NCBI GenBank assembly: GCA_947494435.1
Contig: CANLUY010000002.1
Coordinates: 1,054,001 to 1,118,000 of the forward strand
Direction of reading: 5' to 3'
Source: an uncultured Litoreibacter sp.
GTDB lineage: Bacteria; Pseudomonadota; Alphaproteobacteria; Rhodobacterales; Rhodobacteraceae
Length of the DNA stretch: 64,000 nucleotides
Below the pieces are notes generated by a model, which worked only from the letters and a program-made list of their open reading frames with translations, did no database searches and had not been told where the DNA came from. The position numbers were made by a program, and so were the translations under genes. Within the stretch, counting starts at the first letter, position 1. Each line of letters begins with the position of its first letter. Positions 1 to 64,000 of this stretch are shown here, piece by piece.

Positions 1-116
1 TGCGCCTGCATGATGATGTCATGCGTGTTCTGACCATCAAGGTCGATGAGCATGAAGAAGGCCCCTCGGTTCAGATGCAGAAGCGCGACGAGCGTGAACG
101 CCGTCCCCGCCCGTAG
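1..116 (+). CDS. rpsF: 30S ribosomal protein S6, C-terminal fragment
   Basis: Only the last 37 codons are inside the window (first complete codon at 3, TAG at 114-116). The peptide contains [17 protein letters not shown] followed by a short basic, proline-rich tail, as at the S6 C-terminus. S6 binds S18 on the 30S platform, and rpsR follows 29 bp downstream, the standard rpsF-rpsR-rplI order. The gene is cut by the window edge, not broken. The identification rests on the short tail plus context. Confidence 0.85.
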
Positions 117-145
117 CATTCGACTTTAAGAACAGGAGATAAACC

Positions 146-373
146 ATGGCTGCAAAACCATTTTTCCGTCGTCGTAAGTCGGACCCATTTGAGGGCGATA
201 ACGCTCCCAAAATCGACTACAAAGACACTCGCACACTGCAACGCTACATCTCAGAGCGTGGCAAGATCGTTCCATCGCGCATCACCGCAGTGGGCGCCAA
301 GAACCAACGAGCGCTGGCCCGTGCCATCAAACGTGCGCGTTTCTTGGCCCTGTTGCCATACGCCGTTAAGTAA
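146..373 (+). CDS. rpsR: 30S ribosomal protein S18
   Basis: 75 residues, the normal S18 length. It carries the family signature [19 protein letters not shown] and the basic C-terminal half with [19 protein letters not shown]18 binds S6 on the 30S platform near the central domain of 16S rRNA. The ATG at 146 follows AGGAGATAAACC, a good ribosome site. It lies between rpsF and rplI with spacings of 29 and 10 bp, so the three are almost certainly one operon. Confidence 0.98.
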
Positions 374-383
374 GGAGAGCGAC

Positions 384-1013
384 ATGCAAGTTATCCTTAT
401 GGAACGTGTCGCCAAGCTCGGCCAAATGGGCGATGTGGTTGATGTGAAGCCGGGCTTCGCACGCAACTACCTTCTGCCTCAAGGCAAAGCGATGAACGCG
501 ACAGACGCGAACAAAGCACAGTTCGAAGCGCAGAAAGCTCAGCTGGAAGCGAACAACCTTGAGACCAAGAAAGAAGCCGAAGCAATGGCTGAAAAACTTG
601 GTGGTCAGCAGTTTGTCATCATTCGCCAAGCGTCTGATTCGGGTTCCCTTTACGGGTCCGTCACGACACGTGACGCTGCTGAGGCTGCAACGGCTGATGG
701 ATTCACTGTTGATCGTGGTCAGGTCGCTCTTGAGCGTCCAATCAAAGACCTCGGCCTGCACGATGTGATCGCGAAACTGCACCCCGAAGTTGACGTGACC
801 TTCACTCTGAACGTTGCACGTTCGACAGAAGAAGCTGAATTGCAAGCCTCCGGCAAGTCGATCCAAGAGTTGGCTGCTGAAGAAGAAGCAGAAGCAGAAT
901 TCGAAATTGCTGAGCTGTTTGACGATATCGGTGCAGCAGCATCTGAGGATGAAGTACTCGCTGAAGCAGTGGCTGAAGATGCCCCTGCTGAGGACGCTTC
1001 CGAAGAGGACTAA
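384..1013 (+). CDS. rplI: 50S ribosomal protein L9 with acidic C-terminal extension
   Basis: 209 residues. The N-terminal domain starts [17 protein letters not shown] and contains [16 protein letters not shown], the L9 signature; a charged helix (about 45-75) links to the C-terminal RNA-binding domain (about 76-148). From about residue 150 there is an extra tail of some 60 residues made largely of Glu, Ala and Asp, beyond the usual length of about 150. The ATG at 384 is preceded by AAGGAGAGCGAC. An in-frame-looking longer reading from 189 belongs to a different frame over rpsR and is not real. Last gene of the operon; a terminator follows at 1033. Confidence 0.97.
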
Positions 1014-1032
1014 TCTTCGTTTAATCCACTTT

Positions 1033-1064
1033 AAGGCCGCTCCAAATTGGGGTGGCCTTTTTTG
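1033..1064 (+). terminator. Rho-independent terminator of rpsF-rpsR-rplI
   Basis: AAGGCCGCTCC and GGGGTGGCCTT form an imperfect stem around AAATT and are followed directly by TTTT. It starts 19 bp after the rplI stop. Confidence 0.85.
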
Positions 1065-1088
1065 TTTGCGCCCTCTTCGAAGGCCATA

Positions 1089-1119
1089 CAAAAAAAGCCC
1101 ACCTTTGAGGGTGGGCCTT
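1089..1119 (-). terminator. Terminator for the 1152-1751 gene (minus strand)
   Basis: GCCCACC and GGGTGGGC pair around a short loop. The run of A before it on the plus strand gives a T tract for a transcript moving leftward. It lies about 30 bp past the stop of the minus-strand gene and faces the rplI terminator. Confidence 0.8.
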
Positions 1120-1151
1120 GACCTTAAGTTAATGGCGCAGTGTTGGGGGAA

Positions 1152-1751
1152 CTAGCCCATACCCACTTCACGACGTAGGTTCCCTAGAAGCGGCTCCAGC
1201 TCAGCGACGTCGCCCGTGATCATCGGGGTCACCTTGTTCTGTTGCCACGTGACATCAATCCGACCCATGTCCCATTTCATCGTATTCGCCCGCATATCGA
1301 GAGATGCGAGATGATCAATCATCGTGAGTTTGACAACCTCTTCAAAGCGGATTGTTTGTCGGGACTTTTCTTGACCGCGCCAGTTGCATTTCACGATGTG
1401 AAAAGCGCGGCCCTTCTTGTCGACCAATAGTTCTTGTGGTCGACGGCTCAATGCGACCAACCAAACCATCCCGGCGAGCACAAGGTAAAGTCCAATTGGA
1501 TACAGCAACCATGCGCCAGTTGCTTCGGCGGAGACGATCTTATCGCCCGACATCATGAGAAAGACACCCGTCAGCGCCATCACAGTTGAAAGAGCGGCAC
1601 GACCTACCCGCGTTTGCGCACCAGCGGCGGCGGCTGATTGGCTCAAACGATAGCCGGACCGTGTATTGGATCGGTCCAGTGACATGACATGTGGCGCGTC
1701 ATTCTCTGTCGCGTTCAGCGTCGTCCCAAATCCGTAATCAGCCAATGCCAT
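1152..1751 (-). CDS. Uncharacterised protein with two membrane segments
   Basis: 199 residues, not recognised. The first 45 residues are polar. Two hydrophobic segments follow (about 53-70 and 82-102, TGAWLLYPIGLYLVLAGMVW), then a soluble part of about 95 residues that reads like a compact beta-rich domain with LVDKKGRAFHIV and IRFEEVVKLTMIDHL. This suggests an inner-membrane protein with a cytoplasmic C-terminal domain, resembling PH-like membrane proteins only in outline. Start ATG at 1749-1751. It is monocistronic, between two terminators, so context gives no role. It is not in the same operon as tig. Confidence 0.75.
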   Translation of the reverse strand: MALADYGFGTTLNATENDAPHVMSLDRSNTRSGYRLSQSAAAAGAQTRVGRAALSTVMALTGVFLMMSGDKIVSAEATGAWLLYPIGLYLVLAGMVWLVALSRRPQELLVDKKGRAFHIVKCNWRGQEKSRQTIRFEEVVKLTMIDHLASLDMRANTMKWDMGRIDVTWQQNKVTPMITGDVAELEPLLGNLRREVGMG

Positions 1752-1854
1752 CGTGTAAGTCTCCCCATATTCTTGTTGGGGTACAACTCGCGTTCAAATA
1801 CGGCGGAAATTCAGCAAAGCTCTGCTCATTTCAGGGCGTATAGAATGGTTTACC

Positions 1855-1890
1855 GAAAAAAGGCCGATCCTCGCGGATCGGCCCTTTCCA
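1855..1890 (-). terminator. Terminator of tig
   Basis: GGCCGATCC TCG CGGATCGGCC, a perfect 10-bp stem with a 3-nt loop (one base of asymmetry allowed), with A6 on the plus-strand left side that becomes the U tract. Located 20 bp beyond the tig stop. Confidence 0.92.
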
Positions 1891-1910
1891 AATAGAAGTA
1901 ACTATACGGC

Positions 1911-3248
1911 CTAGGCGGCGTCGTCATCCAAAGCTTCAACAGCTTTTTCAAGCGCAGCTTTCTTGACGGTCTTATCTTTGATTTCAGCCAGTTCGAACAC
2001 GAAATCAACGACCTTATCTTCAAAGATCGGTGCACGCATCTGCTGTTGCATCTGCGGGTTTTTTTGCACGAATTCAAAGAACTCACGCTCTTGACCGCGG
2101 TACTGGCGTGCTTGGTTCATGATTGCTTGCGTCATCTCCGCGTCAGTGACTTCAATCTCGTTTTTCTGACCAAGTTCAGCAAGCAACAAGCCCAAACGAA
2201 CCCTGCGCTCCGCCAGTGTCTTATGCTCATCAGTTGTTTCGATCTCTGGGTGATCGTGGCCCTGAACTTCGGGGTTGTCTTCATGCCACAGCTGATGGGC
2301 GATTTGACCTGCTTCTGCGTCGACCAGCGATGGTGGCAAATCGAATTTCACCAGCTTATCCAACTCATCGAGCAATTTGCGTTTCATCACAGCGCGCGAT
2401 GCACCGGTGTATTCTGCTTCCAAACGCTCTTCGACCTGAGCCGTCAGCGATTTCAAGTCTTCTGCTCCAAACTGTTTGGCCAGCTCGTCATTCAACTCAG
2501 CCGCTTTCGGCTCTTTGACGGCTTTCACTTTGCATTCAAAGACAGCTGCCTTTCCAGCGAGGTTTTCAGCTTGGTATTCAGCAGGGAAGTCAACTTTGAC
2601 CTCAACATCTTCACCCGCTTTCGCGCCGACCAACTGCTCTTCAAAGCCCGGAATGAAGGAGTTTGATCCCAACACCAAAGGATAGTCTTCGGCAGCACCG
2701 CCATCAAAGGCTTCGCCGTCTACTTTGCCCAAGAAATCGATCACAACCTGATCGCCATCTTTCGCTTTGGAGCCCTTCTTACGGTCTTCGAAGTTCTGAG
2801 CCGTCTCTGCGAGGTTCGAAAGAGCCTCATCGACATCTTTCTTCTCAGCTTTGACGACCATACGCTCCAGCTTGATCTTTTTCATGTCGACTTCTGGAAT
2901 TTCAGGCAATGTCTCGTATGAGACGTTTACTTTAACGTCGTCGCCCGGCTTCCAGTCTTCGCCGTCCATCTTCATCTCAGGCTGCATCGCAGGGCGATCG
3001 CCGGACTCTTCAAAGTGTTTGGACATCGCGCCGTCGATTGTCTCTTGTAGGGCTTCGCCCATCACACGATCACCGAATTGCTTTTTCAGCAGCGCCATAG
3101 GCACTTTGCCTTTGCGGAAGCCCTTCATTTCAACATCAGGCTGCGCTTCAAGCAACTTTTCGTTCACTTTCTCATCCAGCTCGGAAGCCGCTATGTCGAT
3201 CGTGTAGCCGCGCTTTAGGCCTTCGTTCAGGGTCTCAGTGACCTTCAT
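1911..3248 (-). CDS. tig: Trigger factor (ribosome-associated chaperone, prolyl isomerase)
   Basis: 445 residues. The N-terminal ribosome-binding domain carries the signature GFRKGKVP (43-50), which docks on L23. A central FKBP-type PPIase domain runs from about 160 to 245 ([31 protein letters not shown]), and the rest is the helical substrate-cradling C-terminal domain, ending in an acidic tail. It meets nascent chains at the exit tunnel. The length matches the alphaproteobacterial family. The start ATG at 3246-3248 is 25 bp downstream of tRNA-Leu on the same strand, so the tRNA may lie in its leader transcript. Confidence 0.98.
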
Positions 3249-3273
3249 GTGATCTCGTCCTTATATACAGTCA

Positions 3274-3358
3274 TGGTGCGGGTGAAGGGACTTGAACCCC
3301 CACGCCTTGCGGCGCCAGAACCTAAATCTGGTGCGTCTACCAATTCCGCCACACCCGC
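3274..3358 (-). tRNA. tRNA-Leu (anticodon UAG)
   Basis: 85 nt including an encoded CCA. The acceptor arms GCGGGTG and CACCCGC pair perfectly. The anticodon stem CCAGA/TCTGG holds the loop TTTAGGT, giving anticodon TAG (3322-3324). The long variable arm (CGCCGCAAGGCG region) marks a class II tRNA, and the T-arm GGGGGTTCAAGTCCC is typical. It reads CUN codons. Transcribed toward tig. Confidence 0.97.
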
Positions 3359-3368
3359 AAAACTTATG

Positions 3369-3391
3369 CCGCCGCAGACAAGCTGCGGCGG
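3369..3391. other. Perfect 9-bp hairpin upstream of tRNA-Leu
   Basis: CCGCCGCAG ACAAG CTGCGGCGG. It sits 10 bp before the 5' end of the tRNA gene on the minus strand, with no T tract on either side. It could be a processing or anti-readthrough element. The remainder of 3392-3632 shows no gene that I can support; it should hold the promoter of the Hint protein gene. Confidence 0.45.
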
Positions 3392-3632
3392 GGTTGGCGT
3401 GTCATTAGCAAAGGTCGCAGAGGGATGCGAGGCAAAAATTGCGTCAAAAGGTAAGGTATTCCACCGCTAGATGACACAAAGTCCCGAAATGATCCCGACA
3501 TCGCCCGCAATCTGGCACAGGTCTGCCCAGATTGTGCCTCAATTGACGAAGAAATTAACTTCTATTGAAACACTAGTCCGGTGATTGCGTCGTCTGCCAA
3601 CACGCTTTCAATTGTTCCGGGGGGGAATAAAA

Positions 3633-4103
3633 ATGACTGATACCAAATTACAGACAGGTCTTCTTGGTGGCTGCAATGTGCTGACCATGAAAGGTTATGT
3701 ACCGATCTCCGAACTGAATATCGGAGACCGCATTATCACACGAAATGGTTTGCGGGTTCTGCGCGAACTGTCCGTCACCACTCACACATTCCGAGCAATA
3801 TCCGTCGGGAAAGGAACGTTGGGTTACTCGCGCCCGACAACAGAGATGCTGATGGCACCTGATCAGGAAGTCATGGTGCGCGACTGGCGCGCCGAAGTGC
3901 TCTTTGGCCGTGACGCTGTTATCATTCCGATCGAGCGGATGGTCGATGGGAAGTATATTGCTCAGAAAGAAGAGCTGACAGACCACAGCGTCTATGAACT
4001 GCGCTTTGATAGCGAAGAAGTGTTCTACGCCGATGGTGTCGAAATAATCTCGAAGCTTACGGTCTCCTCGGAAGAGGAACTGGATATCGCTGAAGCAGCT
4101 TAA
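3633..4103 (+). CDS. Stand-alone Hint_2 (hedgehog/intein-type) domain protein
   Basis: 156 residues from the ATG at 3633, which follows a G-rich ribosome site (GGGGGGGAATAAAA); the longer reading from 3585 has no such site. The body is one Hint fold: GGCNVLTMKGYVPISELNIGDRIITRNG has the usual Cys-x-x-x-T start and the loop before GD, and TEMLMAPDQEVMVRD is the block with the expected His replaced (MAPDQEV where hedgehog-type proteins have TPDHLV-like residues). The end, FADGVEIIS-like, matches the Hint_2 C-terminus found at the end of many Roseobacter secreted proteins. Here nothing is attached. Autoprocessing activity is doubtful. Function unknown. Confidence 0.8.
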   Translation: MTDTKLQTGLLGGCNVLTMKGYVPISELNIGDRIITRNGLRVLRELSVTTHTFRAISVGKGTLGYSRPTTEMLMAPDQEVMVRDWRAEVLFGRDAVIIPIERMVDGKYIAQKEELTDHSVYELRFDSEEVFYADGVEIISKLTVSSEEELDIAEAA

Positions 4104-4771
<668 letters not shown>

Positions 4772-4807
4772 CTACAACCTACACTTAAATAGAGAGGATC
4801 AGGTCAC

Positions 4808-6214
4808 ATGAGCGCCAAGGATATGCTTAAGACCATGAAGGATGAAGACGTAGAGTACGTGGACATCCGTTTCACAGACCCACGCGGCAAACTCCAGCAC
4901 GTGACAGTGATGGCTGACCAAGTTGACGAAGACTTCCTTGAAGAAGGATTCATGTTTGACGGCTCGTCTATCGCCGGCTGGAAGTCGATTGATGAATCCG
5001 ACATGAAACTGATGCCCGATCCTTCCTCCGCGTATGTTGACCCCTTCTATGCAGAAAAAACGCTTTGCGTGCACTGCACTGTGGTCGAGCCAGATACAGG
5101 CGAAAGCTATGATCGCGACCCACGTGGCACTGCCGAGCGCGCCGAAGCCTACCTGAAGTCGTCCGGAATTGGCGACGTGTCCTATTTTGGACCAGAGGCT
5201 GAGTTCTTCCTTTTTGACGATGTGCGCTTCTCTGTTGAGATGAACAAAGTGTCCTACGAGGTTGATGCAAACGATGCCTCTTGGAACACGGATGCGGAAT
5301 ATGAGATGGGCAACATGGGCCATCGTCCGGGCATCAAGGGCGGCTACTTCCCCGTAAACCCAACAGATGCTGCACAAGACCTGCGTTCCGAAATGCTATC
5401 TACCATGAAACGCATCGGTATGAAGGTCGACAAACATCACCACGAGGTTGCGTCGTGCCAACACGAGTTGGGGTTGATTTTCGGGTCTTTGACACATCAG
5501 GCGGATGAGCTGCAGAAGTACAAATACGTCATCCATAACGTCGCGCATGCCTACGGCAAGTCGGCAACATTCATGCCAAAGCCAATCGCGGGCGATAACG
5601 GCACAGGAATGCACGTCAACATGTCGATCTGGAAAGACGGCAAGCCGCTTTTCGCTGGCGACAAATATGCGGACCTGTCTCAAGAAGCGCTGTATTTCAT
5701 CGGTGGCATCTTGAAGCACGCGAAAGCGCTGAATGCGATCACAAACCCATCGACAAACAGCTACAAGCGTTTGATTCCCGGCTTTGAAGCTCCCGTATTG
5801 CGCGCTTATTCAGCCCGCAACCGGTCTGGCTGTGTGCGTATTCCATGGGCTGAATCTCCAAAAGCGAAACGCGTCGAAGCACGCTTCCCTGATCCGGCGG
5901 CCAACCCATATCTGTGCTTCTCTGCATTGTTGATGGCAGGCCTCGACGGCATCAAGAACAAGATCGACCCAGGTGCTGCATCTGACAAAGACCTGTACGA
6001 CCTGCCACCAGAAGAGTTGGCAGAAATTCCAACAGTTTGTGGCTCGTTGCGCGAAGCGCTCGAAGCGCTCGAAGCAGATCACGAGTTCCTGACAGCTGGT
6101 GACGTCTTCACCAAGTCACAACTCGAAGGATACATGGAACTGAAATGGGAAGAAGTGTACGCCTATGAGCATACGCCACACCCAATGGAATATAAAATGT
6201 ACTACAGCTGCTAA
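4808..6214 (+). CDS. glnA: Glutamine synthetase type I
   Basis: 468 residues, the full GSI length. It makes glutamine from glutamate, ammonia and ATP as a cytoplasmic dodecamer. Seen: beta-grasp start with DLP-equivalent and [18 protein letters not shown] metal-binding block; the ATP loop [16 protein letters not shown]; and the adenylylation site LYDLPPEE with Tyr397 (codon 5996-5998), so activity can be shut down by GlnE. Start ATG at 4808 after AGAGAGGATCAGGTC. Second gene of glnBA; a strong terminator follows. Confidence 0.99.
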
Positions 6215-6230
6215 CTCGGCTGTTAGAAAG

Positions 6231-6261
6231 AAAAAGGCGCCGTTCGCGGCGCCTTTTTTTG
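6231..6261 (+). terminator. Terminator of glnBA
   Basis: AAAGGCGCCG TTC GCGGCGCCTTT followed by a T7 run. On the minus strand the A tract also gives a T run, so it may work in both directions, stopping the 6291-7340 transcript as well. Confidence 0.93.
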
Positions 6262-6290
6262 TGGACTACGTAGATTGCAGGCCTGTGTAT

Positions 6291-7340
6291 CTATCCGGTC
6301 AGCGCCGTCCCGCTTGGCGACACAGTATCGCCAGTTCCCGCGTCCAAACCATCCTCAAATTCCGGCGCAGCAATGGCAGCGGGCTTAACCTTTCCTTCGG
6401 GTATGACGGCCGCTGCCGGATTGACCGGTGCAAGGTGCGACGATTGCTCTGGTTTCGAATTCCTGCCAAAAACCTTCGTCAGCTTGGCAGCCCTAGCGCC
6501 ATTGAATTGACCAAGCCGCGCTTTGGCGAAGGGGTGGCCGTTGCAGTCTTTCAATGTCACCTGCTCCAACGCAGACCTTGGGATATGAAATACCGTTCCC
6601 ACGTCCAAACTCATAAGAACCCCGGCAGTTGTCTGGCACCCTTCTAACCAGGTTTCTAACTCGACCGGACAATCCTCGAGTAACTCAATCATTTGCGGAT
6701 TTTTCGGCCTAATTTTCGGTCGCGCGGCTTGCTGCGCGACAGCCTTTGCCCACAACTCAAATTTTCCAGTCTTTATCCCGGGCCCCATATCAATCTCGGC
6801 CTCAAAAACATCGTAGCGCCCCTCCCCCAATGCCAGACGTAAAGCTGCGCGATCCTGCTCTGCGCAGTTGAATGTCAGGTCTTTGAACTGCCCCGTTGCT
6901 TCCGCCCCAAGTCCTGCCAAGACAGCTTTGACAAATGGTTCGCTCAGACCTGCATCTATGCTGGTAACCGGGCGATCAAGGCGTTCCGTTGGAAGCACGT
7001 CGCCCAGCAATTGCTGTTCGATCAACCCATCAATCAGAATGCCATCGAGAACAAACAAAGCCGCGGCATCACCGGCAGCATTCAACAACATCGGCAAAGC
7101 TATTTTGGGCATCGCGTCCAGCGCTTCGGGGGCAGACACTTGTTTCCCGGTCAGGCCCGCGACTTTCACGTCCATAGCAAAGCTGGATTTGCACACTTTA
7201 CGCAGCACGCGATCCAATTCGTCTTGCCACCAAGCAAGACCAGGACCAACCACAGGCGCGGATGGGCGCATCTTTTTGCGCAATATGTCGGCGGTGCTGC
7301 TCAATTCATTGATTTCTTTGGGTACCTCAAGTGCGCACAA
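6291..7340 (-). CDS. FliM-like protein with SpoA (FliM/FliN C-terminal) domain
   Basis: 349 residues from a TTG at 7338-7340. Residues 95-150 resemble the FliM middle domain (LIDGLIEQQLLGD, then LDRPVTSIDAGL, like the R-x-x-T-x-I-E helix). Residues 221-288 form a SpoA domain: CPVELETWLEG, LMSLDVGTVFHI, then ARLGQFNGARAAKLT. The tail after 290 is Pro/Ala-rich. The CheY-binding LSQxEIDxLL motif of true FliM is absent and no other flagellar gene is near. The gene follows the transporter-kinase stop by 26 bp on the same strand. The start is uncertain: TTG codons at residues 13 and 20 and ATG at residue 24 are alternatives. A switch-like scaffold role in this signalling operon is inference. Confidence 0.72.
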   Translation of the reverse strand: MCALEVPKEINELSSTADILRKKMRPSAPVVGPGLAWWQDELDRVLRKVCKSSFAMDVKVAGLTGKQVSAPEALDAMPKIALPMLLNAAGDAAALFVLDGILIDGLIEQQLLGDVLPTERLDRPVTSIDAGLSEPFVKAVLAGLGAEATGQFKDLTFNCAEQDRAALRLALGEGRYDVFEAEIDMGPGIKTGKFELWAKAVAQQAARPKIRPKNPQMIELLEDCPVELETWLEGCQTTAGVLMSLDVGTVFHIPRSALEQVTLKDCNGHPFAKARLGQFNGARAAKLTKVFGRNSKPEQSSHLAPVNPAAAVIPEGKVKPAAIAAPEFEDGLDAGTGDTVSPSGTALTG

Positions 7341-7366
7341 CCTGCATTAATTTGGTTTACATAAGG

Positions 7367-10039
7367 TTATGCTGCATCCGCGAGACGTTTGCGTGGCAAA
7401 CTCACGCGGAACGCCGTACTCCCTTGCCCCGGAAGATAAACAACTGTTCCACCAAGCCGTGACATGACTTCCCGACAGATAGCCAATCCCAACCCGGCAC
7501 TTCCCGCTGAAGAATGGTCGCTAAGCCGCGCAAATTTCTCGAAAATAATACCTTGCTGATCGCGCGGAATCCCTGATCCGTTATCAACGAAGTCAACATC
7601 AATTCCATCACGGCTTTCAGAAACCGATATGTTCAGGACAGGATTTTGCGCATCACAATACTTCTGAGCGTTTGAGATCAAATTGATGAAAACTTGACTT
7701 AGACGGTCGATGTCCGTGTGAAGAGTAACCTGTTCATCAGCCTTGTTGCGATGGACGACGATCCCACCTCGTTCTGCACCGGCTGATGAAATCGCACGAT
7801 CCAACACATCCGACAACACGGCTGGCTGTTTGTTCAAAACGACTTGTCCGCTTTCGAGGAACGATAAGTCCAAAAGTGCGTCTAGCAGCCTTGTGAGGCG
7901 GATACTCTCATCATGAATAATCGTCGAGTATCGGGCGCGATCTTGCGGTTGCATCTCGCACTCCATCAGAAATTCCGAGAAGGACCGGATTGAAGTCATG
8001 GGCGTGCGCAGTTCGTGACTGACCTGAGAAAGAAACGCATCCTTTTGAACGGATAGTGCAGTCAGTTTCTCATTGGCATCTCGCAACTGCCGCGCTGTCT
8101 GTTCCAGCTCTTTTGACTTCGCTTCCAATTGATTGGAATATTCCAGCATCTGTGCGGACTCATCTGCCACGGCCAACAAGTCTTGAACCGACACGGCCGC
8201 GTTGCCATCAATCTGGCGGACCATCGCATGCGCGGTTGCGGCGCCAACAGAACCAGCCAGCTCGCGCTCTAATACCGCAACAAACTCAGGCGTTGGATCG
8301 GGCAAATATCCTGATTTGCCCTGCTGCTGTGCAATAGTCTGGAACAGCCGTTGCGCCTCAAGCCCACCAAGCAGGCGCTGCGCCATAACAAGCAAATCCT
8401 CGGTATCGGCGATCCCGCGGACATAGCCTGTACCAGCTTCGCCGCGATTGAACACATTAACAAAAGCCGCACCTTGCAGCCGCTCAAGCGGGCTGGGGAA
8501 TGTGACCAGAGAAACAGCGATAAAGGCAATGGTATTGGCAGCCATTGACCAAAAGATCGAATGTACGAGCGGATCAAGCCCCGTCAGACCAAATAAAGCC
8601 TGTGGCCTCAACCAAGCCAGCCCGAATAAACCAGTTTCGAGAATGGCATCTGGCAGCAAGCCAATCGCTGGGACAAACAACGTGTAGCCCCAAACCGCAA
8701 AGCCTATAACCAACGAAGCCAAAGCGCCTTTCCGCGTCGCTCCCCGCCAATACAACGCTCCCAGCAAAGCAGGGACAATCTGTGCAATCCCGGCGAAGCT
8801 GACTAACCCGATCGACGACAGAGCCGCAGAACCACCGGTGATACGGTAATAGGCATAACCAAGCGCGAGAACCACGACGATCGAAACTCTGCGTGACAAG
8901 ATCATGATATCTCGGACATCGCCCGAGATCGTTGCCCGAGGACCTTGCGACGATAACCAGAGCGGCAGTACGATATGATTGGAGACCATCGTGCTCAAAG
9001 CAATTGCGGCCACAATCACCATAGAAGTGGCGGAAGAAAACCCGCCCAAGAAGGCCAGCATGGCCAGCATTTCTTGATCAAGTGCCAGCGGAACAGTGAG
9101 GACAAACAGGTCTGGGTTAGAGTTCTCGGGCAAGACGGCCAGACCGACGACAGCAATGGGTAAGATGAATAAGCTCATCGCCAGCAGGTAAAGCGGGAAG
9201 GCCCAGCTTGCGATTGTAAGGTGCCGTTCATCTTCGTTCTCAACGACCATTACCTGAAACATTCGAGGCAGGCAGATGATTGCAGCAGCAGACAAGAAGG
9301 TCATCGTGACCCACCGGCCAGCGTCCGGTTTCCACTCTGCCACTGGGCTGGCCTCAATCATTTGCAGCATATCGCTCATGCCGCCCGACACACCCCAGAT
9401 CACAAAAATACCGACTGCCAGCAATGCGATCAGCTTGACTATGGCCTCTACCGCAATCGCTATGACCACACCGTGGTGACGCTCGTTCGTATCGAGGTTT
9501 CGCGTACCAAACAGGATCGTAAAAACAGCAAGGCCCGCCGCAACCCAAAAAGCGGTCGCGTTCAGATCTGGAGGAATTGCATCTGATCCCTCTGGGACAA
9601 ACGCCGCGAAACTGAGGGTTACCGATTGCAATTGCAGCGCGATGTAAGGCGTTGTTCCTGTCACTGCGAGGCATGTCACCAAGACTGCCAGAGCCGTTGA
9701 TTTACCGTATCGGGAAGAAATCAGGTCGGCGATAGATGTGATACGTTCTGCGCGTCCGATACGGACAAGTTTGCGAAGCAGAACCCAAAAGCCAAGAAAA
9801 ACGAGAGTCGGCCCCAAGTAAATCGCAAGATATTCGAGCCCTGATCGCGCGGCATTGCCAACCGCACCGTAAAATGTCCATGCGGTGCAATAGACACTCA
9901 GGGACAATGTATAAGTGAGTGGTGAGCGAAGCCATTTCGCTCCGCCATTGCGTGCACGGCGATCCGCAAAGAACGCAATCGCAAATAAGATGACAACGTA
10001 AGCAAGTGCGACCGTGACCAGAATATTGAAGGTCGGCAC
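7367..10039 (-). CDS. Hybrid sodium:solute-symporter / histidine kinase (CrbS/CbrA-like)
   Basis: 890 residues. Residues 1 to about 520 are an SSS (PutP-like) transporter domain with about 13 membrane helices. After a linker and a coiled coil (about 620-660) comes a HisKA domain with LSQVSHELRTPM, phospho-acceptor His675, and a HATPase domain with NLISNAQKYCD (N box), DNGSGIP (G1) and GSAGLGLAI (G2). Relatives CbrA and CrbS control carbon use; CrbS controls acs in Vibrio and Pseudomonas. Start GTG at 10037-10039, with GAGGA eight bases upstream, 3 bp after the stop of the small membrane protein. No PAS or receiver domain. The substrate is not visible; acs 7.5 kb away suggests a carboxylate. 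Confidence 0.9.
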   Translation of the reverse strand: MPTFNILVTVALAYVVILFAIAFFADRRARNGGAKWLRSPLTYTLSLSVYCTAWTFYGAVGNAARSGLEYLAIYLGPTLVFLGFWVLLRKLVRIGRAERITSIADLISSRYGKSTALAVLVTCLAVTGTTPYIALQLQSVTLSFAAFVPEGSDAIPPDLNATAFWVAAGLAVFTILFGTRNLDTNERHHGVVIAIAVEAIVKLIALLAVGIFVIWGVSGGMSDMLQMIEASPVAEWKPDAGRWVTMTFLSAAAIICLPRMFQVMVVENEDERHLTIASWAFPLYLLAMSLFILPIAVVGLAVLPENSNPDLFVLTVPLALDQEMLAMLAFLGGFSSATSMVIVAAIALSTMVSNHIVLPLWLSSQGPRATISGDVRDIMILSRRVSIVVVLALGYAYYRITGGSAALSSIGLVSFAGIAQIVPALLGALYWRGATRKGALASLVIGFAVWGYTLFVPAIGLLPDAILETGLFGLAWLRPQALFGLTGLDPLVHSIFWSMAANTIAFIAVSLVTFPSPLERLQGAAFVNVFNRGEAGTGYVRGIADTEDLLVMAQRLLGGLEAQRLFQTIAQQQGKSGYLPDPTPEFVAVLERELAGSVGAATAHAMVRQIDGNAAVSVQDLLAVADESAQMLEYSNQLEAKSKELEQTARQLRDANEKLTALSVQKDAFLSQVSHELRTPMTSIRSFSEFLMECEMQPQDRARYSTIIHDESIRLTRLLDALLDLSFLESGQVVLNKQPAVLSDVLDRAISSAGAERGGIVVHRNKADEQVTLHTDIDRLSQVFINLISNAQKYCDAQNPVLNISVSESRDGIDVDFVDNGSGIPRDQQGIIFEKFARLSDHSSAGSAGLGLAICREVMSRLGGTVVYLPGQGSTAFRVSLPRKRLADAA

Positions 10040-10042
10040 CTG

Positions 10043-10300
10043 TCAGTCCTCGTCACTCTTGGCCACATGCCGCACCAACATAGCGCAAATCACGATCAGG
10101 CTGACCCAAGCTAAAAAGAAATAGACGAGGCGTAAAGCCGTGGAGCCGCTTTCCTCGGCCAAGATCAGCGGTGGCAACAGAAATAACGCGGCCCCCAAAA
10201 CCGGAAGAAGCTTCAATGCATCAATCGCACGCCGACGCCGATAAACGCTCTGTTCTAAGAACTCCGCCCGCTGCTCTGGGGTGCGAGACATCTGCGTCAT
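10043..10300 (-). CDS. Small membrane protein between receiver and kinase genes
   Basis: 85 residues. A basic, helical N-terminus of about 30 residues (EQRAEFLEQSVYRRRRAI) is followed by two hydrophobic segments (about 31-49 LLPVLGAALFLLPPLIL and 56-76) and a short charged tail. The ATG at 10298-10300 overlaps the TGA of the receiver gene (ATGA), and its own TGA is 3 bp before the kinase start, so translation of all three is coupled. I do not recognise the family. Small membrane partners are common beside SSS transporters (DUF485-type), and a helper of the kinase is the natural guess. Confidence 0.8.
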   Translation of the reverse strand: MTQMSRTPEQRAEFLEQSVYRRRRAIDALKLLPVLGAALFLLPPLILAEESGSTALRLVYFFLAWVSLIVICAMLVRHVAKSDED

Positions 10301-10695
10301 ACGGCGTCTTTCGAAACAACAGGCTTGCGCCCCTTGGACAGATCACGAACGGTCTGTAGCATCTCTGAATTCGAAAACGGTTTGGTCATGAAGGAACTTA
10401 CGCCATAGCCCTCCGCGAGCTCGCGATCCTTTGTTTGGCCTCGCGCTGTCAGCATCAGAATTGGCAAATCGGGGCGTGCAGCGCCTTGGCGTAACTCCCG
10501 AAGTATATCAAACCCGCTGCCACCCGGCAGCATAACATCCAAGATGAGGACATCGGGATCATTTGCGACCACAGCGTCTACTGCGCCCTGACCTTCTGTA
10601 TGAAGGCGCACGGTCCAGCCGTCGCGCTCCAAAAGGAAGCTTATCGCCTCGATAATATTTGGTTCATCTTCGATGAGAAGTACTGATTGTCCCAA
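10297..10695 (-). CDS. Single-domain response regulator (CheY-like receiver)
   Basis: 132 residues, one receiver domain and no output domain. Acidic pocket Glu9-Asp10, phospho-acceptor Asp53 (DVLILDVMLPGG), Thr83 (LMLTARG) and Lys105 (FMTKPF) are all present, so it should be phosphorylated. It is the first gene of the operon that contains the SSS kinase, its likely partner. CrbR and CbrB of the best-known relatives carry DNA-binding output domains, so this one must act through protein contact. The FliM-like protein of the same operon is a candidate, since FliM is a CheY target. Confidence 0.92.
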   Translation of the reverse strand: MGQSVLLIEDEPNIIEAISFLLERDGWTVRLHTEGQGAVDAVVANDPDVLILDVMLPGGSGFDILRELRQGAARPDLPILMLTARGQTKDRELAEGYGVSSFMTKPFSNSEMLQTVRDLSKGRKPVVSKDAV

Positions 10696-10781
10696 AGTCC
10701 GCCTCCCCTCCCAAAGAGTTCTAAAATAACCTTAATGCAGTTAGGCAGAGATGGCCCGTGCTGTCAAAACGACAAACCGTC

Positions 10782-12071
10782 TTAATTCCGCCCCGTCAGA
10801 ATTGACGCCTCACGGCGGGCTCCACACTCTTCCGCGGCGCACATACGGCAGGTACTTCCAACCACTCGCCCCTCGTCAACCGGCGGATCTGCCGAAACAA
10901 GCAGCATATGCGACTTTACGTTCAATGGCGCATCAAATTCTACGCGTTCTTGCAATGTTGCTACGGAATACGACTTGAACACGGCGCCTTCAACTGTTTT
11001 CAAGGTCGTCCTTTGAGGCGCGCCAATTGAGCGCATCGCCCCGAACAACGGCCAGAGCGGACAGGCCGCACCGAACCTTGGGAAAGAAAAACCTAGAGGT
11101 TGCTTTCGCAACAAAATCGCACCAGCGGCGTCACAGATCACCAATCCAATCTCTGGCCTATCTGGTGCCCGCGGCAAGGTGGCCAACCGACGGAAAACAC
11201 GGGGAAGACCGACATCGAAAGCACGTGCTATCGCAGCAGGATCATAATTATGCTCAGTCGCGGAAATCGAAAACTCATTCAATGGCAAGCGCGCCGCGTC
11301 TTTAGCATACACACTCAGCGCTTTGCGCCCCAGTGAACGCGCAGCAGCTCCTTCAAATTCGGGGGCGTTCGCCAAAATACCCTCGACGGCCTCCCGTCCG
11401 CCTTCCTCCAATTCTGCAATGTGAAACTGTCGTATCTCGAAAAAGGCGGCGATCGCTTCGAGTGGCGTTTTGTAGCCAGCTTCGTCTTTCGTAAGTTGAT
11501 CGAAATGGGCCGCCATGGATTCTGATGTTTCCGCCAACCTGCGGCTTTCCACGTCAATATTGGCATGAAACCTTGCCCGCCATTCGGCATCAATTGTTGG
11601 AGTGTCGACAAGGATAGATGACGTTGACCTGATCGCGGCGACAGCTCCTAACACATCATGCATCTTCTCTGTTAGAACGGGATCATGCGTGAGGCGATCA
11701 TTCAGGCCGCGCAGGCTACGCTCGAGTAGGTCGATCCGTTCATTCTGATCCGTCAATTTAGCAGCCCAGCCCGGAAAGCGACCCACAAATTCCTCTACAC
11801 GGTCCGCTTCGACTGAAGGCGACTGGGAAGCAACTGTTTCTAGGCCGTGCACCAATTCAACATCTGCGCCCTCGCTCAGACCCGACGGCTCAACACCTAA
11901 AACGTCTGCAATTTGGACCAGTAGTTTTCCACCGATTCTGCGGCGATTATGTTCAATCAAATTCAGATAGCTCGCAGACACGCCTGCTGATTTTGCCAGA
12001 TCCGCCTGCTTTAGCTGCAGTGCCAGCCTTCTATCTCGAATGCGGGAACCAGTTAGAGCGATCTTGGGCAC
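10782..12071 (-). CDS. XRE-family regulator of the short-chain fatty-acyl type (RamB/ScfR-like)
   Basis: 429 residues. The N-terminal HTH (residues 6-60) reads IRDRRLALQLKQADLAKSAG, then SASYLNLIEHNRRRIGG. The middle is helical; about 190-290 corresponds to the ImmA/IrrE-like domain but has no HExxH, so no peptidase activity is expected. The C-terminal part resembles DUF2083 and ends with a Cys cluster (CRMCAAEECGARRE). RamB and ScfR control acetate/propionate genes. The GTG at 12069-12071 follows AAGGGA. It is transcribed away from the ABC-acs cluster and shares the 219-bp gap with it, so it probably controls that cluster. Confidence 0.85.
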   Translation of the reverse strand: MPKIALTGSRIRDRRLALQLKQADLAKSAGVSASYLNLIEHNRRRIGGKLLVQIADVLGVEPSGLSEGADVELVHGLETVASQSPSVEADRVEEFVGRFPGWAAKLTDQNERIDLLERSLRGLNDRLTHDPVLTEKMHDVLGAVAAIRSTSSILVDTPTIDAEWRARFHANIDVESRRLAETSESMAAHFDQLTKDEAGYKTPLEAIAAFFEIRQFHIAELEEGGREAVEGILANAPEFEGAAARSLGRKALSVYAKDAARLPLNEFSISATEHNYDPAAIARAFDVGLPRVFRRLATLPRAPDRPEIGLVICDAAGAILLRKQPLGFSFPRFGAACPLWPLFGAMRSIGAPQRTTLKTVEGAVFKSYSVATLQERVEFDAPLNVKSHMLLVSADPPVDEGRVVGSTCRMCAAEECGARREASILTGRN

Positions 12072-12290
12072 GTTGATTCCCTTTGAAAAATTATGCGTTG
12101 CTGCGCCGCATTGATAATAACTTTACACATTCTGCGGGTGCAATGTCCATAAATTTACAGAAAAAATAAGTGAGGCCAGTGTGTTATTGCCTCCTTTGCC
12201 AAACGTCCGCGATAGTAACGCATCTCGGAAAACCGAGGCGGGGGGCGCCTTGTTCTGGTGCACTCCCAAAACCACCTAGGGAGGATATTA
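12072..12290. promoter_or_regulatory. Divergent control region between the XRE regulator and the ABC-acs cluster
   Basis: 219 bp, AT-rich in the middle. It contains CCTTTGCCAAA (12193-12203), which resembles the AACTTTGCAAA-type half site of actinobacterial RamB only loosely, and a small hairpin CTCGG AAAA CCGAG (12224-12237). I cannot place promoters with confidence. The role as shared control region is inferred from gene orientation. Confidence 0.4.
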
Positions 12291-13640
12291 ATGTCCAAAT
12301 CTAACTTCACACGCCGCGGGCTTTTGAAGACGTCTGCAGTTGCAGGCGGCGCAACACTCGCTGCACCACAGTTTTTTAGCCCATCCTGGGCAGACGGCCA
12401 CGCTGGTTATTTGAATGCGCCGCAAGGAGACACGGTCACACTTGGTTTTAACGTACCACAGTCTGGCCCATACGCTGATGAGGGTGCAGATGAGCTGCGC
12501 GCCTATGAGCTTGCTGTTGAGCACCTGAACGGTGGCGGCGACGCAGGCATGATGAATACCTTCTCATCCAAAGCGCTGACCGGTAACGGCGTCTTGGGTA
12601 AGAAAGTCGCCTACGTCACAGGTGATACACAGACGAAGCCAGATGCAGCGCGTGCGTCTGCGAAGTCGATGATTGAAAAAGACGGCGCAGTGATGATCAC
12701 TGGTGGCTCTTCTTCAGGTGTTGCGGTTGCTGTACAAGCGCTTTGCCAAGAAGCTGGCATCATCTTCATGGCGGGTCTGACCCACTCCAACGACACAACG
12801 GGTAAAGATAAGAAAGCCAATGGCTTCCGTCACTTCTTTAACTCCTACATGTCTGGTGCGGCTCTGGCTCCGATCTTGGGTGCGAACTACGGTAAAGACC
12901 GTAAGGCTTATCACCTGACAGCTGACTACAACTGGGGCTACACAACTGAGGAAGCTGTACGTACGTCAACAGAAGCTATGGGTTGGGAAACTGTTGCAGC
13001 CGTGAAAACACCGCTGACACAAACAGACTTCTCTTCCTACATCGCGCCTGTTCTGCAGTCCGGTGCTGACGTTCTGGTTCTGAACCACTACGGCGGTAAC
13101 ATGGTGAACTCGCTGACAAACGCGGTTCAGTTCGGCCTGCGTGACAAGCAAGTCAACGGCAAGAACTTCGAGATCATTGTGCCGCTCTACTCTCGCCTGA
13201 TGGCGAAGGGTGCGGGTGCCAACGTTAAAGGCATTTTCGGCTCCACAAACTGGCACTGGTCGCTGACCGACGAAGGCTCAAAAGCATTCGTTAAATCCTT
13301 CGGCGAGAAGTATGGCTTCCCACCGTCGCAGGCGGCGCACACATGCTACGTGCAAACAATGCTGTACGCAGATGCTGCAGAACGTGCGGGCACGTTCAAC
13401 CCATGTGGCATCGCAGAAGCACTCGAAGGCTTCGAGTTCGACGGCATGGGCAACGGCCCAACACTCTACCGTGCAGAAGATCACCAGTGCTTCAAAGACG
13501 TGCTGGTCGTGAAGGGTAAAGAAAACCCAACTTCCGAATTCGACTTGCTCGAAATCGTGGAAGTCACACCTGCAGCACAAGTGACCTATGACGCCTCCAT
13601 CTTCGGCGGCGAGCTGGGCACATGTAACCCAGGCGCATAA
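12291..13640 (+). CDS. Tat-exported periplasmic binding protein of a Liv/Urt-like ABC importer
   Basis: 449 residues. The N-terminus has a twin-arginine signal (FTRRGLLKTSAVAGG, Arg8-Arg9) ending near SWA, followed by a type I (LivJ/AmiC/UrtA-like) binding fold: TLGFNVPQSGPYADEGADEL, ITGGSSSGVAVAVQALCQEA, ADYNWGYTTEE. Start ATG at 12291 after GGGAGGATATTA; the reading from 12258 lacks a site. Tat export suggests folding before export. It heads a five-gene transporter operon ending at acs, so a short carboxylate, rather than an amino acid or urea, is my inference for the ligand. A hairpin follows the gene, as often seen after the highly expressed binding-protein cistron. Confidence 0.9.
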   Translation: MSKSNFTRRGLLKTSAVAGGATLAAPQFFSPSWADGHAGYLNAPQGDTVTLGFNVPQSGPYADEGADELRAYELAVEHLNGGGDAGMMNTFSSKALTGNGVLGKKVAYVTGDTQTKPDAARASAKSMIEKDGAVMITGGSSSGVAVAVQALCQEAGIIFMAGLTHSNDTTGKDKKANGFRHFFNSYMSGAALAPILGANYGKDRKAYHLTADYNWGYTTEEAVRTSTEAMGWETVAAVKTPLTQTDFSSYIAPVLQSGADVLVLNHYGGNMVNSLTNAVQFGLRDKQVNGKNFEIIVPLYSRLMAKGAGANVKGIFGSTNWHWSLTDEGSKAFVKSFGEKYGFPPSQAAHTCYVQTMLYADAAERAGTFNPCGIAEALEGFEFDGMGNGPTLYRAEDHQCFKDVLVVKGKENPTSEFDLLEIVEVTPAAQVTYDASIFGGELGTCNPGA

Positions 13641-13650
13641 GCCAAAACGA

Positions 13651-13678
13651 GGGCGTGGCGGCATCTCGCCGCCCGCCC
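13651..13678 (+). other. Stem-loop after the binding-protein gene
   Basis: GGGCGTGGCGGC ATCTC GCCGCCCGCCC, a GC-rich hairpin 10 bp past the stop, without a T run. A second small one, CCGACC CTT GGTCGG, is at 13703-13717. The usual effect is to stabilise the upstream message and lower expression of the permeases; here that is inference. Confidence 0.65.
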
Positions 13679-13748
13679 GACCTCTCTAAAGAACTCTGAC
13701 ATCCGACCCTTGGTCGGGTGACCAAGCTATCCATGCGAGGCGGGGACA

Positions 13749-14780
13749 ATGGACGCAATCATTCTTCAAATTCTAAACGGGCTGGATAAGGGCTCTGCCT
13801 ATGCGCTGATTGCGCTGGGGCTGACGCTTATCTTCGGCACGTTGGGCGTGGTCAACTTCGCGCATGGCGCGCTGTTTATGATCGGTGCCTTTTGCGCAGT
13901 CACTCTGCAACGCATTTTGACCCTCAGCCACGTTGTGATTGACGACACCAAGAAAGACTTCTTGGGAAATCCGCTGAAAGTTGAGGTCCCCTATATCTAC
14001 GATTGGTTTGGCCAAGAAACCGGGGCCGCGATCATAGACTGGGCTGTGCCCCTAGCGATCATTTTTGCAATACCGGTAATGATAATCATCGGCATGGTGA
14101 TGGAGCGCGGCCTGATCAAGCACTTCTACAAGCGCCCGCATGCGGACCAAATCCTTGTGACATTCGGCCTCGCGATTGTGCTTCAAGAGATTATCAAAGC
14201 GTATTACGGCGCGAACCCGATCCCTGCCCCAGCCCCAGAGGCATTTAAAGGCAGCTACGATTTTGGCGCGCTTCTCGGCTTTGACGCAAACACCATCATC
14301 TACCCTTACTGGCGCCTCGTGTACTTTGCATTCGCCGCCGTCGTGATTGCTGCCGTTTTTGCCTTCTTGCAATTTACAACGTTCGGCATGGTAGTGCGCG
14401 CAGGTATGGCTGACCGCGAAACGGTGGGCCTGTTGGGCATTGATATCGACAAACGCTTCACAATGATGTTCGGGCTTGCCGCAGCCGTCGCTGGGCTTGC
14501 CGGGGTTATGTATACGCCGATCAACGCACCCAATTACCACATGGGTATGGATTTCCTTGTGATCTCCTTCGTCGTGGTGGTTGTGGGTGGCATGGGCTCC
14601 CTACCCGGCGCTGTGCTCGCAGGTTTCGTTCTGGGTATTCTGGAAAGCTTCGCCTCTATGCGTGAGGTGATCGAGTTCCTTCCCGGCATCAACCAAGTGG
14701 TGATTTACCTTGCCGCAATTATCATTCTATTGACCCGTCCCCGTGGCCTGCTTGGCCGCAAGGGCGTGATGGAGGACTGA
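13749..14780 (+). CDS. ABC importer inner-membrane permease, LivH/UrtB-like
   Basis: 343 residues, eight or so membrane helices. The N-terminus LNGLDKGSAYALIALGLTLI FGTLGVVNFAHGAL is the LivH signature; near the C-terminus VVVGGMGSLPGAVLAGFVLG is the coupling region that contacts the ATPases. It has an insertion at about 60-85 (soluble loop with DDTKKDFLGNP and VPYIYDW) that is longer than in E. coli LivH. Start ATG at 13749 after GCGAGGCGGGGACA. Pairs with the LivM-like permease 3 bp downstream. Confidence 0.93.
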   Translation: MDAIILQILNGLDKGSAYALIALGLTLIFGTLGVVNFAHGALFMIGAFCAVTLQRILTLSHVVIDDTKKDFLGNPLKVEVPYIYDWFGQETGAAIIDWAVPLAIIFAIPVMIIIGMVMERGLIKHFYKRPHADQILVTFGLAIVLQEIIKAYYGANPIPAPAPEAFKGSYDFGALLGFDANTIIYPYWRLVYFAFAAVVIAAVFAFLQFTTFGMVVRAGMADRETVGLLGIDIDKRFTMMFGLAAAVAGLAGVMYTPINAPNYHMGMDFLVISFVVVVVGGMGSLPGAVLAGFVLGILESFASMREVIEFLPGINQVVIYLAAIIILLTRPRGLLGRKGVMED

Positions 14781-14783
14781 TCC

Positions 14784-15986
14784 ATGTTTGGCCTAAGTGC
14801 AAAAGACACACGTCTGTTTTTCATCGTCACCGGATTGGTCGCGTTTGCACCCTTCCTGATGAACCCCTTCCCCACGGGCAGCGCCATGGCGCAGTTCAAC
14901 GCGGGCTACCCCGATTTGATGCAACGTTTCGTCATCTTCGGTATCTTCGCGATTGGCTTCAACCTGTTGTTTGGCTTGACCGGATATCTTTCGTTTGGTC
15001 ACGCAGCCTTCTTGGGCGCAGGCTCATACGCAGCGGTGTGGATGCTAAAACTGCTTACGATCAATGTCATTCCGGCAATCTTGATCTCAACAGTTGTTGC
15101 TGGTGCCTTCGCTTTGTTGATTGGCTTCATATCGCTGCGCCGCTCGGGCATCTACTTTTCCATCCTGACCTTGGCCTTTGCGCAAATGGCCTTCGCACTT
15201 GCTGCGTCCGTACTGACGCCAATAACCGGTGGAGAGACTGGATTGCAGACCGCTTTGAATGACCCACGCATTCTAGACGGAATTGCATCCTCAGGCGGAA
15301 ATATCCCGGCCCCGGCTTTGTTTGGTTTGGAAATGCGCAACAGCTACGTCTGGAACGTCAGCGGTTGGACCTTCACGTTTAACGCAGGGTACTATCTGGC
15401 TGGCGCCTTTATGATTGTCGCATTCTATCTGTCTATGCGTATCTTCCGGTCTCCGTTCGGACTGATGCTGCAAGCGATCAAAACCAACCAAACACGGTTG
15501 AACTACACAGGCTTAAATTCGCGCCCCTACACACTGGCAGTCTTCGTGATCTCAGGAATGTATGCCGGTCTTGCAGGTGGCTTGATGGCGTCGATGGACC
15601 CGCTGGCTGGTGCAGAACGCATGCAATGGACAGCTTCGGGCGAGGTTGTATTGATGACCATTCTAGGCGGCGCGGGCACGTTGATAGGCCCGGTGCTTGG
15701 CGCGGGATTCATCAAGTATTTCGAGAACATCTTCTCCAAGATCAACTCCAACGTGCTGCATGAGTGGTTCGCTTTTATGCCCGATGGCATGGAAGACTTT
15801 ATCGTGACCATCCTCTACCCGTTCGTGGGCAAGGGCTGGCACCTGACACTTGGCATTATGTTCATGATGGTTGTGATCTTCCTACCCGGCGGGTTGGTTG
15901 AAGGTGGTCAACGTATCGCCAACCTCTTCCGTCGCAAGAAGTCACAGCCGTCCGAGGCTGACGGCGCCAAGACACCTGCAGAATAA
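14784..15986 (+). CDS. ABC importer inner-membrane permease, LivM/UrtC-like
   Basis: 400 residues. The conserved [20 protein letters not shown] and a C-terminal [19 protein letters not shown] are LivM hallmarks, with about ten membrane helices. The last 30 residues are charged ([15 protein letters not shown]) and cytoplasmic. It forms the transmembrane heterodimer with the preceding LivH-like protein. Start ATG at 14784, 3 bp after the previous stop. No odd features. Confidence 0.93.
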
Positions 15987-15998
15987 GGAGCAACGACA

Positions 15999-16757
15999 AT
16001 GGGTATCCTAGAGATCAAAAATGTCGGCAAGCGCTTCGGCGGGTTGCAGGCGCTGGGCGACGTGAACCTCTCTGTCGCCGAAAACACGGTTCACGCGATC
16101 ATCGGACCGAATGGTGCAGGCAAATCCACCTTGCTCAATTGTCTCGTTGGTAAGCTGATCCCTGATACGGGCTCTGTCACCTTCCAAGGTCAGAGTTTGC
16201 TTGGACGCAAACCACACGAGATCAATCAGATGGGTGTCAGTCGCGTCTTCCAAACGCCTGAGATCTTCGCAGATCTTACAGTGATGGAAAATGTCATGAT
16301 CCCCTGTTTTGCGCATCGCGACGGGTCTTTCAAATTGAACGCGATTGGCTCTGTTGCGGGACAAGCAGACATCAAGACGCAGGCAGAGCAAATTTTGGAA
16401 GACGTCAATATGCTCGACAAGCATCAAATGCAGGCCTCTTCCCTTTCGCGTGGCGACAAACGTCGGTTGGAGATGGCTATGTGTCTTGTCCAAGAGCCAA
16501 AGCTTTTGCTGCTCGATGAGCCGACTGCGGGTATGGCGCGCGCCGATACAAACAACACAATCGATCTGCTCAAAGAGATCAAAGAGAAGCGCGATATCAC
16601 CATGGCTATCATTGAACATGACATGCATGTCGTCTTCTCCATGGCCGAACGCATCACAGTGCTGGCTCAGGGTACGCCGCTGGTCGAAGACACGCCAGAC
16701 AACATTAAAGGCCATCCAAAGGTACGTGAAGCGTACCTTGGCGAAGCCCAAGTTTAA
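15999..16757 (+). CDS. ABC importer ATPase, LivG-like
   Basis: 252 residues, one nucleotide-binding domain. Walker A GPNGAGKST (about 37-45), Walker B LLLLDEPTAGM, and switch His in IIEHDMHVVF. The ABC signature reads LSRGDKRRLE instead of LSGGQ or LSYGQ; the residues at positions three to five are unusual but the helix is otherwise normal. It powers import with the LivF-like partner that follows after 14 bp. Start ATG 15999 after AAGGAGCAACGACA. Confidence 0.93.
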   Translation: MGILEIKNVGKRFGGLQALGDVNLSVAENTVHAIIGPNGAGKSTLLNCLVGKLIPDTGSVTFQGQSLLGRKPHEINQMGVSRVFQTPEIFADLTVMENVMIPCFAHRDGSFKLNAIGSVAGQADIKTQAEQILEDVNMLDKHQMQASSLSRGDKRRLEMAMCLVQEPKLLLLDEPTAGMARADTNNTIDLLKEIKEKRDITMAIIEHDMHVVFSMAERITVLAQGTPLVEDTPDNIKGHPKVREAYLGEAQV

Positions 16758-16771
16758 GGAGGTTTGAACCG

Positions 16772-17527
16772 ATGAACGTCAAACCAGACTTCAATAAAAA
16801 TGCAAACAACGCAGCCACGGCGCCTGCATTTCTGAGCGTGTGGGACATCGAAGCCTATTACGGCGAAAGCTACATCGTCCAAGGCGTCAGCTTCAATGTT
16901 CATGAGGGCGAAATTCTTGCTCTATTGGGTCGTAACGGCGCGGGCAAAACATCGACATTGCGCACCATCGCGCGGCTTGGTGATCCACAGCTGCAGCATG
17001 GCGAAATCTGGCTGGACCACGAACCGCTCCACAACATGAAAGCGCATGAAGCGTCGCGCGCAGGCATTGCACTGGTTCCAGAGGACCGCCGCATCATCGC
17101 AGGTCTGACTGTGGAAGAGAACCTGAAGCTTGCTCAAATCGCGCCCCCTATCGGTTGGTCGCTTGAGCGTGTCTATGAGCTGTTCCCGCGCCTCGGGGAA
17201 CGCCGCAAGCAAGATGGGACCACTTTGTCTGGCGGTGAGCAGCAAATGCTGGCAATCGCTCGGGCGCTGTGTCGCGACATCAAAGTTCTGCTGCTTGATG
17301 AGCCCTATGAGGGGCTAGCCCCCGTTATTGTGCAAGAGATTGCCAAAACACTTAACATCATTCGCGATCAAGGTATTACAACCGTTATCGTTGAGCAAAA
17401 CGCAGTGGCAGCGTTGAAGCTGGCGGACCGTGCCGTCATCTTGGACACTGGCTCCGTCGTTTATGACGGCTCTGCCAAAGATGTGCTGGAAGATGAGAAG
17501 CTACGGGCCGAGTATCTCGCGATTTAG
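16772..17527 (+). CDS. ABC importer ATPase, LivF-like
   Basis: 251 residues. Walker A GRNGAGKTS, signature LSGGEQQMLAIARAL, Walker B VLLLDEPYEGLAP and switch His replaced by Gln in VIVEQNAVAAL, as is normal for LivF. There is a polar N-terminal extension of about 25 residues (FNKNANNAATAPAF) before the domain. Start ATG at 16772 after AAGGAGGTTTGAACC, a near-perfect ribosome site. Last transporter gene; acs follows after 51 bp in the same direction. Confidence 0.93.
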   Translation: MNVKPDFNKNANNAATAPAFLSVWDIEAYYGESYIVQGVSFNVHEGEILALLGRNGAGKTSTLRTIARLGDPQLQHGEIWLDHEPLHNMKAHEASRAGIALVPEDRRIIAGLTVEENLKLAQIAPPIGWSLERVYELFPRLGERRKQDGTTLSGGEQQMLAIARALCRDIKVLLLDEPYEGLAPVIVQEIAKTLNIIRDQGITTVIVEQNAVAALKLADRAVILDTGSVVYDGSAKDVLEDEKLRAEYLAI

Positions 17528-17578
17528 CAATAACCGCCCTACCCGACAAAAAACACCCATCAATTCTGGGGGACAGAG

Positions 17579-19528
17579 ATGACCGATAAGACCTACGCAC
17601 CTTCGAAAGAATTTGCGGCGAATGCGCATGCCGACAAAGCAACCTATGACAAGATGTATGCTGAGAGCATCGCCGATCCGGCTGCTTTCTGGGGCGAGCA
17701 TGGCAAACGCATTGATTGGATGTCTCCTTACAGCACTGTAAAGAACGTCTCCTACGAATACGGCAAAGTCGATATTAAGTGGTATGAGGACGGTACGCTC
17801 AATGTCGCTGCAAATTGCATTGATCGCCACCTCGCAACACGCGGCGATCAAACTGCCATCATTTGGGAGCCAGATAGCCCCGACGACGAAGCGCTGCACA
17901 TTACCTACAACGAGCTACATGCCCGCGTCTGCAAATTCGCCAATACGCTGAAAGCTATGGGGGTTGGCAAAGGTGATCGCGTTGTCATCTATATGCCGAT
18001 GATCCCTGAAGCCGCTGTCGCAATGCTGGCGAGCGCGCGCATAGGTGCAATCCATTCCATTGTCTTCGCAGGGTTTTCGGCCGATGCATTGGCGGCACGC
18101 GTCAATGGCTCGGAAGCAAAGGTCGTTATTACTGCTGACGAAGCGCCCCGCGGTGGACGCAACACGCCTTTGAAAGTGAACTGCGACACTGCATTCGAAA
18201 GCGTTAAACATGACGCGAAAATGCTCGTCATCCGCCGCACAGGTGGCGAGGTCGCCATGACTGATGGGCGTGACTATTGGCTTCACGAAATGGAACCGAC
18301 CGTAGATGCGGATTGTCCTCCTGAAGAAATGAATGCGGAAGACCCTCTCTTCATTCTCTACACGTCAGGATCAACTGGGATGCCGAAAGGCGTCGTTCAT
18401 ACGACGGGTGGCTACATTGTCTATGCGTCCATGACGCACCAATACACGTTCGATTATCATGACGGCGACATCTTCTGGTGCACAGCAGATGTGGGTTGGG
18501 TGACCGGCCACAGCTATATCGTCTACGGCCCGCTCGCCAATGGCGCGACCACTTTGATGTTTGAAGGTGTCCCAACCTATCCCGATGCAGGCCGGTTCTG
18601 GGCCGTGTGCGAAAAACACAAGGTGAACCAATTCTACACCGCCCCAACTGCGATCCGCGCTCTGATGGGACAAGGAAATAGTTTTGTCGAAGGGTACGAC
18701 CTGTCTTCGATCAAACTACTGGGAACCGTTGGTGAACCGATCAATCCTGAAGCATGGAATTGGTATCACGAAGTGGTTGGCCAAGGCCGTTGTCCAATTG
18801 TTGACACGTGGTGGCAAACGGAAACCGGGGGACACTTGCTGACCCCCCTGCCCGGTGCGACCACAACCAAGCCCGGCTCAGCGACCACACCGTTTTTTGG
18901 AATAGAACCGGTCATTCTGGAACCGACAACGGGGGCGGAGATCGACAGCACAGAAGCCGAAGGCGTGCTATGCATCAAAGACAGCTGGCCTGCGCAGATG
19001 CGGACGGTTTTTGGCGATCATGACAGGTTCATGCAAACCTATTTCTCCGACTACAAAGGTTACTATTTCACAGGAGACGGCTGTAAACGGGACGCGGATG
19101 GCTATTATTGGATCACAGGCCGCGTGGATGATGTCATCAACGTATCAGGGCATCGCATGGGGACAGCCGAAGTTGAAAGCTCCCTTGTGGCACATCCCAA
19201 AGTGTCTGAGTCTGCCGTTGTTGGATATCCGCACGATATCAAAGGCCAAGGCATTTACGCATATGTGACACTGATGTCTGGTGAAGAGCCAACCGAAGAG
19301 CTGCGCAAGGAACTGGAAACATGGGTCCGCAAAGACATCGGACCAATTGCCAAGCCGGACCTAATTCAATGGGCCCCTGGCCTTCCCAAGACGCGTTCCG
19401 GTAAAATCATGCGTCGTATTTTGCGCAAAATTGCCGAGGATGATTTCGGTGCCTTGGGTGACACATCAACATTGGCAGACCCATCAGTCGTCGATGACCT
19501 GATCGATAACCGCATGAACCGCGGATAG
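17579..19528 (+). CDS. acs: Acetyl-CoA synthetase (AMP-forming)
   Basis: 649 residues, standard Acs length. It activates acetate to acetyl-CoA through acetyl-AMP. Seen: the P-loop [11 protein letters not shown] (about 260-270), WWQTETGG, the hinge region [17 protein letters not shown], and the C-terminal [11 protein letters not shown] with catalytic Lys609, the site that protein acetyltransferases silence in other bacteria. The ATG at 17579 follows GGGGGACAGAG. It lies directly after the ABC transporter on the same strand and may be co-transcribed, which is the main clue to the transporter's substrate. Confidence 0.97.
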
Positions 19529-19542
19529 CAGAACAAGAAGAG

Positions 19543-19576
19543 AGGTGCGATTTGACGAAAATTGCACCTTTTTTTC
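19543..19576 (+). terminator. Terminator of acs
   Basis: AGGTGCGATTT GACG AAATTGCACCT (11 pairs, one G-U) followed by TTTTT. It starts 14 bp after the acs stop. Confidence 0.92.
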
Positions 19577-19656
19577 AATTGGTTAACAGATCAAACGTCC
19601 GTTAATTTGATTATGTCTGGTGAAAAGGGGGCTTCAACAAAGGAGCGTTGAAGCAC

Positions 19657-20250
19657 ATGTCGGGTATTTCTGTAGGCTCAGTCGGAGCGCAACAACTGGT
19701 TGCATCTCAATCGACGCCGCCAAGCAATCAAACCTCCACCTCCGACCCGTCGTCAGGCGAGAATCCGAACACAGTCGCAGCTTCGTCCCCGTCTGGCTCT
19801 GCAAATAATTCTGCGGGGCAGTTTGGAACGAATACCGGATCCGGCGGAACTGGGAATAGCACAAAGGCAAGTGGCGGCAGTACGACCGTCGCTGGCCCCG
19901 CCCTCGACGGGCAAAAAACAGTTACAGCAAATGCCGATGCAGCGGCGAAGCCGAAGCAAAATATAACGAGCCCGGCAGATGTGAAACTCAGTGAAGCCAC
20001 ACCGAAAAGTCAGATAGACGCGAAGGCCTACGAGCAGAAAGTCGAAGAACAAGCGGCCCGTGACCAAGCACTTGCGCAACAGGAACGCGCGCGTCAGGAC
20101 GCTCTTGTCACCAAGCTTGCCAAAGGTCCTGCATCAATCTCAAACCTACTCGATCCGAACGGTGCAGAGCCTTCAGCCCTGCCAAATGAAGTTGCCGTCC
20201 CTGATGCCATTCCGGATCGATTGCCACCTCGCGCGGGGGTCAATACATAA
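19657..20250 (+). CDS. Low-complexity orphan protein
   Basis: 197 residues, not recognised. Residues 1-85 are almost entirely Ser, Gly, Thr, Asn, Pro and Ala and likely disordered. Residues 115-150 are a charged helix with Gln/Ala/Glu heptads (QKVEEQAARDQALAQQERARQ). The end is proline-rich (AIPDRLPPRAG). No signal peptide or membrane segment. ATG at 19657 with AAGGAG 11 bp upstream; a TTG at 19648 is too close to that site. It sits alone between the acs terminator and accB. Coding is supported by the ribosome site and by sustained reading, but composition would also allow a chance frame. Confidence 0.6.
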   Translation: MSGISVGSVGAQQLVASQSTPPSNQTSTSDPSSGENPNTVAASSPSGSANNSAGQFGTNTGSGGTGNSTKASGGSTTVAGPALDGQKTVTANADAAAKPKQNITSPADVKLSEATPKSQIDAKAYEQKVEEQAARDQALAQQERARQDALVTKLAKGPASISNLLDPNGAEPSALPNEVAVPDAIPDRLPPRAGVNT

Positions 20251-20314
20251 CGCGGCGTTAAATCCGGCTTTTCACCCTAAACACCTTGGCCTATAACGCT
20301 GGGAACAAGATCGA

Positions 20315-20331
20315 ACCGGCGTTAGGCCGGT
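20315..20331 (+). other. Hairpin in the accB leader
   Basis: ACCGGC GTTAG GCCGGT, a 6-bp perfect stem 26 bp before the accB start and just upstream of its ribosome site (GTGAGGAGTGATC). No T tract follows. A leader-control role is possible but not shown. Confidence 0.35.
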
Positions 20332-20356
20332 CAATTTGGGTGAGGAGTGATCCCCT

Positions 20357-20851
20357 ATGGCCAAGACCGTACATGATGGCGATGTCGCCTTCATTAAAGC
20401 GCTCGCTGAGTTGCTCAACGAAAATGACCTGACCGAGCTGAGGGTCAAGCGCGAATACGGAAGCGATGATAGCCTTGATGTACGGGTCTCAAAGGGCGCT
20501 GCTGCTGTTCAAACAGTCGCAGTTGCTGCACCTGCCACCCCACATGCGGCTCCAGCTGCCGCTCCCGCAAGTGCGCCGGCTGCCACAGCGACTGTAGATG
20601 ACGACCCTGCGCAACATCCGGGCGCAATTACGTCGCCAATGGTCGGCACATGTTATCTGCAAGCTGAGCCGGGTTCGCCCGCGTTTGTCAGCCAAGGTGA
20701 TAAAGTCACCGAAGGGCAAACCATCCTGATCATCGAAGCCATGAAAACGATGAACCAGATACCTGCACCAAAGTCCGGTACTGTGAAGCGCATTTTGGTC
20801 GAAGACGGTTCGCCAGTTGAATTCGGTGCCCCTCTGATGATTATCGAATAG
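20357..20851 (+). CDS. accB: Biotin carboxyl carrier protein of acetyl-CoA carboxylase
   Basis: 164 residues. An N-terminal helical part binds AccC (about 1-45), then an Ala/Pro linker (about 58-85), then a biotinyl domain with [17 protein letters not shown]; the lysine in EAMKT accepts biotin. The E. coli form is EAMKMM, so the Thr is a family variant. It carries CO2 from AccC to AccA/AccD for malonyl-CoA synthesis. ATG at 20357. AccC starts 5 bp downstream. Confidence 0.96.
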
Positions 20852-20856
20852 CGCTC

Positions 20857-22200
20857 ATGTTTAAAAAAATCCTGATCGCCAACCGGGGCGAGATCGCCCT
20901 TCGCGTCATCCGCGCCGCGCGTGAGATGGGCATTGGTTCCGTCGCGGTGCACTCAACGGCCGACGCAGATGCAATGCATGTCCGTATGGCTGATGAGGCT
21001 ATCTGCATCGGCCCACCACCCGGAACAGACAGCTACCTCAATATCGCGGCTCTCATCTCAGCCGCAGAGATCACTGGCGCAGAGGCGATCCACCCCGGTT
21101 ACGGATTCTTGTCCGAGAACGCGAATTTTGTGCAAGCCTTGCAGGATCACGGGATCACATTTATTGGCCCAACCGCCGAGCATATCCGGGTTATGGGCGA
21201 CAAGATTACCGCCAAGGACACGATGAAGAAGCTAGGCGTCCCGTGCGTGCCCGGCTCTGACGGTGGTGTTCCAACGCTCGAAGAGGCTTATAAAGTCGGC
21301 GACGAGATCGGATATCCGGTCATTATTAAAGCGACCGCTGGCGGCGGCGGACGCGGTATGAAACTGGCAAACAACCGCGACGAGATGGAAACCGCCTTCG
21401 GGTCTGCACGTTCAGAAGGCAAAGCCGCTTTTGGCAACGATGAAGTCTACATTGAGAAATATCTGGGCACACCACGCCATATCGAAATTCAAGTTTTCGG
21501 TGATGGCAAGGGCGGCGCCGTGCATCTTGGGGAACGGGATTGCTCCCTCCAACGTCGCCATCAGAAAGTATTTGAAGAAGCCCCCGGCCCTGCGATTGAC
21601 GCCAAAACACGCGCCGAAATTGGCAAAGTCTGTGCCGATGCGATTTCGACAATCGACTATGCGGGCGCAGGAACGATCGAGTTTCTTTATGAGAACGGAG
21701 AGTTCTACTTCATCGAAATGAACACCCGCCTGCAGGTTGAGCACCCAGTGACCGAAGCCATTTTTGGTGTCGACCTTGTGCGCGAGCAGATCAACGTGGC
21801 TGCGGGCGAAGGCATGTCTTTCTCGCAAGATGATCTGTCAATCAATGGCCACGCTATTGAAGTTCGGATCAACGCCGAGAAGGTTCCAGAGTTCTCACCT
21901 TGCCCCGGCAAGATTACTCAATACCACGCGCCCGGTGGATTGGGTGTGCGTATGGATTCAGCTCTCTATGACGGCTATTCGATCCCGCCCTACTATGACA
22001 GCCTCATCGGCAAATTGATTGTACATGGTCCAGACCGTCCCGCCGCCCTTGCGCGACTAAAGAGAGCGCTGGGTGAATTGATCGTAGATGGTATCCACAC
22101 AACAACCCCATTGTTCCATGCTTTGTTGGAAGAAGAGGCCGTTCTGTCGGGTAACTACAATATTCATTGGCTTGAAAAGTGGTTGGACGAAAACACCTAA
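20857..22200 (+). CDS. accC: Biotin carboxylase subunit of acetyl-CoA carboxylase
   Basis: 447 residues, full length. ATP-grasp fold: [20 protein letters not shown] at the N-terminus, the Gly-rich lid [14 protein letters not shown], and the active-site block [20 protein letters not shown] followed by EHPVTEAI. It carboxylates biotin on AccB with bicarbonate and ATP. ATG at 20857, closely coupled to accB. accA and accD are not in the window, as is usual. Confidence 0.98.
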
Positions 22201-22272
22201 CATCTGCCGCCCTTTCTGATTCATCAATTTCCGCTTAGGATGGGGCAAAGCCTTTGTTTGTAAATTCTTCGA

Positions 22273-22899
22273 ATGCCGTCTGATCTGAGTTCGCATCTTA
22301 TCCTAAACGCTTATGCGCGCGGCATCTTCCCGATGTCCGAGGCGCGCGACGACGACGGGGTGTTCTGGGTGGATCCCGAACGGCGTGGGATCATTCCACT
22401 GGATGGTTTTCATATCTCTCGCTCCCTGCGGAAGAAGATCATGAAAGATCCCTTCGATGTTCGTGTCGATACAGATTTTACAGGGGTTATTCACGCCTGC
22501 GCTGACCGTGAAGAGACTTGGATTAACGATGAGATTTTCTCGATATATCTGGAGCTATTCAAAAATGGGCATGCGCATTCATTGGAAATCTGGGATGGCG
22601 AAGACCTTGTCGGCGGCGTCTACGGGGTCTCGTTGAAGGCGGCTTTTTTCGGTGAAAGCATGTTTTCGCGTAAACGCGACGCGTCGAAAATCGCGCTCGC
22701 CTATCTTGTACACAGGCTAAACGTTGGCGGCTTTAAGCTGTTTGATACCCAATTTCTAACAGATCATCTCGCAAGCCTTGGCGGCGTTGAGATCACACGG
22801 CGTGCCTACCACCAGTTGCTCAAGGACGCATTATCGGCCGAGGCGAACTTTCTCCAGCAATCACCGACGGTGTTCGGTCATCAAGTTTGCAACGAATAA
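22273..22899 (+). CDS. aat: Leucyl/phenylalanyl-tRNA--protein transferase
   Basis: 208 residues. It adds Leu or Phe to proteins with basic N-termini, making N-degrons for ClpAP. Seen: LILNAYARGIFPMSEARDD, FWVDPERRGIIPLDGFHIS, GEDLVGGVYGVSLKAAFFGESM FS and the C-terminal TQFLTDHLASLGGVEITRR. The ATG at 22273 lies 72 bp after accC. Its last 80 bp overlap the opposing DUF2155 gene, so the two 3' ends share DNA. Confidence 0.96.
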   Translation: MPSDLSSHLILNAYARGIFPMSEARDDDGVFWVDPERRGIIPLDGFHISRSLRKKIMKDPFDVRVDTDFTGVIHACADREETWINDEIFSIYLELFKNGHAHSLEIWDGEDLVGGVYGVSLKAAFFGESMFSRKRDASKIALAYLVHRLNVGGFKLFDTQFLTDHLASLGGVEITRRAYHQLLKDALSAEANFLQQSPTVFGHQVCNE

Positions 22900-23305
22900 C
22901 CCAAACATCGTATCGCGGGTGATCAAGCGCACTAAGCGCAGGACTGGACGCGACCATCCAACCATCAAATACCGGTGTGTCGACCCCGCGATCGCGGATC
23001 GTCAGATGCAAATAGGCATCCCCTGAGGGGTTATTTTTAGGGTAGCGGCAGTCATGCATTTTAATGGTCAACGCACCGAATTGCAGGGGTTCCAGAACTC
23101 CTGCCTGAAGGTCAACGCTTGAGCCGGATAGCTTATCCAAACCACGCAGCACAGCAGCCTCTGCGCTTGAAACGCGCGCGCGTGTTTGCGTTGTGATGTC
23201 CCGTGCATTTCCCAGGCGGATGGTCGTGTTATCACCTTGAATGGTGGTCTGCGCGCCCAAAGGTGCGGCGAAAGACATCAGAACCGCGCAAGCGAAACGC
23301 TTCAC
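22820..23305 (-). CDS. DUF2155 family exported protein
   Basis: 161 residues. Signal peptide MKRFACAVLMSFAAPLGA, then the family block ALTIKMHDCRYPKNNPSGDA, FDGWMVASSPALSALDHP and YDVWVIRC, which identify DUF2155. Function unknown; it is probably periplasmic, with two conserved Cys. The GTG at 23303-23305 overlaps the TGA of the MlaD-like gene (GTGA). The 3' end runs 80 bp into aat on the other strand. The order NDUFA12-mlaD-DUF2155-aat is common in Rhodobacterales from memory. Confidence 0.9.
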   Translation of the reverse strand: MKRFACAVLMSFAAPLGAQTTIQGDNTTIRLGNARDITTQTRARVSSAEAAVLRGLDKLSGSSVDLQAGVLEPLQFGALTIKMHDCRYPKNNPSGDAYLHLTIRDRGVDTPVFDGWMVASSPALSALDHPRYDVWVIRCKLDDRTPSVIAGESSPRPIMRP

Positions 23306-23751
23306 TCTTCACCGCCGGAAACGAATTTCAACAGCAAGGTGATCAAGCTGACAGAGCTTTGTGTGTCCTCAATCTCTCCGCCGGGATCGAGATTGAAGAG
23401 CGAACCACCGGGAACAATCTCGACAAAATTACCGCCTAGCAACCCCTCTGACGAGATTGAAATGGCACTGTCATCGGGGATCTCGATCCCCTCTTTGATC
23501 GTGAACTGCGTATCCGCCCTAAATGTTTGAGGATTCAGATCAAGTCCGGTTACCGTACCGACTTTGACCCCGGCCATCCGCACTTCGCTGCCTAAGGCAA
23601 TCCCTTCAACGGACCGGAAGCTTGCCGTCAGCGGGTAGCTGCTTACATTCGATGTGCTTAAGCCTGTCAGCCCCGCCGCATAAATCAGGAAGCCCGCAGC
23701 AACAGCAAGCACGCCGGTTCCAACCAGAACTTCTGTTGTATTCTCAGCCAT
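23302..23751 (-). CDS. MlaD-like MCE-domain lipid-transport protein
   Basis: 149 residues from the ATG at 23749-23751. One N-terminal membrane helix (about 9-31, VGTGVLAVAAGFLIYAAGL) and one MCE domain (about 40-120, with GIALGSEVRMAGVKVGTVTGL and SEGLLGGNFVEIVPGG). MlaD hexamers bind phospholipids in the periplasm for outer-membrane asymmetry. The other mla genes (mlaF, E, B, C) are not here. Its start follows the NDUFA12 stop by 33 bp. The longer reading to 23778 lacks a ribosome site. Confidence 0.9.
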   Translation of the reverse strand: MAENTTEVLVGTGVLAVAAGFLIYAAGLTGLSTSNVSSYPLTASFRSVEGIALGSEVRMAGVKVGTVTGLDLNPQTFRADTQFTIKEGIEIPDDSAISISSEGLLGGNFVEIVPGGSLFNLDPGGEIEDTQSSVSLITLLLKFVSGGEE

Positions 23752-23784
23752 GTCGTCAGTCCCCGCTTTTGCGGTCAATCACCG

Positions 23785-24168
23785 TTATTCCGGTGACCAA
23801 GCCTCGTAGTCCTTCGCCGGAGCAGCCGAAGACTTACGGATCGAACCAGCCGGCGCATAGGCCATTGCCGTTCCCGTCAGGTTTTCCTGATGTGGCTTTT
23901 CCCATGCCTTCCGTGGCAGCGGGGCGTCCGTCGGCGGCTCTTTATAGGTATGATGCAGCCATCCATGCCAGTCCGGGCTGACACGCGATGCTTCTGCTTC
24001 ACCGTTATAAATCACCCAGCGCCGCTTAGCGTCTTTCGACTCGTAGAAAACATTGCCCTCTGCGTCTTCACCAACTTTCACACCGTTGCGCCAGGTAAAG
24101 AATTGCGTGTTCAAAGTTTGACCGTCCCACCACGTGGCCACGCGTAAGATCGATTTTAGAATGCCCAT
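23785..24168 (-). CDS. NADH:ubiquinone oxidoreductase NDUFA12-family accessory subunit
   Basis: 127 residues. Contains the family features [51 protein letters not shown]12 (B17.2) is an accessory subunit of complex I found in mitochondria and alphaproteobacteria. ATG at 24166-24168 after GGAGAGACCTG. First gene of the operon with the MlaD-like and DUF2155 genes. The C-terminal 35 residues are polar and variable. Confidence 0.95.
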
Positions 24169-24249
24169 CAGGTCTCTCCGGCTGCGTTGGGATAGATATG
24201 GCGCAAGCCTGCGCTGAGGTCTAGTGGTTGCGCGTGTTTTGACGCTGTC

Positions 24250-24636
24250 TTAACTGCCGATATACGCCGTAACTTCGATCTCTATCCGGTATTTGGGATC
24301 AATGAGACCACATTCGATCATTGTCGCGGCTGGCGGAGCATCGCCGAAGGCTTCTCGCAACGCTGGCCAACACGCTTCAAACTCCGCAGCGGCTGGCAAC
24401 ATATAGGTCACCCGCACAATATCACTGAGACTGGCACCAGCATCTGCCAAAGCCCCTTTGATGATCCGCAACGCACTTTCACATTGCGCAGCCGCGCCTT
24501 GAGGCGGCTCGCCCGTACTTTCCTCTGGAGAGGCAACCGTGCCGGCGACATGCACCCAATCGCCTGCGACAACCGCGCGGCAGTACCCGATCTTCGGCTC
24601 AAATGCGCCACCAGAATGAATACGCTTGATCGTCAT
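24250..24636 (-). CDS. RidA-family (YjgF/YER057c) deaminase-like protein
   Basis: 128 residues. Typical RidA pattern with YCRAVVAGDWVHVAGTV, ALRIIKGALADAGASLSDIV and PPAATMIECGLIDPKYRIEIE. RidA proteins hydrolyse reactive enamine/imine intermediates; the key Arg of the IEI-type active centre corresponds to YRIEIEVTAY here (Arg present upstream as in KYRIE), so activity is plausible but the subfamily is not assignable. ATG at 24634-24636 is chosen because AAGGG lies eight bases upstream; the ATG at 24642 is too close to it. Single gene downstream of the clpX terminator. Confidence 0.88.
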   Translation of the reverse strand: MTIKRIHSGGAFEPKIGYCRAVVAGDWVHVAGTVASPEESTGEPPQGAAAQCESALRIIKGALADAGASLSDIVRVTYMLPAAAEFEACWPALREAFGDAPPAATMIECGLIDPKYRIEIEVTAYIGS

Positions 24637-24656
24637 TTTCATATCCCTTTCAGCAG

Positions 24657-24686
24657 AAAAGGCCAGCCGGTCTAGGCTAGCCTTTC
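24657..24686 (-). terminator. Terminator of clpX
   Basis: On the minus strand AAAGGCTAGCC TAGACC GGCTGGCCTTTT: a 10-bp stem with one T-G pair ending in a T run. 23 bp beyond the clpX stop. Confidence 0.85.
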
Positions 24687-24708
24687 ATAATTCTTTTTCT
24701 TCAAGGCG

Positions 24709-25971
24709 TTAGCCCGCCTCGGCTTCGGCTTCTTTTTTCTCGCCGTAGATCACCAGCGGTTTCGCTTCACGGCCAACGGCTTCTTCGTTCACGACCACCT
24801 CGTCGACACCTTCAAGCGCAGGCAAATCGAACATTGTGTCGAGCAGGATATCTTCGAGAATCGACCTCAAACCTCGCGCACCAGTTTTGCGTTCAATCGC
24901 ACGTTTGGAAATTGCGCTCAGCGCATCTTCTGTGAAGTTCAGCTTTGCATCTTCCAGCTCAAACAAGCGCTGGTATTGCTTCACCAACGCGTTTTTGGGC
25001 TGCGTCAAGATGGTGACCAATGCATCTTCATCCAGATCTTCCAATGTCGCAATTACCGGCAAACGGCCAACAAATTCCGGGATCAGGCCAAATTTTAGCA
25101 GGTCTTCAGGCTCAAGTTCCGAGAAGAACTCACCCACACCCTTGTTCTCTTCATCGCGCACGTCAGCCCCGAAGCCCATCGCAGACCCTTTGCCACGCTG
25201 CGCAATAATCTTCTCAAGACCCGCAAATGCACCACCGCAGATGAAAAGGATATTTGTCGTATCAACCTGAAGGAATTCCTGTTGCGGATGTTTGCGACCA
25301 CCCTGTGGTGGGACAGACGCGACTGTTCCCTCCATGATTTTCAGCAAAGCTTGCTGAACACCCTCACCTGAGACATCACGTGTGATAGACGGATTGTCCG
25401 ACTTGCGGGTAATCTTATCGACCTCGTCGATATAGACGATACCGCGTTGCGCACGTTCGACATTATATTCGGACGCCTGAAGCAATTTCAGGATGATGTT
25501 CTCAACATCCTCACCGACATAGCCAGCTTCGGTCAGTGTTGTTGCATCGGCCATCGTGAATGGCACATCGAGGATCCGCGCCAAGGTTTGTGCAAGAAGC
25601 GTTTTACCGCACCCGGTCGGGCCAATTAACAGAATGTTGGATTTCGCGAGTTCGATATCGCCGGATTTCGCCGCGTGGTTCAAACGTTTATAATGGTTGT
25701 GTACTGCGACGGAGAGCACACGTTTCGCGTGACCTTGTCCGATCACGTAATCATCCAGCACATCGCAAATCTCTTGCGGTGTCGGCACACCGTCGGATGC
25801 CTTCAGACCAGCTGTTTTTGTCTCTTCACGGATGATGTCCATGCAAAGTTCTACGCACTCATCACAAATGAAGACCGTGGGCCCCGCGATTAACTTGCGA
25901 ACCTCGTGCTGCGACTTACCGCAGAACGAGCAGTAGAGGGTGTTTTTGCTGTCACCAGAATTATTCGCCAT
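24709..25971 (-). CDS. clpX: ATP-dependent Clp protease ATP-binding subunit ClpX
   Basis: 420 residues. A Cys4 zinc domain ([11 protein letters not shown]...CDECVELC, residues 13-41) is followed by an AAA+ core: Walker [12 protein letters not shown], Walker B YIDEVDKI, the [11 protein letters not shown] sensor/pore-side block and the sensor-2 GARGLRSIL. It unfolds tagged substrates into ClpP. The ATG at 25969-25971 is preceded by GAGGTGGTG; a GTG just before it (25974) is less likely. Lies 180 bp after clpP on the same strand. Confidence 0.98.
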
Positions 25972-26151
25972 CACACCACCTCATCTGGGGTATTGCCAGT
26001 AAACTTGCGCAGATCATACGCGAGACGTTTCTTTGATCGTCAGGTTAGGCCAGCAGGAATGCGGGCACAACGCGAAAATCGATGCCGCGGGCGCTCAAGA
26101 GTCATTCTCGCAACGCCCGCCTGTCGCCCAGTTGGGCCACTTCGCTTTCAG

Positions 26152-26778
26152 TTACTCTTTGTCGTCTTCTTTGGACCGGCTTGTCACAATTTCGTCAATA
26201 TGGCCCCATTCAAGCGCTTCCTCGGGGGACATGAAGTTGTCACGCTCCAGCGCCTTTTCTACTGCCTTTACAGTCTGACCGGTATGCTTGGCATATATCT
26301 CGTTCAATTTGCCTTTAAGCTTTTTGGTTTCTTCGGCGTGGATCATGATGTCTGTTGCCTGACCCTGATACCCACCGGAGGGTTGGTGCACCATGATCCG
26401 AGAGTTCGGCAGCGCAAACCGCATGCCAGCCTCGCCTGCGCAGGCAAGAAGTGACCCCATGGAGGCTGCTTGACCGACAATCAGCGTGGACACTTTGGGG
26501 CGGATATATTGCATCGTATCATAAATCGACAGCCCTGCGGTTACGACACCGCCTGGCGAATTGATGTACATCGAGATATCTTTAGAAGGGTTTTCTGCTT
26601 CCAAGTGAAGGAGTTGCGCCACGATCAGCTGGCTCATGCCGTCATGAACGGGACCGTTCAAGAAAACGATCCGTTCTTTGAGAAGTCGTGAAAAAATGTC
26701 GTAGGCGCGTTCACCACGACTTGTTTGCTCAACCACCATCGGGACGAGGTTCATATATGTTTCTACGGGATCGGTCAT
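26152..26778 (-). CDS. clpP: ATP-dependent Clp protease proteolytic subunit
   Basis: 208 residues. The catalytic triad is visible: Ser in [12 protein letters not shown] (about 101), His in [10 protein letters not shown] (about 126) and Asp in DRDNF/DIMIH region (about 175). The fold blocks FLNGPVHDG and [19 protein letters not shown] are normal. ClpP forms a 14-mer and works with ClpX downstream. A short propeptide-like N-terminus ([10 protein letters not shown]) precedes the mature core. ATG at 26776-26778. Confidence 0.98.
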
Positions 26779-27094
26779 AGCCTGCCTGCCTGTTCTGTCA
26801 GCATAGAATGCGGTTTTTGCGCTGATAGGCGCAATTGATGAAGATGACGTTAGTTGCGGAAAAATCTGGCTGCAAGAGCCGCTTGCGCTCGCTGTGTTCT
26901 AGGAAATGGTGCCGGTTGCCCGCACCGTCAAGTGCGAGAGCTATCCGGCACCCAACGATGATGGACTAAACTGACAAAATTCAGATACATCGTGACGCAC
27001 AAATACAAATAAAATCCGTAACTTGACGTACTTTCCTCTTGTACCATTTCGCATTTTAATTACCCTCCTCAGTTAGACTTGAGGAGGCACTGAA
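26779..27094. promoter_or_regulatory. Divergent intergenic region clpP / cytochrome c peroxidase with nested dyad
   Basis: 316 bp without a gene. It holds a nested stem at 26908-26952: outer arms GGTGCCGG and CCGGCACC (8 bp) enclosing CGCAC CGTCAA GTGCG (5 bp, 6-nt loop). The right part is AT-rich, with TTGACG at 27023-27028 as a candidate -35 element for the peroxidase. The clpP promoter must also be here, but I cannot place it. Confidence 0.5.
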
Positions 27095-28411
27095 ATGCGA
27101 AAATTTATTCTTCCCCTCGCAGCAGGGATGGCAGCGTCATCTGCCTTCGCATTAGACTTGCCAAGCGCGATTTCGGATGATGACTACGCGCCAGTGTCTG
27201 TGAAAGAAGCAGAGTTAGGTCAGTTGCTGTTTTACGACCCCATCCTTTCGGGGAACAAAAATATCTCCTGTGCGACATGTCATCACCCAAAATTCGCGAC
27301 GGGTGACGGCGTATCCTTGTCGCTTGGCGAGGGTGGCATCGGGCTTGGGCCAAATCGCGTTGCTGATCCGAATAACATGCCAGAACAACGCATTCCCCGG
27401 CACGCCCAAGGCTTGTTCAACCTCGGCGCGAAAGAATTTACGCGTCTTTTTCACGACGGACGTATCGAAGCAGACCCGACAAAGCCAAACGGGCTTCGAA
27501 CGCCGATGGACGATGATATGACGGCAGGCTTTGTCTCGCTCTTATCCGCGCAAACAATGTTTCCCGTTCTTAGCCAAGATGAAATGGCCGGGCATACCAG
27601 TGAAAACGATGTGTCCAAAGCGGTCCGAACAGGGCGTATAACTGGAGCAGGTGGCGCATGGGATATCATCGCCAAGCGCGTCGAGTCTTTTGAAGATTAT
27701 CAAACTCTTTTCAATGATGTATATCCAGACATTAAAGCAGGTCGCGCGATTGCGTTTACGGATATTTCAAATGCAATCGCCGCGTTCATAGAGTTTGAGT
27801 GGCGCTCTGATACCAGCGCATTTGACGCTTATCTCCGTGGCGGTTCTTTGCCAGACAATGCCGTGACTGGCATAGAGCTGTTCTACTCATCCGCGGGATG
27901 CGGTGCGTGTCATAGCGGGCCATTTCAAACGGATCATGGGTTTCACGCTACGGGCATGGTCCAAATAGGACCCGGAAAGGCCGCAAGGTTTGAAAGCCAC
28001 GCCCGCGATACCGGACGGATGCGGGTAACTGGCGCATCAGAAGACGCATATAAGTTTCGAACGCCATCTCTGCGCAATGTGACAAAGACCGCGCCCTACG
28101 GTCACGCAGGAGCCTATTCAAATCTGGCTGAATTCATAAAAGTACATGCTGATCCCAAAGACGCTTTCGAAAACTATAGCCGAGGCAGCGCGGTCCTTCC
28201 TTCACTCCCTGACGACCCTTGGTGGGTACTGACACGCCCTAAAGAGGTAGCGGCCATTGAGGCTGCAGTGAACATATCGCCAGTCAAACTGACAGAAAAC
28301 GATATCAACAGTATCATCGCATTTCTTGAAACTTTGGACGACCCACAAGCTTTGAATGGACGCCTCGGGATCCCGAAAAATGTTCCGAGTGGTTTGACAA
28401 TAGATCGTTGA
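27095..28411 (+). CDS. Di-haem cytochrome c peroxidase (CcpA/MauG family)
   Basis: 438 residues. Signal peptide MRKFILPLAAGMAASSAFA, then two c-type haem sites: CATCHH at 59-64 (peroxidatic haem) and CGACHS at 269-274 (electron-transfer haem). HDGRIEA and FRTPSLRNVTKTAPYGHAGAY are family blocks near the haems. It is periplasmic and would reduce H2O2, or act like MauG in maturing a partner. At 438 residues it is longer than classical CcpA (about 320-340). The ATG at 27095 follows TTGAGGAGGCACTGAA. It converges, with a 3-bp gap, on the FG-GAP/UnbV gene, with no terminator between them. Confidence 0.92.
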   Translation: MRKFILPLAAGMAASSAFALDLPSAISDDDYAPVSVKEAELGQLLFYDPILSGNKNISCATCHHPKFATGDGVSLSLGEGGIGLGPNRVADPNNMPEQRIPRHAQGLFNLGAKEFTRLFHDGRIEADPTKPNGLRTPMDDDMTAGFVSLLSAQTMFPVLSQDEMAGHTSENDVSKAVRTGRITGAGGAWDIIAKRVESFEDYQTLFNDVYPDIKAGRAIAFTDISNAIAAFIEFEWRSDTSAFDAYLRGGSLPDNAVTGIELFYSSAGCGACHSGPFQTDHGFHATGMVQIGPGKAARFESHARDTGRMRVTGASEDAYKFRTPSLRNVTKTAPYGHAGAYSNLAEFIKVHADPKDAFENYSRGSAVLPSLPDDPWWVLTRPKEVAAIEAAVNISPVKLTENDINSIIAFLETLDDPQALNGRLGIPKNVPSGLTIDR

Positions 28412-28414
28412 ATA

Positions 28415-29905
28415 TCAAGGCTTTATAACGACTACTTCTTGTCCTGCGGAAACCATACTCCATGGTCCGATTGTTCCGTCCGGCCAAATAACCCGGACCT
28501 TTGCGTTATCAGCGTCTCCGAGCCCGAAATGCGACGGTCCCGCCTGCCCACTCACATGTCCACCGCCGACTGTTACCTCTTGCGTTTGAACAGTTCCCGA
28601 GACGTCAACCTCGATCCAAGCACCAACCGCGTTTTGATTGGCAGTGCTCTGCAGTGGAACGACTTTAATCCAGTTGCCGGTGTTTTTGGTTACATTTTGA
28701 TAGATCTCCGCAGCAGCGCGCCTGTTGACGACCACCAGATCAAGCGCCCCGTCTAAATTGAAGTCCGCGAGCCCCGCGCCACGTGATCTATCAAATGTCG
28801 CTATGCCAGCTTTATCGCCATGCTCGGAAAAACGGCCATCAGCACCTTGGAGCAAAAGGTTATTGGGATCTTTTGTTGCCATACCCGGCATTTGATCCAC
28901 ATTCCCTTTCGCTATGAACAAATCCGCACGCGTATCGTTGTTCACGTCACCAAACTGTGCGTGCCATCCAGTCGAAGGCCTGCCATCGTCACCTGTGTAA
29001 GGCCGATGCGCATAACTGCCGATGGAAAACGGAGCCGCCGTATATCCATCCCTATCCGCGATTTGCATCAGTTGGTCGCCCATCGAGGTCAGTACAACCT
29101 CAGGCCGGCCGTCGCCGGTGAGATCCTGTGATGCGATACCCATCCCCCATATGCTGATCGGCTCCCATCCAGCGCCGTCCATAAGCGTTAGGTCAGGCAT
29201 CTTCCACATCTGTTCAGACCCGTCAGATACGTAGTAATGCCGGTCATTTGAGACACGCAAATCTTGCGTGCCGCTTCTATTCCAATCGGAAAACAACATC
29301 GACAAAGCACAATACCCCGGCTTCAAAGCCTGTCTCTGATACCGCATGCCGTCATGACGGTAGAGAGCGTTTTCATCGCAGGCTTCAAACGGGCCCTCAG
29401 GATCAGTGCGGTCAACATAGTTCCCGATGGCCAAAGTCGGCCAATCTACGCCCTCTTCCCACGTCGCCGAAAAAGCGGTGCTCCACTTGTCGGGAGTGGT
29501 GATGCCCCAATCCGAAGTGACATCTTCGAACTTACAATCCGGCTTGCCGCGCAGCACGATATTGGGTCCGACGCGCAAAACAAACAAATCCAAGTGCCCA
29601 TCACTGTCGATGTCTAACGGGTAAGCACCTGTCACGCCGGTGATCTGCATAATCTGACGTTCTACGAACTTAAGATCACCGCCGATATCATTGGTATCAT
29701 TAATGAAAAGATGAGACGTATTTTCACCGCCCGCAAGGAATAGGTCCTGAAAACCGTCAGCATTACAATCGAAGACAGCGACACCGCCACCAACAAAATG
29801 CTCCCAACCACCCCCATATATATGCTCCGCCGGAAATTCACGCCGTTCAAATACAGGGTCAGCAAAAGCGATGCTTGGAAGGAAAATGAGCCAGAGATAT
29901 TTCAT
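28415..29905 (-). CDS. Secreted FG-GAP repeat / ASPIC-UnbV domain protein (CRTAC1-like)
   Basis: 496 residues. Signal peptide MKYLWLIFLPSIAFA, then calcium-binding-like beta-propeller repeats (DCNADGFQDLFLAGG, DIDSDGHLDLFVLRVG, DLTGDGRPEVVLTSMG, DVNNDTRADLFIAKG, DFNLDGALDLVVVNRR), and a C-terminal ASPIC/UnbV domain (VTVGGGHVSGQAGPSHFGLG, VRVIWPDGTIG). Such proteins are extracellular or periplasmic, with unknown activity. The start at 29903-29905 overlaps the TGA of the ROK gene (ATGA); the longer reading to 29917 would lie inside it. It is probably co-expressed with the ROK regulator and faces the di-haem peroxidase. Confidence 0.88.
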   Translation of the reverse strand: MKYLWLIFLPSIAFADPVFERREFPAEHIYGGGWEHFVGGGVAVFDCNADGFQDLFLAGGENTSHLFINDTNDIGGDLKFVERQIMQITGVTGAYPLDIDSDGHLDLFVLRVGPNIVLRGKPDCKFEDVTSDWGITTPDKWSTAFSATWEEGVDWPTLAIGNYVDRTDPEGPFEACDENALYRHDGMRYQRQALKPGYCALSMLFSDWNRSGTQDLRVSNDRHYYVSDGSEQMWKMPDLTLMDGAGWEPISIWGMGIASQDLTGDGRPEVVLTSMGDQLMQIADRDGYTAAPFSIGSYAHRPYTGDDGRPSTGWHAQFGDVNNDTRADLFIAKGNVDQMPGMATKDPNNLLLQGADGRFSEHGDKAGIATFDRSRGAGLADFNLDGALDLVVVNRRAAAEIYQNVTKNTGNWIKVVPLQSTANQNAVGAWIEVDVSGTVQTQEVTVGGGHVSGQAGPSHFGLGDADNAKVRVIWPDGTIGPWSMVSAGQEVVVIKP

Positions 29906-31179
29906 GTCTCTGCCCACGCATCACCGAACACATCATCTGTGACCGCTGACAGTGCCAAAGCGGCAGCCCCGCGCGCCCAAACGAAACCGCCCCAAAAGTT
30001 GATATCTATCTCGGGCCCAGGACGTCCTTTATCCAGCGTGAGTGTGCCCATTTCAGACAGCACTTCTTCGGCATAAAGATAGTCATACCGCATCCGCTCC
30101 CCCGACAAGATAATCAGGCTGGGATCGAAAAGATGCACCACATTGCTCAACGCGACAGACAAATAGCGGCCCGCCCTTCGAAAAATCGTGCGTGCGCGTT
30201 CATTTCCAGCTTTTGCCTGATCATAAAGTGTTTCTAGCAGCACATGAACTGGGCCGAATTGCTCACTTTTCATGTCGAGCGCGATACGCGCTTCGCGCAC
30301 CAAAGCGTAGTCCGCAACATACGCCTCGAGACAGCCACGATTGCCACAACGGCACAGCGCACCATCCAACTGCACCTTCGTATGTCCAAGCTCCAATCCC
30401 AGACCACCTGACCCTCGGTACAACCTATTGTCCAAGACCAGCCCCATCCCAACACCGTATTCGATTGTGACAACGGCAAAGGACTGTTTGTTTCGCCCCG
30501 CTCCAAACCAAAGCTCAGCAAGGGTGAGAACATTGGCATCATTATCAATGAAAACGGGCAATTTTAACGTTTCGGAAAGCCTGTCACGAAGCGGCACATT
30601 CCGCTCCGTAAGCAACGGTGACCAAGGAACAAGACCTGCTTCGTGGTCCACAATGCCTGCCAAGCCAACGCCAACAGCAGAAATATCAGCCGTAGACAGC
30701 CCAGCTTCGGCGACAAGCTTGTCAAACAGATGCTTCGCTTCCGCAACCAAACCTTCTAAGTCATGCTTCTGCGACATCGATTGCGCTTCACATTCAGAGA
30801 ATGGGTTGCCCGCAAAGTCAACGATTACTGCGGAATGGGTGAAGTCACCCAGCTTCAAACCAACGACATACCCAGCACCCGGAGCAACAGCGAGTGCTAC
30901 AGGCGGCCGTCCTCTTGTGCTGCTTTCATGGGGGGTTTCCGCCTCGACAATCAATCCATGCGCGATAAGCTCAGACGTGAGTTGGGTCACAGAACCAGGC
31001 GAAATCCCAAGGTCTTTCGCAACGTCAATTCGAGGCGTTTGTCCCGCCGCACGGACACGCTCAAAAATCTGCTGCCTGAGTGGTTTTGCCATTGCGCTTT
31101 CAGACGGAAGTACCGGACCGCAGCCGGCATCTTCAAGCAGGCCTGTTGTGTTGCGCTGCAGCATTTCTTTTGTTGCCAA
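29902..31179 (-). CDS. xylR: ROK-family transcriptional regulator, probable xylose repressor
   Basis: 425 residues. An N-terminal winged HTH (about 34-80, LRQQIFERVRAAGQTPRIDV then SPGSVTQLTSELIAHGLI) is joined to a ROK sugar-kinase-like domain (about 95-410) with the zinc motif CRCGNRGCLEAY and FIDNDANVLTLAELWFGAG. ROK regulators of this layout (XylR) repress sugar genes until the sugar binds. It is divergent from xylF, with a dyad between them, which supports xylose control. The ATG at 31177-31179. Its stop overlaps the UnbV start, which is odd for a repressor. Confidence 0.85.
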   Translation of the reverse strand: MATKEMLQRNTTGLLEDAGCGPVLPSESAMAKPLRQQIFERVRAAGQTPRIDVAKDLGISPGSVTQLTSELIAHGLIVEAETPHESSTRGRPPVALAVAPGAGYVVGLKLGDFTHSAVIVDFAGNPFSECEAQSMSQKHDLEGLVAEAKHLFDKLVAEAGLSTADISAVGVGLAGIVDHEAGLVPWSPLLTERNVPLRDRLSETLKLPVFIDNDANVLTLAELWFGAGRNKQSFAVVTIEYGVGMGLVLDNRLYRGSGGLGLELGHTKVQLDGALCRCGNRGCLEAYVADYALVREARIALDMKSEQFGPVHVLLETLYDQAKAGNERARTIFRRAGRYLSVALSNVVHLFDPSLIILSGERMRYDYLYAEEVLSEMGTLTLDKGRPGPEIDINFWGGFVWARGAAALALSAVTDDVFGDAWAET

Positions 31180-31294
31180 AACTATATATCTGACCGATTC
31201 CGGCCAAACCTCCCTATTTATCAGAACAAACTCGCAGTATTTTCGAATTCCTGCTCTAATTTGGAGGTCGATGCTGCGTTATTTTCTTTTTTTC

Positions 31295-31311
31295 GTCAAA
31301 TTAATTTTGAC
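31295..31311 (+). promoter_or_regulatory. Candidate XylR operator and promoter of the xyl operon
   Basis: GTCAAA TTAAT TTTGAC is an inverted repeat with 6-bp arms in the 232-bp gap between the ROK gene and xylF. TTGACA at 31307-31312 overlaps its right half and could be a -35 element, so a bound repressor would block polymerase. The region beyond is AT-rich (CTAAATTAAATATG). I cannot define the -10. Confidence 0.5.
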
Positions 31312-31411
31312 AGCTAAATTAAATATGTCATTGTCAACTCACCCCGAATCAAACAGGGGCGGCCCGTTGGTGCAGGAGGCATCTAAGGGCGTATTATATT
31401 GGGAGGAACTC

Positions 31412-32443
31412 ATGCGTAAGGCATTGACAGTTGCCGCGATTGCGATCGCCGGCTTCACAACAACCGCAGCTCTGGCTGACGGACATAGCAAGACAATCGG
31501 CGTAAGCTGGTCTAACTTTCAGGAAGAGCGCTGGAAAACCGACGAAGCTGCTATCAAAGCTGCTTTGGACGCCGCTGGTGCAAAATATATCTCTGCTGAC
31601 GCGCAGTCTTCCGCAGCAAAACAGCTGACAGACATTGAAGCACTGATCGCACAGGGCGCTGACGCTCTGATCATTCTGGCACAAGATAAAGACGCAATCG
31701 GCCCAGCACTTGATATTGCTGAAGCTGAAGGCATTCCAATGGTCGGCTATGACCGCTTGATCGAAGACCAGCGTACTTTTTACCTGACGTTCGACAACAA
31801 AGGCGTTGGCCGCATCATCGCTGAAACCGTTATGGCAGCTCAGCCAGAAGGTAATTACGCGATCATCAAGGGTGACAAAGGCGACCCAAACGCGGGCTTC
31901 CTTTTGGAAGGCATGATGGAAGTCATTGGCGCAAGCGTTGACAGCGGCAAGATCAAAATCGTTGGGGAAGCTTTCACTGACGGCTGGAAGCCAGACAATG
32001 CTCAGAAAAATATGGAGCAAATCCTGACAGCTAACAATAACAACGTTGACGCTGTTTTGTCCCAAAATGACGGCATGGCTGGCGGCTCAATCGCTGCTTT
32101 GGAAGCCCAAGGTCTGGCGATCCCGATCGGTGGCCAAGATGGTGACCATGCAGCGCTGAACCGTGTTGCACGTGGCTCCCAGCTGGTTTCTGTTTGGAAA
32201 AACAGCCGTGATCTCGGAAAAGCTGCAGGCGAAATCGCAGTTGCATTGGCCAATGGCACAGCCATGGACGCTATCGAAGGTGCTGGTAAGTTTTCCGGCG
32301 GCGCGAAGGGCGTTGAAATGAACGCGATCCTTCTCGACCCGACACCGATCACGAAAGACAATATCTCTGCCGTGATCGACGCAGGCCACATAGCAAAAGA
32401 CAAAGTCTGCGAAGGCGCAATGGACGGTGTTGCTGGCTGCTAA
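31412..32443 (+). CDS. xylF: D-xylose ABC transporter substrate-binding protein
   Basis: 343 residues. Signal peptide MRKALTVAAIAIAGFTTTAALA, then a type I periplasmic sugar-binding fold: IGVSWSNFQEERWKTDEAAI, ALIILAQDKDAIGPALDIA, VDAVLSQNDGMAGGSIAALE and GQDGDHAALNRVARG, which match XylF. ATG at 31412 after GGGAGGAACTC. A much longer open frame runs upstream through the ROK gene in antisense but has no coding support. First gene of the xylose operon. Confidence 0.95.
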   Translation: MRKALTVAAIAIAGFTTTAALADGHSKTIGVSWSNFQEERWKTDEAAIKAALDAAGAKYISADAQSSAAKQLTDIEALIAQGADALIILAQDKDAIGPALDIAEAEGIPMVGYDRLIEDQRTFYLTFDNKGVGRIIAETVMAAQPEGNYAIIKGDKGDPNAGFLLEGMMEVIGASVDSGKIKIVGEAFTDGWKPDNAQKNMEQILTANNNNVDAVLSQNDGMAGGSIAALEAQGLAIPIGGQDGDHAALNRVARGSQLVSVWKNSRDLGKAAGEIAVALANGTAMDAIEGAGKFSGGAKGVEMNAILLDPTPITKDNISAVIDAGHIAKDKVCEGAMDGVAGC

Positions 32444-32464
32444 TTGCCAATGAGCTGAACACCC

Positions 32465-32494
32465 GGCACTGGCGCGCTTCCTCGCGCCGGTGCC
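32465..32494 (+). other. Stem-loop after xylF
   Basis: GGCACTGGCGCG CTTCCT CGCGCCGGTGCC, 11 pairs with one T-G, 21 bp after the xylF stop, without a T run. The likely effect is to protect the xylF message and lower xylH/xylG levels. Confidence 0.65.
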
Positions 32495-32587
32495 ACCCCC
32501 TACCCCATATCAATCAATTCAATCGCAACTCTCCGCGCGGCAAAAGCCGCAGCGATGGTTTTGCGTATCTTGTTCGAGGCCGTAGCC

Positions 32588-33910
32588 ATGACCGACAGCA
32601 CAACCGACACCCATCAAAGCGATCAGAAACGTGAAGGCGCGATCTCCCGCTTCTTGCGCGAAACGGAGGTCGATACACGACTTCTCGGCATGCTCGCGGC
32701 GCTTGCGATGATTTGGATCGGCTTCCACTTCTATGGCAAATTCGTCAACGGATTTGGCGCGTTTCTGACACCGCGCAACTTATGGAACCTGTCTGTTCAA
32801 ACCTCGTCCATCGGGATCATGGCGACCGGCATGGTGCTTGTGATCGTGACCCGTCACATCGATCTGTCAGTTGGCTCTATGCTTGGCTTTATCGCCATCA
32901 TTATGGGCGCTCTTCAGGTGAATATCCTGCCTCAGTATCTTGGTCTCGGTCATCCGACGATTTGGATACTTGCAATTCTCGCAGGTCTTCTTGTCGGCAC
33001 ATTGCTGGGTGCATTCCAAGGCTGGATGATCGCATATGGAACAATCCCAGCTTTTATTGTCACGCTAGGTGGTCTTCTTGTCTGGCGCGGCGTCGGATTT
33101 CTTGTGGCACGCGGGGAGACGATCTCGCCAGTGGATGCGACCTTCAAACTGCTAGGCGGTGGCCCCTACGGCGCAGTCGGTAACACAGGCAGTTGGATCG
33201 TCGGTCTTCTCGCCTGCGCAGCGGTTTTATCACTTATCATTTTGGGCCGCAGGAAACGTAAATCATTCGGTCTGCACCTTCGTCCTGTTTGGGCGGAAGG
33301 CTTCTTGGCTGTCGTAGGATGTGGCGCCGTAATCGGGGCAACACTGTTGGTGAATGCATACCCTTGGCCGAAGGGCATCGTGAAGAAATACGCGGCCGCC
33401 GAGGGTATTGAAGTGCCAGCCGAAGGTCTCTTTATCTCACACGGCTTCGCTATTCCCGTGCTTATCCTGATCGGAGTTGCGATCTTGATGACCATATTGA
33501 TGTCGCGCACAAAGTTTGGCCGTTACGTCTATGCCATTGGCGGCAATCCGGAAGCGGCCGAATTGGCAGGCATCAACACGCGCTGGATGACTGTAAAAAT
33601 ATTCGCCTTGATGGGTTTTCTGACTGGCTTGTCTGCGGTTGTGGCCTCTGCTCGTTTGGGCTCCGCAACAGCAGCACTAGGCACATTGGACGAACTCTAC
33701 GTCATCGCTGCAGCTGTGATTGGCGGCACGTCCCTCGCCGGTGGTGTTGGTACAATTTACGGGGCCATTCTAGGTGCCTTGGTCATGCAGTCCCTACAGA
33801 CCGGCATGGTCTTGATTGGGTTTGACGCAGCGATCCAACAAGTTGTCGTAGGGTCAGTCCTCGTCATCGCCGTCTTCCTCGATATCCTTTACCGGAGGAA
33901 CTCCAAATGA
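32588..33910 (+). CDS. xylH: D-xylose ABC transporter permease
   Basis: 440 residues from the ATG at 32588 (GAGG lies about nine bases upstream); the reading from 32555 adds 11 residues and is weaker. After a polar N-terminus come about ten membrane helices. VIVTRHIDLSVGSMLGFIA and GRYVYAIGGNPEAAELAGIN are the ribose/xylose permease signatures. It contains an extra soluble stretch at about 240-285 (WPKGIVKKYAAAEGIEVP). The last codons overlap the start of xylG (ATGA). Confidence 0.94.
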   Translation: MTDSTTDTHQSDQKREGAISRFLRETEVDTRLLGMLAALAMIWIGFHFYGKFVNGFGAFLTPRNLWNLSVQTSSIGIMATGMVLVIVTRHIDLSVGSMLGFIAIIMGALQVNILPQYLGLGHPTIWILAILAGLLVGTLLGAFQGWMIAYGTIPAFIVTLGGLLVWRGVGFLVARGETISPVDATFKLLGGGPYGAVGNTGSWIVGLLACAAVLSLIILGRRKRKSFGLHLRPVWAEGFLAVVGCGAVIGATLLVNAYPWPKGIVKKYAAAEGIEVPAEGLFISHGFAIPVLILIGVAILMTILMSRTKFGRYVYAIGGNPEAAELAGINTRWMTVKIFALMGFLTGLSAVVASARLGSATAALGTLDELYVIAAAVIGGTSLAGGVGTIYGAILGALVMQSLQTGMVLIGFDAAIQQVVVGSVLVIAVFLDILYRRNSK

Positions 33911-34662
33911 GTGATACACCGCTTGTTCAACTCAAAGACATCTCGATCTCCTTCGGCGGTATCCGCGCCGTGGATCACGTCAGCCTCGATCTGTATCCCG
34001 GTGAAGTTGTCGGTCTGCTCGGCCACAACGGTGCGGGCAAATCGACGCTGATTAAGATCCTCTCCGGTGCCTACCAAAGAGATGGTGGCGAGATTTGGAT
34101 CAATGGCAAAAAGGCCGAAATTGCCTCCCCCCGCGATGCCCGCGACCATAATATCGAGACGATTTATCAGACGCTGGCTTTGGCAGACAATCTTGATGCC
34201 GCCTCCAACCTCTTCTTGGGTCGCGAATTGACATCTGCGATGGGCTTTGTCGACGACGCCAAAATGGCTGCGGAAACTGCCAAGATCATGGCGCGTCTCA
34301 ACCCGAACTTCAAAAAGCTGAAAGAACCGGTCAGTGCTTTATCTGGCGGTCAGCGCCAGTCGGTGGCTATTGCCCGTGCGGTCTATTTCAACGCCAAGAT
34401 TTTGATCATGGATGAACCGACGGCTGCGCTTGGTGTCCATGAGACCAAAATGGTCGCCGACCTGATCCAAGAGTTGAAGGCGCAAGGCCTCGGGATCTTC
34501 CTGATCTCTCACGATACACGTGAGATGTTGGAACTTTGTGACCGTGTGTCTGTCATGAAAAACGGCGCGCTGGTCGGTACAGAACGGGTCGAGGACGTCA
34601 CCGAAGATGACATTCTGTCGATGATTATTCTCGGTAAGAATCCCAAACGCGACGCTGCATGA
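33907..34662 (+). CDS. xylG: D-xylose ABC transporter ATPase (single domain)
   Basis: 251 residues, one nucleotide-binding domain. Walker [10 protein letters not shown], signature [15 protein letters not shown], Walker [13 protein letters not shown], switch [11 protein letters not shown]. coli XylG and RbsA are about 500 residues with two fused domains; the short form here must work as a homodimer, as in FrcA-type systems of alphaproteobacteria. Start ATG at 33907, overlapping xylH by 4 bp. The N-terminus keeps the [18 protein letters not shown] block. Confidence 0.94.
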
Positions 34663-34738
34663 CCTTACCATTGTTTCGAGAAAAACCTGACCAAAGCCAA
34701 CAGAAATGGGGGTTGCCCCGGTTTGAAAAGGTGATGCT

Positions 34739-36175
34739 ATGTATCTAGGTCTCGACCTTGGAACTTCTTCTGTGAAGGCCCTATTGATCGGATCGGATCA
34801 AGAAGTCGTCGCAGAAGCCCGCGCGCCGCTCTCGGTTTCACGCCCGCACCCGGGATGGTCAGAGCAGGCACCGGCGGACTGGCTGGCTGCAACGCACGAC
34901 GCTATGGACGCAATCGCCTCTCAGACCGACCTGTCTGCGATCAAAGCGATTGGACTGTCAGGACACATGCACGGCGCTACACTGATCGACAAGGCGGGCG
35001 ATGTGCTGCGTCCTTGCATTTTGTGGAATGACACACGCGCTCATGTCGAAGCCGCTGCTTTGGACGGTGATCCCAATTTCCGTGCGATCTCAGGCAACAT
35101 CGTCTTTCCGGGGTTCACCGCGCCTAAGTTGGCTTGGGTCAAAGTCAATGAACCTGAGGTATTTGAAAAAACCGCGAAGGTTTTGCTTCCTAAAGACTAC
35201 CTACGCCTGTGGTTGACCGGTGACGCTGTGTCTGAGATGTCAGATGCCGCTGGGACCTCTTGGCTCGATGTCGGCGCACGGGATTGGTCTGACGCGCTCT
35301 TAGAGGTGACTGGCCTAAGCCGCGACCACATGCCGTCCCTCGTGGAGGGCACCTCACCTTCAGGTGGGTTGCGTGCAGAACTTGCCGCGAAATGGGGCCT
35401 GAAACCCGGCATCCCAGTTGCTGGTGGAGGCGGCGACAATGCTGCAACGGCTGTTGGATGCGGGGTCATTAAACCCGGACAGGCATTCCTGTCTCTTGGC
35501 ACCTCCGGCGTCCTTTTTGCGGCCACGCCGAGCTATGCGCCCGATGCGGAAAGTGCAGTCCATACATTTTGCCATGCACTGCCAAATACATGGCATCAGA
35601 TGGGGGTGATCCTGTCTGCTGCAGACAGCCTGGAATGGTACGCAAGGCTGACAGGAAAAAATGCCGCTGAATTGACCGGAGCACTGACCAGCGTCACCGC
35701 GCCAGGCCGTGCTTGCTTCCTACCCTATCTGGGTGGCGAACGTACGCCTCATAATGACGCGCAAGTGCGCGGCGCATTAATCGGACTGGATCATCAAACC
35801 GACACCGAAGCCGGCACGCGGGCTATTCTGGAAGGCGTCGCTTTCGCTTTGAAAGATAGTGCTGACGCGCTTGCTGGGACAGGAACCAAAATTGACAGCT
35901 TGGTAGCCGTAGGTGGCGGCTCTGCTTCATCAGTTTGGCTGGAAATTTTGGCTACGACGCTTGGGCTGGATATTCAAATTCCTGTCTCAGGCGACTTTGG
36001 TGCCGCCTTTGGCGCTGCACGTTTGGGCATGATGGCTGAAACAGGTGATCTTTCTCTCGCCACGCCGCCAAAGATCGCTGCGACCATTGCACCGAATGCG
36101 AAACTGCAGGACGCGTTTCACACGGCACATCTTAGATACAAAGAAACATACCAAGCCCTCAGGAGCCTCTCATGA
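34739..36175 (+). CDS. xylB: Xylulokinase
   Basis: 478 residues, FGGY family. N-terminal [16 protein letters not shown] is the phosphate-binding loop; [16 protein letters not shown] and [12 protein letters not shown] bind xylulose; [15 protein letters not shown] holds the catalytic Asp; C-terminal [17 protein letters not shown] is the FGGY signature. It makes xylulose 5-phosphate. ATG at 34739 with AAGGTG upstream. Its end overlaps xylA by 4 bp (ATGA). Confidence 0.97.
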
Positions 36176-37464
36176 CCGATTTCTTCAAAGGCATTGCCAA
36201 AGCAAAATTCGAAGGGCCTGACAGCACCAACCCATTGGCATTCCGCCATTACAATCCCGATGAAATCATCATGGGCAAACGCATGGAAGATCACCTGCGT
36301 TTTGCATGCGCTTACTGGCACTCCTTTGCGTGGCCTGGCGGTGATCCGTTCGGCGGTCAAACCTTTGAGCGCCCGTGGTTCGGCGACACGATGGAGCTGG
36401 CAAAGCTAAAAGCCGATGTAGCCTTTGAGATGTTCGAAATCCTCGGTGTTCCGTACTTTTGTTTCCACGACGCTGATGTGCGTCCAGAAGGTGCGAATTT
36501 CGCCGAAAATACAGCCCGGCTGGACGAGATCACCGATTACTTCGCAGAAAAAATGGAGGCTGGAGGCCCAAAACTTCTTTGGGGGACAGCAAACTTGTTC
36601 TCGCACCGTCGTTTTATGTCGGGCGCTGCGACTAACCCAGATCCAGATGTGTTCGCCTTCTCAGCCGCGACAATCAAAACCTGTATGGACGCCACGCAAA
36701 AGCTTGGTGGAGAAAACTACGTCCTATGGGGTGGCCGTGAAGGGTACGAAACGCTCCTGAATACAGATTTGAAACGCGAGCGTCAGCAAGCGGGCCGGAT
36801 GTTGCAGATGGTTGTCGACTACAAAAACAAAATTGGTTTCAAAGGTGCGATCCTGATCGAGCCAAAACCGCAAGAGCCGACAAAGCATCAATATGATTAC
36901 GACGTAGCAACTGTTTATGGCTTCCTCAAAGACTTCGGGCTCGAAGGTGAAGTGCAGGTGAATATTGAGCAAGGTCATGCGATCCTTGCCGGACACAGTT
37001 TTGAGCACGAACTCGCGACAGCCGCAGCACTTGGTATTTTCGGCTCCATCGACATGAACCGCAACGACTACCAATCGGGCTGGGACACAGATCAATTCCC
37101 AAACAACACACCCGAAGTTGCGCTTGCCTATTATGAAGTCCTCAAAGCAGGTGGCTTTACGACGGGTGGCACCAACTTTGACGCCAAACTGCGCCGACAG
37201 TCTCTCGACGCCGAAGACTTGATTGCCGCACATGTCGGCGGCATGGATATTTGTGCACGCGGCCTCAAGGCCGCCGCGGCAATGCTTGAAGATGGCCAGT
37301 TGGAAGCAAAACGTGCCACGCGGTATGAGGGTTGGGACAATTCGGACCTGCTAAGCGGCACGTTGGAAAGCATTGCGGAGAAGGTTGCTGCTGAGGATAT
37401 CAACCCTGATCCACGCTCAGGCCAGCAGGAAATCCTCGAAAATATCGTAAACCGTTTCGTCTAA
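36172..37464 (+). CDS. xylA: Xylose isomerase
   Basis: 430 residues, class II size. It isomerises D-xylose to D-xylulose using two divalent metals. Seen: [12 protein letters not shown] with the catalytic His, [36 protein letters not shown] (metal-binding Glu) and [20 protein letters not shown] at 36172 overlapping the xylB stop. Last gene of the xylose set; a hairpin in the next gap lies before the glycerate kinase. Confidence 0.98.
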
Positions 37465-37483
37465 CCAATTTCAGGTATGTAAG

Positions 37484-37526
37484 CTCCTCCCCGATTTTGC
37501 CATAACACGCAAGAAATCGGGAGGGG
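37484..37526 (+). promoter_or_regulatory. Hairpin covering the ribosome site of the glycerate kinase gene
   Basis: CCCGATTT (37490-37497) pairs with AAATCGGG (37514-37521), and the adjoining CTCC can pair with GGGG of the ribosome site GGGAGGGG (37519-37526), ahead of the ATG at 37531. The loop is 16 nt. Folding would hide the site. There is no T run, so it is not a plain terminator for xylA. Confidence 0.55.
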
Positions 37527-37530
37527 CTTC

Positions 37531-38760
37531 ATGTCGTCACAGATCAAAGATATGCGGGCAGAGGCGCTGCGTCTCTTTCAGGTCGCGATTGAGGCAGCTG
37601 ATCCAGCAAAGGCCCTTGCGGCTCATTTCTCCGAACCACTTTCCGCCCCAGCGGGTGGACGCCTGATCCTGATTGCTGTTGGCAAAGCGGCCTCTCCGAT
37701 GATGGAACAAGCGCTTGCGATGACCAACGGCCCGTCAGAGGCCCTTGTCGTGACAAACTACGAAAATGCACGAGATATCTCCGGCGCGACTGTTATTGCA
37801 GCAGGCCATCCCGTTCCGGACGAGAACGGGCTAAAAGGGGCAAAGGCCGTCACTGCCTTACTGAATACGACCAGTGAGAAAGATCATGTCATAGCAATGA
37901 TCTCAGGTGGCGGTTCCGCGTTGCTTCCCCTGCCCGCTGAAGGGATTAGCCTCGCTGACAAAGCCGCAACCAATGAAGTGTTGCTGGGTGCTGGCTTCGA
38001 TATCATACAAATGAACTTGGTCCGCCAACAGCTTAGTCAAATGAAAGGCGGCGGCATGGTCCGGTTTGCGGCGCCCGCGAAGGTTGAGGCTTACATCCTT
38101 TCCGATGTGGTGGGCGATGACCTTCGCGCAATTGCCAGCGGGCCAACGGTTGCGCCAATTGGAACCAAAGCGGATGCGCGTGAGCTGTTAAAGGATGTTT
38201 GGAAGCATCTGCCCGCCTCCGTACAATCCCACCTGTCAAAAGACGATGAGCCAGCCGCCGCCACTGTTGGCGAAAACCATTTGATTTGCTCAAACCGGAA
38301 AAGTCTTGAAGCCATGCAAGCCGCGCACCCCAGTGCCGTCATTTTAAATGACCGCCTGGAAGGCAATGTCGCCGAGATCGGGCCTCACCTCAAGAAGATA
38401 CTGAAGGAGACTGAGGGACCCGCCACTTTTCTTTTTGGCGGGGAAACAACCGTAACGTTAAACGGAACTGGCAAAGGGGGCCGCAATCAGGATCTGGCTT
38501 TACGCATGGCGATGTCCGATGTCGAAGGCGATTGGGTTTTCTTATCCGGCGGGACGGACGGGCGTGATGGCCCAACGGATGCTGCTGGCGGTCTTGTCGA
38601 TAGCAACAGCCAATCAAGGATGATCAAAGCGGGCGTCGACCCCGAAGCCCTGCTGAACAACAATGATGCGTATGAGGCGCTGAAGGCTTCTGAGGATCTT
38701 GTGATAACCGGCGGGACAGGGACCAATGTCGCAGACGTTCAAATCCTGATGAAGCTTTAG
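37531..38760 (+). CDS. Type-2 glycerate kinase (GckA/TtuD, MOFRL domain)
   Basis: 409 residues. The N-terminal DUF4147 Rossmann domain has LILIAVGKAASPMMEQAL, AAGHPVPDENGLKGA and MISGGGSALLPLPAEGI; the C-terminal MOFRL domain has FLFGGETTVTLNGTGKGGRN QDLAL and LSGGTDGRDGPTDAAGG. It phosphorylates glycerate to 2-phosphoglycerate. ATG at 37531 after GGGAGGGGCTTC. 66 bp after xylA, so co-transcription is likely; xylose routes that give glycolaldehyde or glycolate could feed it. Its TAG overlaps the TAA of the opposing HlyD gene. Confidence 0.92.
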   Translation: MSSQIKDMRAEALRLFQVAIEAADPAKALAAHFSEPLSAPAGGRLILIAVGKAASPMMEQALAMTNGPSEALVVTNYENARDISGATVIAAGHPVPDENGLKGAKAVTALLNTTSEKDHVIAMISGGGSALLPLPAEGISLADKAATNEVLLGAGFDIIQMNLVRQQLSQMKGGGMVRFAAPAKVEAYILSDVVGDDLRAIASGPTVAPIGTKADARELLKDVWKHLPASVQSHLSKDDEPAAATVGENHLICSNRKSLEAMQAAHPSAVILNDRLEGNVAEIGPHLKKILKETEGPATFLFGGETTVTLNGTGKGGRNQDLALRMAMSDVEGDWVFLSGGTDGRDGPTDAAGGLVDSNSQSRMIKAGVDPEALLNNNDAYEALKASEDLVITGGTGTNVADVQILMKL

Positions 38761-39926
38761 CGCTCGCGCAGCGCCTCTCTTGATTTGTAAAGCGGCTTGG
38801 TCAGGTATTGCAGCACGGTTTTGTCGCCCGTATGCAGCTCTACCGCAGCCTGCATGCCGGGGCGCAACGCCACATCGCGCTGACGCGCTGTCATCATATC
38901 TGTATTCAGTTGAACCGTAACCTTATAGTGGGGATCACCATCAGCGACGCGTTCGTCTTTGAACGTATCGGCTGAAATGACAGTCACCTCCCCCGACAAC
39001 GACCCGTATATGGTGTAGTCATAGGCCGACAGCTTCACCGTCGCTTGCTGCCCCGGACGCACACCGCCGATGTCTTGGGGTTTCACCTTGGCTTCGACAA
39101 AAAGCTCTTCGTCTAACGGAATGATCTGGAAAATCTCTTCCCCCGGACGCACAACGCCACCAATTGTCGAGATAGAGACGTTGTTTACAATCCCCGACAT
39201 AGGCGAGCGAATAACAGTCCGCTCCAATTGGTCTTGAGAGATTTTCAAATTCTGGCGCAACGTAGCAAGTTCTTTCAATGTGTCAGAGTATTCACCCGCA
39301 CGTTCCAAATCCGTCTTCGTGATGATTTCGTTATATTTATTTTCTGCATCGCTGTGGGTCTTACGAGCACGGGTCACCTCAATCAGGGAAACGATCTCTT
39401 CGTCCAGAAGCTGTTCTAACAAGGCCAGCTCTTTTCGCGCTTCGCTCAGCACATTGCGCGCGCCAGAGGTACGGCTTTCGAAATCGGCCTGCCGTGCGTT
39501 TAACAGTGCGAGCTCTGATGCCACCATCTCAGGCTGACGCAAGGCCAGATGCTGCGGCACATCGAATTCGAAACGCCCTTCCAATTCTGCTTCCAAGCGA
39601 ATTTGGCGGACTTCCAGCGTGTCAATCTGATCTTGGAGGTCAGCCACAGTGGTCGAGAACTGCGTGCCGTGCAGCCGCGCCAACGTATCGCCTGGCGACA
39701 CTCGGTCCCCCTCAGAGACAAGCATCTCCGACAGGATACCGCCTTCAAGGTTCTGGATAATTTGCGGACGAGAGGAAGACACCATCTCACCGTCACCACG
39801 GACAATTTCATCAAGTTTGGCGAACGCCGCCCAAACCACGAACAGCGCTACCGCTAGGATGACCATCCGGATGGTCCAACTCGGACCCCGCATCTGCGCT
39901 GTAAATCCTGCATCAATGACAGCCAT
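38757..39926 (-). CDS. Type I secretion membrane fusion protein (HlyD family)
   Basis: 389 residues. One N-terminal membrane helix (about 19-38, IRMVILAVALFVVWAAF), a biotinyl-lipoyl-like hairpin (GGILSEMLVSEGDRVSPGD), a long coiled coil (about 90-235) and the returning barrel with TVIRSPMSGIVNNVSIST. It bridges the ABC exporter and the outer-membrane channel. Third gene of the secretion set; its ATG at 39924-39926 overlaps the ABC gene stop (TAATG). The C-terminus YLTKPLYKSREALRER matches family ends. Confidence 0.94.
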   Translation of the reverse strand: MAVIDAGFTAQMRGPSWTIRMVILAVALFVVWAAFAKLDEIVRGDGEMVSSSRPQIIQNLEGGILSEMLVSEGDRVSPGDTLARLHGTQFSTTVADLQDQIDTLEVRQIRLEAELEGRFEFDVPQHLALRQPEMVASELALLNARQADFESRTSGARNVLSEARKELALLEQLLDEEIVSLIEVTRARKTHSDAENKYNEIITKTDLERAGEYSDTLKELATLRQNLKISQDQLERTVIRSPMSGIVNNVSISTIGGVVRPGEEIFQIIPLDEELFVEAKVKPQDIGGVRPGQQATVKLSAYDYTIYGSLSGEVTVISADTFKDERVADGDPHYKVTVQLNTDMMTARQRDVALRPGMQAAVELHTGDKTVLQYLTKPLYKSREALRER

Positions 39927-42394
39927 TACGCGCCCTCCTTCTCAGCGACCTGCTCGGCGCGTTTCGACTTCATATGGTTGAGAACTGCATCTCTTGGACC
40001 ATCGACTGCGAGCTTGCCGTTCTGCAGGATCAAGACGCGGTCGGTCAGTTCCAGAATTGGCATCCGGTGGGTAGCGATAATTGCGGTGCGGTCTTTCAGC
40101 CAAGTTTCGAGACGTGCGACCAAGGTGTTTTCGAGCGTTTGATCCAATGCAGCTGTTGGCTCGTCCAGCAACACGATACGCGGATCAGCAAGCCACATCC
40201 GCGCCCAACCGATGGATTGCCGCTGACCGATGGACAACCCGGCACCGCCATCATGAATTGGCAGATCAAGCCCCTTGGGATGTTTTTGAACGAACGACCC
40301 GAGCCCTGCAAAGAACAACGCATCCATCAGGCGTGTATCGTCGCGCTCCAACTGGCTGAGGTTCAGGTTGTCGCGCAGTGTCCCTTGGAACAAACGGACA
40401 TCTTGCGCGAGGTAGCCAATGCCACGGCGCAGATCGCGGTTATGCAATTGCCCCATGTCGATCCCGTCGATCAGTACGCGTCCTTCCTCTGGATGCGCGA
40501 GACCCGTCAGCAATTTCAACAGCGTAGATTTCCCTGATCCGTTTGCACCCAGCACGGCGATATGCTGGCCCGGCTCGATCACAACACCTGAAATATCCAG
40601 GACAGGCGCGGCGTCGTCATCGTAGCGGTGAATAACGTCGCGCAGCTCATACCGCCCTTCGAGCTTCTCACGGCGCATATAAGTGCGCGCCTCGTCATGG
40701 TCCTGCTCAGAGCGCGCGACGGTATCGAGGCCGGTCAAAGCCGTTTTCACATTTGACCAGCGCGCCATGGTTCCAGCCAGCTGCGTCAGTGGCGCTAAGG
40801 TCCGAGACGTAAGAATGCCAACCGCAATGATTGAGCCGACAGTGAATTCGCCCGCAAAGACAAGGAAAGTGCCAGCGACGACTGCCGTGACATAAGTCGC
40901 CTGCTGCACGCCTTGTGACCAGAACGTAAGCGTCGCCGCAAGTTTGCGTTGATCAGAAGACTTGACCGCTGACAGGGTTGTCAGTTCATCCCAAACGCGT
41001 GCGAAGCGATCTTCGCCACGGTTGGCTTTGACAGTGTCAGCCTCATAGATTGCTTCTTGCAGCAAGCGGTTCGCTTTGACGGACGCCCCTTGGGTTTCTT
41101 CCGTCAGGCGCGTCATCTTCTTCTGCAAGAAAAAGCCGGGCAGAACCATTAAGATACCACCAAGGATCAAGACCCATACGAGGTTACCCGCGATGGAGCC
41201 AACCAGCAGCAGGAATACAAAGATGAACGGAATATCCGTCAAGGATCCAATAGTAGAGGCCGTGAAGAACTCGCGCACACTGGAGAATTCGCGCATGGCG
41301 GAGAATGTGCCAGAAGGCGTCATCCCTTTTTGTCCACCACGCATCCCGAGCAAGCGCTGCATCAAGGTCTTTTGAACCGCAAGTTCAACCTGCCGCCCTG
41401 CCCCATCCATCAACCGGGAGCGCGCAATCTTGATTGCGGCCTCCATGACCAATGCGCCGATTGCGCCAATCGCTAGCACCCACAGTGTCGCCGTCGATTG
41501 ATGCGGAATCACACGGTCATAGACTTGCAAAGCAAATAGCGCGACAGCGACAGCCAGAACATTTGCTACGAAAGAGCCCAACGCGATCTCGGCAATGTAG
41601 CGACGATATTTACCAAACTCGCCCCAGAACCAGTGCTCTTGGTAGGTTTGCAATAGGTGACGTTGCTCGACCTGCTCTAATGTCGTGGACGCCCTCAAAA
41701 CGGTACGTGTTGCAACATCGCGGAACGCGGCGATATCCACCTCAGTGCGCCGGTCCGACGCCGTCGGATCAAGAATGGTCAGCATTTGACCGTCTTGGCG
41801 AATAACCAAAACCATCTGTCCGGTCGTCATTTCAACAATTGCAGGCCAAAGGGTCGGACCAAGCTCGGCTTGTTTGACGCTGGCCTTCAGGCCCAACGAG
41901 CGTAAGGCAGCCGCCAAAACATCTGTCGTGACCTCACGCGCGCCCGTCGCAGTTTCCTCAGCCGCGTCAATGATGTCAGAGGCCAGCAATTCACTGCCGA
42001 CAAGCCCTGCATATGTTGCGGCAAGTTCCGCCCGCGCGCGTTGACGCTTGATGTCTACCTGAGACGGTTGCGCAATATCCTGTTGAGCCGGCTCAATCTT
42101 GGCCAAAGGCACGACGTTAGCCTGTGTTTCAGCCTTTGCTGCCTGAACCGGAGCCGGCGTCACGGTGATCGGGGTTTGGGGTGCTTGCGGCGTTTTGGCT
42201 TTGGCGGTCGGCGTAATCTCAAAACCGGGCTTCGGGTCCGTCTCTTTCGGAGGCTCAAAGCGGATCACAGGAACCTTCTTCTGCGATGCCGGCTGCGGTT
42301 TGACTAGTTTTGGAGCTGGTTCAAATAGCTCATCCTGTTGGGCAGCTGCGGCTTTTGCACGGGCCATATCAAAGGCTACGACTGGGGCGCTCAT
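39926..42394 (-). CDS. Type I secretion ABC exporter with C39-like domain (LapB-like)
   Basis: 822 residues. An unusual Pro/Lys/Ala-rich N-terminus of about 120 residues precedes a C39-like domain (about 125-225) that has no catalytic Cys, so it binds but should not cut the cargo. Then six membrane helices (about 265-520) and a nucleotide-binding domain: Walker A GANGSGKSTLLK, signature LSIGQRQSIGWAR (LSIGQ for LSGGQ), Walker B IVLLDEPTAAL, switch His in IATHRMPIL. Start ATG at 42392-42394 overlaps the TolC-like stop by 4 bp. The cargo is the adhesin upstream. Confidence 0.93.
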   Translation of the reverse strand: MSAPVVAFDMARAKAAAAQQDELFEPAPKLVKPQPASQKKVPVIRFEPPKETDPKPGFEITPTAKAKTPQAPQTPITVTPAPVQAAKAETQANVVPLAKIEPAQQDIAQPSQVDIKRQRARAELAATYAGLVGSELLASDIIDAAEETATGAREVTTDVLAAALRSLGLKASVKQAELGPTLWPAIVEMTTGQMVLVIRQDGQMLTILDPTASDRRTEVDIAAFRDVATRTVLRASTTLEQVEQRHLLQTYQEHWFWGEFGKYRRYIAEIALGSFVANVLAVAVALFALQVYDRVIPHQSTATLWVLAIGAIGALVMEAAIKIARSRLMDGAGRQVELAVQKTLMQRLLGMRGGQKGMTPSGTFSAMREFSSVREFFTASTIGSLTDIPFIFVFLLLVGSIAGNLVWVLILGGILMVLPGFFLQKKMTRLTEETQGASVKANRLLQEAIYEADTVKANRGEDRFARVWDELTTLSAVKSSDQRKLAATLTFWSQGVQQATYVTAVVAGTFLVFAGEFTVGSIIAVGILTSRTLAPLTQLAGTMARWSNVKTALTGLDTVARSEQDHDEARTYMRREKLEGRYELRDVIHRYDDDAAPVLDISGVVIEPGQHIAVLGANGSGKSTLLKLLTGLAHPEEGRVLIDGIDMGQLHNRDLRRGIGYLAQDVRLFQGTLRDNLNLSQLERDDTRLMDALFFAGLGSFVQKHPKGLDLPIHDGGAGLSIGQRQSIGWARMWLADPRIVLLDEPTAALDQTLENTLVARLETWLKDRTAIIATHRMPILELTDRVLILQNGKLAVDGPRDAVLNHMKSKRAEQVAEKEGA

Positions 42395-43728
42395 ATATCT
42401 GCTCCATCTACCAAGACACCCAATTCACGGGCAATTTCTAATCTGACTTTTGCGGCTCTGTAGGCGTATGAAATTTGCTCTCGCTCAACGCGCGCCTTTG
42501 TTTCGTAAACGCGCACCACATCCATGACGGGACGCACACCTGCTTTGTATTGGCGATCGAATAGATCGAGGTTGGCATCTGCTTGCGCCAACAATGAACC
42601 TGAATTGGCCTGCTGCCGTTCAAGCGCGACCAACTGCTGCTCAAGTCTGCGCAACACGCGCGCGCTGTCTTCATCGGCCTGATCAACGCGGCGGCTTGCA
42701 GCTTCACGCGCGGCCTCAATAGCTTTTAGGCTCGCGCCTGTTCCAAAACCGATCCCGTTTTCCGTTCCTACGTCTAAGCTGGCGGACGAGCCGCCCTTTG
42801 CAATATTTCCGCGTGCGGAAACGGTCGGCAGAAAGCCAGACCGGTCAATTGTCGCCTGCGCGACGGAGCGTTCACGCTCTGCTTCTGCTTTGAGGACCGA
42901 GAGCGGCTTGGCCGTTGCAGACGGGCTGTGCACCGATGAAAGCCCTCGCACGTCATTCAGCGGCACCAAGGACATGGCGTTGAGTTCAGCAATTGCCATG
43001 GCTGCCGTTTGGGCATCTGCGTCTTGATTGCTTGCAATCTCGGCAAGCTTTTGTCGCGTGACTTGCAGATCGGCACGATCAGACACGCCACCCTGTACGC
43101 GGCGCTCCATCACATAAGCAAAGCGCTCCATCCGTATGCGTACCGCCTCACCCGCACGGACTTTCGCACGGGCCTCTTCCGCGTCAATGTAAAGCCCCAG
43201 GGCTGTCAGGACACGGTCATTCGTATCTTCGGCCAAGCCAACGGCGGCAACCTCAACATCGGCCTTTGCAAAAGCACGCTCGGCCTTCTTGCGGCCATTG
43301 CCAAATAGCACCTGATCTATGACCAAACCTGCAACAACTTCGCCAAGTGACGTTAGCGAGACAGACGGTCCAATCGTGGGCAGCCAATTCTTGGATGCAG
43401 CGTCAGCACGGAGTTTAGCGGCACGAAGCTCCGCTTCAGCCGCACGAGAGTTTGCAGCAAGCACAGCGCCTGCGACTTTCCCGAAACTGCTGCTCGAAGA
43501 CAGGATGGACTGTCGTCCCAGCAAACCATCAATAATTTCCGACTGCGCTTCATCACCCGAGCCGCCGGTGCCACCCGCTAAGGCGGGCTGCGGTGCGGTC
43601 GTCTCCGCATTCGCCTGCTTCTCAGGCGACACGGCGGAAAACGCGTTGCGGGTGGTTTCACCCAAATCGGACCCCATGCAGCCAGACAGCACGGTTGTCA
43701 GTCCTAAAATTACAATTGTCTTGTTCAC
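42391..43728 (-). CDS. TolC-family outer-membrane channel of the adhesin exporter
   Basis: 445 residues from a GTG at 43726-43728; starting there gives a compact lipoprotein signal, NKTIVILGLTTVLSGC, with lipid-anchored Cys17. GTG codons at 43752 and 43743 are alternatives. The body is the usual helical duplication with two TolC repeats (SRAAEAELRAAKLRADAASK and ARVLRRLEQQLVALERQQ). A lipobox is more typical of RND channels (OprM) than type I TolC. It is the first secretion gene after the adhesin. Confidence 0.85.
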   Translation of the reverse strand: MNKTIVILGLTTVLSGCMGSDLGETTRNAFSAVSPEKQANAETTAPQPALAGGTGGSGDEAQSEIIDGLLGRQSILSSSSSFGKVAGAVLAANSRAAEAELRAAKLRADAASKNWLPTIGPSVSLTSLGEVVAGLVIDQVLFGNGRKKAERAFAKADVEVAAVGLAEDTNDRVLTALGLYIDAEEARAKVRAGEAVRIRMERFAYVMERRVQGGVSDRADLQVTRQKLAEIASNQDADAQTAAMAIAELNAMSLVPLNDVRGLSSVHSPSATAKPLSVLKAEAERERSVAQATIDRSGFLPTVSARGNIAKGGSSASLDVGTENGIGFGTGASLKAIEAAREAASRRVDQADEDSARVLRRLEQQLVALERQQANSGSLLAQADANLDLFDRQYKAGVRPVMDVVRVYETKARVEREQISYAYRAAKVRLEIARELGVLVDGADI

Positions 43729-43785
43729 TTGCCCCGTTGTCACACCATGCACCCAGTTTATACTGTTGTTATTTTTGGTGATATA

Positions 43786-43810
43786 CCCGCCAAACCAATG
43801 GCTTGGCGGG
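43786..43810 (-). other. Hairpin between adhesin and secretion genes
   Basis: CCCGCCAA and TTGGCGGG (8 bp perfect) around a 9-nt loop, 16 bp after the adhesin stop and 58 bp before the tolC-like start. No T tract on the minus side, so it is more likely a message-stabilising or partly terminating element setting adhesin above exporter levels. Confidence 0.6.
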
Positions 43811-43826
43811 TGATCTTTATTTTAAC

Positions 43827-46800
43827 TTAGATAACAGGATTGACCGAAATATCGCTGTCGATGATCAGGCTTCCTGCCCCCAGCGTGTAGACGTCGTAGA
43901 CCTGATCGCCGATCGTCTCCGTCGCGCCAGTCGCCACAATCCCTGCCGCGTGAACGACATCATCTGCGGCGCCATGCACGATCAGCGTATCACTGACGCC
44001 CGACATCGCCAGCAAATCGGCTTCTGTCAGTGTCAAAACGCTGTCATTCGCAATGCTCAGATCAATTGAGCCAATGTCAAACTGGTCCAATCCGGTTGAG
44101 GTCGTATTGACTGCGTTGGTTCCTGCTTCATCAAGGACAACAAGCGTTGCATTTTCATTTCCAACACCATCCTCTGCATTCACGACCAGATGCGATCCGT
44201 TCGGAATACGCTCGTTGAAAGTGAACTGCATCTCGCCATCACGCACACCGGGGATTTCGGAAAGCGTATTGGCGGAATAGCTGACATTTGAAACCTGACC
44301 CGTATCACTAACCTTGCTGATCCCGGTGATATCGTCGTTGATCTCGGTCCCAATCCCGGAAACCCCAGCATCGCCACGGGTATATTCTGTGTATGAAATC
44401 ACAACAGGCGCATCCGGCAAGGCAGTGTCTACATGCACAGGGCTGGTGACACTGTCCGTGTTGTCATTCTTATCGACCGTTGTAACCGTAATTGTGGTGT
44501 CATACTCCCCTTGCGGGATATCATTCGGACCAAAAGTAATCGTCCAATTGCCAGCCGCATCAATCGCTGCATTGCGCGCCGCACCATTTCCGAATGCGAC
44601 GGAGACGCTCTGCGCCCCCTGCTCAGTTGTACCCGCCAGCGTAAATCCCGACCCGGCTTCCGAGGCATCAATCACACCGTCACCAGTCGCCGCCTGCACG
44701 CCAAGGTTGCGCACAATCGTATCAACCCCAACGGAGCCAGACGCAGACGCTGTGTTCCCGGCCGCGTCCGTAAAGGTCGCGGTGATAGGCAATGTCGTCT
44801 CGACCCCCATCGGGATATCACTCGCGGCAAAACCAGCTGACCAATTGCCGACCCCATCCGCCTGAACTGAGCGCGTAGAACCTGCAAAGTTTACGCTCAC
44901 AGTTGCATTTGCTTCAGTTGTACCGGTCAGGATGACGCCGTCGCCTGCCTCGACGATATTGATGACTCCGCCATCGTCCTGAGAGCCGTTATTGACCGCA
45001 ATATTTGCGACTGTATCAACGTCAAACGTGGAAGTTTCTGACGCGGTATTTCCTGCTGTGTCAGTGGCTTGCGCTGTGACGTTCACGCCATACTCACCGC
45101 CCGGCAAGCTGTTGGCCGGAAAGTTTGCGACCCAAAGACCAGAGCCGTTTGCGATCGTTGTTGTCGTTCCCAGAAAATCGCCTGCTGCATTTCTGAGGGT
45201 CACTTCGACGCTCGCATTTGCTTGTGCAGTCCCGTTGATCGTCACCTCACGTCCAGCTTCGACATTATTGTAGACGCCGTCGGGACCCGCGTTGTTATCG
45301 GTGATTTCAACCCGTGTGACCGTGTCGATTTCCATTACCTGCGTCGAGGTCGCGGTGTTTCCTGCATCCCCGACAATCGAGACCGTGACAGGCACCGATG
45401 TTTCACCCTGCGGGATATCACCAGGCGCAAAGTTCACGCTCCATAGGCCGTTCGCATTAACCGTTGTTGTCGCCGTTCCCCCACCGGGCACTGTTACAGT
45501 GATAGCCCCGTTTGGCTCCCCTGTCCCGGACATCGTCACGCCATCCGCACGCTCTGCGGCATTGATAACCGCACCACTGTTAACAGCGTCACCGTCAATC
45601 GTGGTTAAATCAACATGCGTGATAGTATCGACAGGCAAGGTTGCAACAGCCGTCTGGGAGTTACCATTTGCATCCGTTGCAACAGCTGTGACCGTCACAT
45701 CGTACTCACCCGCCGGGAATGTGCCGACTGGATAGCTGACGCCCCACTGCCCAGCACCATCAGACGTCGTTGTCTGGGTGCCCAGAACAGTTCCAACGGC
45801 ATCCGTCAGGGTCACAACAACAGTGGAATTTGCCTGCGCAGACCCCGTCAATTCTGTTGGAGATTGGTTTTCGACTTCATTTACAACGCCGTCAGCGCCA
45901 GCGGAATTGCCCGTGATCGAAACGTTCGTGATTGTATCTACAATCATCGTCCCTGTTGTCGTCGCGGTGTTGCCCGCGGCATCAATGGCAGTGATCGTCA
46001 CGCCGCTGCTATATTCACCCGTCGCGATTTCACCCGCAGGGAAATCAATCGACCACTTACCATCCGCATCAACAGTGGTGGTCGCGGTTGGCCCACCTGC
46101 AACCTCAATGGTCACAGAAGCACCGACTTCGCCCATGCCGCTCATGGTCACGCCATCCGCATGACCGACCGCATTGATCGTGGCACCGCTTCCCGCGGCG
46201 GCGCCATCAATTTCAGCAAGAGTTACGGTCGTAACAGTATCGACCTCGATCGTCTCAGTCAGCGTTGTTGTATTCCCAGCAGGGTCGGTCGCTGTAACGA
46301 CGACCTCTTTCGTGTACTCACCGCCCTCAACATCCGCAGGATCAAAGACAACCGCCCAAGTCCCATCGGGCGCAGTCACGACCTCCTCAAGCTTTCCGCC
46401 AACCGTCACGTTGATAAGAGCACCCGGCTCACTGGTGCCAGCAAGCTCAACACCATCAGAATGATCAGGGTCATTGAACAAATGACCCACATTGACCGTA
46501 CCCTGCGTGACCGCCAGTGCAGGTGCGGTCGTATCTACTGGCGCATCAGGCGTCTCCGCCGTTGGCTCGTCTGCGGGAGGCTGCTCATCCGCTGCCGGCG
46601 CAGCGCCACCACCGCCGCCACCTGTACCAGCGGCGACAAGGCCGAGACCACCGACCGCAGCAGCACCTGCAGCAAGCCCGCCGCCGCCAAGACCACCAAG
46701 GCCTGCGAGAATGGGTGCGGCCAGCATGGTTGGTGTTTCGTTGACCGCGTCCGCCGCGATAATCGTGTCGACATCCGGCCCACCCGTGAAGAACAGCGTA

Positions 46801-47144
46801 TCATCAGGGCTCCACTTACCAAAGGCTTGCGCCTCCTGATAAACCGCGTCAACACCGCCTGCATGCTCTGACAAAGCAACTTCTGTCAGCTGACCATCTG
46901 ACGACAGGAACAAATCATTGTCACCCTCGAAAAACCCTTTGAGCCGCAGCGTGCGTCCATCAGCCAACTCAATGACCAGAACTTCACCATCGCGCGCATA
47001 TTCTACCGCCTGGAATCTGCGGATGTTGATTGATACATCCTCACCGCTTCCAACGTTGATTGCCGCTTGACCATTAATGTCCTGAAACATTCCACGGCGG
47101 ATGCTTCCATCCTCGCCGCGGACTACGAATTCAATCGCGTCCAT
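43827..47144 (-). CDS. Large Ig-repeat adhesin secreted by type I system (BapA/LapA-like)
   Basis: 1105 residues, no N-terminal signal. Residues 1-130 resemble the BapA prefix domain (FVVRGEDGSIRRGMFQDING, SINIRRFQAVEYARDG). Residues 142-185 are a Gly/Ala-rich hydrophobic stretch, then a Pro/Glu linker. Residues 204-905 hold seven Ig-like repeats of about 100 residues, each starting near a DT motif. The C-terminal part (906-1105) ends in VYTLGAGSLIIDSDISVNP, as in type I secretion signals, without RTX nonapeptides. It is likely a surface or biofilm adhesin. First gene of an operon with TolC-like, ABC and HlyD genes. Confidence 0.9.
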   Translation of the reverse strand: MDAIEFVVRGEDGSIRRGMFQDINGQAAINVGSGEDVSINIRRFQAVEYARDGEVLVIELADGRTLRLKGFFEGDNDLFLSSDGQLTEVALSEHAGGVDAVYQEAQAFGKWSPDDTLFFTGGPDVDTIIAADAVNETPTMLAAPILAGLGGLGGGGLAAGAAAVGGLGLVAAGTGGGGGGAAPAADEQPPADEPTAETPDAPVDTTAPALAVTQGTVNVGHLFNDPDHSDGVELAGTSEPGALINVTVGGKLEEVVTAPDGTWAVVFDPADVEGGEYTKEVVVTATDPAGNTTTLTETIEVDTVTTVTLAEIDGAAAGSGATINAVGHADGVTMSGMGEVGASVTIEVAGGPTATTTVDADGKWSIDFPAGEIATGEYSSGVTITAIDAAGNTATTTGTMIVDTITNVSITGNSAGADGVVNEVENQSPTELTGSAQANSTVVVTLTDAVGTVLGTQTTTSDGAGQWGVSYPVGTFPAGEYDVTVTAVATDANGNSQTAVATLPVDTITHVDLTTIDGDAVNSGAVINAAERADGVTMSGTGEPNGAITVTVPGGGTATTTVNANGLWSVNFAPGDIPQGETSVPVTVSIVGDAGNTATSTQVMEIDTVTRVEITDNNAGPDGVYNNVEAGREVTINGTAQANASVEVTLRNAAGDFLGTTTTIANGSGLWVANFPANSLPGGEYGVNVTAQATDTAGNTASETSTFDVDTVANIAVNNGSQDDGGVINIVEAGDGVILTGTTEANATVSVNFAGSTRSVQADGVGNWSAGFAASDIPMGVETTLPITATFTDAAGNTASASGSVGVDTIVRNLGVQAATGDGVIDASEAGSGFTLAGTTEQGAQSVSVAFGNGAARNAAIDAAGNWTITFGPNDIPQGEYDTTITVTTVDKNDNTDSVTSPVHVDTALPDAPVVISYTEYTRGDAGVSGIGTEINDDITGISKVSDTGQVSNVSYSANTLSEIPGVRDGEMQFTFNERIPNGSHLVVNAEDGVGNENATLVVLDEAGTNAVNTTSTGLDQFDIGSIDLSIANDSVLTLTEADLLAMSGVSDTLIVHGAADDVVHAAGIVATGATETIGDQVYDVYTLGAGSLIIDSDISVNPVI
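44430..46535 (-). repeat. Seven tandem Ig-like repeats in the adhesin
   Basis: Starts at residues 204, 302, 403, 506, 607, 710 and 808 by the DT(V/I/T)-x motif. Repeat lengths in order are 98, 101, 103, 101, 103, 98 and 98 residues. Repeats 2 and 4 are alike (IDG...INA...ADGVTMSG), and 3 and 5 are alike (NSAGADGV / NNAGPDGV, then AQAN). The pair 2-3 is therefore duplicated as 4-5: 612 bp each at 45630-46241 and 45018-45629. Confidence 0.85.
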
Positions 47145-47356
47145 TCTTACTCTCCGCCTCGATGACTGCGCATCTTTTTGTGCACTAGTCTTTTTATAAT
47201 TGCCGCCACCCTACCCTAGGGCAGGCGGAAACACCAAGCGAAAAATAGCCGATTTAGTAGTCGGGCGCGGGGAATCCACATGGATTATTGTCAGAACCTA
47301 GCCAAAACCCGTAAGACCATACGGTCCCGAAGTCAGATAAGCCAAAAACACGCATG

Positions 47357-48322
47357 CTAGCGTGCGAGGGTCAATCCAGCAGGATCATCCGTGCCTAAGA
47401 TGCGATAGCAAGACGCCTCACCAGTCATTGCGGGCACAAAGCTATGAGACAGGCCCGGCGGAATTGCGCAGGTGTCGCCCGGATTCAAGACCGTTTGACC
47501 GCCATCCCACGTCAACCGCCAATGGCCGCGCATCGGCATCAGCACTTCGTTTGTTTCACACACATAAGCGTCAGAAGGTAACGAGTCCCGTGACAACAGC
47601 TCGACATCGAAACCGGGTCGATCCCGCAACATCGCTTCCGGGCCGATCACCTTGGCAGGCTGGCGATCAGACAATGCCATCATATCGTAATATCGCGCCA
47701 CGTAATGCGGCACGACATCATGCGTCGTCGGCTCAGGATACGTCTTCAACTCCTCTTCCGAAAGCACCGGCATGGGTTCAACCCCATCTGACAAGGCCTC
47801 GCCCTTTTTTGTGTCATACAGTTTGCCGTTCGCACCCAAGACCAAACCATGATCCTGCGCGTCTTCGATGACTTGAGGGGCCCAAGTCACACCACCACCA
47901 GCGTCATCCCCCCCAAGGATCGCCATAATCATCCCGTAATCCGTTCCGATATTTTCAAACCCGCGGAAAATGCCAGTTGGGATGTTGAAAATGTCGCCCT
48001 CGTTCAGGATCACCTCACCTGCGTTCCCCCACCGCCCCCAAAAGAAACGCCAGCGGCCTTTCAGGACAAAAAACACCTCAGCCGTCCTGTGGGAATGCAA
48101 GGAGTTGCGGCATTTCGGAGGTTGGCCAGCAGCGCCGATGTTAAACCCTATCTTATCTGCAATATGCACATGCTGATCCGGGCTTTCCGATACTCCGCCG
48201 CCAATAATTGTGAAGTTTTCCTTCTGATCACTGCCCGGCGTATGCGCATCAATAAATGCTGTCTTACAAGGGATCAGATCACCGTAGCGAACAATACGGG
48301 CATTCATTTCTTCGGCTGTCAT
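47357..48322 (-). CDS. Two-cupin domain protein of unknown function
   Basis: 321 residues, two cupin barrels. The first (about 70-135) has the metal-site pattern HSHRTAEVFFVLKGRW and then GDIFNIPTGIFRGF; the second (about 235-310) has ETNEVLMPMRGHWRLTWDGG and GDTCAIPPGLSHSF with fewer His. The layout resembles gentisate dioxygenase-type bicupins but I do not assign a reaction. ATG at 48320-48322. Not clearly in an operon: the GNAT gene ends 88 bp upstream on the same strand. Confidence 0.75.
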   Translation of the reverse strand: MTAEEMNARIVRYGDLIPCKTAFIDAHTPGSDQKENFTIIGGGVSESPDQHVHIADKIGFNIGAAGQPPKCRNSLHSHRTAEVFFVLKGRWRFFWGRWGNAGEVILNEGDIFNIPTGIFRGFENIGTDYGMIMAILGGDDAGGGVTWAPQVIEDAQDHGLVLGANGKLYDTKKGEALSDGVEPMPVLSEEELKTYPEPTTHDVVPHYVARYYDMMALSDRQPAKVIGPEAMLRDRPGFDVELLSRDSLPSDAYVCETNEVLMPMRGHWRLTWDGGQTVLNPGDTCAIPPGLSHSFVPAMTGEASCYRILGTDDPAGLTLAR

Positions 48323-48410
48323 CTCGTAAGATCCTTTGAAAACTCAAACAGACTTTGCCGCTCCACCCTATTGAAGGTGAATACGTATTCAAGCCTTATT
48401 TTCGTAAGGT

Positions 48411-48914
48411 TCAGAGCTGCCGATGCAAGACCACGCGATCGTGCCCGTCGCCCTGCCCGTCATCCGGCGCATCCCGGAAATGGACAAATCCATTGCGCTG
48501 CCAGAACCGCATTGCATCGGGATTTTGTGTAAACACGGCCAGTTTAAGCGTTTCAGCGCCTGATGATCGGGCAAGCCTTATCAATTCACGCAGGACAGTC
48601 GTTCCGATGCCTTTACTGCGCATATTCTCCGCCACAAGTAAAAGCCCGACATACCATTCGGTCTGCGTTTCATATCCCGGTGAGACCCCCAACAAGCCAT
48701 CAAGCGACCCGTCTGGCTGCTCCACCCCAAACATCAAAACATCGTCTTTGGTTCTGCCCGGTGGGATATCGTTAAAGAAACCCATAACCCAATCTGCGTC
48801 GGGTTCACGTCCGGCTTCCATCAGAACGTAATCCCGTGCACGCTCTGCGCAGCTCAGCACGCGCGCACTATCGGCTTCCGCGTTGAGAAGCGTGAGTGTC
48901 CAATCATTCGTCAT
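48411..48914 (-). CDS. GNAT-family N-acetyltransferase
   Basis: 167 residues. The acetyl-CoA loop is visible as LLVAENMRSKGIGTTVL (Q/R-x-x-G-x-G/A type), with a preceding beta strand ETQTEWYVGLLLV and the later NPDAMRFWQRNGF typical of GNATs. The substrate is unknown. It starts 17 bp after the dipeptide ATPase stop, so it is probably the last gene of that operon, which would fit modification of an imported peptide or amino compound. Confidence 0.85.
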   Translation of the reverse strand: MTNDWTLTLLNAEADSARVLSCAERARDYVLMEAGREPDADWVMGFFNDIPPGRTKDDVLMFGVEQPDGSLDGLLGVSPGYETQTEWYVGLLLVAENMRSKGIGTTVLRELIRLARSSGAETLKLAVFTQNPDAMRFWQRNGFVHFRDAPDDGQGDGHDRVVLHRQL

Positions 48915-48931
48915 TGTTTCTTATGCCACTT

Positions 48932-50527
48932 TCAAGACCTGCCAATATCAATCCCGTCCAAATCGGGAAGCTTCGGCACAGCATCAATCAACGCCTGTGT
49001 ATAGGGATGGTGCGGGGTGTCAAAAACATCTTCGGTTGCGCCTTCTTCGACAATTTTCCCTGCCTTCATCACCAACACCCTGTCAGTGATTGACCGGACC
49101 ACCGAAAGATCGTGACTGATGAACAAGTATGTCAACCCGAACCGTTTGGACAAATCCGCCAGCAGGTCCAGGATTTGTGCACGGATCGACACGTCCAGCG
49201 CAGAGACCGCTTCATCCAGAATAATCAGTTCCGGCCTGATGATTAGCGCGCGCGCAATCGCGATACGTTGGCGTTGTCCACCAGAAAACTCGTGAATATA
49301 CTTCACCTTATCTGACGGAGTTAACCCAACGGAGGTCAAAGCGACTTCGATCTCCTCATCGGTAGCAGTACGACCTAACAAGTAGAACGGCTCTGCGACC
49401 AACCGCCCAACTTTGTGCCGCGGATTGAATGAGCTGTAAGGATCCTGAAATACGACCTGCATCTTTCGCCGCACTGAAAGATCGGCCTGACGACCGCTCA
49501 ACACCGGCGATCCGTCAAGCGTGATGACGCCGCCTTGTAACGGCTCTAGCCCCAAGATTGCCCGCGTCAGGGTAGACTTGCCGCACCCGCTCTCACCAAC
49601 GAGACCAAGGCTTTCCCCGCGCTTGATCTCAAAGCTGACGTTATCGACCGCAACGAACCGTTTCGGCGCACCGAAAATAGCCTTGCGCGGCAACGCGTAG
49701 CTACGGGTCACGTTTTCAACCCTAAGCAGCGCCGCATCTGCTTTGGCCTCAGTACGGTCAGGCTGGTGCGAAGACGCTGCAAACAATGCTTTCGTGTAGG
49801 GATGCGTCATGTCTCGATAGAGCGTTGCGCCCTCACCCTGCTCCACCACGACACCGTTGCGCATGATTGTTATGTGATCCGCCAATCCACTAACGACAGC
49901 CAGATCATGCGTAATCAGCATGACACCCATCCCGTCTTCATCGACCAGCTTACGGATCAGCGACAGAATTTCCGCTTGTGTTGTGACATCAAGCGCGGTT
50001 GTCGGCTCATCGGCGATCAGTAACTTCGGCCGTAAGGCAATAGCCATAGCGATCACAACGCGCTGACGTTGACCGCCTGACAACTCGTGAGGAAACCGTG
50101 ACATCGGAAATGTGTCAGCAGGCAATTCGCAGCGCTCCAATGCGTCTTGCGCCCGTCGCATCGCTTCCGCCTGAGAAACGTTTTCATGAATCAGCACAGT
50201 TTCAGCCACTTGCGCCCCAATGGTCATCAACGGGTTAAGCGCCGTCATCGGTTCTTGAAACACCATCCCAACCCGTTCGCCGCGCATCGCACAAAGAGCG
50301 GCTTCATCAGCGTGCAACACGTCCTGCCCATCGAGCCGCAATTCCCCTGAACAGGTCGCTCCGTCGGGCAGCAACTGCATGACAGAAAAGGCCGTCATTG
50401 ACTTGCCAGACCCGCTTTCTCCAATCACCCCATGGATTTCACCCGGCTCGATCGACAAGGAGACCCTTTCCAAGATCTGCGTACCGTGAATGGACAGCGA
50501 CAGGTTGCTTATGCTCAGCAAACTCAT
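48932..50527 (-). CDS. Dipeptide-type ABC importer ATPase, two fused domains (DppD-DppF)
   Basis: 531 residues with two nucleotide-binding domains. First: Walker [11 protein letters not shown], signature [15 protein letters not shown]. Second: Walker [11 protein letters not shown], signature [15 protein letters not shown]. Both have intact Walker B ([12 protein letters not shown] and [12 protein letters not shown]; Glu-Ala instead of Glu-Pro in the second). It powers uptake with the two permeases encoded just upstream. The ATG at 50525-50527 overlaps the permease stop (ATGA). Confidence 0.94.
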
Positions 50528-51336
50528 CGCGCTACCCGCCTCAGCTTCGGGTCAAGCAGGTCTCGCAAACCGTCACCTGCAAGGTTAAGACCCAAGACCG
50601 TCAGCAGGATCGCGAAGCCCGGAAATAGCGTGATATGAGGCGCCAACATAAACAGCGTTTGGCTTTCTGCGAGCATCCGACCCCAGCTGGGTGTTGGTGG
50701 CTGCGCGCCGAGGCCGACATAGGACAAGGCAGCCTCAGCCAGAATGCCCAATGAGAACTGAATGGTCCCCTGCACAATTAGCAGGTTCATCAGGTTTGGC
50801 AGGATATGCTCGAACGAGATACGCGCCGCCCCTTTTCCCGAAACGCGCGCTGCCAAAACGTAATCCCGCGTCCAAAGCGACAGCGCCGCCCCGCGTGTCA
50901 CACGCGCAAAAACGGGAATGTTGAAAATCCCGATTGCGATAATGGCATTGAAGGCAGATGGGCCATAAACGGCAGTAATCATGATCGCAATCAACAGCGA
51001 CGGGAACGCGAAGATAAGATCATTCGAGCGCATGATGATTTCGTCAAGGACACTGCCGTTCCACGCAGCGGCGGTCAGCCCTAATGGGACACCCAACCCG
51101 ATCCCAATCCCAACCGCTACGATAGCAACCGCAATTGAGGTTCGCGCGCCGACCATGATCATCGACAAAATATCACGGCCGTATTGATCCGTTCCAAACC
51201 AATGATCGCCATTGGGAGGTTTCAGCTTATTGGTGATCTCCAAAACGGTGTGATCATAGGGCGTCCAGACGAAAGAAACCAAAGCCCCCAAGACAAATAA
51301 TGCTGTCAAAGCAATGCCTAGCACAAGGTTTCTCAT
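50524..51336 (-). CDS. Dipeptide-type ABC importer permease (DppC-like)
   Basis: 270 residues, six membrane helices. HWFGTDQYGRDILSMIMVGA is the DppC/OppC N-terminal signature and EHILPNLMNLLIVQGTIQ the EAA-type coupling loop. The ATG at 51334-51336 overlaps the DppB stop (ATGA). Forms the membrane heterodimer with DppB. Confidence 0.94.
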   Translation of the reverse strand: MRNLVLGIALTALFVLGALVSFVWTPYDHTVLEITNKLKPPNGDHWFGTDQYGRDILSMIMVGARTSIAVAIVAVGIGIGLGVPLGLTAAAWNGSVLDEIIMRSNDLIFAFPSLLIAIMITAVYGPSAFNAIIAIGIFNIPVFARVTRGAALSLWTRDYVLAARVSGKGAARISFEHILPNLMNLLIVQGTIQFSLGILAEAALSYVGLGAQPPTPSWGRMLAESQTLFMLAPHITLFPGFAILLTVLGLNLAGDGLRDLLDPKLRRVAR

Positions 51337-52280
51337 GTTCTGTCTTTCAATCTCGGATCAACCCAAACATAGGCCAGATCGACAAGGAAATTGACGACGA
51401 TCACCGCAAAAACGAGCAACATCACAACGCTCTCCACCACAATCAGATCGCGTTGTGAAATGGCCTGAAACACTAAGCGCCCGAGCCCCGGCAGGAAGAA
51501 AACGTTCTCGATGATGATTGCGCCCGCCAATAGGAAAGAAAGCTGCAACCCGATGATCGTAAGCACAGGAATGAGCGCGTTGCGCAGCGCATGGCGCCGC
51601 AAAGCCTGTCGCTTTGTTAGCCCCTTCGCGCGCGACGTACGGATGTAATCCTCCGACAAAGTATCAAGTAGTGAGGACCGCATCACCCGCGCAAGTATTG
51701 AGGCTTGTGGAAGCGCCAACGCAATCGCGGGGACAGTAAGTGCCTTAATGGCAACCAAAAAACCAGCGTCCCAACCGGGAAAGCCACCCGCTGAAAACCA
51801 GCGCAGATTGATCGCAAAGATCAAGACCATGATCATTGCAAACCAAAAGTTCGGTATCGCTACGCCAAGCTGCGTACCCCCCATCACCGCGACGTCTGTC
51901 AAAGAGCCTCGCTTGGTTGCGGCAAGAATACCCACTGGGAATGCGATGACGACGGTCAGGATCAAAGCATAAAGCGCCAAAGGAAGAGAGATCACCAACC
52001 GCTCCGCCACGATCTCGGACACAGGCGAGCGGTACGTATAGGAAATTCCCAAATCCCCGGTTACCAGCCCAGTGACCCAAGACAAATACCGCTCGGCTTT
52101 TGTTGCGTTCAGCCCGAGCTCTTCCCGCAGCGCTTCCAATGTCTCAGGCTGCGCGTTGATCCCAAGCATAAAGGACGCGGGATCGCCGGGTACAACTTCA
52201 AGCGTGAAGAAAATCACAAGGCTCGCCACGATCAAAGAGATCAGAAGCGAGCCAAGTCTTTTCAATGCATAGCGCAGCAT
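51333..52280 (-). CDS. Dipeptide-type ABC importer permease (DppB-like)
   Basis: 315 residues, six membrane helices. N-terminal LRYALKRLGSLLISLIVASL, then EVVPGDPASFMLG; the EAA loop is LRRHALRNALIPVLTIIGLQ. ATG at 52278-52280, 21 bp after the binding-protein stop. Typical member of the family. Confidence 0.94.
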   Translation of the reverse strand: MLRYALKRLGSLLISLIVASLVIFFTLEVVPGDPASFMLGINAQPETLEALREELGLNATKAERYLSWVTGLVTGDLGISYTYRSPVSEIVAERLVISLPLALYALILTVVIAFPVGILAATKRGSLTDVAVMGGTQLGVAIPNFWFAMIMVLIFAINLRWFSAGGFPGWDAGFLVAIKALTVPAIALALPQASILARVMRSSLLDTLSEDYIRTSRAKGLTKRQALRRHALRNALIPVLTIIGLQLSFLLAGAIIIENVFFLPGLGRLVFQAISQRDLIVVESVVMLLVFAVIVVNFLVDLAYVWVDPRLKDRT

Positions 52281-52301
52281 GGTTTTGGCCGCGCGCCGTT
52301 C

Positions 52302-53771
52302 TTATTCAGCCCAGCTGACAGCCGTCAAATCGACCGCCTGTGTCGGCGCGTTGGGCCAGATTCCATTGAGGTCAGAACTCACCACCGAAGTAAGTGCTAA
52401 CTGGAAAAGATACGCATTTACATAGTCTTCCGAGATGATCTTCTGAGCACCCTGCATCATTTCGGTTCGCTTTGCAGGATCATTCTCGACATCCAGTTCT
52501 GCAATCAGCTTTTGAAAATCAGCATTGTCATACTGGAAGTAATATTCAGGCCGCGCGTAGATGCCGATATCCATCGGCTCCGTATGGCTTACGATCGTCA
52601 GACCGTAGTCATATCCTTTAAAGGCTTGCTCCAACCACTGAGCCCATTCCAGATTGCTGATCTCTGTTTCAATCCCAACTTCGCGCAACTGTGCGGCTAT
52701 GATCTCCCCACCGCGCCGCGCGTAGGAAGGCGGCGGAAGTTTCAGTGTTGTTGTGAAGCCATCGGCAAATCCAGCCTCTGCCAGCAGTGCCTTGGCTTTT
52801 TCGGGGTCATATTCGGAATTGCCCGTCAGATCGACATAGGCCGGATTATGCGGCGCGAAGTGCGACCCGATGGGTGTCCCGTAGCCAAACATTGCTCCGT
52901 CAATGATGGCAGAGCGGTCAATTGCATGGCTGACCGCTTGACGCACAAGCTTGTTGTCGAAGGGCGGCAACTTGTTGTTCATCGCCATGATCGTTTCGCC
53001 CTCGGTATTCCCAGCCAAAACGGTGAAACGCGGATCGGCTTCGAATTGAGCGAGGTTTTCTGGAGCAGGATAGCCGTAGAACGCATCGATATCTTCGGCC
53101 ATCATCGCGGCAAAAGCTGCTGTCGGGTCGGAGATGAACTTGAACGTCGCACCATCCAGCTTTGCTGGCGTTCCCCAGTAGCCATCATTGCGGGTCAATG
53201 TGATGCTGTCACCCTGCTTCCAGTCGGCGAATGTGAAGGCGCCAGTCCCCACCGGGTTTGACTTGATCGTCTCAATGCTTTCAGGCGCGACGATGACAGC
53301 GTCACCCCATGCCATGTTGAACAGAAAGTTACCTTGCGGTTTCGAGAGAGTGACTTTGACAGTCGTATCATCCTGCGCGGCGACGCTCACGATGTTTGCA
53401 AACAAGGCTTTTTGCGCGTTTACACTGTCTTCAGCCCGCGCGCGATCGAGGGAAAAAACCACGTCTGACGCGTCCAAGTCTGTGCCATCATGGAATTTTA
53501 CGCCAGCGCGCAGATTGAACGTATAGGTCAGACCGTCTTCAGAGATATCCCAGCTTTCAGCCAGACCAGGGTTGACCGATCCGTCTGAACCAAAGCGCGT
53601 AAGCCCTTCAAATACATTGGAATACAGGACTTGATCAATTGCACCCGCCGCTGCCGAGGTCGGGTCAAGATGAGGAGGTTCCAATTGCAAGCCAACCGTT
53701 ACGTCTTTTGCAATTGCAGCGCCTGTCATCAAGGCAGCAGCTGTTACCGTCCCCAAAAGCAAATGGTTCAT
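52302..53771 (-). CDS. Dipeptide/nickel-type ABC importer substrate-binding protein (DppA-like)
   Basis: 489 residues. Signal peptide MNHLLLGTVTAAALMTGAAIA, no lipobox, then SBP family 5 features: AESWDISEDGLTYTFNLRAG VKFHDGTDLDASDVVFSLDR, and the late AQKIISEDYVNAYLFQLA. Ligands of this family range over peptides, glutathione, sugars and opines; the M20 deacylase next door favours an N-acyl amino acid or peptide. ATG at 53769-53771. First transporter gene of the operon. Confidence 0.92.
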   Translation of the reverse strand: MNHLLLGTVTAAALMTGAAIAKDVTVGLQLEPPHLDPTSAAAGAIDQVLYSNVFEGLTRFGSDGSVNPGLAESWDISEDGLTYTFNLRAGVKFHDGTDLDASDVVFSLDRARAEDSVNAQKALFANIVSVAAQDDTTVKVTLSKPQGNFLFNMAWGDAVIVAPESIETIKSNPVGTGAFTFADWKQGDSITLTRNDGYWGTPAKLDGATFKFISDPTAAFAAMMAEDIDAFYGYPAPENLAQFEADPRFTVLAGNTEGETIMAMNNKLPPFDNKLVRQAVSHAIDRSAIIDGAMFGYGTPIGSHFAPHNPAYVDLTGNSEYDPEKAKALLAEAGFADGFTTTLKLPPPSYARRGGEIIAAQLREVGIETEISNLEWAQWLEQAFKGYDYGLTIVSHTEPMDIGIYARPEYYFQYDNADFQKLIAELDVENDPAKRTEMMQGAQKIISEDYVNAYLFQLALTSVVSSDLNGIWPNAPTQAVDLTAVSWAE

Positions 53772-53874
53772 GTGTCGTCCCTCTCAAAAGTAAATGCGTG
53801 TTGCGTGAAGTTTGAAGCGGAAACGCGCCGTAATCAAGCAACTTAGGGCAAGCTTGTGCTGACCAGCCCTAAAT

Positions 53875-55164
53875 CTAGGTCGGCATCAGCAGGTCGATCA
53901 GGCAGTGCCCCATGACCTTCGCGCTATCAAGCATATCGTTCACGTCGACGTATTCGTCAGGCTTGTGCGCCAGCTCAAGCAGACCCGGCCCATAAGCAAT
54001 GCAGTTCTTAAGACGACCGATCCGATCAATATGTTTCTGATCATAGGTTCCCGGGCTGACCACATATTCCGGGTCTTTACCCAACACATCTTCAATGGCT
54101 TTCGCCACACTGGTCACAACGGGCGCATCTTTCTCAGTCATAGTGGGAGAAACACTCCACATCTCATTGAGATCGTAAGAAAAGTTTGGTCGCTCGGCTT
54201 TGAGCTTTTCCAGCAGATTGACAACTTCGCCTCGAACTTCGTCCTCGCTTTCTTCGATCAAATACCGTCTATCTATGATCATCTTGGCGCGGTCAGGAAC
54301 ACAGGCTGACGGCAAACCGGTGAAGTCTGGCTCAGGTTCAGCCTGCCCGCCGTGAAAGCTGTTTATGTTCATCGTTGATTGCCGCGCACCTTCCGGCACT
54401 ACCGGCATCTCGGTATGCTTGCGCGCCAGAGCCGGATACAAGCTGTCCTCCATCTCCTGCAGGACCGCGCCCATGTGCCGGACGGCACAGTCGCCAAGAA
54501 ATGGCATTGACCCGTGTGCAATCTCGCCATGGGTTTCAATCTCAGCCCACCAAACCCCGCGGTGTCCAAGGCAAATGCGATCTTTCTGCAGGGGCTCGGG
54601 AATGATGACGTGATCGACATGCTTGAAATGACCTTTTTCAGCCAAATAGGCGACACCGCCGTAGCCGCCAGTTTCTTCATCAGCGGTTCCCGATATTTCT
54701 ATCGCCCCCTGAAAGTCAGGGCATTCCTCGATGAAAGCCTCAGCCGCAATGATTGAAGCGGCCAAGCCTCCCTTCATGTCACAAGTCCCACGTCCGTAAA
54801 TCTTGCCATCGATCAACTCGCCACCAAACGGATCGGTCGTCCAACCTTGGCCAACTTCAACGACATCGGTGTGACTGTTGAAATGCACACATTCCCCGGT
54901 TCCAGCCCCATCACGACGGGCCACAATATTCCAGCGCGGATATTTCTTACTGTCCCCCGGCGTGCCTTCCGCGCGGATCAATTGGACTTCAAAACCTGAC
55001 ATGCCGAGGCGTTCTGCCAGATAGCCACAAATCTCGCGATAATTCTCACCCGGAGGGTTGAGAGTGGGGATGCGGACGAGGTCTTGTGTCAGCGCAATTA
55101 AGTCATCCCGCTTGCCGTCGAGACGCCTTGCTAGACTATCAAAGATTTTGGCCTTGTCGCGCAT
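53875..55164 (-). CDS. M20 metallopeptidase, ArgE/DapE-type deacylase
   Basis: 429 residues from the ATG at 55162-55164, with GGGAAGAG upstream; the longer reading to 55242 is not supported. Di-zinc motifs: HFNSHTDVVEVG (His and bridging Asp), GRGTCDMKGGLAA, ADEETGGYGG (Glu base) and YVVSPGTYDQKHI for the last His. It hydrolyses an N-acyl amino acid or similar amide in the cytoplasm. 103 bp upstream of the dipeptide-type transporter on the same strand, so import and hydrolysis probably go together. Confidence 0.9.
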   Translation of the reverse strand: MRDKAKIFDSLARRLDGKRDDLIALTQDLVRIPTLNPPGENYREICGYLAERLGMSGFEVQLIRAEGTPGDSKKYPRWNIVARRDGAGTGECVHFNSHTDVVEVGQGWTTDPFGGELIDGKIYGRGTCDMKGGLAASIIAAEAFIEECPDFQGAIEISGTADEETGGYGGVAYLAEKGHFKHVDHVIIPEPLQKDRICLGHRGVWWAEIETHGEIAHGSMPFLGDCAVRHMGAVLQEMEDSLYPALARKHTEMPVVPEGARQSTMNINSFHGGQAEPEPDFTGLPSACVPDRAKMIIDRRYLIEESEDEVRGEVVNLLEKLKAERPNFSYDLNEMWSVSPTMTEKDAPVVTSVAKAIEDVLGKDPEYVVSPGTYDQKHIDRIGRLKNCIAYGPGLLELAHKPDEYVDVNDMLDSAKVMGHCLIDLLMPT

Positions 55165-55268
55165 TGTAGGTCTCTTCCCTTCCTGAGGTGTGGCCACGCT
55201 ACCGCGCCAGCCACACCGCAACAATAGTGTGGTGGCACACAATCAAAAGCTGCAATAGACTCAAGGCT

Positions 55269-55904
55269 ATGGAACACAGGCTGCCGCCCTCACCCATCCC
55301 TGATGTCATCGTTTGCCCGCATTGCGATGCGGCCTATAAACTTGCGCGCCCCGCACATGGCCAGCGGGCAGTTTGCGTGCGGTGCCATACCGTTCTTATT
55401 GCCCCTCGCTTCAAAGCAGGATTACAGATTATCGCGGTCTCAATCGCTGTCGTTATATTGGTGATCGCAGCAACCGTCTTTCCGTTCCTGACAATTCGGG
55501 CTGCAGGCGCATCAAACTCCGTCTCGATTATTGACGCGGCCTTGGCGTTCAGCGACGGCCCCCTCGTGGTCTTGTCGCTGTCTACGGCTGCATTGATCAT
55601 TTTCATTCCGCTCTTGCGCGTTTTGTTGGCGCTGTATGTCTTGGTGCCAGTTGTGCTTGACAAAATGCCAGCACGGGGATCGCGTCAGGCCTTTCGTCTC
55701 GCAGAGGCGCTGCGGCCTTGGTCGATGGCGGAAATCTTTGCCATCGGTGTCGCCGTAGCATTGGTCAAGATTACGGATCTGGCAGATGTCGCGTTTGGCG
55801 CGGCCTTCTGGATCTTCGCACTCGTCGTGTTGCTGGTCGTGATCCAAGACCGTTTCATGTGCCGCTGGACGGTTTGGAAATCACTCGACGGATTGCGCAA
55901 ATGA
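55269..55904 (+). CDS. pqiA: PqiA-like integral membrane protein, first half-length copy
   Basis: 211 residues. A Cys4 zinc ribbon at the start (CPHCDAAYKLARPAHGQRAV then CVRCHTVL) and four membrane helices, matching one half of E. coli PqiA (about 415 residues with two halves). The membrane part FPFLTIRAAGASNSVSIIDA and RVLLALYVLVPVVL is typical. ATG at 55269. The second half is encoded next, overlapping by ATGA. PqiA is the inner-membrane part of the PqiABC lipid-transport bridge. Confidence 0.92.
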   Translation: MEHRLPPSPIPDVIVCPHCDAAYKLARPAHGQRAVCVRCHTVLIAPRFKAGLQIIAVSIAVVILVIAATVFPFLTIRAAGASNSVSIIDAALAFSDGPLVVLSLSTAALIIFIPLLRVLLALYVLVPVVLDKMPARGSRQAFRLAEALRPWSMAEIFAIGVAVALVKITDLADVAFGAAFWIFALVVLLVVIQDRFMCRWTVWKSLDGLRK

Positions 55905-56530
55905 GCGACGTGCAGGTCATAACGGCGCGGGAAATGGGCGTGGTCGGATGCAGACGCTGTACTCAGGTCTGGCCAGTTGGCACTGAAACCTGTGGGCGCT
56001 GCGGTAAAACGCTGGTCTCACGCGATCTGAAGTCGCTTCAGAGGGTTTGGGCTTGGTGGATCGTCGGCTTCATGTGCTACATCCCCGCGAATATGTATCC
56101 AATGCTGCAAACGCGGACGCTCTTCACAGTCCAGCAAGACACAATTGTCGGCGGCGCCGTTGAGCTCCTCACGCATGACGCGGTCGGTGTCGCGCTTATT
56201 ATTCTCTTCGCGAGTGTTGTAATCCCGTTGGGCAAGTTCTTTGCAATTGCCTATCTCGCCATCAGCGTGAAACGGAAAAACGCGGCCTCTTTCGAGCAGC
56301 GCCAGTTGCTATACGAGGTCGTCGAATACATCGGACGTTGGTCGATGATAGATATCTTTGTGGTTGCGATCTTATCCGCTCTTGTGCAACTCAACACGCT
56401 CGCGGCGGTTCACCCCGGTCCAGCAAGCCTGTTCTTTGCGCTCTCGGTCATCTTCACGATGCTGTCGGCTCAAAATTTTGACTCGCGGATGATCTGGGAT
56501 GTGCAAGCGCGCGAGTTGGGGGACGAGTAA
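55901..56530 (+). CDS. pqiA: PqiA-like integral membrane protein, second half-length copy
   Basis: 209 residues from the ATG at 55901 that overlaps the previous stop (ATGA); a longer frame from 55718 runs through the first gene and is not real. A second zinc ribbon (CRRCTQVWPVGTETCGRCGK) and four membrane helices with YIPANMYPMLQTRTLF, RWSMIDIFVVAILSALVQL. Together with the first copy it makes a full PqiA split over two proteins. pqiB begins at the very next base after the stop. Confidence 0.92.
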   Translation: MSDVQVITAREMGVVGCRRCTQVWPVGTETCGRCGKTLVSRDLKSLQRVWAWWIVGFMCYIPANMYPMLQTRTLFTVQQDTIVGGAVELLTHDAVGVALIILFASVVIPLGKFFAIAYLAISVKRKNAASFEQRQLLYEVVEYIGRWSMIDIFVVAILSALVQLNTLAAVHPGPASLFFALSVIFTMLSAQNFDSRMIWDVQARELGDE

Positions 56531-58609
56531 ATGGCACAGACGCCGCCTGATGTGAAAATTGAACCGGCTCGCGGCTTGTCACGCGTGTCTTTCGTCTGGC
56601 TTATTCCGATCCTCGCCCTTGCCATCGCCGTGGGTGTCGCTTGGCAAAGCTACAATGATCGCGGTCCCGTCATCACCATCGAGTTTGAGAACGGCGCGGG
56701 CATCGCAAAAGACGAAACGCTGCTCAAGTACCGTGATATCGCGGTCGGTGTCGTGGAGGATGTCAGCTTCACCGAAGGCTTGGAAACTGTGCTTGCGACC
56801 GTGCGACTGGATAAAGCCGTTGCACCTTATATAGACAATACTGCGACGTTCTGGGTTGTCCGGCCTGAGCTGACCGCGCGCGGGGTCAGCGGGCTGGATA
56901 CCGTTTTGACCGGCGTCTTTATTGAAGGGTCTTGGAATAACGAAATTGGCGATCCGCAAACGGCATTTCGAGGGCTTGAAGATGCCCCTCTCTTTCGCGC
57001 CAGCAAACCGGGGCTAGAGATCGCGTTGCGCGCCACTGCCAATGGGCAATTGACAGAGAACGCTCCCATCTTTTTTCACGGGATCGAAGTTGGTCGTGTT
57101 GGGAAGGCCCGGATTTCACCGCGCACGAATTTCGCAATTGCTGAAGCCATCATCTATGAACCCCATGGCCGCCTAATTACACCCACAACGCGGTTTTGGG
57201 ACACGTCAGGCTTTTCCGTCTCTATCGGCGCGAGCGGGGCTGAGATTGATTTCACCTCTTTGGCCACGCTGATTTCGGGCGGCATTTCGTTTGATACGTT
57301 TGTATCGGGCGGCGAACGTGTGCCAGATGGCGAAGTATTCCAGATCTATGTCAGCGAAGAAGCCGCGCGAAATTCGGTCTTTAATGCATCCGAGGTCGAG
57401 ACTTTGGAAGTCAGCGTGATCTTTGATGACAATATCTCCGGCCTTGCTGTTGGCGCCGCTGTGGAGTTGAGTGGCCTAAAAATCGGGGAGGTCCAAAGCG
57501 TATCGGGCATCATTGATCGGGCGGCGTTCGGTGATGGGCGCGTGCGCCTTAACGCAATCCTGTCCATCCAGCCTTCACGCCTCGGATTGGAAACGGCTCC
57601 TTCACCCGGCGCTGCTTTGAATTTTCTCGCCGCGCGGGTGCGCCAAGGCCTTCGGGCACGCTTGGCGTCTGCAAGCCTGCTTACAGGTGGCTTGAAAGTC
57701 GAAATGGTACTGCAGGAAGACTTGCCGCAGGAAACCATCCCCGACCTCAACGCGCCCGTCCCGATCATGCCCACGACCAAAAGCGAAATTGCCGATGCAG
57801 GATCCACGATTGAAGGCGTGGTTGGACGCATCAACAAATTGCCAATCGAAGAGTTGCTTGCATCCGCAATTGATTTTCTGAACTCCGCGACCGCCTTCGT
57901 CTCCAGTGAAGACCTACAAGGCGCACCGCGCGAGGTCGTTGGCCTCTTGGGCGATGTTCGCGGCCTTGTGACCTCTGATGAGGTCCAGAACGTCCCGGTG
58001 GTCCTCAACAAAATGCTGGAACGGATGGAGACACTGCTTGCGCAACTTGAGCAGGAACAGCTTGTCCAGCGTCTTGTCAGTGCGGTTGACGCAGCAGCAA
58101 ACGCCGCGGCCGGCGTGGATACGGCAGTAGAAGGCGTGCCCCAATTGCTAGCTGCATTCCAATCGGTTGCTGAAAAAGCAGAAGCCTTGCCCGTCGATGA
58201 GTTGGTAAAGGAATTGACCACACTTGCGGGTACAGCAGAAACAGTGATCGGCAGTGACGGTTTCAAAGCCCTGCCCAATGACTTGAGTTCGGCTCTGGAA
58301 GAAGTCGAGGCGACGCTCAAGGCCATTCGCGAAGGTGGGATCATCGAAAACGCCAACGCAACCTTGGCCTCAGCGCGGTCAGCCGCAGACGCAGTGGCGG
58401 GCGCTGCAGATGATTTACCTGCTCTGATGAACCGCATGTCCACGGTGTTGAACCAAGCAAGCGCAACGATCAAAGGCTTCGATCAGGGCGACAAGCTCAG
58501 CCGGGATGTTGAAAGCGCATTGCGCGATATCCAAAAGGCAGCGCAAGCTCTTGCATCGCTGGCCAAAACAATCGAGCGTAACCCAAGCTCGTTAATCCGA
58601 GGACGCTGA
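56531..58609 (+). CDS. pqiB: PqiB, MCE-domain intermembrane lipid transport protein
   Basis: 692 residues. One N-terminal membrane helix (about 20-38), three MCE domains (from about residues 46, 165 and 292; e.g. LKYRDIAVGVVEDVSF, IFFHGIEVGRVGKA, ELSGLKIGEVQSVSG) and a long helical C-terminal part (about 430-690) that in E. coli builds the needle reaching the outer membrane. This region is longer than in E. coli PqiB (about 545 residues total). It ends with the conserved IERNPSSLIRG. ATG at 56531. Confidence 0.95.
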   Translation: MAQTPPDVKIEPARGLSRVSFVWLIPILALAIAVGVAWQSYNDRGPVITIEFENGAGIAKDETLLKYRDIAVGVVEDVSFTEGLETVLATVRLDKAVAPYIDNTATFWVVRPELTARGVSGLDTVLTGVFIEGSWNNEIGDPQTAFRGLEDAPLFRASKPGLEIALRATANGQLTENAPIFFHGIEVGRVGKARISPRTNFAIAEAIIYEPHGRLITPTTRFWDTSGFSVSIGASGAEIDFTSLATLISGGISFDTFVSGGERVPDGEVFQIYVSEEAARNSVFNASEVETLEVSVIFDDNISGLAVGAAVELSGLKIGEVQSVSGIIDRAAFGDGRVRLNAILSIQPSRLGLETAPSPGAALNFLAARVRQGLRARLASASLLTGGLKVEMVLQEDLPQETIPDLNAPVPIMPTTKSEIADAGSTIEGVVGRINKLPIEELLASAIDFLNSATAFVSSEDLQGAPREVVGLLGDVRGLVTSDEVQNVPVVLNKMLERMETLLAQLEQEQLVQRLVSAVDAAANAAAGVDTAVEGVPQLLAAFQSVAEKAEALPVDELVKELTTLAGTAETVIGSDGFKALPNDLSSALEEVEATLKAIREGGIIENANATLASARSAADAVAGAADDLPALMNRMSTVLNQASATIKGFDQGDKLSRDVESALRDIQKAAQALASLAKTIERNPSSLIRGR

Positions 58610-58610
58610 T

Positions 58611-59174
58611 ATGCGCAACTCATCTTTCCCAGTCCTTATACTCGTTGCAGGTGTTCTCGCTGGCTGTGCGGGCGAAACAGACCGCTATACTGTCGCCCCG
58701 CCTCAAGTGAACGAAAAGGTCTCGATCCGGTTTGGCTCTGTTGAAGTCAGGGATGTCTCCCTGCCAAGCTACGCGGCATCCGACGAGATACATCAACAAT
58801 TGGACGGTGGCGTTCTGAAAAGCTCGACTTCTGTGCTTTGGGCCGACAGCCCTGAACGTGCCGTAGAACTGGAATTGACACGTAACCTTGCGAAATTGAC
58901 GGGCGCTCGCGTTGCCTCTGACCCTTGGCCCTTTGAAGCTTTCCCCGACGCACGTCTTGAAGTCCGCTTTGAAGAGCTGTTGCCAGGTGCAAACGGCATT
59001 CTGCGTGCGACCGGTCAGTATTTTGTCGCCGTAGAAGAAGGGCGCGAACGTTCCGGGTTATTTGAGCTGAATGCACCATATGATCTTGAGGCCGGCCCCA
59101 CAGCGATTGCCCGCGCCCGCGGCCAGGTGATGCTGGACTTGGCAATCTTCATTGCCCGCAATGGACTGAAGTAA
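58611..59174 (+). CDS. pqiC: PqiC, outer-membrane lipoprotein of the Pqi system
   Basis: 187 residues. Lipoprotein signal RNSSFPVLILVAGVLAGC with Cys19, then the DUF330/ABC-type auxiliary fold: SVLWADSPERAVELELTRNLA and VRFEELLPGANGILRATGQY. It caps the PqiB needle at the outer membrane. ATG at 58611 directly after the pqiB TGA. Last gene of the operon. Confidence 0.92.
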   Translation: MRNSSFPVLILVAGVLAGCAGETDRYTVAPPQVNEKVSIRFGSVEVRDVSLPSYAASDEIHQQLDGGVLKSSTSVLWADSPERAVELELTRNLAKLTGARVASDPWPFEAFPDARLEVRFEELLPGANGILRATGQYFVAVEEGRERSGLFELNAPYDLEAGPTAIARARGQVMLDLAIFIARNGLK

Positions 59175-59612
59175 TTCTTTCTTAAGCTTTTGTTGAAAAG
59201 GATGAAGGCACTAACCGTAATGCGATCAGTGCCTTCACTTAGGGACTTTTACGACCAACGCCGCGTGGGGAGAAAAGGGTTAGGTCATTAAAAACTCGTT
59301 ACCTTTTTTACTGGGTAAGTAACCGCGACGTTGGCCTATCAACCGTAATTGCTGATGAACCTAACATCGCCTATCGCTGTGAATGTGCCGTGAATTTACG
59401 CTGGGTAAACCGTTAAAAAAACATAAAACCGAAAGTTTTTTGAAATTTTGGTCAAAAAACTTTCGGTTTTATTGCGAAAATGAAAATTACCGGCAGAAAT
59501 TCACTCTGTCAGCGAATCCGAAAGACAGTTTCGGCGAATCTGATTCTTTGACGATTCGTCATAGTCGCGAGAGCCGCCTCGAGTTTGGTAAGGGGCGAAA
59601 CAAAGCGAACGG
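59175..59612. other. Structured intergenic region after pqiC
   Basis: 438 bp with no supported gene. From left to right: a stem TGAAGGCACT / AGTGCCTTCA (59203-59237) that may end the pqi transcript; a TTACC-rich palindromic stretch (59300-59332); a perfect 19-bp inverted repeat with an 8-nt loop (59425-59470); and a small hairpin CCGAAA GACAG TTTCGG (59518-59534) repeating the CCGAAA core of the larger one. The SDR gene ends at 59613 on the minus strand, so the hairpins may end its transcript. Confidence 0.6.
59425..59470. repeat. Perfect 19-bp inverted repeat
   Basis: Left arm AAAACCGAAAGTTTTTTGA (59425-59443), loop AATTTTGG, right arm its exact complement (59452-59470). A-T rich ends and a GAAAG core. 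On either strand it ends in TTTT, so it can work as a bidirectional terminator, although the stem is mostly A-T. Confidence 0.85.
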
Positions 59613-60353
59613 TCATCCCCGACCGATAAACGGCATGGATGACGCCATAACTGTGATAAACTGAACATTCGCCTCAAGCGGCAAATCGGCCATGTGCAAT
59701 ACGCTGTCAGCCACATGTTTCACATCCATCACTGGCTCCGGTTTGATGGACAGATCCGCTTGTGGCACGCCACCACCCATCTTTGCAGTCATCTCTGAGG
59801 CCGCATTTCCGATGTCAATTTGCCCACAAGCAATATTGTAGGGTCGCCCGTCCAGCGAGATTGTCCGGGTCAGCCCTGTGATTGCATGTTTGGAGGAGGT
59901 GTAAGGCGAGGAGCCCGGCCGCGGTACATATGCGGAGATCGAGCCATTATTGATAATCCGTCCCCCCTGCGGGTCCTGACGGCGCATCAAGTTAAATGCA
60001 CCACGCGCACAAATAAATGCACCGACCAGATTTACATTGATGACTTTCAAGAAATCCTCGACTGGCACATCCCCAATGGGCGCGGCAGCAACATTATTGC
60101 CAGCATTGTTAAACAGAACATCCAACCGCCCGTGATCGGCTTCAATCTTCGCATACATGGCGTCAACGGCCTCAGCATCGGTCACATCTGCAGCGATGGC
60201 AGACGCATTGCTTCCGATCATCTGAACCGTCTCATCCAGCGCTTCGATACGTCGTCCGGTCACAACCACGTGGTAGCCATGCGCGCCCAGCGTCAACGCG
60301 CAGGCCCGCCCGATGCCAGACCCACCACCTGTAACCAATGCGATTTTTGTCAT
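59613..60353 (-). CDS. Short-chain dehydrogenase/reductase
   Basis: 246 residues from the ATG at 60351-60353, chosen because AAGGA lies eight bases upstream; the ATG at 60362 is too close to it. Classical SDR: TGGGSGIGRACAL for NAD(P) binding, LFNNAGNN, catalytic Ser in NNGSISAY, Tyr-x-x-x-Lys in PYTSSKHA. The basic residue of GRRIEAL after strand 2 favours NADP. Substrate unknown. 112 bp downstream of the GntR gene on the same strand, separated by a hairpin at 60428-60452. Confidence 0.92.
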   Translation of the reverse strand: MTKIALVTGGGSGIGRACALTLGAHGYHVVVTGRRIEALDETVQMIGSNASAIAADVTDAEAVDAMYAKIEADHGRLDVLFNNAGNNVAAAPIGDVPVEDFLKVINVNLVGAFICARGAFNLMRRQDPQGGRIINNGSISAYVPRPGSSPYTSSKHAITGLTRTISLDGRPYNIACGQIDIGNAASEMTAKMGGGVPQADLSIKPEPVMDVKHVADSVLHMADLPLEANVQFITVMASSMPFIGRG

Positions 60354-60427
60354 GTCCGTCATCCTTTTTACATCTGCTGGTTGCCGCGTCGGCACCGATT
60401 GGGGATTTATGTCAGCAGATAAGCGGA

Positions 60428-60452
60428 CGCCGCAAGCCGAAAGACTGCGGCG
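60428..60452 (-). other. Hairpin between GntR regulator and SDR gene
   Basis: CGCCGCA and TGCGGCG, 7 bp, around an 11-nt loop; 13 bp after the GntR stop on the minus strand. No T run. It could reduce read-through into the SDR gene. Confidence 0.4.
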
Positions 60453-60465
60453 GCGGGGTCCGCAA

Positions 60466-61113
60466 TCAGCGCTTCAGGCTCGCAATCAGCTGGTGAAACT
60501 TTTCACCTTGGATCGCAACATGCGCCCTCAGGGTGTTCGCAGCGCGCTCTGCATCTCCCGTTTGTATTGCATCCACGATCGCATCATGCTCTGACATCGA
60601 CTGGTCAAGACGCCCGCGGAACCGAAGCTGGATTTTGCGATACGGCTTGAGCCGGTTTTGTAGACGCACCGCCTGTTTTTCCAAAAACGCATTTGCTGCA
60701 CCACGGTAAATGGTTTGATGAAACGTCTCGTTCTCATCGTAATACAGATCGTAATTCTGCGCAGCCAGCGCGGCCCTGCCCCGCTCATTTGCACTCACAA
60801 GCTCTGACAGTACATCCTCTGAACTGCGCACCGCCGCATAGCGCCCACAGGCCGCCTCCAGCTCGGCCATCGTCTCGAACATTTCCATCAATTCAACCGG
60901 ACCGGGCTGGCTGACAAAGACACCGCGGCGCGGGATTTGAATCGCCATCCCCGAGGAGACCAACACTTGCAAGGCTTCACGGATCGGCGTGCGGGAAACG
61001 CGGAATTGCTCGGCTAATTTATGTTCATCCAAGCGTTCGCCATCCGCGAATTCACCAGAGAACACCAACTGCTCCAAAGTCTCTGCAATTTTGTCGGCAC
61101 GGCGTATTTCCAT
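60466..61113 (-). CDS. GntR-family regulator with FCD domain
   Basis: 215 residues. The N-terminal winged HTH (about 10-75) has DGERLDEHKLAEQFRVSRTP IREALQVLVSSGMAIQIPRRG. The C-terminal FCD domain (about 80-205) is all-helical with the metal/ligand residues E..H and the pattern MSEHDAIVDAIQTGDAERAA. Such proteins usually repress a nearby catabolic or transport operon and release on binding a small acid. Divergent from the TRAP genes, with a TTGTATACAA palindrome between them. ATG at 61111-61113. Confidence 0.92.
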   Translation of the reverse strand: MEIRRADKIAETLEQLVFSGEFADGERLDEHKLAEQFRVSRTPIREALQVLVSSGMAIQIPRRGVFVSQPGPVELMEMFETMAELEAACGRYAAVRSSEDVLSELVSANERGRAALAAQNYDLYYDENETFHQTIYRGAANAFLEKQAVRLQNRLKPYRKIQLRFRGRLDQSMSEHDAIVDAIQTGDAERAANTLRAHVAIQGEKFHQLIASLKR

Positions 61114-61160
61114 ACGGCAGCTTTAACATACGGTAAAATCAGAATGCAATATGATCAATC

Positions 61161-61170
61161 TTGTATACAA
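61161..61170. promoter_or_regulatory. GntR/FCD operator candidate
   Basis: TTGTATACAA, a perfect 10-bp palindrome of the form TNGTA-TACNA typical of FCD-family regulators. It lies 48 bp before the GntR start and 88 bp before the DctP start, in position to control both directions. ATC AATC and GATTG flank it on both sides. Confidence 0.75.
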
Positions 61171-61257
61171 TTTGATTGACCTGGAATGCAGAATATGAAA
61201 GGAGCGAAGTGCAGACGTCGGGGGCTGCCTCCTCACGTCACACCTTGGGAGGAACAC

Positions 61258-62244
61258 ATGAACGCTAAATTTCTAACGACTGCAGCCGCTTTAGCCTGCT
61301 TCGCATTCAGCTCAGCCGCACAATCCGAGACACTGCGACTGTCACATCAATGGTCCAACAAGGACGTCCGTCACCAAGTCGCCCAAATGGTCGCCGACGG
61401 TGTGGCCGCAGCCGATGTCGATCTTGAAATTCAGATTTTCGGATCGAAATCACTGTTCAAACCACGCGAACAATATCGCCCGCTCAGCCGTGGTCAGCTT
61501 GATATGACCGTCTTTCCGCTCAGCTACGCAGGCGGCCAGCAACCGGCTTTCAACCTCACATTAATGCCTGGCATGGTGAAAAACCACGATCACGCCGCCC
61601 GCCTGAGCGCCTCGCCTTTCATGGACGCGTTGGAGGCCAAGATGGCTGACGATGACGTCATGGTCTTGGTCCATGGCTACCTTGCAGGTGGCTTTGTAGG
61701 CAAAGACAAATGCATCACAGGCCCCGATGACGTGAAAGGCCTTCAAACCCGCGCGGCAGGCAAAGCCTTTGAACAAATGCTCGCCGGTGCCGGGGCGTCC
61801 ATTGCATCCATGGCCTCGTCGGAAATCTACAACGCAATGCAAACAGGCGTGTTGACGGCGGCCAATACATCGTCGTCGTCTTTCGTCTCCTACCGCATCT
61901 ATGAGCAGGTCAGCTGCTATACACCTGCGGGCGACGTCGCCTTGTGGTTCATGTATCAGCCTCTCTTGATGAACAAATCCAAATTCGAAAGCCTGAACGC
62001 AGATCAACAAGCCGCTTTGATGGACGCAGCGGCCAAAGCAGAGGCCTTCTACCTCGAAGAAGCCAAAAAGCAGGATGCCGCCTCAGAGAAAGTGTTCCGT
62101 GACGCAGGCGTTGAGATCGCAACAATGACCCAAGACGACTTTGAAGCGTGGCGCGCGCTAGCGCAGGAAACATCCTACAAGAAGTTCATCGAAGACGTCT
62201 CTGACGGGCAAGAGCTTCTCGATATGGCCTTGGCCGTCGAATAA
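61258..62244 (+). CDS. TRAP transporter substrate-binding protein (DctP family)
   Basis: 328 residues from the ATG at 61258, after TTGGGAGGAACAC; a longer reading to 61186 is not supported. Signal peptide NAKFLTTAAALACFAFSSAA, then a DctP fold with LRLSHQWSNKDVRHQVAQM, FGSKSLFKPREQYRPLSRGQ and VKGLQTRAAGKAFEQM, where the conserved Arg contacts a carboxylate. Two further Cys (in DKCITG and VSCYTP) could form a disulfide. It delivers an organic acid to the DctQM membrane part. The substrate is unknown. Confidence 0.93.
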   Translation: MNAKFLTTAAALACFAFSSAAQSETLRLSHQWSNKDVRHQVAQMVADGVAAADVDLEIQIFGSKSLFKPREQYRPLSRGQLDMTVFPLSYAGGQQPAFNLTLMPGMVKNHDHAARLSASPFMDALEAKMADDDVMVLVHGYLAGGFVGKDKCITGPDDVKGLQTRAAGKAFEQMLAGAGASIASMASSEIYNAMQTGVLTAANTSSSSFVSYRIYEQVSCYTPAGDVALWFMYQPLLMNKSKFESLNADQQAALMDAAAKAEAFYLEEAKKQDAASEKVFRDAGVEIATMTQDDFEAWRALAQETSYKKFIEDVSDGQELLDMALAVE

Positions 62245-62251
62245 GCCTTCG

Positions 62252-62278
62252 GGAAGGCTGCTGGCAAAGCGGCCTTCC
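62252..62278 (+). other. Stem-loop after dctP
   Basis: GGAAGGCTGC and GCGGCCTTCC pair around a short loop, 7 bp after the stop and before the dctQ ribosome site. No T run. The same position as the hairpins after the other two binding-protein genes on the plus strand. Confidence 0.65.
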
Positions 62279-62304
62279 ACACTGATCCCAAAAGGAATTT
62301 CCAG

Positions 62305-62853
62305 ATGGCTGGCCAAAGCTCAGCTGCCTCAGCGCAAACGGGTAAGAACCCCTTCCTGCGATCTGTGGCTGCTCTTTCAACTGTCGCCGGGTGGTGTTCA
62401 GCCGCGATGATCGTGGCCGCCGTGGCAATCACTTGCCAAATGATCTTTATTCGTTTCATTTTGAACGGATCTACGATCTGGCAAACGGAAGCAGTGATCT
62501 ACCTCGCCATCGCAGCGACGCTTGTGGGGCTACCCTACGTGCAACTGCTGCGAGGCCATGTGAACGTCGATCTCATCCCCCTCGCCCTGCCCCCAAAAGG
62601 TCGGTTCGCCTTGGCGCTTTTCACGCTCAGCCTGTCTATCCTCATGGTCGGCGTTGTGTTGTGGTACGGATACGAATTCTGGCACCTCGCATATGAACGC
62701 AACTGGAAATCTGACACCGTTTGGGGTGTTCGCCTTTGGATCCCATATGCGGCCCTGCCAATAGGTTTCGCCCTCTTCCTACTGCAACTGATTGCCGATC
62801 TTGTCGCCGTCATCCTGAGAATTGATACGCCCTTCGGGTTGGAGGAGAGCTGA
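62305..62853 (+). CDS. TRAP transporter small permease (DctQ family)
   Basis: 182 residues with four membrane helices (about 30-52, 70-88, 102-122, 145-168). IWQTEAVIYLAIAATLVGLPYVQLLRGHVNVDL is split here only by description: the key pattern is W-x-x-E ... RGHV, the DctQ signature. ATG at 62305 after AAAAGGAATTTCCAG. Its TGA overlaps the DctM start (TGATG). Confidence 0.92.
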   Translation: MAGQSSAASAQTGKNPFLRSVAALSTVAGWCSAAMIVAAVAITCQMIFIRFILNGSTIWQTEAVIYLAIAATLVGLPYVQLLRGHVNVDLIPLALPPKGRFALALFTLSLSILMVGVVLWYGYEFWHLAYERNWKSDTVWGVRLWIPYAALPIGFALFLLQLIADLVAVILRIDTPFGLEES

Positions 62854-64000
62854 TGGATCCTTTGACCCTCGGTGCCATCGTCGCTGTCTGCACAATCCTC
62901 GTCTTGTTTTCCGGCGTCTCAGTCGGATTAGGCTTGCTCATCGTCTCAACCGGCTTTCTGTTGATCTTTGACGGGATGCGGTCCCTTGAACTGATCCCTG
63001 AAATCCTCTTCGGCAAACTCGATAATTTCGCGCTGCTTTCCATCCCGATGTTCATCATCATGGGGGCCTCCATCGCCTCCACACGCGCGGGCGCGGACCT
63101 CTACGAGGCGCTCGAACGCTGGCTGACCCGCGTACCAGGCGGACTTGTCATCTCGAACCTCGGGGCCTGTGCCTTATTCGCAGCCATGTCCGGCTCCAGC
63201 CCCGCAACTTGTGCCGCGATTGGCAAAATGGGCATCCCCGAAATGCGCAAACGCGGCTATCCCGACGGGGTGGCGGCGGGCTCCATCGCGGCAGGCGGGA
63301 CGCTGGGGATTTTGATCCCACCCTCCGTCACCATGATCGTTTACGGCATCGCGACGGAGACCTCGATCGGGCGCCTTTTCCTAGCCGGCGTCATTCCCGG
63401 TCTGCTGCTGGTCGGCTTGTTCATGGCGTGGTCGCTCTATTCAACATGGCAATCGGGCAATCGCGCATTGCTGACGGCGGGCAATTACAGCTGGAAAGAA
63501 AAGTTTGAAATCCTGCCCCGCGTGATCCCGTTCCTGCTGATCATCATTGGCGTGCTCTATGCGATGTATGGTGGCGTCGCGACACCGTCTGAGACCGCCG
63601 CAGTAGGCGCGTTGCTATGCCTTCTGATCGCGATGATCATCTACAAACTGTGGAACCCAAAGGACCTGTGGGTTGTCCTGCGCGACAGCACCAAAGAAAG
63701 CGTGATGATCCTTTTCATCATCGCGGCCGCTGGCGTGTTTTCCTACATGCTCTCAAGCCTTTTCATCACCCAATCCATCGCCGCATGGATCGGCACATTG
63801 GATGTAAATCCTTGGGTCCTGATGGGGGCCGTCAACATCTTCCTGCTGGTCGCGGGCTTCTTCCTACCACCCGTCGCCGTGATCTTGATGGCCGCCCCAA
63901 TCCTGCTGCCCATCATCACAACCGCAGGCTTTGACCCGATCTGGTTTGCCGTCATCCTTACAATCAACATGGAGATTGGCCTGATCTCCCCGCCCGTTGG
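62853..64000 (+). CDS. TRAP transporter large permease (DctM family), 3' end outside window
   Basis: The frame opens with ATG at 62853 and stays open to the window end (382 codons; family members are about 425-435). DctM features: LSIPMFIIMGASIAS, MSGSSPATCAAIGKMGIPEM, GGTLGILIPPSVTMIVYGIA and, near the end, NMEIGLISPPVG. It has many membrane helices and drives sodium-coupled uptake with DctQ. The truncation is by the window edge. Confidence 0.94.
   Translation, partial: MDPLTLGAIVAVCTILVLFSGVSVGLGLLIVSTGFLLIFDGMRSLELIPEILFGKLDNFALLSIPMFIIMGASIASTRAGADLYEALERWLTRVPGGLVISNLGACALFAAMSGSSPATCAAIGKMGIPEMRKRGYPDGVAAGSIAAGGTLGILIPPSVTMIVYGIATETSIGRLFLAGVIPGLLLVGLFMAWSLYSTWQSGNRALLTAGNYSWKEKFEILPRVIPFLLIIIGVLYAMYGGVATPSETAAVGALLCLLIAMIIYKLWNPKDLWVVLRDSTKESVMILFIIAAAGVFSYMLSSLFITQSIAAWIGTLDVNPWVLMGAVNIFLLVAGFFLPPVAVILMAAPILLPIITTAGFDPIWFAVILTINMEIGLISPPV

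Follow-up and report, generated by a model that had tools for sequence, protein, structure and literature searches.

Gene arrangement of the locus

Within the window (the whole 64-kb stretch of DNA that was analysed) five genes of the minus strand lie one behind the other, with a CtrA-like site between the last two (Table 1). An earlier note on this DNA had described four coupled minus-strand genes; the open reading frames of all four were confirmed in place, and the overlap of the receiver gene with the 85-residue gene (4 bp) and the gap between the latter and the kinase gene (3 bp) were found to be correct. The fifth gene, the XRE regulator with ScfRs domain, lies upstream of the receiver gene and is the first of the conserved block. 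The gap between the kinase gene and the gene of the SpoA protein, put at 26 bp in the note, is more likely 62 bp, since comparison with homologues (M-SSTADILRKK; M-xxxxxVLRRK in relatives) favours TTG 7304 as the start of the FliM-like protein. Searches of the genome for FliM, FliMN_C, FliG, FliF, FlhA and MotB gave no further match in the window, in agreement, as far as these families go, with the remark that no flagellar genes are near. Apart from the block, an open reading frame of 172 residues at 3585-4103 (+) adjoins frames that read as glnB and glnA; from its translation it resembles a Hint/intein-type domain.

Table 1: Features of the locus; positions are those of the window.
Feature	Position	Strand	Remarks
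FliMN_C protein, very probably fliM (divergent; relocated in the simplest reading)	6291..7340	-	FliMN_C E 2.8e-9; AlphaFold model; profile 1.5e-27
CtrA-like site (TTAA-N7-TTAACC type)	7351..7370	-	in the kinase-fliM gap, overlaps the kinase stop codon
SLC5/STAC-type sensor histidine kinase (CbrA/CrbS kind)	7367..10039	-	GTG start; HisKA + HATPase_c
85-residue two-helix membrane protein, CbrX-like by position and hydrophobic pattern	10043..10300	-	
Stand-alone receiver, PhoB-like, without output domain	10297..10695	-	TTG start; Response_reg E 1e-24
XRE-family regulator, ScfRs C-terminal domain (RamB-like)	10782..12071	-	HTH_3 + PF09856

Signalling genes

His675 of the kinase and Asp10, Asp53, Thr83 and Lys105 of the receiver are all present. 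The kinase had been called an SSS kinase: Pfam finds no SSS domain, and the SLC5-STAC unit was recognised by a profile of 9 kinases that matches PDB 10ED over positions 3-612 (E 1.4e-93), the solved SLC5-STAC structure of Pseudomonas CbrA with bound CbrX (PMC13022988, available text). The SLC5 domain is thus joined via STAC to the kinase core (HisKA and HATPase_c by Pfam); no PAS domain was found by Pfam. No response regulator with DNA-binding output adjoins the kinase; in its place stands the lone receiver of 132 residues, the best PDB match of which is the PhoB receiver (E 2.7e-21). The 85-residue protein gave no sequence match to PDB chains and no Pfam family at 0.001; it agrees with CbrX in position and in its hydrophobic stretch (a loose test), and, as sequence homology to CbrX is absent from the PDB search, the assignment is one of likeness. 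The XRE regulator scored 109 bits with the NCBIfam RamB model, under the 700-bit cut-off of the latter. Together the signalling genes probably form a two-component system that senses carbon, the ligand of the kinase probably being a carbon source or a short-chain acid; the XRE regulator is a candidate for its output.

Distribution of the kinase-fliM linkage

The survey comprised 120 genomes of the family, one per genus. The kinase was found in 107/120 (E<=1e-100) and a match to the FliM alignment in 110/120, other FliM types being included through their SpoA domain. fliM stands directly behind the kinase gene in 83/120 genomes; the co-occurrence of SSS-kinase and SpoA genes is not confined to this genome, and adjacency at this frequency argues that the arrangement is not due to chance. 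Regulator, receiver, hairpin, kinase and FliM are all in line in 81/83 operons, the exceptions being G091 (contig end) and G116 (regulator not recognised within the extracted stretch); between kinase and FliM lie 19-235 bp (median 76), and an open reading frame with a hydrophobic stretch lies between receiver and kinase in 82/83 (loose test).

The remaining 37/120 genomes hold both genes apart (17), the FliM match only (10), the kinase only (7) or neither (3). All 7 kinase-only genomes (7/107) are without FliG match and 6 without FlhA. Among the 10 genomes with FliM match and no kinase at E<=1e-100, six have FliM at E<=1e-59 together with FlhA (G061, G066, G068, G077, G085, G118; completeness of G068 only 76%, of G118 only 84%). 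Twenty larger regions, including 6 from genomes in which FliM was not found and 3 from genomes that carry it elsewhere, contain the receiver (20/20), the regulator (19/20) and, by homology, the hairpin (17/20). That FliM and kinase strictly depend on one another is unsupported, each being found in genomes where the other was not.

In a second sample of 80 named loci the kinase is upstream in 63; it is not seen in 7 loci with more than 6 kb of flank and in 10 with less than 3 kb, the Pseudorhodobacter loci L109, L123 and L146 being among those without it. This sample is biased, because the loci were collected with patterns of Cereibacter-like proteins; moreover, the 120- and 49-genome sets (the latter from the named loci, see below) overlap, at least 3 pairs sharing FlhA places (G077/G168, G091/G134, G111/G144). 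Genome G051, presumably C. sphaeroides, has the kinase-linked FliM in the same operon; an identity of 95% was found for L073, a relative from C. johrii. A 2007 paper on C. sphaeroides FliM reportedly names RSP6099. At G013:C1:4299940-4302542 the kinase match falls into two overlapping pieces with an apparent frame change (of gene or assembly), behind which FliM is open.

Identity of the SpoA protein

The protein of the window is very probably the FliM of the cell's own flagellum. An AlphaFold model was obtained from an alignment of 47 sequences (window protein and named relatives; mean pLDDT 73.7, pTM 0.55); at E<=0.001 Foldseek matched 25 PDB chains, of which the best 16 are all FliM (8umd_C 1.7e-9; 3soh_A TMt 0.66), spanning structures of the entire C-ring as well as of the isolated middle domain, the remaining 9 being FliM, FliY, CheC-like or CheX (chains judged by titles, chain letters and lengths). 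The fold is that of a CheC-like middle domain with a C-terminal SpoA domain; the placement of the domains relative to each other is poorly fitted (rmsd 18-19 against whole FliM). Alignment by hhalign of 30 kinase-linked proteins with 7 FliM of flagellar clusters covered 286 columns at 99.8% and E 1.5e-27, the N-terminal xVLxRK motif included. These 7 homologues (G001, G004, G008, G015, G017, G074, G083) all match PF02154 and PF01052, and each adjoins apparent motB or flgE genes; Pfam confirmed CheA in G017, and in G001 MotB together with an FlgE-type protein. PF02154 gave no match over cut-off for the window protein, and none at E<=0.01 for the kinase-linked clade (0/30 and 0/47; 0/77 member scans, the window protein counted twice).

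In a tree of 37 sequences (22/83 kinase-linked, 7 flagellar-cluster and 8 other FliM of the family, rooted on 3 of these others) the kinase-linked and flagellar-cluster FliM were placed together (0.99); within this group the kinase-linked proteins form one branch (0.98), and the 8 others fall outside. A single relocation of fliM, out of the flagellar cluster, is the simplest reading of this tree. The earlier note had named grouping of the SpoA gene with a complete flagellar cluster elsewhere in the genome as a finding that would speak against its own reading, a phospho-relay ending on a SpoA scaffold; such grouping was largely observed, with the flagellar-cluster FliM of relatives. The conserved link on which the relay had been built, that of the FliM-like protein with the SLC5-type kinase, the receiver and the tiny membrane protein, is supported; the non-flagellar scaffold as its end is not supported and was rejected as the leading reading, since fold, profile and tree all point to FliM.

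Flagellar genes of the own genome

The genome (3.89 Mb, 99.97% complete) has a flagellar cluster on a contig other than that of the window, with FliP, FliN, FliF and MotA (Pfam); FlhA was found also. MotB lies about 250 kb from the cluster on the same contig, followed by genes that read from their translations as flgE, flgK, flgL and flgI; the place beside motB that is used for fliM by some relatives is taken here by an unrelated gene. The contig of the window carries an orphan FliG near 1.26 Mb. The partners FliG, FliN and FliF are thus all present in the genome; PF02154 FliM was not found in it, and FliMN_C is confined to two proteins, FliN and the protein of the window.

Terminal peptides of the kinase-linked FliM

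The usual CheY-binding peptide at the FliM N-terminus is of the EIDALL type. Its lack, already pointed out in the earlier note, was borne out: the N-terminus reads MSSTADILRKK, that of relatives xVLRRK, and a loose pattern of this conserved, unusual motif (xVLxRK) matches 65/83 kinase-linked FliM. EIxxL[AL]G occurs within the last 75 residues in 15/83 (0.03 expected by shuffling). The C-terminus of L020, L021, L024 and L030-L033 ends in about LSxEQAAxEIxxLAGL, which resembles the N-terminal LSxxEVDALIxGL of other FliM (L039, L040, L041 in part); a CheY peptide may have been relocated to the opposite end of FliM. At least 2 DLP motifs are found in the last 130 residues of 23/83 kinase-linked FliM (compare the DLPDLPDLP runs of L018).

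CtrA-like site before fliM

When the 170 bp preceding fliM were searched for motifs, TTAA-N7-GTAACC emerged; it differs by one base from the full CtrA site of Caulobacter, TTAA(N7)TTAA (PMC6180460, available text). With a weight matrix trained on the same gaps as were scored, the window sequence included, the site was found in 75/83 operons (over the 99th percentile of kinase-internal controls; shuffled sequences 3.4%); 65/75 sites begin 51-80 bp before the fliM start codon and 71/75 overlap the kinase-fliM gap. Before the kinase start it was found in 0/82 and in further upstream stretches in 1/82. Out of sample, the regions upstream of fliG in 20 selected FlhA-positive genomes were over threshold in 13/20, against 5/249 stretches of equal length (320 bp) from inside the kinase. 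Exact TTAA-N7-TTAA was found before fliM in 0/83 operons, and the element is for this reason regarded as a variant of the published site; with one mismatch the count was 13/83 (two control sets gave 0 and 0, and shuffling predicts 1.2).

The site in the gap of the window scored 17.2 bits and is one of two over 15 bits in the 64 kb, the other being at 30564-30583 (+; 17.0 bits). Elsewhere in the genome, 13.7 bits were obtained in the fliF-fliL gap and 11.9 bits directly before the longest fliG frame; 19.5 kb around the flagellar cluster contain 6 sites over 12 bits, only 1 of them in the fliF-fliL gap and 5 outside it. In C. sphaeroides, CtrA turns on the Fla2 genes, fliM included, according to the accessible part of PMC7277832. 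Given the site in its 62-bp gap, transcription of fliM probably goes with that of the flagellar regulon, under CtrA; read-through from the kinase operon is possible.

Genomes without FlhA

FlhA was not found in 20 genomes, all 20 of which are also without FliF. FliG and a gene matching the FliM model are kept in 11/20 (10 kinase-linked; not so in G074), and no FliN was found in these 11; 9/20 have neither FliG nor rhodobacterial FliM. The frames of FliG and kinase-linked FliM are open, with FlhA, FliF and FliN not found, in G032, G036, G041, G050, G055, G070, G078, G100, G115 and G117. Of the 80 named loci, 50 were submitted to the FlhA search and 49 searched; FlhA is missing in 5/49 named genomes (completeness not given), of Tabrizicola, Cypionkella and Gemmobacter, beside FlhA-bearing congeners.

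Rates were taken relative to the kinase for 9 of the 11 keepers of FliG and FliM (G074 and G115 left out). FliG is faster in these 9 genomes than in 20 FlhA-positive ones (p 0.013); for FliM, compared with 28 positive genomes, the difference is not significant (p 0.21). On selection in flagellum-less genomes the relative-rate test is therefore mixed. A codon test on the same 49 genomes, with mostly saturated pairs, gave medians of 0.44 (820 FlhA-positive pairs) and 0.41 (207 pairs with an FlhA-negative member); among the pairs listed, for two closer ones with an FlhA-negative member dN/dS was 0.18 (L090-L091) and 0.10 (L105-L119), for the closest positive pairs 0.09-0.18. As flagellar loss looks sporadic and FliG evolves faster in FlhA-negative genomes, FliG and FliM are more likely remnants there of a recent loss of the cluster.

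Interpretation

It is very likely that the locus consists of a kinase module behind the last gene of which the fliM of the own flagellum settled once, and that fliM is still under flagellar control. Two modules would then share one stretch of DNA, the XRE/ScfR regulator, receiver, CbrX-like hairpin and SLC5/STAC kinase on the one hand and fliM on the other; FliM would be the switch protein of the C-ring, partnered by the orphan FliG and by the FliN that the flagellar cluster encodes. In an ancestor shared by many of the family's genera the gene would have left the flagellar cluster for a place behind the kinase gene; it would then have diverged until the Pfam FliM model no longer matched it, and kept its flagellar control through the CtrA-like site in the 62-bp gap. 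Against this account, 10/120 genomes keep the kinase-linked gene though FlhA and FliF are gone; the missing PF02154 match and CheY peptide, the P. inhibens screen without fliM in its table and the departure of the CtrA-like site from the published form also speak against it. The retention of both FliG and FliM in 11/20 FlhA-negative genomes, with open frames and neither FliF nor FliN, would fit a FliG-FliM pair that has a task outside the flagellum and outlasts it; this is very improbable, because the losses are sporadic (5/49 named genomes), FliG is faster, and remnants of recent loss explain the data.

The conserved gene order suggests some benefit, a candidate for which is extra FliM made by read-through while the kinase operon is on. 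The protein could also be a true FliM whose place behind the kinase is a historical accident without any regulatory meaning; we regard this as possible, though the lesser prospect. The 17 genomes that hold both genes apart (7 without PF02154 match, some of them perhaps contig breaks, e.g. G098 and G114, and 10 with one) and the 7 named loci with long flank and no upstream kinase are in its favour, and adjacency kept in 83/120 genera is against it. Conversely, the place might carry a signal: the kinase would phosphorylate the receiver, the phospho-receiver would bind FliM, and carbon status would directly brake or switch the motor, beside CheA-CheY or instead of it. Such a relay is consistent with the five-gene order in 81/83 operons across genera, with a receiver lacking an output domain and keeping Asp53 intact, and with the conserved xVLxRK N-terminus (65/83) and C-terminal EIxxL[AL]G (15/83) of FliM; it is nevertheless unlikely, as the receiver is present in 20/20 larger regions, including the 6 without FliM found and the 3 with FliM elsewhere, FliM is kept in genomes where the kinase was not detected, the receiver is PhoB-like and fliM has a separate CtrA-like site. 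Equally unlikely is the more specific form, in which the phospho-receiver would dock on FliM via the VLRRK-type N-terminus or the C-terminal tail, so that the carbon source throttles or stops the motor directly, by a wiring made through the single move of fliM. Such docking would give the flagellar switch a second input, one that does not pass through the chemotaxis kinase CheA.

Relation to published work and to known systems

The analysis points to the probable gene of this FliM, and the divergence of the protein would account for its escape from profile searches. The most common flagellum type of Rhodobacterales, fla1, was inventoried in 2025, and the outlying genes named in the accessible text are fliG and CP1 (PMC12363192); FliM occurs in the main text of that paper once only, in a reference title. 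The available text of the same source has no fliM in the table of impaired-motility genes from the transposon screen of P. inhibens, the first library of which hit only 44.6% of genes, two mutants being needed for genes outside the cluster (PMC12363192). In the literature searched (a limited library) no description of the kinase-fliM linkage was found; published already, for C. sphaeroides and D. shibae, is a fliM that lies away from the cluster. The conserved operon allows a direct test of whether nutrient sensing is linked to the rotor switch, and the FliM termini suggest that in a C-ring protein other conserved ends can stand in for the known CheY peptide.

In C. sphaeroides (Fla2; PMC7277832) and D. 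shibae (PMC6473078) fliM and fliG lie outside the flagellar cluster, as far as the available text of both papers goes. The orphan fliM of these species is like the present one in standing apart from the cluster; it differs in that linkage to a kinase is unmentioned in the same parts of the two papers. With FliM in general the kinase-linked protein shares the fold and the C-terminal SpoA domain; it differs in having no PF02154 match and, instead of the usual CheY peptide, the N-terminal xVLxRK motif. The signalling genes resemble CbrX-CbrA-CbrB of Pseudomonas in the SLC5-STAC-HisKA-HATPase make-up of the kinase and in the two-helix hairpin protein encoded immediately upstream; here, however, no PAS domain was found, a lone receiver replaces the AAA+/HTH response regulator, and the genes are flanked by the XRE/ScfR regulator and fliM. 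The CbrX peptide of Pseudomonas was dispensable in the growth tests given in the available text of two papers. With CrbS/R and RpuS/R, which are tied to acetate or pyruvate control (PMC9100948, available text), the locus has the SLC5/STAC kinase in common, whereas its receiver stands alone.
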